Notes under the pieces: generated by a model
What the model saw: the letters and a program-made list of their open reading frames with translations, nothing else
What the model was told of the DNA's origin: nothing
Databases searched by the model: none
Origin: an uncultured Eubacteriales bacterium
GTDB taxonomy: Bacteria; Bacillota_A; Clostridia; Lachnospirales; Lachnospiraceae
Assembly: GCA_902803345.1 (NCBI GenBank)
Contig: CADCPV010000140.1
Location: 1 to 7,505 of the forward strand
Reading direction: 5' to 3'
DNA length: 7,505 bases
Part shown: positions 1 through 7,505 of the stretch, one piece after another
Layout of the letters: each line of letters opens with the position of its first letter
Numbering within the stretch: the first letter of the stretch is position 1
Position numbers and translations under genes: made by a program

Positions 1-702
1 AAGGGCATCAATCCGGCAGACATCCTGAAGCCGCAGTACATCGAGAAGGCACTGGACAAGTACCGCTATCCGGACTGGGACAGCATGCTCGCATCCATCG
101 GACGCGGCGGCTTGAAGGAAGGCCAGATCGTCACCAAGCTTCTGGAGGAATACCAGAAGGAAAATACATCTGCGCCGACCGATGAGGAAATCCTGAAGAG
201 CATCGAAGAAAGCGGGAAGAACAAGGTCCGCCAGACACGGCACGACCAGGGCATTGTCGTCAAGGGCCTTCATGATCTGTCGGTGCGGTTTTCCCGGTGC
301 TGCAACCCGGTGCCGGGTGACGAGATTGTCGGCTACATCACGCGGGGCCGGGGAATTTCGATCCACCGGACGGACTGCACGAATATCATGTCGCTGCCGG
401 ATTATGAGAAGGCGCGGCTGATCCCAGCGGACTGGAGCGAGCGCGACCAGGATTCCAGCGCGAAGTATTCCACGTCGATCCAGATTTATGCGACGAACCG
501 GATCGGTCTTTTCGCGGATATTTCCCGCGTTATGACCGAAAATGAGGTGGATATCCAGACCGCGAGTTCACGCGTGAACCGTCAGGGACAGGCGACGATT
601 GAAATGAGCTTCGAGGTATCCAGTATCGAAGACCTCGAAAAACTGATAACAAGACTGCATCCGATCCCGGGCGTGATCGATATTCAGCGCTCGGCGGGAT
701 GA
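1..702 (+). CDS. relA: RelA/SpoT-family bifunctional (p)ppGpp synthetase/hydrolase, C-terminal part (5' end outside window)
   Basis: The open frame runs from base 1 without a start, so this is the last 233 residues of a protein that is normally about 730-770 residues. The family makes ppGpp/pppGpp from ATP and GDP/GTP and also hydrolyses them in the cytoplasm. The hydrolase, synthetase and TGS domains lie upstream of the window. Visible here are the end of the helical region (about residues 1-85 of this fragment), the conserved cysteine-rich module with the CCNPVPGD motif (Cys100, Cys101) and the IHRTDC motif (His122, Cys126), and a C-terminal ACT domain (about 157-232) with the NRIGLFADIS signature. 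These C-terminal domains sense ribosome/tRNA state and regulate the enzyme halves. The first internal ATG (base 85) is not a likely start, because homologous sequence continues upstream of it. It appears to be the first visible gene of an operon, with 12 nt to the next gene. Confidence 0.95.
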   Translation, partial: KGINPADILKPQYIEKALDKYRYPDWDSMLASIGRGGLKEGQIVTKLLEEYQKENTSAPTDEEILKSIEESGKNKVRQTRHDQGIVVKGLHDLSVRFSRCCNPVPGDEIVGYITRGRGISIHRTDCTNIMSLPDYEKARLIPADWSERDQDSSAKYSTSIQIYATNRIGLFADISRVMTENEVDIQTASSRVNRQGQATIEMSFEVSSIEDLEKLITRLHPIPGVIDIQRSAG

Positions 703-714
703 ATGTGATGAGAA

Positions 715-1341
715 ATGAAGATTTATAAACTGTCGGTCGGACTCCTTCGGGCGAACTGCTATGTCGCCGTCGGGGAACGGGCCAACGAGTGCTTTATCGT
801 GGACCCGGGCGGGGATGCGGACCGGATTTCGGAGAAAATAGAAGAGAGCGGCGCAAAGCCAGCGGCCGTGCTTCTGACACACGGACATTTTGACCATATC
901 CTTGCAGCGAAAGAGCTTCGGGAGCGTTATGAGATCCCGGTTTATTGCGCAAAACAGGACTTTGAACTCTTAGCTGATCCTGTGAAGAATCTTTCTGCAG
1001 TCTATGCAGAGCCGGCTGTGATCGAAGCGGACAGGACCGTTTCAGACGGGGAAAAACTGAAACTCTGCGGGCTGCAGTTGGAAGTGATTGCGACCCCCGG
1101 ACATTCTGACGGCTCGGTCTGCTACTGGCTTCCGAAAGAGCGGGTGCTCTTTTCCGGTGATACGCTCTTTTTAGAGTCCTACGGAAAAGTGGATGACCTT
1201 TCAGCGGCAGTCCGGATCCGGGATTCAATTCTGGAAAGGCTGTTTACGCTTCCGGACGATACCATCGTCTATCCGGGACATATGGACTGTACGACGATCC
1301 GGCACGAGAAGGTTTATAATCCGATTTACTATACCCTTTAA
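715..1341 (+). CDS. MBL-fold metallo-hydrolase (glyoxalase II-like)
   Basis: This is a 208-residue metallo-beta-lactamase-fold protein with the full two-metal site. The THGHFDH motif gives His56, His58, Asp60 and His61. The others are His130 (TPGHSDGS), Asp149 (SGDTLF) and His189 (YPGHMD). It resembles the short glyoxalase II-like group, but it lacks the C-terminal helical domain that binds glutathione in classic GloB, so its substrate cannot be read from sequence and a thioester hydrolase role is only an inference. The usual GHGPxTTI ending appears as GHMDCTTI. The start is ATG 715, because an in-frame ATG at 703 is followed at once by a stop. No good Shine-Dalgarno sits at normal spacing, which suggests translational coupling to relA. 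It lies between relA and hemZ, an order I know from Clostridia. In many Firmicutes dtd follows relA, but it is absent here. Confidence 0.88.
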   Translation: MKIYKLSVGLLRANCYVAVGERANECFIVDPGGDADRISEKIEESGAKPAAVLLTHGHFDHILAAKELRERYEIPVYCAKQDFELLADPVKNLSAVYAEPAVIEADRTVSDGEKLKLCGLQLEVIATPGHSDGSVCYWLPKERVLFSGDTLFLESYGKVDDLSAAVRIRDSILERLFTLPDDTIVYPGHMDCTTIRHEKVYNPIYYTL

Positions 1342-1359
1342 CAGGAAGGAATTGATTCC

Positions 1360-2835
1360 ATGCGGCTATTACTTCAGTCCGCTTTATTTGAACACGACAT
1401 TCGCGGCCTCCTGATGGCATACTTCCCCTGGACGAAATTCGACACGGAGGAAGGTCAGCAGGAGGACGATTTTGTGCAGATCCTGTTTGACAATGAAGCC
1501 TCGATGAAAGAGGACGGATACCTGTCGGGAACGATTCGCGCGGGGATTTCGGGAATTGTCCGGGAAGAGAGCTTCCGGGCAGAATACCGGGATCTCAAGT
1601 TCTGCCGGAACCGCATGAAGCGGGAATTCTGCCGGATGATGAGCGAGATGACCGGGAAAACGCTGCCCTGGGGCACGCTTTCCGGCGTGCGGCCCGTGAA
1701 GATCCCGATGGAAATGCTGTCGGAGGGACAGACAGATTCTGAAATCCTGAAATATCTCAGGGAAGAGCTGCTGGTTTCTGAGGAAAAATCCGCACTCGCG
1801 CTGGAGATTGCGAAGCGGGAGCGCCTGCTGATGGAGAAATGCACGGGAGAGGATACCTACAGCCTGTATCTTGGCATCCCCTTCTGTCCGACGACCTGTC
1901 TGTACTGTTCCTTTACATCCTACCCGATTGCACGCTACAAAGACCATGTGGATGAGTATCTCGTGGCGCTTTTCTCAGAGATCGACTTTGTTGCGGAACG
2001 TTTCAGGGATCGGCGGCTTCGGACTGTGTATTTCGGCGGCGGTACGCCAACGACGCTTTCTGCGGCGGATCTGGAGCGGCTTCTGTCCTATATCGAAAAG
2101 AAGCTGAACCTGTCGGAAATGCTGGAGTGGACAGTGGAGGCGGGACGGCCGGACAGTATCGACCGGGAGAAACTTCTGGTGCTGAAGAACCACCCGGTGA
2201 GCCGGATTTCGATCAATCCGCAGACCATGAACCAGAAAACGCTGGATCTGATCGGACGGAAGCATACAGTAGAAGAGGTGGAGAGCGCCTATTCTCTTGC
2301 GCGGGAACTGGGATTTTCGGACATTAACATGGATTTGATCCTCGGCCTTCCGGGGGAGACGGAGGAAGACATCCGGTACACGATCCAGAGAATCACGGAG
2401 CTTGCTCCGGAAAATGTAACGCTTCATTCTCTGGCGGTCAAACGTTCCTCGCGCCTGAATCTTCTGAAGGAACAGTATCAGGGCTTCCGGATGGAGAATT
2501 CGGATGAGATCATGCGGATGTGTGAAGAACATCTTCGCGGGATCGGCCTGCAGCCCTACTATCTGTACCGGCAGAAGAATATGGCCGGAAACCAGGAAAA
2601 CACGGGCTTTGCGCTTCCCGGAAAGGAAGGCCTCTATAATATTATGACGATGGAAGAGTGCCAGGACATTGTGGCGCTCGGCGCAGGCGCCGTTTCGCGG
2701 CGGAACTTCCCGGGCGGGCGGATCGAACGCTGCGACAATGTGAAGGATATCGGGAAATATCTCTCAGAAACGGATGAGATGATCCGCAGAAAAAGTGAAC
2801 TGTTCCGATGGGAAGAGGAGAAAAAACAGAACTGA
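1360..2835 (+). CDS. hemZ: HemZ-type radical SAM protein (coproporphyrinogen dehydrogenase family)
   Basis: This 491-residue protein is close to the size of Bacillus subtilis HemZ (about 500). A HemZ-specific N-terminal region (about 1-165) is followed by a radical SAM barrel. The FeS/SAM motif is CPTTCLYC with Cys176, Cys180 and Cys183. A GGGTPT glycine motif lies at 226-231, NMDLILGLPGET ends at 334, and the HemN/HemZ-like YRQKN occurs at 403-407. The family is named for oxygen-independent oxidative decarboxylation of coproporphyrinogen III in heme synthesis. Many anaerobic gut Clostridia with this gene lack a full heme pathway, so the real substrate may differ. A strong ribosome site, AGGAAGGA (1343-1350), lies 9 nt before ATG 1360 and decides the start. 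The gene starts 18 nt after the MBL hydrolase and ends 3 nt before azlC. Confidence 0.9.
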   Translation: MRLLLQSALFEHDIRGLLMAYFPWTKFDTEEGQQEDDFVQILFDNEASMKEDGYLSGTIRAGISGIVREESFRAEYRDLKFCRNRMKREFCRMMSEMTGKTLPWGTLSGVRPVKIPMEMLSEGQTDSEILKYLREELLVSEEKSALALEIAKRERLLMEKCTGEDTYSLYLGIPFCPTTCLYCSFTSYPIARYKDHVDEYLVALFSEIDFVAERFRDRRLRTVYFGGGTPTTLSAADLERLLSYIEKKLNLSEMLEWTVEAGRPDSIDREKLLVLKNHPVSRISINPQTMNQKTLDLIGRKHTVEEVESAYSLARELGFSDINMDLILGLPGETEEDIRYTIQRITELAPENVTLHSLAVKRSSRLNLLKEQYQGFRMENSDEIMRMCEEHLRGIGLQPYYLYRQKNMAGNQENTGFALPGKEGLYNIMTMEECQDIVALGAGAVSRRNFPGGRIERCDNVKDIGKYLSETDEMIRRKSELFRWEEEKKQN

Positions 2836-2838
2836 TCT

Positions 2839-3561
2839 ATGAAACCGGAAAACAGACGACTATATGTGAAGGGCTTGCGGGACGGCGTACCGATCGCCGC
2901 CGGTTATTTTGCAGTGGCTTTTTCTCTCGGAATTATGGCAAAAATCTCGGGACTCGGGCCTTTTCAGGGCTTCCTTTCGAGCGTGCTTACCAATGCTTCC
3001 GCCGGTGAATATGCGGGATTTGTTGTTATCGCGGAAAACTCGGGGCTTCTGATGATGGCGCTGATGACGCTCGTGGCGAGCGCACGGTATTTCCTGATGT
3101 CCTGTGCGCTTTCCCAGCATCTGTCGCCGGAGCTTCCGCTTCGGCATCGGCTCCTGATCGGATTTGACGTCACGGATGAAATGTTCGGCGTGATGATTTC
3201 CAAGCCTGGCTGTATCGCGCCGGCCTACGCTTACGGCCTGTACCTCCTGCCGATCATCGGCTGGTCCTCGGGGACTGTGCTTGGGATCGTTTCCGGCAAT
3301 ATTCTGCCCGCTGCTGTCGTGAATGCGCTTTCGGTTGCGCTTTACGGCATGTTTATCGCGATTATTGTTCCGCCGGCAAAGAAGAACCGTGTCGTGCTCG
3401 TCCTGGTACTCGCGGGTTTTGCGCTGTCCTGTGCATTTTCGCGGATTCCGTACCTTCGGGAGCTGTCTTCGGGAACACGCACCATTATCCTGACCGTAGC
3501 GCTTTCCGCCGCAGCGGCGCTCCTGTTTCCCGTGAAAGAGGAAGAGGAGGCGCCCGCATGA
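2839..3561 (+). CDS. azlC: AzlC family branched-chain amino acid exporter, large subunit
   Basis: This is a 240-residue hydrophobic membrane protein, within the normal AzlC range (about 230-250). The family works with a small AzlD partner to export branched-chain amino acids and analogues such as azaleucine. Typical AzlC features are the N-terminal GLRDGVPIAAGYFAVAFSLG stretch (about 13-32), the NASAGEYAGFV segment, and SARYFLMSCALSQHL around residue 80-95. Membrane segments are likely at about 16-38, 60-92, 130-155, 158-180, 188-205 and 214-233. The start is ATG 2839, 3 nt after the hemZ stop. The only purine-rich site, GAGGAG (2815-2820), is 18 nt upstream, which is long, so translation is probably coupled to hemZ. 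Its last codons overlap the azlD start in an ATGA. Export of the pair's substrate next to relA fits an amino acid homeostasis theme, but that link is inferred from position. Confidence 0.93.
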   Translation: MKPENRRLYVKGLRDGVPIAAGYFAVAFSLGIMAKISGLGPFQGFLSSVLTNASAGEYAGFVVIAENSGLLMMALMTLVASARYFLMSCALSQHLSPELPLRHRLLIGFDVTDEMFGVMISKPGCIAPAYAYGLYLLPIIGWSSGTVLGIVSGNILPAAVVNALSVALYGMFIAIIVPPAKKNRVVLVLVLAGFALSCAFSRIPYLRELSSGTRTIILTVALSAAAALLFPVKEEEEAPA

Positions 3562-3857
3562 AGACTTATCTGTATATCCTCGTAATGGCGGCGACAACCT
3601 ATCTGATCCGCGTGCTGCCGCTGACCCTGATCCGAAAGCCGATCAAAAACCGCTTTCTGAAGTCTTTTCTGTATTATGTGCCGTACGTGACACTTGCAGT
3701 GATGACGTTTCCGGCGATTATGGAGGCGACGGAATCCCCGATTGCCGGGCTGGCTGCGCTTGTCATCGGCATTCTTGCGGCCTGGTTCGGCCTCGGACTG
3801 TTTCCGGTTGCGGTGATCTGCTGCGCGGTGGTGTTTCTGCTGGAAAAGATATTATAA
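3558..3857 (+). CDS. azlD: AzlD family branched-chain amino acid exporter, small subunit
   Basis: This 99-residue, very hydrophobic protein matches the AzlD size and pattern. The YLIRVLPLTLIRKPIKNRFL region near the N-terminus (about 15-34) and the YYVPYVTLAVMTFPAI segment (about 38-53) are typical. Four membrane segments are likely (about 3-23, 36-56, 60-78, 78-96). It forms the export system together with AzlC. The start ATG 3558 overlaps the azlC stop by 4 nt (ATGA). It is preceded by an excellent ribosome site, AGAGGAGG (3543-3550), with 7 nt spacing, lying inside the end of azlC. The gene ends in two adjacent stop codons (3855-3860) just before a perfect hairpin. It is the last gene of the plus-strand run that begins with relA. 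Confidence 0.93.
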   Translation: MKTYLYILVMAATTYLIRVLPLTLIRKPIKNRFLKSFLYYVPYVTLAVMTFPAIMEATESPIAGLAALVIGILAAWFGLGLFPVAVICCAVVFLLEKIL

Positions 3858-3860
3858 TAA

Positions 3861-3905
3861 AGCACCCGTCATGAGAAATGCTTCGCATTTCTCATGACGG
3901 GTGCT
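3861..3905. other. Perfect 20-21 bp inverted repeat (hairpin) after azlD
   Basis: Bases 3861-3880 are the exact reverse complement of 3886-3905, around a CTTCG centre. The outer C and G of the centre can also pair, giving a 21-bp stem with a 3-nt loop. It begins 3 nt after the azlD stop. On the plus strand no U-tract follows (GGACTTG), so it is not a classic terminator for the azl operon. On the minus strand the hairpin is followed by TTATTATAAT, a loose U/A-rich tail. It could stabilise the operon's 3' end, act as a minus-strand terminator, or be a copy of a dispersed palindromic repeat. Confidence 0.85.
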
Positions 3906-4095
3906 GGACTTGAATCACAAAAGGGGACCCCGGCGGGAACGAATCCGGGCCGGGGCTTGAGTATGAAAAAGCTTTTATCAAGTGACGGGGATCAACTTGA
4001 TGTACGTTTCAGTACGCTTGAAGTATAACAGGCGCAAGTGAAATGTAAGTGAAATAATAAGAAAAAGTTTTTGAAAAGAACGCGGAATTTACGTG
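3906..4095. other. Intergenic stretch without a recognisable gene
   Basis: There is no credible reading frame here. Two weak hairpins can be drawn. One is a GC-rich 7-bp stem (3928-3934 with 3949-3955, CCCCGGC/GCCGGGG) with a 14-nt loop. The other is a 7-bp stem (3977-3983 with 3995-4001, ATCAAGT/ACTTGAT) with an 11-nt loop. The motif CTTGA recurs four times (near 3910, 3956, 3996 and 4017) without regular spacing. The second half is A/T-rich. It is probably 3' untranslated sequence of the azl transcript, running to the terminator at 4096-4127. Confidence 0.5.
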
Positions 4096-4127
4096 AAAAA
4101 ACCGGGAGATCAGATCTCCCGGTTTTT
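4096..4127. terminator. Bidirectional intrinsic terminator between azlCD and tRNA-Gln
   Basis: ACCGGGAGAT (4101-4110) pairs perfectly with ATCTCCCGGT (4114-4123) across a CAG loop. A run of A at 4096-4101 lies on the left and a run of T at 4123-4127 on the right, so each strand has a GC-rich stem followed by a U-tract. On the minus strand it lies 2 nt past the end of tRNA-Gln and ends that transcript. On the plus strand it is the first convincing terminator after azlD. Confidence 0.9.
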
Positions 4128-4129
4128 GC

Positions 4130-4202
4130 CAGCGCTGCAAGGATTCGAACCTTGAAAATGACGGAGTCAGAGTCCGTTGCCTTACCATTTGGCGACAGCG
4201 CT
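4130..4202 (-). tRNA. tRNA-Gln (anticodon CUG)
   Basis: The minus strand folds as a full cloverleaf. The acceptor stem is AGCGCTG/CAGCGCT (4202-4196 with 4137-4131, 7 bp). The D arm is GCC-AAATGGTAA-GGC. The anticodon arm is ACGGA-CTCTGAC-TCCGT, giving anticodon CUG at 4170-4168. The T arm is CAAGG-TTCGAAT-CCTTG. The UC after the acceptor, the GCCAA..GGTAAGGCA D arm and the G discriminator (4130) match known tRNA-Gln. CCA is not encoded; GCA follows. The variable region is 6 nt (CATTTT) where 5 is usual for glutamine tRNAs. It reads CAG codons. It has its own promoter upstream and a terminator 2 nt downstream, so it is a single-gene unit. Confidence 0.95.
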
Positions 4203-4231
4203 TTATTCCTGCCTTTTTGGACAGCGAGTGT

Positions 4232-4260
4232 ATTATAGTACAGCTTCCCGGAAAAATCAA
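4232..4260 (-). promoter_or_regulatory. Sigma-A-type promoter for tRNA-Gln
   Basis: On the minus strand a TTGATT -35 box (4260-4255) and a perfect TATAAT -10 box (4237-4232) are separated by exactly 17 bp. Transcription would start near 4225, giving a short leader of about 20 nt before the tRNA at 4202. The strength fits a stable RNA gene. Confidence 0.85.
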
Positions 4261-4331
4261 GTACTTTTTTGTAATTGTTCGAATGGGGTGCTGAATAGAT
4301 ACCTTTTTTTCAGAAGTTTTCGGACCGAGAC

Positions 4332-4360
4332 TTGAAAAAAGCGCGGATCTGCGATAAAAT
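4332..4360 (+). promoter_or_regulatory. Sigma-A-type promoter for ppk
   Basis: TTGAAA (-35, 4332-4337) and TAAAAT (-10, 4355-4360) are spaced by 17 bp. A start near 4367 would leave a leader of about 40 nt before ATG 4406. It is divergent from the tRNA-Gln promoter, with about 70 bp between the two -35 boxes. I see no pho-box-like direct repeat or other clear operator next to it. Confidence 0.78.
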
Positions 4361-4394
4361 CAGGCTGACAGCAGAAGATCAGGCTGCTGCTGTT

Positions 4395-4400
4395 GGGAGG
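4395..4400 (+). promoter_or_regulatory. Ribosome binding site that fixes the ppk start
   Basis: GGGAGG lies 5 nt before ATG 4406. The next in-frame ATG (4523, Met40), which would give a protein closer to the usual PPK1 N-terminus, has no such site in front of it. This supports the longer protein with its N-terminal extension. Confidence 0.8.
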
Positions 4401-4405
4401 GCAGT

Positions 4406-6610
4406 ATGACTAAGAAACGGGAAAACACGGAAATCAGGGAAGGATCCCTGGAAGAAGCAGTACTTCTGCAGGAAGAAAAACAGCAGAATGCGCAGGACAC
4501 CCGCTATGTTTCTTCGGAATTCATGAGCGAAAAGAAGGCGAAGAAAGCGAAAAAAGCAAGTCCGCAGTTCTTTGAGAACCGGGAGCTTTCCTGGCTCCGC
4601 TTCAACGAGCGCGTGCTGGAGGAAGCGGAGGATCTCTCGAATCCGCTGTGCGAGCGCCTGAATTTCCTGTCTATTTACCAGACCAATCTGGATGAGTTTT
4701 TCATGGTGCGCGTAGGTTCTCTGTATGACCAGAAGCTGACCAACAACAACATCCGTGAAAACAAGACCTATATGAGTCCGGAAGAGCAGATCCAGGCTGT
4801 CTGCAAGCGTGTAAAAAAGCTTTCGGTGCGGCACGCGGAAGCCTACCGGATCCTGGTGTCGGGCCTTCGGGAGTTCGGTGTGCGCGTTACGGATTTTGAC
4901 TCGCTGGAGAAGAACGAAGCTTCGTATTTAGAGACCTTCTTCACGACCAATGTGCTGCCGCTTCTGTCGCCGGTCGTCGTCAGTAAAGAGCAGCCTTTCC
5001 CCTTCCTTGAAAACGGAAGCCTGTACGCTTACTGCACGCTCAGAAGGAAAGGGGAGAAGGACAGGATCGGCATTGTCGGATGCTCAGTGCGTTCATTAAG
5101 CCGCCTGATCCAGATTCCGGCGCACAGAAGGGCTTACCTTTTATTAGAGGATCTGGTGCTGCATTTCCTGCATCTCGTGTACCGGCGTTATGAGATCGCG
5201 GAGTCTTCAATCATCCGCCTCACAAGAAACGCGGATATTGATGCGGACAGTATGTACGACGAAGATCTGGACTACCGCGAACTGATGGAGCAGATGATCC
5301 GTTCACGCCGGCGGCTTTCGCCTGTCCGTCTTGAATACAGCCGTCCGCTTCAGAAAAAGTCGCTGGAGCGCCTGTCTCAGATGCTGAGCCTGGACCCCGC
5401 GCAGATGTTTTTATGCAAGGCACCACTGGAACTGTCGTTTTTATCACAGATGCGTTCGGACCTTTCAGGTGATGCGGAGCTGTTCTATGAAAAGCGCCAG
5501 CCACAGCGGTCTGCGGCGCTGGATCATGAGCGTCCGGTGCTTGACCAGGCCGAGGAACGCGATTTTCTGTTCTATTATCCCTATGAGCGCATGAACCCGG
5601 TAATCCGGATGCTTTTGGAGGCCGGGAAAGACCCGGATGTCGTATCAATCCGGATGACGCTGTACCGGCTTGCGAAAAACTCGCAGATTGTTGCGGCGCT
5701 TGCGGCGGCAGCGGAAAACGGGAAGAAAGTCGATGTGCTGGTGGAACTGAAGGCGCGTTTTGACGAGGAGAACAATATTCACTGGACGCATACCCTCGAA
5801 GACGCCGGCTGCAATGTGCTGTACGGACTTGGCAAATACAAAGTGCATTCGAAGCTCCTTCTGATCAAGCGGAAGAAGGACGGTGTGATGCACTACTTCA
5901 CCCAGGTCGGCACCGGGAACTACAACGAAAACACAGCCCGGCTCTATACAGATTTCTGCTTCATCACCGGACGGGAGAAGATCGGCATGCAGGCGGACCG
6001 GGTTTTCGACGCGCTGTTCAGCCAGGTTCTCCCGGATGATATCGAGGAGCTTCTCTGCGCACCGCACTGCCTGCAGAACCGTGTAATTGAAATGATCGAT
6101 CAGGAGATTGAGGAAGCGCGCGCCGGAAGGTCCGCCTATATCGGTCTGAAACTGAATTCGATCACGGACCGCGACATCATGCTGAAGCTTGCAGAGGCTT
6201 CCCAGGCAGGCGTCCGGATCGAAATGGTGGTCCGGGGCATCAACTGCCTGCGCGCCGGAATGCCGGGACTTACGGAAAACATCCGCGTGATCAGTATTGT
6301 CGGCCGCTTCCTGGAGCATGCACGGATCTATATTTTCGGAACACCCGAGCGCGAGAAGGTGTACATTTCCTCCGCGGACTTCATGACGCGGAACACCTTA
6401 AAGCGTGTGGAAGTCGGCGCGCCGATCGAGGACCCGGATCTCAGAAAGAAAATCCATCACATTTTCGATACGCAGCTTCGGGACAATGTAAAAGCCCGCG
6501 AGCAGCGGCCTTCCGGCAGTTACCGGAGAATCCTCCGCATGGCGGGCGAAGAGGAAATCAACTCGCAGGAGCTTTTCTATCGGGAAGCTTACGAGGGAAT
6601 CCTGAATTAA
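4406..6610 (+). CDS. ppk1: Polyphosphate kinase 1 (PPK1)
   Basis: This enzyme reversibly transfers the gamma-phosphate of ATP onto a growing polyphosphate chain through a phosphohistidine. The 734 residues cover the N domain (FENRELSWLRFNERVLEEA, from about 56; NLDEFFMVRVGSL), the H domain, and two phospholipase D-like C domains. The phosphorylated histidine is His481 in YKVHSKLL and the second active-site histidine is His638 in EHARIYIF. Their spacing of 157 equals that of E. coli His435 and His592. Arg421 (TLYR) and Arg451 (KARFDEEN) match the E. coli metal/phosphate-binding Arg375 and Arg405. The protein is longer than the usual 690-720 because of a charged N-terminal extension of about 50 residues that ends in KKAKKAKKA (43-51). 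It has its own promoter and ribosome site, is not in an operon with the tRNA, and converges on a phosphoesterase gene. Confidence 0.97.
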   Translation: MTKKRENTEIREGSLEEAVLLQEEKQQNAQDTRYVSSEFMSEKKAKKAKKASPQFFENRELSWLRFNERVLEEAEDLSNPLCERLNFLSIYQTNLDEFFMVRVGSLYDQKLTNNNIRENKTYMSPEEQIQAVCKRVKKLSVRHAEAYRILVSGLREFGVRVTDFDSLEKNEASYLETFFTTNVLPLLSPVVVSKEQPFPFLENGSLYAYCTLRRKGEKDRIGIVGCSVRSLSRLIQIPAHRRAYLLLEDLVLHFLHLVYRRYEIAESSIIRLTRNADIDADSMYDEDLDYRELMEQMIRSRRRLSPVRLEYSRPLQKKSLERLSQMLSLDPAQMFLCKAPLELSFLSQMRSDLSGDAELFYEKRQPQRSAALDHERPVLDQAEERDFLFYYPYERMNPVIRMLLEAGKDPDVVSIRMTLYRLAKNSQIVAALAAAAENGKKVDVLVELKARFDEENNIHWTHTLEDAGCNVLYGLGKYKVHSKLLLIKRKKDGVMHYFTQVGTGNYNENTARLYTDFCFITGREKIGMQADRVFDALFSQVLPDDIEELLCAPHCLQNRVIEMIDQEIEEARAGRSAYIGLKLNSITDRDIMLKLAEASQAGVRIEMVVRGINCLRAGMPGLTENIRVISIVGRFLEHARIYIFGTPEREKVYISSADFMTRNTLKRVEVGAPIEDPDLRKKIHHIFDTQLRDNVKAREQRPSGSYRRILRMAGEEEINSQELFYREAYEGILN

Positions 6611-6621
6611 GGGAATCCTGA
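6594..6621 (+). repeat. 12-bp direct repeat across the ppk stop codon
   Basis: AGGGAATCCTGA occurs at 6594-6605 and again at 6610-6621, separated by ATTA, so the unit is 16 bp. The first copy encodes the last residues of PPK1 (EGILN), and the TAA stop lies at the junction. It looks like a small local duplication at the gene end. Confidence 0.85.
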
Positions 6622-6624
6622 CTC

Positions 6625-6643
6625 AAAAACCGGGACCGGTCCC
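6625..6643 (-). terminator. Likely 3' end / intrinsic terminator of the phosphoesterase transcript
   Basis: The minus strand reads GGGACCGGTCCC, then GG and a run of five T (6629-6625). The T-run pairs with AAAGACT just after the phosphoesterase stop when the long helix forms, as in A-tract/U-tract terminators. Alternatively the 12-nt self-palindrome can form a very small local hairpin. Either way the U-tract makes this the natural transcript end. The plus strand has only AGTCTTT after its last arm, a weaker end for ppk. Confidence 0.55.
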
Positions 6644-6797
6644 ATCGGATTCACATTCATCCCAAAACTCGCCTGCGAGATGGTACTGCCCCTTCGGTGA
6701 CGGTTCCAGGTCACCTCAGGAGCAGCACCATTACCCTCGGCTCGGGGTTTTCTCTGAATGTGATAGTCTGAATCCGATAAGACCGGTCCCAGTCTTT
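6625..6797 (-). ncRNA. Unrecognised structured RNA between convergent ppk and phosphoesterase genes
   Basis: On the minus strand this 173-nt stretch folds by eye into an ordered structure. Helix P1 pairs 6797-6769 with 6625-6653: 29 continuous bp including four G·U pairs. After an 8-nt bulge (6768-6761), CATTCA/TGAATG (6760-6755 with 6654-6659) and then AAAA/TTTT (6751-6748 with 6664-6667) continue the stem to a junction. The junction holds a small hairpin (6747-6734), a 14-bp helix P3 (6731-6718 with 6693-6680, two G·U pairs), and a CTCG-CAGG-CGAG hairpin (6679-6668). P3 continues through a GA/GA internal loop into GGTGAC/GTCACC with an 8-nt loop. All six wobbles in P1 and P3 would be A·C mismatches on the plus strand, so the RNA is read from the minus strand. 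It starts at the last base of the phosphoesterase stop codon and I see no -10 box just upstream, so it is probably the 3' end of that mRNA. It matches no riboswitch, 6S, SRP, tmRNA, RNase P or T-box signature that I know. Confidence 0.7.
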
Positions 6798-7453
6798 CAA
6801 CGCTCCGGCTCCTTGATCTTGGGGAGGCGGAGCTTTTTGGAGCATTTCCTGAGCCACTCGTCGGGATAGTCCAGTTCGTAGGCCTCGTAGGCGTTGATGA
6901 CGGTCGTATCCTTGTAGTGGTCGAGACGCTTATAACCGCTGGAATAGTCCTTATGGTTGTGGCCGTGGATAAAATAGCGCGGCGAATACTTGTCCATCAG
7001 CGTCAGGAATTCCTTAAAACCGCGGTGCGGCAGGTCCTCGCTGTCGTTGAGGCCGAAGGCCGGGGCATGCGTAAGCAGGATGTCGAAACCTTTGTTCCGG
7101 CGAATGGAAAAACCTGCCCTGCGAATTCTTCTTCGCATTTCCTTCGGGGAATACATATTGATGCCGTCTTTGTAGCGCATCGATCCGCCGAGGCCGAGGA
7201 TCCGAAGCCCTTTATAATTTACGACCGTTCCGTCGATCGGGATGCAGCCCTCCGGCGGGGTCTTTTCGTAACAGTCATCGTGGTTTCCGTGGACGTAGAG
7301 CACCTCGGTTTTGCACATGGTCGCAAGGAAGGACATATAATGCGGATGCAGGTCGCCCGCACCCAGGATCAGGTCGTATTTATCGAGCATGCCCGGCTCA
7401 AAAAAGTCCCAGATTTTGCGGGATTCGTGGTCGGCGACAATCAGGATCTTCAT
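6797..7453 (-). CDS. Calcineurin-like metallophosphoesterase
   Basis: This 218-residue protein has most of the calcineurin-type metal site: Asp8 near the N-terminus (VADHES), Asp34 in GAGDLHPHY, GNHDD (56-60), THAP with His129, and GHNH (164-167). The usual first motif DxH reads Asp8-His9-Glu10, so the normal histidine ligand is displaced. I recall similar ADxES starts in Clostridia relatives, so this may be a family trait and not a defect. Members hydrolyse phosphomono- or diesters; the substrate here cannot be told. No signal peptide or membrane segment is seen, so it is probably cytoplasmic. The start ATG (7453-7451) has GGAGG (7464-7460) at 6 nt. It converges with ppk, and its stop codon touches the base of the structured RNA at 6625-6797. 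A link to polyphosphate is only suggested by position. Confidence 0.88.
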   Translation of the reverse strand: MKILIVADHESRKIWDFFEPGMLDKYDLILGAGDLHPHYMSFLATMCKTEVLYVHGNHDDCYEKTPPEGCIPIDGTVVNYKGLRILGLGGSMRYKDGINMYSPKEMRRRIRRAGFSIRRNKGFDILLTHAPAFGLNDSEDLPHRGFKEFLTLMDKYSPRYFIHGHNHKDYSSGYKRLDHYKDTTVINAYEAYELDYPDEWLRKCSKKLRLPKIKEPER

Positions 7454-7455
7454 AC

Positions 7456-7477
7456 AGAGCCTCCATCAAGGGGCTCT
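7456..7477 (-). promoter_or_regulatory. Short hairpin overlapping the ribosome site of the phosphoesterase gene
   Basis: AGAGCC (7477-7472) pairs with GGCTCT (7461-7456) around a 10-nt loop. The GGAGG ribosome site (7464-7460) lies partly in the stem and partly in the loop, so folding could reduce translation. On the opposite strand the same stem is followed by TTTCTTT, a weak terminator-like sequence. Only about 50 nt of leader are in the window and no promoter can be assigned. Confidence 0.35.
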
Positions 7478-7505
7478 TTCTTTACACCCTGCATCATCAC
7501 AAGGG

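What the first reader, a model, noticed from the sequence alone, without database searches (positions are those of the whole stretch)
6625..6797. Possible new structured RNA class between ppk and a metallophosphoesterase gene
A 173-nt minus-strand segment that is almost the whole gap between two convergent genes folds into a 29-bp closing helix, a bulge, a multi-helix junction and a long internal arm. Nearly every base from 6625 to 6797 has a partner or a defined loop. That is far more order than a simple terminator needs. I cannot match it to any RNA family I know. Its place at the 3' end of a phosphoesterase mRNA, facing ppk, makes a regulatory or sRNA role plausible.
Basis: partly seen in the sequence, partly recalled or inferred. 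Interest (0 to 1): 0.78.

Follow-up and report, generated by a model that had tools for sequence, protein, structure and literature searches.

The report
Dispersed palindromic repeat inside a hairpin
The striking fold between the two genes is two nested things: a long hairpin at the shared end of both genes and, in its loop, one copy of a small palindromic DNA repeat found scattered through a few related genomes, which looks like a new family of a known kind of bacterial repeat rather than an RNA switch of these genes.

Summary
The fold is real: 173 nt, -103.2 kcal/mol, z -12.1, no Rfam match at E <= 1. But it is composite and unbranched. Its inner part (6662-6748, minus strand) is one copy of an ~87-nt imperfect palindrome dispersed in three related genomes (51 places, 11 of them a second family with the same apex). 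The outer helix (6625-6659/6755-6797) folds alone as a -56 kcal/mol terminator-like hairpin; no homologue was found in the loci held. Across 28 copies the inner helices covary strongly (15 of 23 pairs change on both sides; 0 of 500 shuffles). Against a gene-specific RNA: the closest relative found, L001, lacks the repeat in the same gap, and of four sites shared between genomes two hold it in opposite orientation, this phosphoesterase's 3' end among them. Copies lie behind genes: of 33 with both neighbours called, 15 convergent, 18 co-directional (7 sense, 11 antisense), 0 divergent. Best reading: a new, lineage-restricted REP/BOX/ERIC-like mobile palindromic repeat in the loop of a terminator-like hairpin. 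The mobilising enzyme is unknown. A G-U bias (18:4) leaves some selection on the RNA strand possible.

The parts
6662..6748 (-). copy of the dispersed ~87-nt palindromic repeat (family 1)
   Evidence: model R1 match 98.7 bits over all 87 positions (the window copy is one of the 28 rows the model was built from); BLAST matches in G001, G002 and G009
6730..6744 (-). left end motif CGAGCCGAGGGTAAT
   Evidence: nearly invariant columns of alignment A1, 28 copies
6668..6681 (-). right end motif ATCTCGCAGGCGAG
   Evidence: nearly invariant columns of A1; the fourth base of the motif varies in several copies
6680..6731 (-). main stem (6718-6731 with 6680-6693) and apical hairpin (6710-6715 with 6696-6701, loop 6702-6709 CUGGAACC)
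   Evidence: fold; covariation in helices 2 and 3 of A1
6755..6797 (.). one arm of the outer hairpin, with an 8-nt bulge at 6764-6771
   Evidence: fold; flanks joined without the repeat fold at -56.3 kcal/mol; no homologue in the loci held
6625..6659 (.). other arm of the outer hairpin; on the minus strand it ends in GGTTTTT and includes a terminator-like site
6797..7453 (-). calcineurin-like phosphoesterase gene, upstream of the segment on its strand
   Evidence: PF00149 and PF12850 above the curated cut-offs
4406..6610 (+). ppk, convergent neighbour
   Evidence: four PP_kinase domains

Best explanation
The 173-nt fold is a composite. A terminator-like hairpin at the shared 3' end of two convergent genes carries in its loop one copy of a small, dispersed palindromic repeat of about 87 bp. 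The repeat has two fixed, partly complementary ends, a fast-changing but self-complementary stem and a conserved apical hairpin (shown). Its spread over many intergenic sites and its different orientation at shared sites fit a non-autonomous mobile element of the REP/BOX/ERIC kind (inferred). It is tolerated behind genes and, when transcribed, folds into a hairpin that may end or stabilise transcripts arriving from either side (inferred). Stem pairing is kept at least partly at DNA level, by arm-to-arm template switching or recombination between end units (inferred; one site, L013 against L034, fits), with possible added selection on the element strand.
For: Dispersed: 54 model matches at E <= 0.01 in G001, G002 and G009, 3 of them second-strand hits, so 51 places (11 belong to the second family). 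Strong covariation, 28 rows. Same gap in L001 without the repeat. Shared sites: 2 of 4 in the same orientation, 2 of 4 opposite. Never between divergent genes among 33 copies with both neighbours called; convergent gaps enriched, 15 of 33 against 2 of 42 other gaps in the same loci, p 4e-5; counting tandem pairs once 12 of 28, p 1.4e-4. In co-directional gaps 7 sense, 11 antisense. The flanks of the window copy alone form a -56.3 kcal/mol hairpin. At one shared site L034 lacks the stretch between two left end units that L013 has, which leaves arms that are exact complements at the ends.
Against: No transposase with these ends was found and no target-site duplication was shown. In the main stem, wobbles that pair on the element strand outnumber the reverse 18 to 4 (p 0.004), which hints at selection on that strand, though the events are not independent and the coarser count gives 29 to 40. 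Two of four shared sites keep the orientation. That the outer hairpin came first is not shown.
Confidence: 0.72

Rival explanations
1. A real structured RNA class: the element strand is transcribed and folded, and its RNA is selected for a function (sRNA, 3'-end protection or protein binding); the copies are mobile carriers of it.
For: Strong covariation; G-U against A-C in the main stem 18:4; fixed ends and apical loop; the minus strand folds better than the plus (-103.2 against -81.0 for the 173 nt, -46.4 against -38.1 for the core).
Against: No preferred orientation to genes (7 sense, 11 antisense); opposite orientation at two of four shared sites; wobble counts not independent and reversed in the coarser count; template switching can give the same covariation.
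Confidence: 0.14
2. The whole 173-nt structure is one bidirectional terminator or 3'-end element of this gene pair, and the similarity of its inner part to the repeat is a late addition without consequence.
For: Convergent genes; outer arms with A and T runs; terminator-like sites on both strands (3 found, shuffle mean 0.6); by reading, L001 has another inverted repeat before six Ts in the same gap.
Against: Two of the three terminator-like sites come from the repeat's own left end; inner and outer parts have different histories.
Confidence: 0.08
3. Family 1 is a REP family served by the RAYT-size Y1 proteins of these genomes.
For: G002 encodes Y1 proteins of 253 aa (L068) and 251 aa (L069); that this is the usual RAYT size is recalled.
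Against: Both lie beside other palindromes (GGGGACAGGTTCC and GGGGACGGTTCTTTTGTCTC types), and no family 1 copy was found in the five Y1 loci. G001, with the most places, gave no Y1 match (draft genome).
Confidence: 0.04

Closest known systems
REP elements of the GTAG and CGTC superfamilies, BIMEs and REPINs (PMC3733652: abstract and passages read)
   Same: Dispersed intergenic palindromes, mainly between convergent and co-directional ORFs, often in pairs or clusters; REP dimers lodged inside longer palindromes are described there.
   Different: About 87 nt instead of 20-40; no unpaired GTAG or CGTC tag at one end of family 1; longer stem; [quoted passage not shown] no RAYT link seen here.
BOX, RUP and SPRITE repeats of pneumococcus (PMC3049150: passages read)
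   Same: Small dispersed repeats with extensive predicted RNA folds, over-represented between convergent genes, thought mobile; BOX has modules present in varying number.
   Different: BOX modules vary inside the element, whereas here end motifs recur outside the core; no sequence relation was tested.
ERIC and other MITE-like repeats
   Same: Long imperfect palindrome, intergenic, presumed mobile, able to act on the transcripts it joins (background passage of PMC3049150; size of ERIC seen only as the RU-1 figure in the listing, otherwise recalled).
   Different: No sequence relation tested; no target-site duplication or parent IS shown here.

Membership tests
GTAG REP | unpaired GTAG motif at one end of a 5-13 bp stem (PMC3733652) | tested here: not met
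   The ends of family 1 are CGAGCC...GGCGAG and pair with each other; the conserved columns hold no GTAG tag
CGTC REP | unpaired CGTC motif at one end of an 8-9 bp stem (PMC3733652) | tested here: not met
   Absent from family 1. Family 2 often has GTCCG after its 3' arm, but its stems run to 30 bp and more
REPIN with RAYT | RAYT gene flanked by the same repeat | tested here: not met
   PF01797 searched in 6 genomes: 5 matches, in G002 and G009; no family 1 copy in those five loci, about 1.5 kb each side where the contig allowed
MITE | terminal inverted repeats shared with an autonomous element | tested here: inconclusive
   The ends are partly complementary; with up to 1 mismatch, every left end found in G001, G002 and G009 lies in an ~87-nt copy, in one interrupted copy or in one truncated copy, so no larger element with these ends was seen; draft genomes
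MITE | target-site duplication | tested here: inconclusive
   Flanks were read for the copies and no shared duplication was seen; no exact empty site is held
   window at E <= 1; eight further loci at gathering scores, with no match at a repeat copy
   Met for the inner helices, mostly among copies within genomes; no homologue of the outer helix to test

The most novel reading that the evidence does not exclude
Family 1 and family 2 are products of one unknown system that recognises the shared apical hairpin (GGNGACCTGGAACCGTCNCC-like) and builds or rebuilds locus-specific, self-complementary stems around it, adding head-to-tail copies at a set distance (103-105 nt period in five pairs). That would be a way for bacterial palindromes to spread that is distinct from RAYT/REP transposition.
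Probability: 0.15. Interest if true: 0.75.

Novelty: new member of a known kind. Interest (0 to 1): 0.42.

Why it matters
It defines a palindromic repeat family in a little-studied group of gut and rumen bacteria, and shows that a striking intergenic fold with excellent covariation can be a dispersed palindrome rather than an RNA of the neighbouring genes. Copies with quite different arms that still pair, evenly spaced tandem pairs, arrays of end motifs and two families sharing one apex make it a natural test set for how palindromes keep their pairing (selection on RNA against template switching in DNA) and for what moves repeats without an evident partner transposase.

Tried and rejected
Gene-specific cis-regulatory RNA of ppk or the phosphoesterase: rejected on absence in L001 and opposite orientation in L002. 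Multi-helix junction: not in the minimum-energy or centroid fold. Phage, plasmid or virus origin: no match with the window segment in phages, with one G002 copy in plasmids, or with an exact two-end pattern in viral contigs; these tests are narrow. RAYT mobilisation: no copy in the five Y1 loci. Autonomous element with the same ends: none seen. Four right ends of G002 away from scored copies (C16, C26, C106, C39) were read: three are lone right motifs near gene ends, the fourth lies near the interrupted copy L095. Pairing flanks as a rule of insertion: with 60-nt flanks the window copy has 42 cross-flank pairs and z -8.4; the other 35 copies have 0-37, and those with strongly negative z have 0-11 cross-flank pairs, their stability coming mostly from hairpins within one flank (mononucleotide shuffles, 60 per copy).

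Weak points: the gene caller was trained on the window's seven genes, so its recovery of those genes is no independent check (it shortens one start), and it misses genes; for L012 a gene that reads as AraC-like ends just before the copies, so that site is probably convergent rather than '--'. A first, cruder caller gave 15 '+-', 9 '++', 6 '--' and 4 '-+' of 34. The family search scored only 11 candidates per genome, so 2 of 397 is a lower bound. Wobble counts are not independent; the coarser count, which includes fixed bulges, gives 29 element-strand wobbles against 40 reverse in family 1, and 18 against 15 in family 2. The left array pattern over whole genomes is not above its control (40 matches against 69). 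The tandem pairs are not all independent: the L012 and L014 spacers look alike, and L002 and L023 share an insertion in one copy. Of 59 matches, 36 were used as family 1 and 11 as family 2; 12 were dropped (7 second-strand hits and 5 others: L095, L096, L097, L100 and an array match in L024).

No paper on this repeat was seen in those listings, which does not show that none exists. Read: PMC3733652 outline, abstract and passages; PMC3049150 passages. Others were seen as listings or starts of abstracts only.

Full report
What was checked. The window holds, in order, a RelA/SpoT-like fragment (named by reading, not searched), a metallo-beta-lactamase-fold protein, a radical SAM protein, AzlC, AzlD, tRNA-Gln (minus strand), ppk and, on the minus strand, a calcineurin-like phosphoesterase. 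The 173-nt gap segment folds on the minus strand at -103.2 kcal/mol, z -12.1, 0 of 200 shuffles as stable; the other strand gives -81.0. No Rfam family matches it at E <= 1. The fold is one long unbranched arm with bulges and internal loops, not a junction.

The inner part is a dispersed repeat. No whole genome is held for the window. The phosphoesterase led to seven related contigs, titled Clostridiales, Lachnospiraceae (four), Lachnoclostridium and Clostridiaceae, at 53-86% protein identity. BLAST of the gap hit 2 of those 7 genomes, with query positions 47-142 of 186, and 3 of 61 in a wider set. The copies typically read CGAGCCGAGGGTWAT, a variable stem, an apical hairpin often with TGGAACC in its loop, the complementary stem, and ATCTCGCAGGCGAGTT. 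A covariance model from 28 copies, the window's included, gives 54 matches at E <= 0.01: 27 in G001, 23 in G002, 4 in G009. Three are second-strand hits, which leaves 51 places; 11 of the 25 in G001 belong to a second family described below, and a few others are weak. In the genus of G001, 3 of 15 genomes have it. In a sample of the family 2 of 397 do, a lower bound because only 11 candidates per genome were scored.

Covariation. On alignment A1 (28 distinct rows, aligned by sequence alone) 93.8% of cells pair, 15 of 23 pairs have changes on both sides, and the covariation score is 0.530 against 0.198 for shuffles (0 of 500 reach it) and 0.079-0.124 for slid versions. The rows are mostly copies within genomes, so this is largely covariation among paralogues, and it concerns the inner helices only.

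The outer part. The flanks of the window copy joined without the repeat fold at -56.3 kcal/mol (mononucleotide shuffle mean -25.5, sd 3.7). Over the 36 family 1 copies the window has the most cross-flank pairs, 42; the others have 0-37. Its minus-strand 3' arm ends in GGTTTTT and includes a terminator-like site. A search of the arms against the loci then held gave one 13-nt match at E 0.26. I read it as the terminator-like hairpin of two convergent genes into whose loop the repeat went; the order of events is inferred. REP dimers inside long palindromes are described in other bacteria (PMC3733652, passage).

Position and orientation. With a codon-usage gene caller trained on the window's genes, 33 of 36 copies had both neighbours called: 15 convergent, 18 co-directional (7 sense, 11 antisense), 0 divergent. 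The 42 other gaps counted in the same loci were 2, 34 and 6. Convergent gaps are enriched, p 4e-5 per copy and 1.4e-4 counting tandem pairs once. A cruder caller gave 4 divergent of 34. Four sites are shared between genomes: L013/L034 and L008/L109 in the same orientation; L030/L017 (pyrF-pyrE gap, named by reading) and window/L002 (phosphoesterase 3' end) in opposite orientations. L001, the closest relative found (86%), has, by reading, ppk facing the phosphoesterase across a short gap with no repeat and an inverted repeat before six Ts. A strand-specific regulator of these genes should not behave in this way.

DNA or RNA. In the main stem, pairs that wobble on the element strand outnumber the reverse 18 to 4 (two-sided p 0.004, identical arms counted once). 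Several are shared states, so the true weight is smaller, and a coarser count that includes fixed bulges gives 29 to 40. At one shared site L034 lacks the stretch between two left end units that L013 has, and its left end is now the exact complement of its right end, as recombination or arm exchange in DNA would leave it. Template switching is reported to create and maintain hairpins (PMC8794818, title and start of abstract). I hold both forces possible.

Unusual features. Five head-to-tail pairs have periods of 103-105 nt; the spacers of L012 and L014 look alike, the others do not by eye, and L002 and L023 share an insertion, so the pairs are not all independent. Beside eight copies the left motif CGAGCC recurs with periods of 42-50 nt, 13 instances among 40 matches of a pattern that over whole genomes is not above its control of 69. 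The right motif recurs with periods of 18-25 nt: 10 instances in G002 and G009, 0 in the control; nine lie beside a copy and one at a contig end. One copy, L095, is interrupted in its apical part by a palindrome of the GGGGACGGTTCTTTTGTCTC type. G001 also holds 11 long hairpins with nearly the same apex, GGAGACCTGGAACCGTCTCC, but quite different stems.

Mechanism. Most likely the repeat is a passenger DNA that spreads by an unidentified enzyme, is tolerated behind genes, and in RNA adds a hairpin that can strengthen an existing transcript end. Shown: dispersal, structure, covariation, position, orientation differences. Inferred: mobility, nesting order, effect on transcripts. Unknown: the enzyme. 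Two Y1 proteins of 253 and 251 aa in G002 lie beside other palindromes, and no family 1 copy lies in the five Y1 loci.

Verdict. Observation partly confirmed, interpretation partly supported. It is a new member of a known kind, the dispersed palindromic repeats of bacteria; it does not meet the tests for the GTAG or CGTC REP superfamilies, and a functional RNA role for the element strand is not excluded.

Noticed in passing
L101, L102, L103, L104, L105, L106, L107, L019, L111, L098, L099 (all G001): Second repeat family: near-perfect hairpins of about 30 bp or more with almost the same apex as the window repeat (GGAGACCTGGAACCGTCTCC), unrelated stems and often GTCCG after the 3' arm.
   Followed up: partly
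L095 1514-1632 minus (G002): A family 1 copy interrupted in its apical part by another palindrome, GGGGGACGGTTCTTTTGTCTC..., the kind that lies beside the Y1 gene of L069.
   Followed up: partly
L068 1465-2226 and L069 1111-1866 (G002): Two Y1 transposase-like proteins of 253 and 251 aa beside their own, different palindromes; possible RAYT/REP pairs in Lachnospiraceae.
   Followed up: no
L024, L016, L021, L032, L093: Arrays of the repeat's end motifs beside copies: left motif every 42-50 nt, right motif every 18-25 nt.
   Followed up: partly
window 3861-3905: Perfect 21-bp hairpin with a 3-nt loop after azlD. A 22-nt stretch of it matches L023 exactly and a 19-nt stretch matches L001 at 95%: perhaps another small repeat.
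   Followed up: partly
window 4097-4127: Perfect 15-bp hairpin ending in a T run on the plus strand and beginning with an A run, next to tRNA-Gln: a likely bidirectional terminator. The weak Rfam hit sraA there is far below its gathering score.
   Followed up: no
L002 629-782 minus: Clostridiales-1 RNA (RF01699, 111.9 bits) in a related genome.
   Followed up: no
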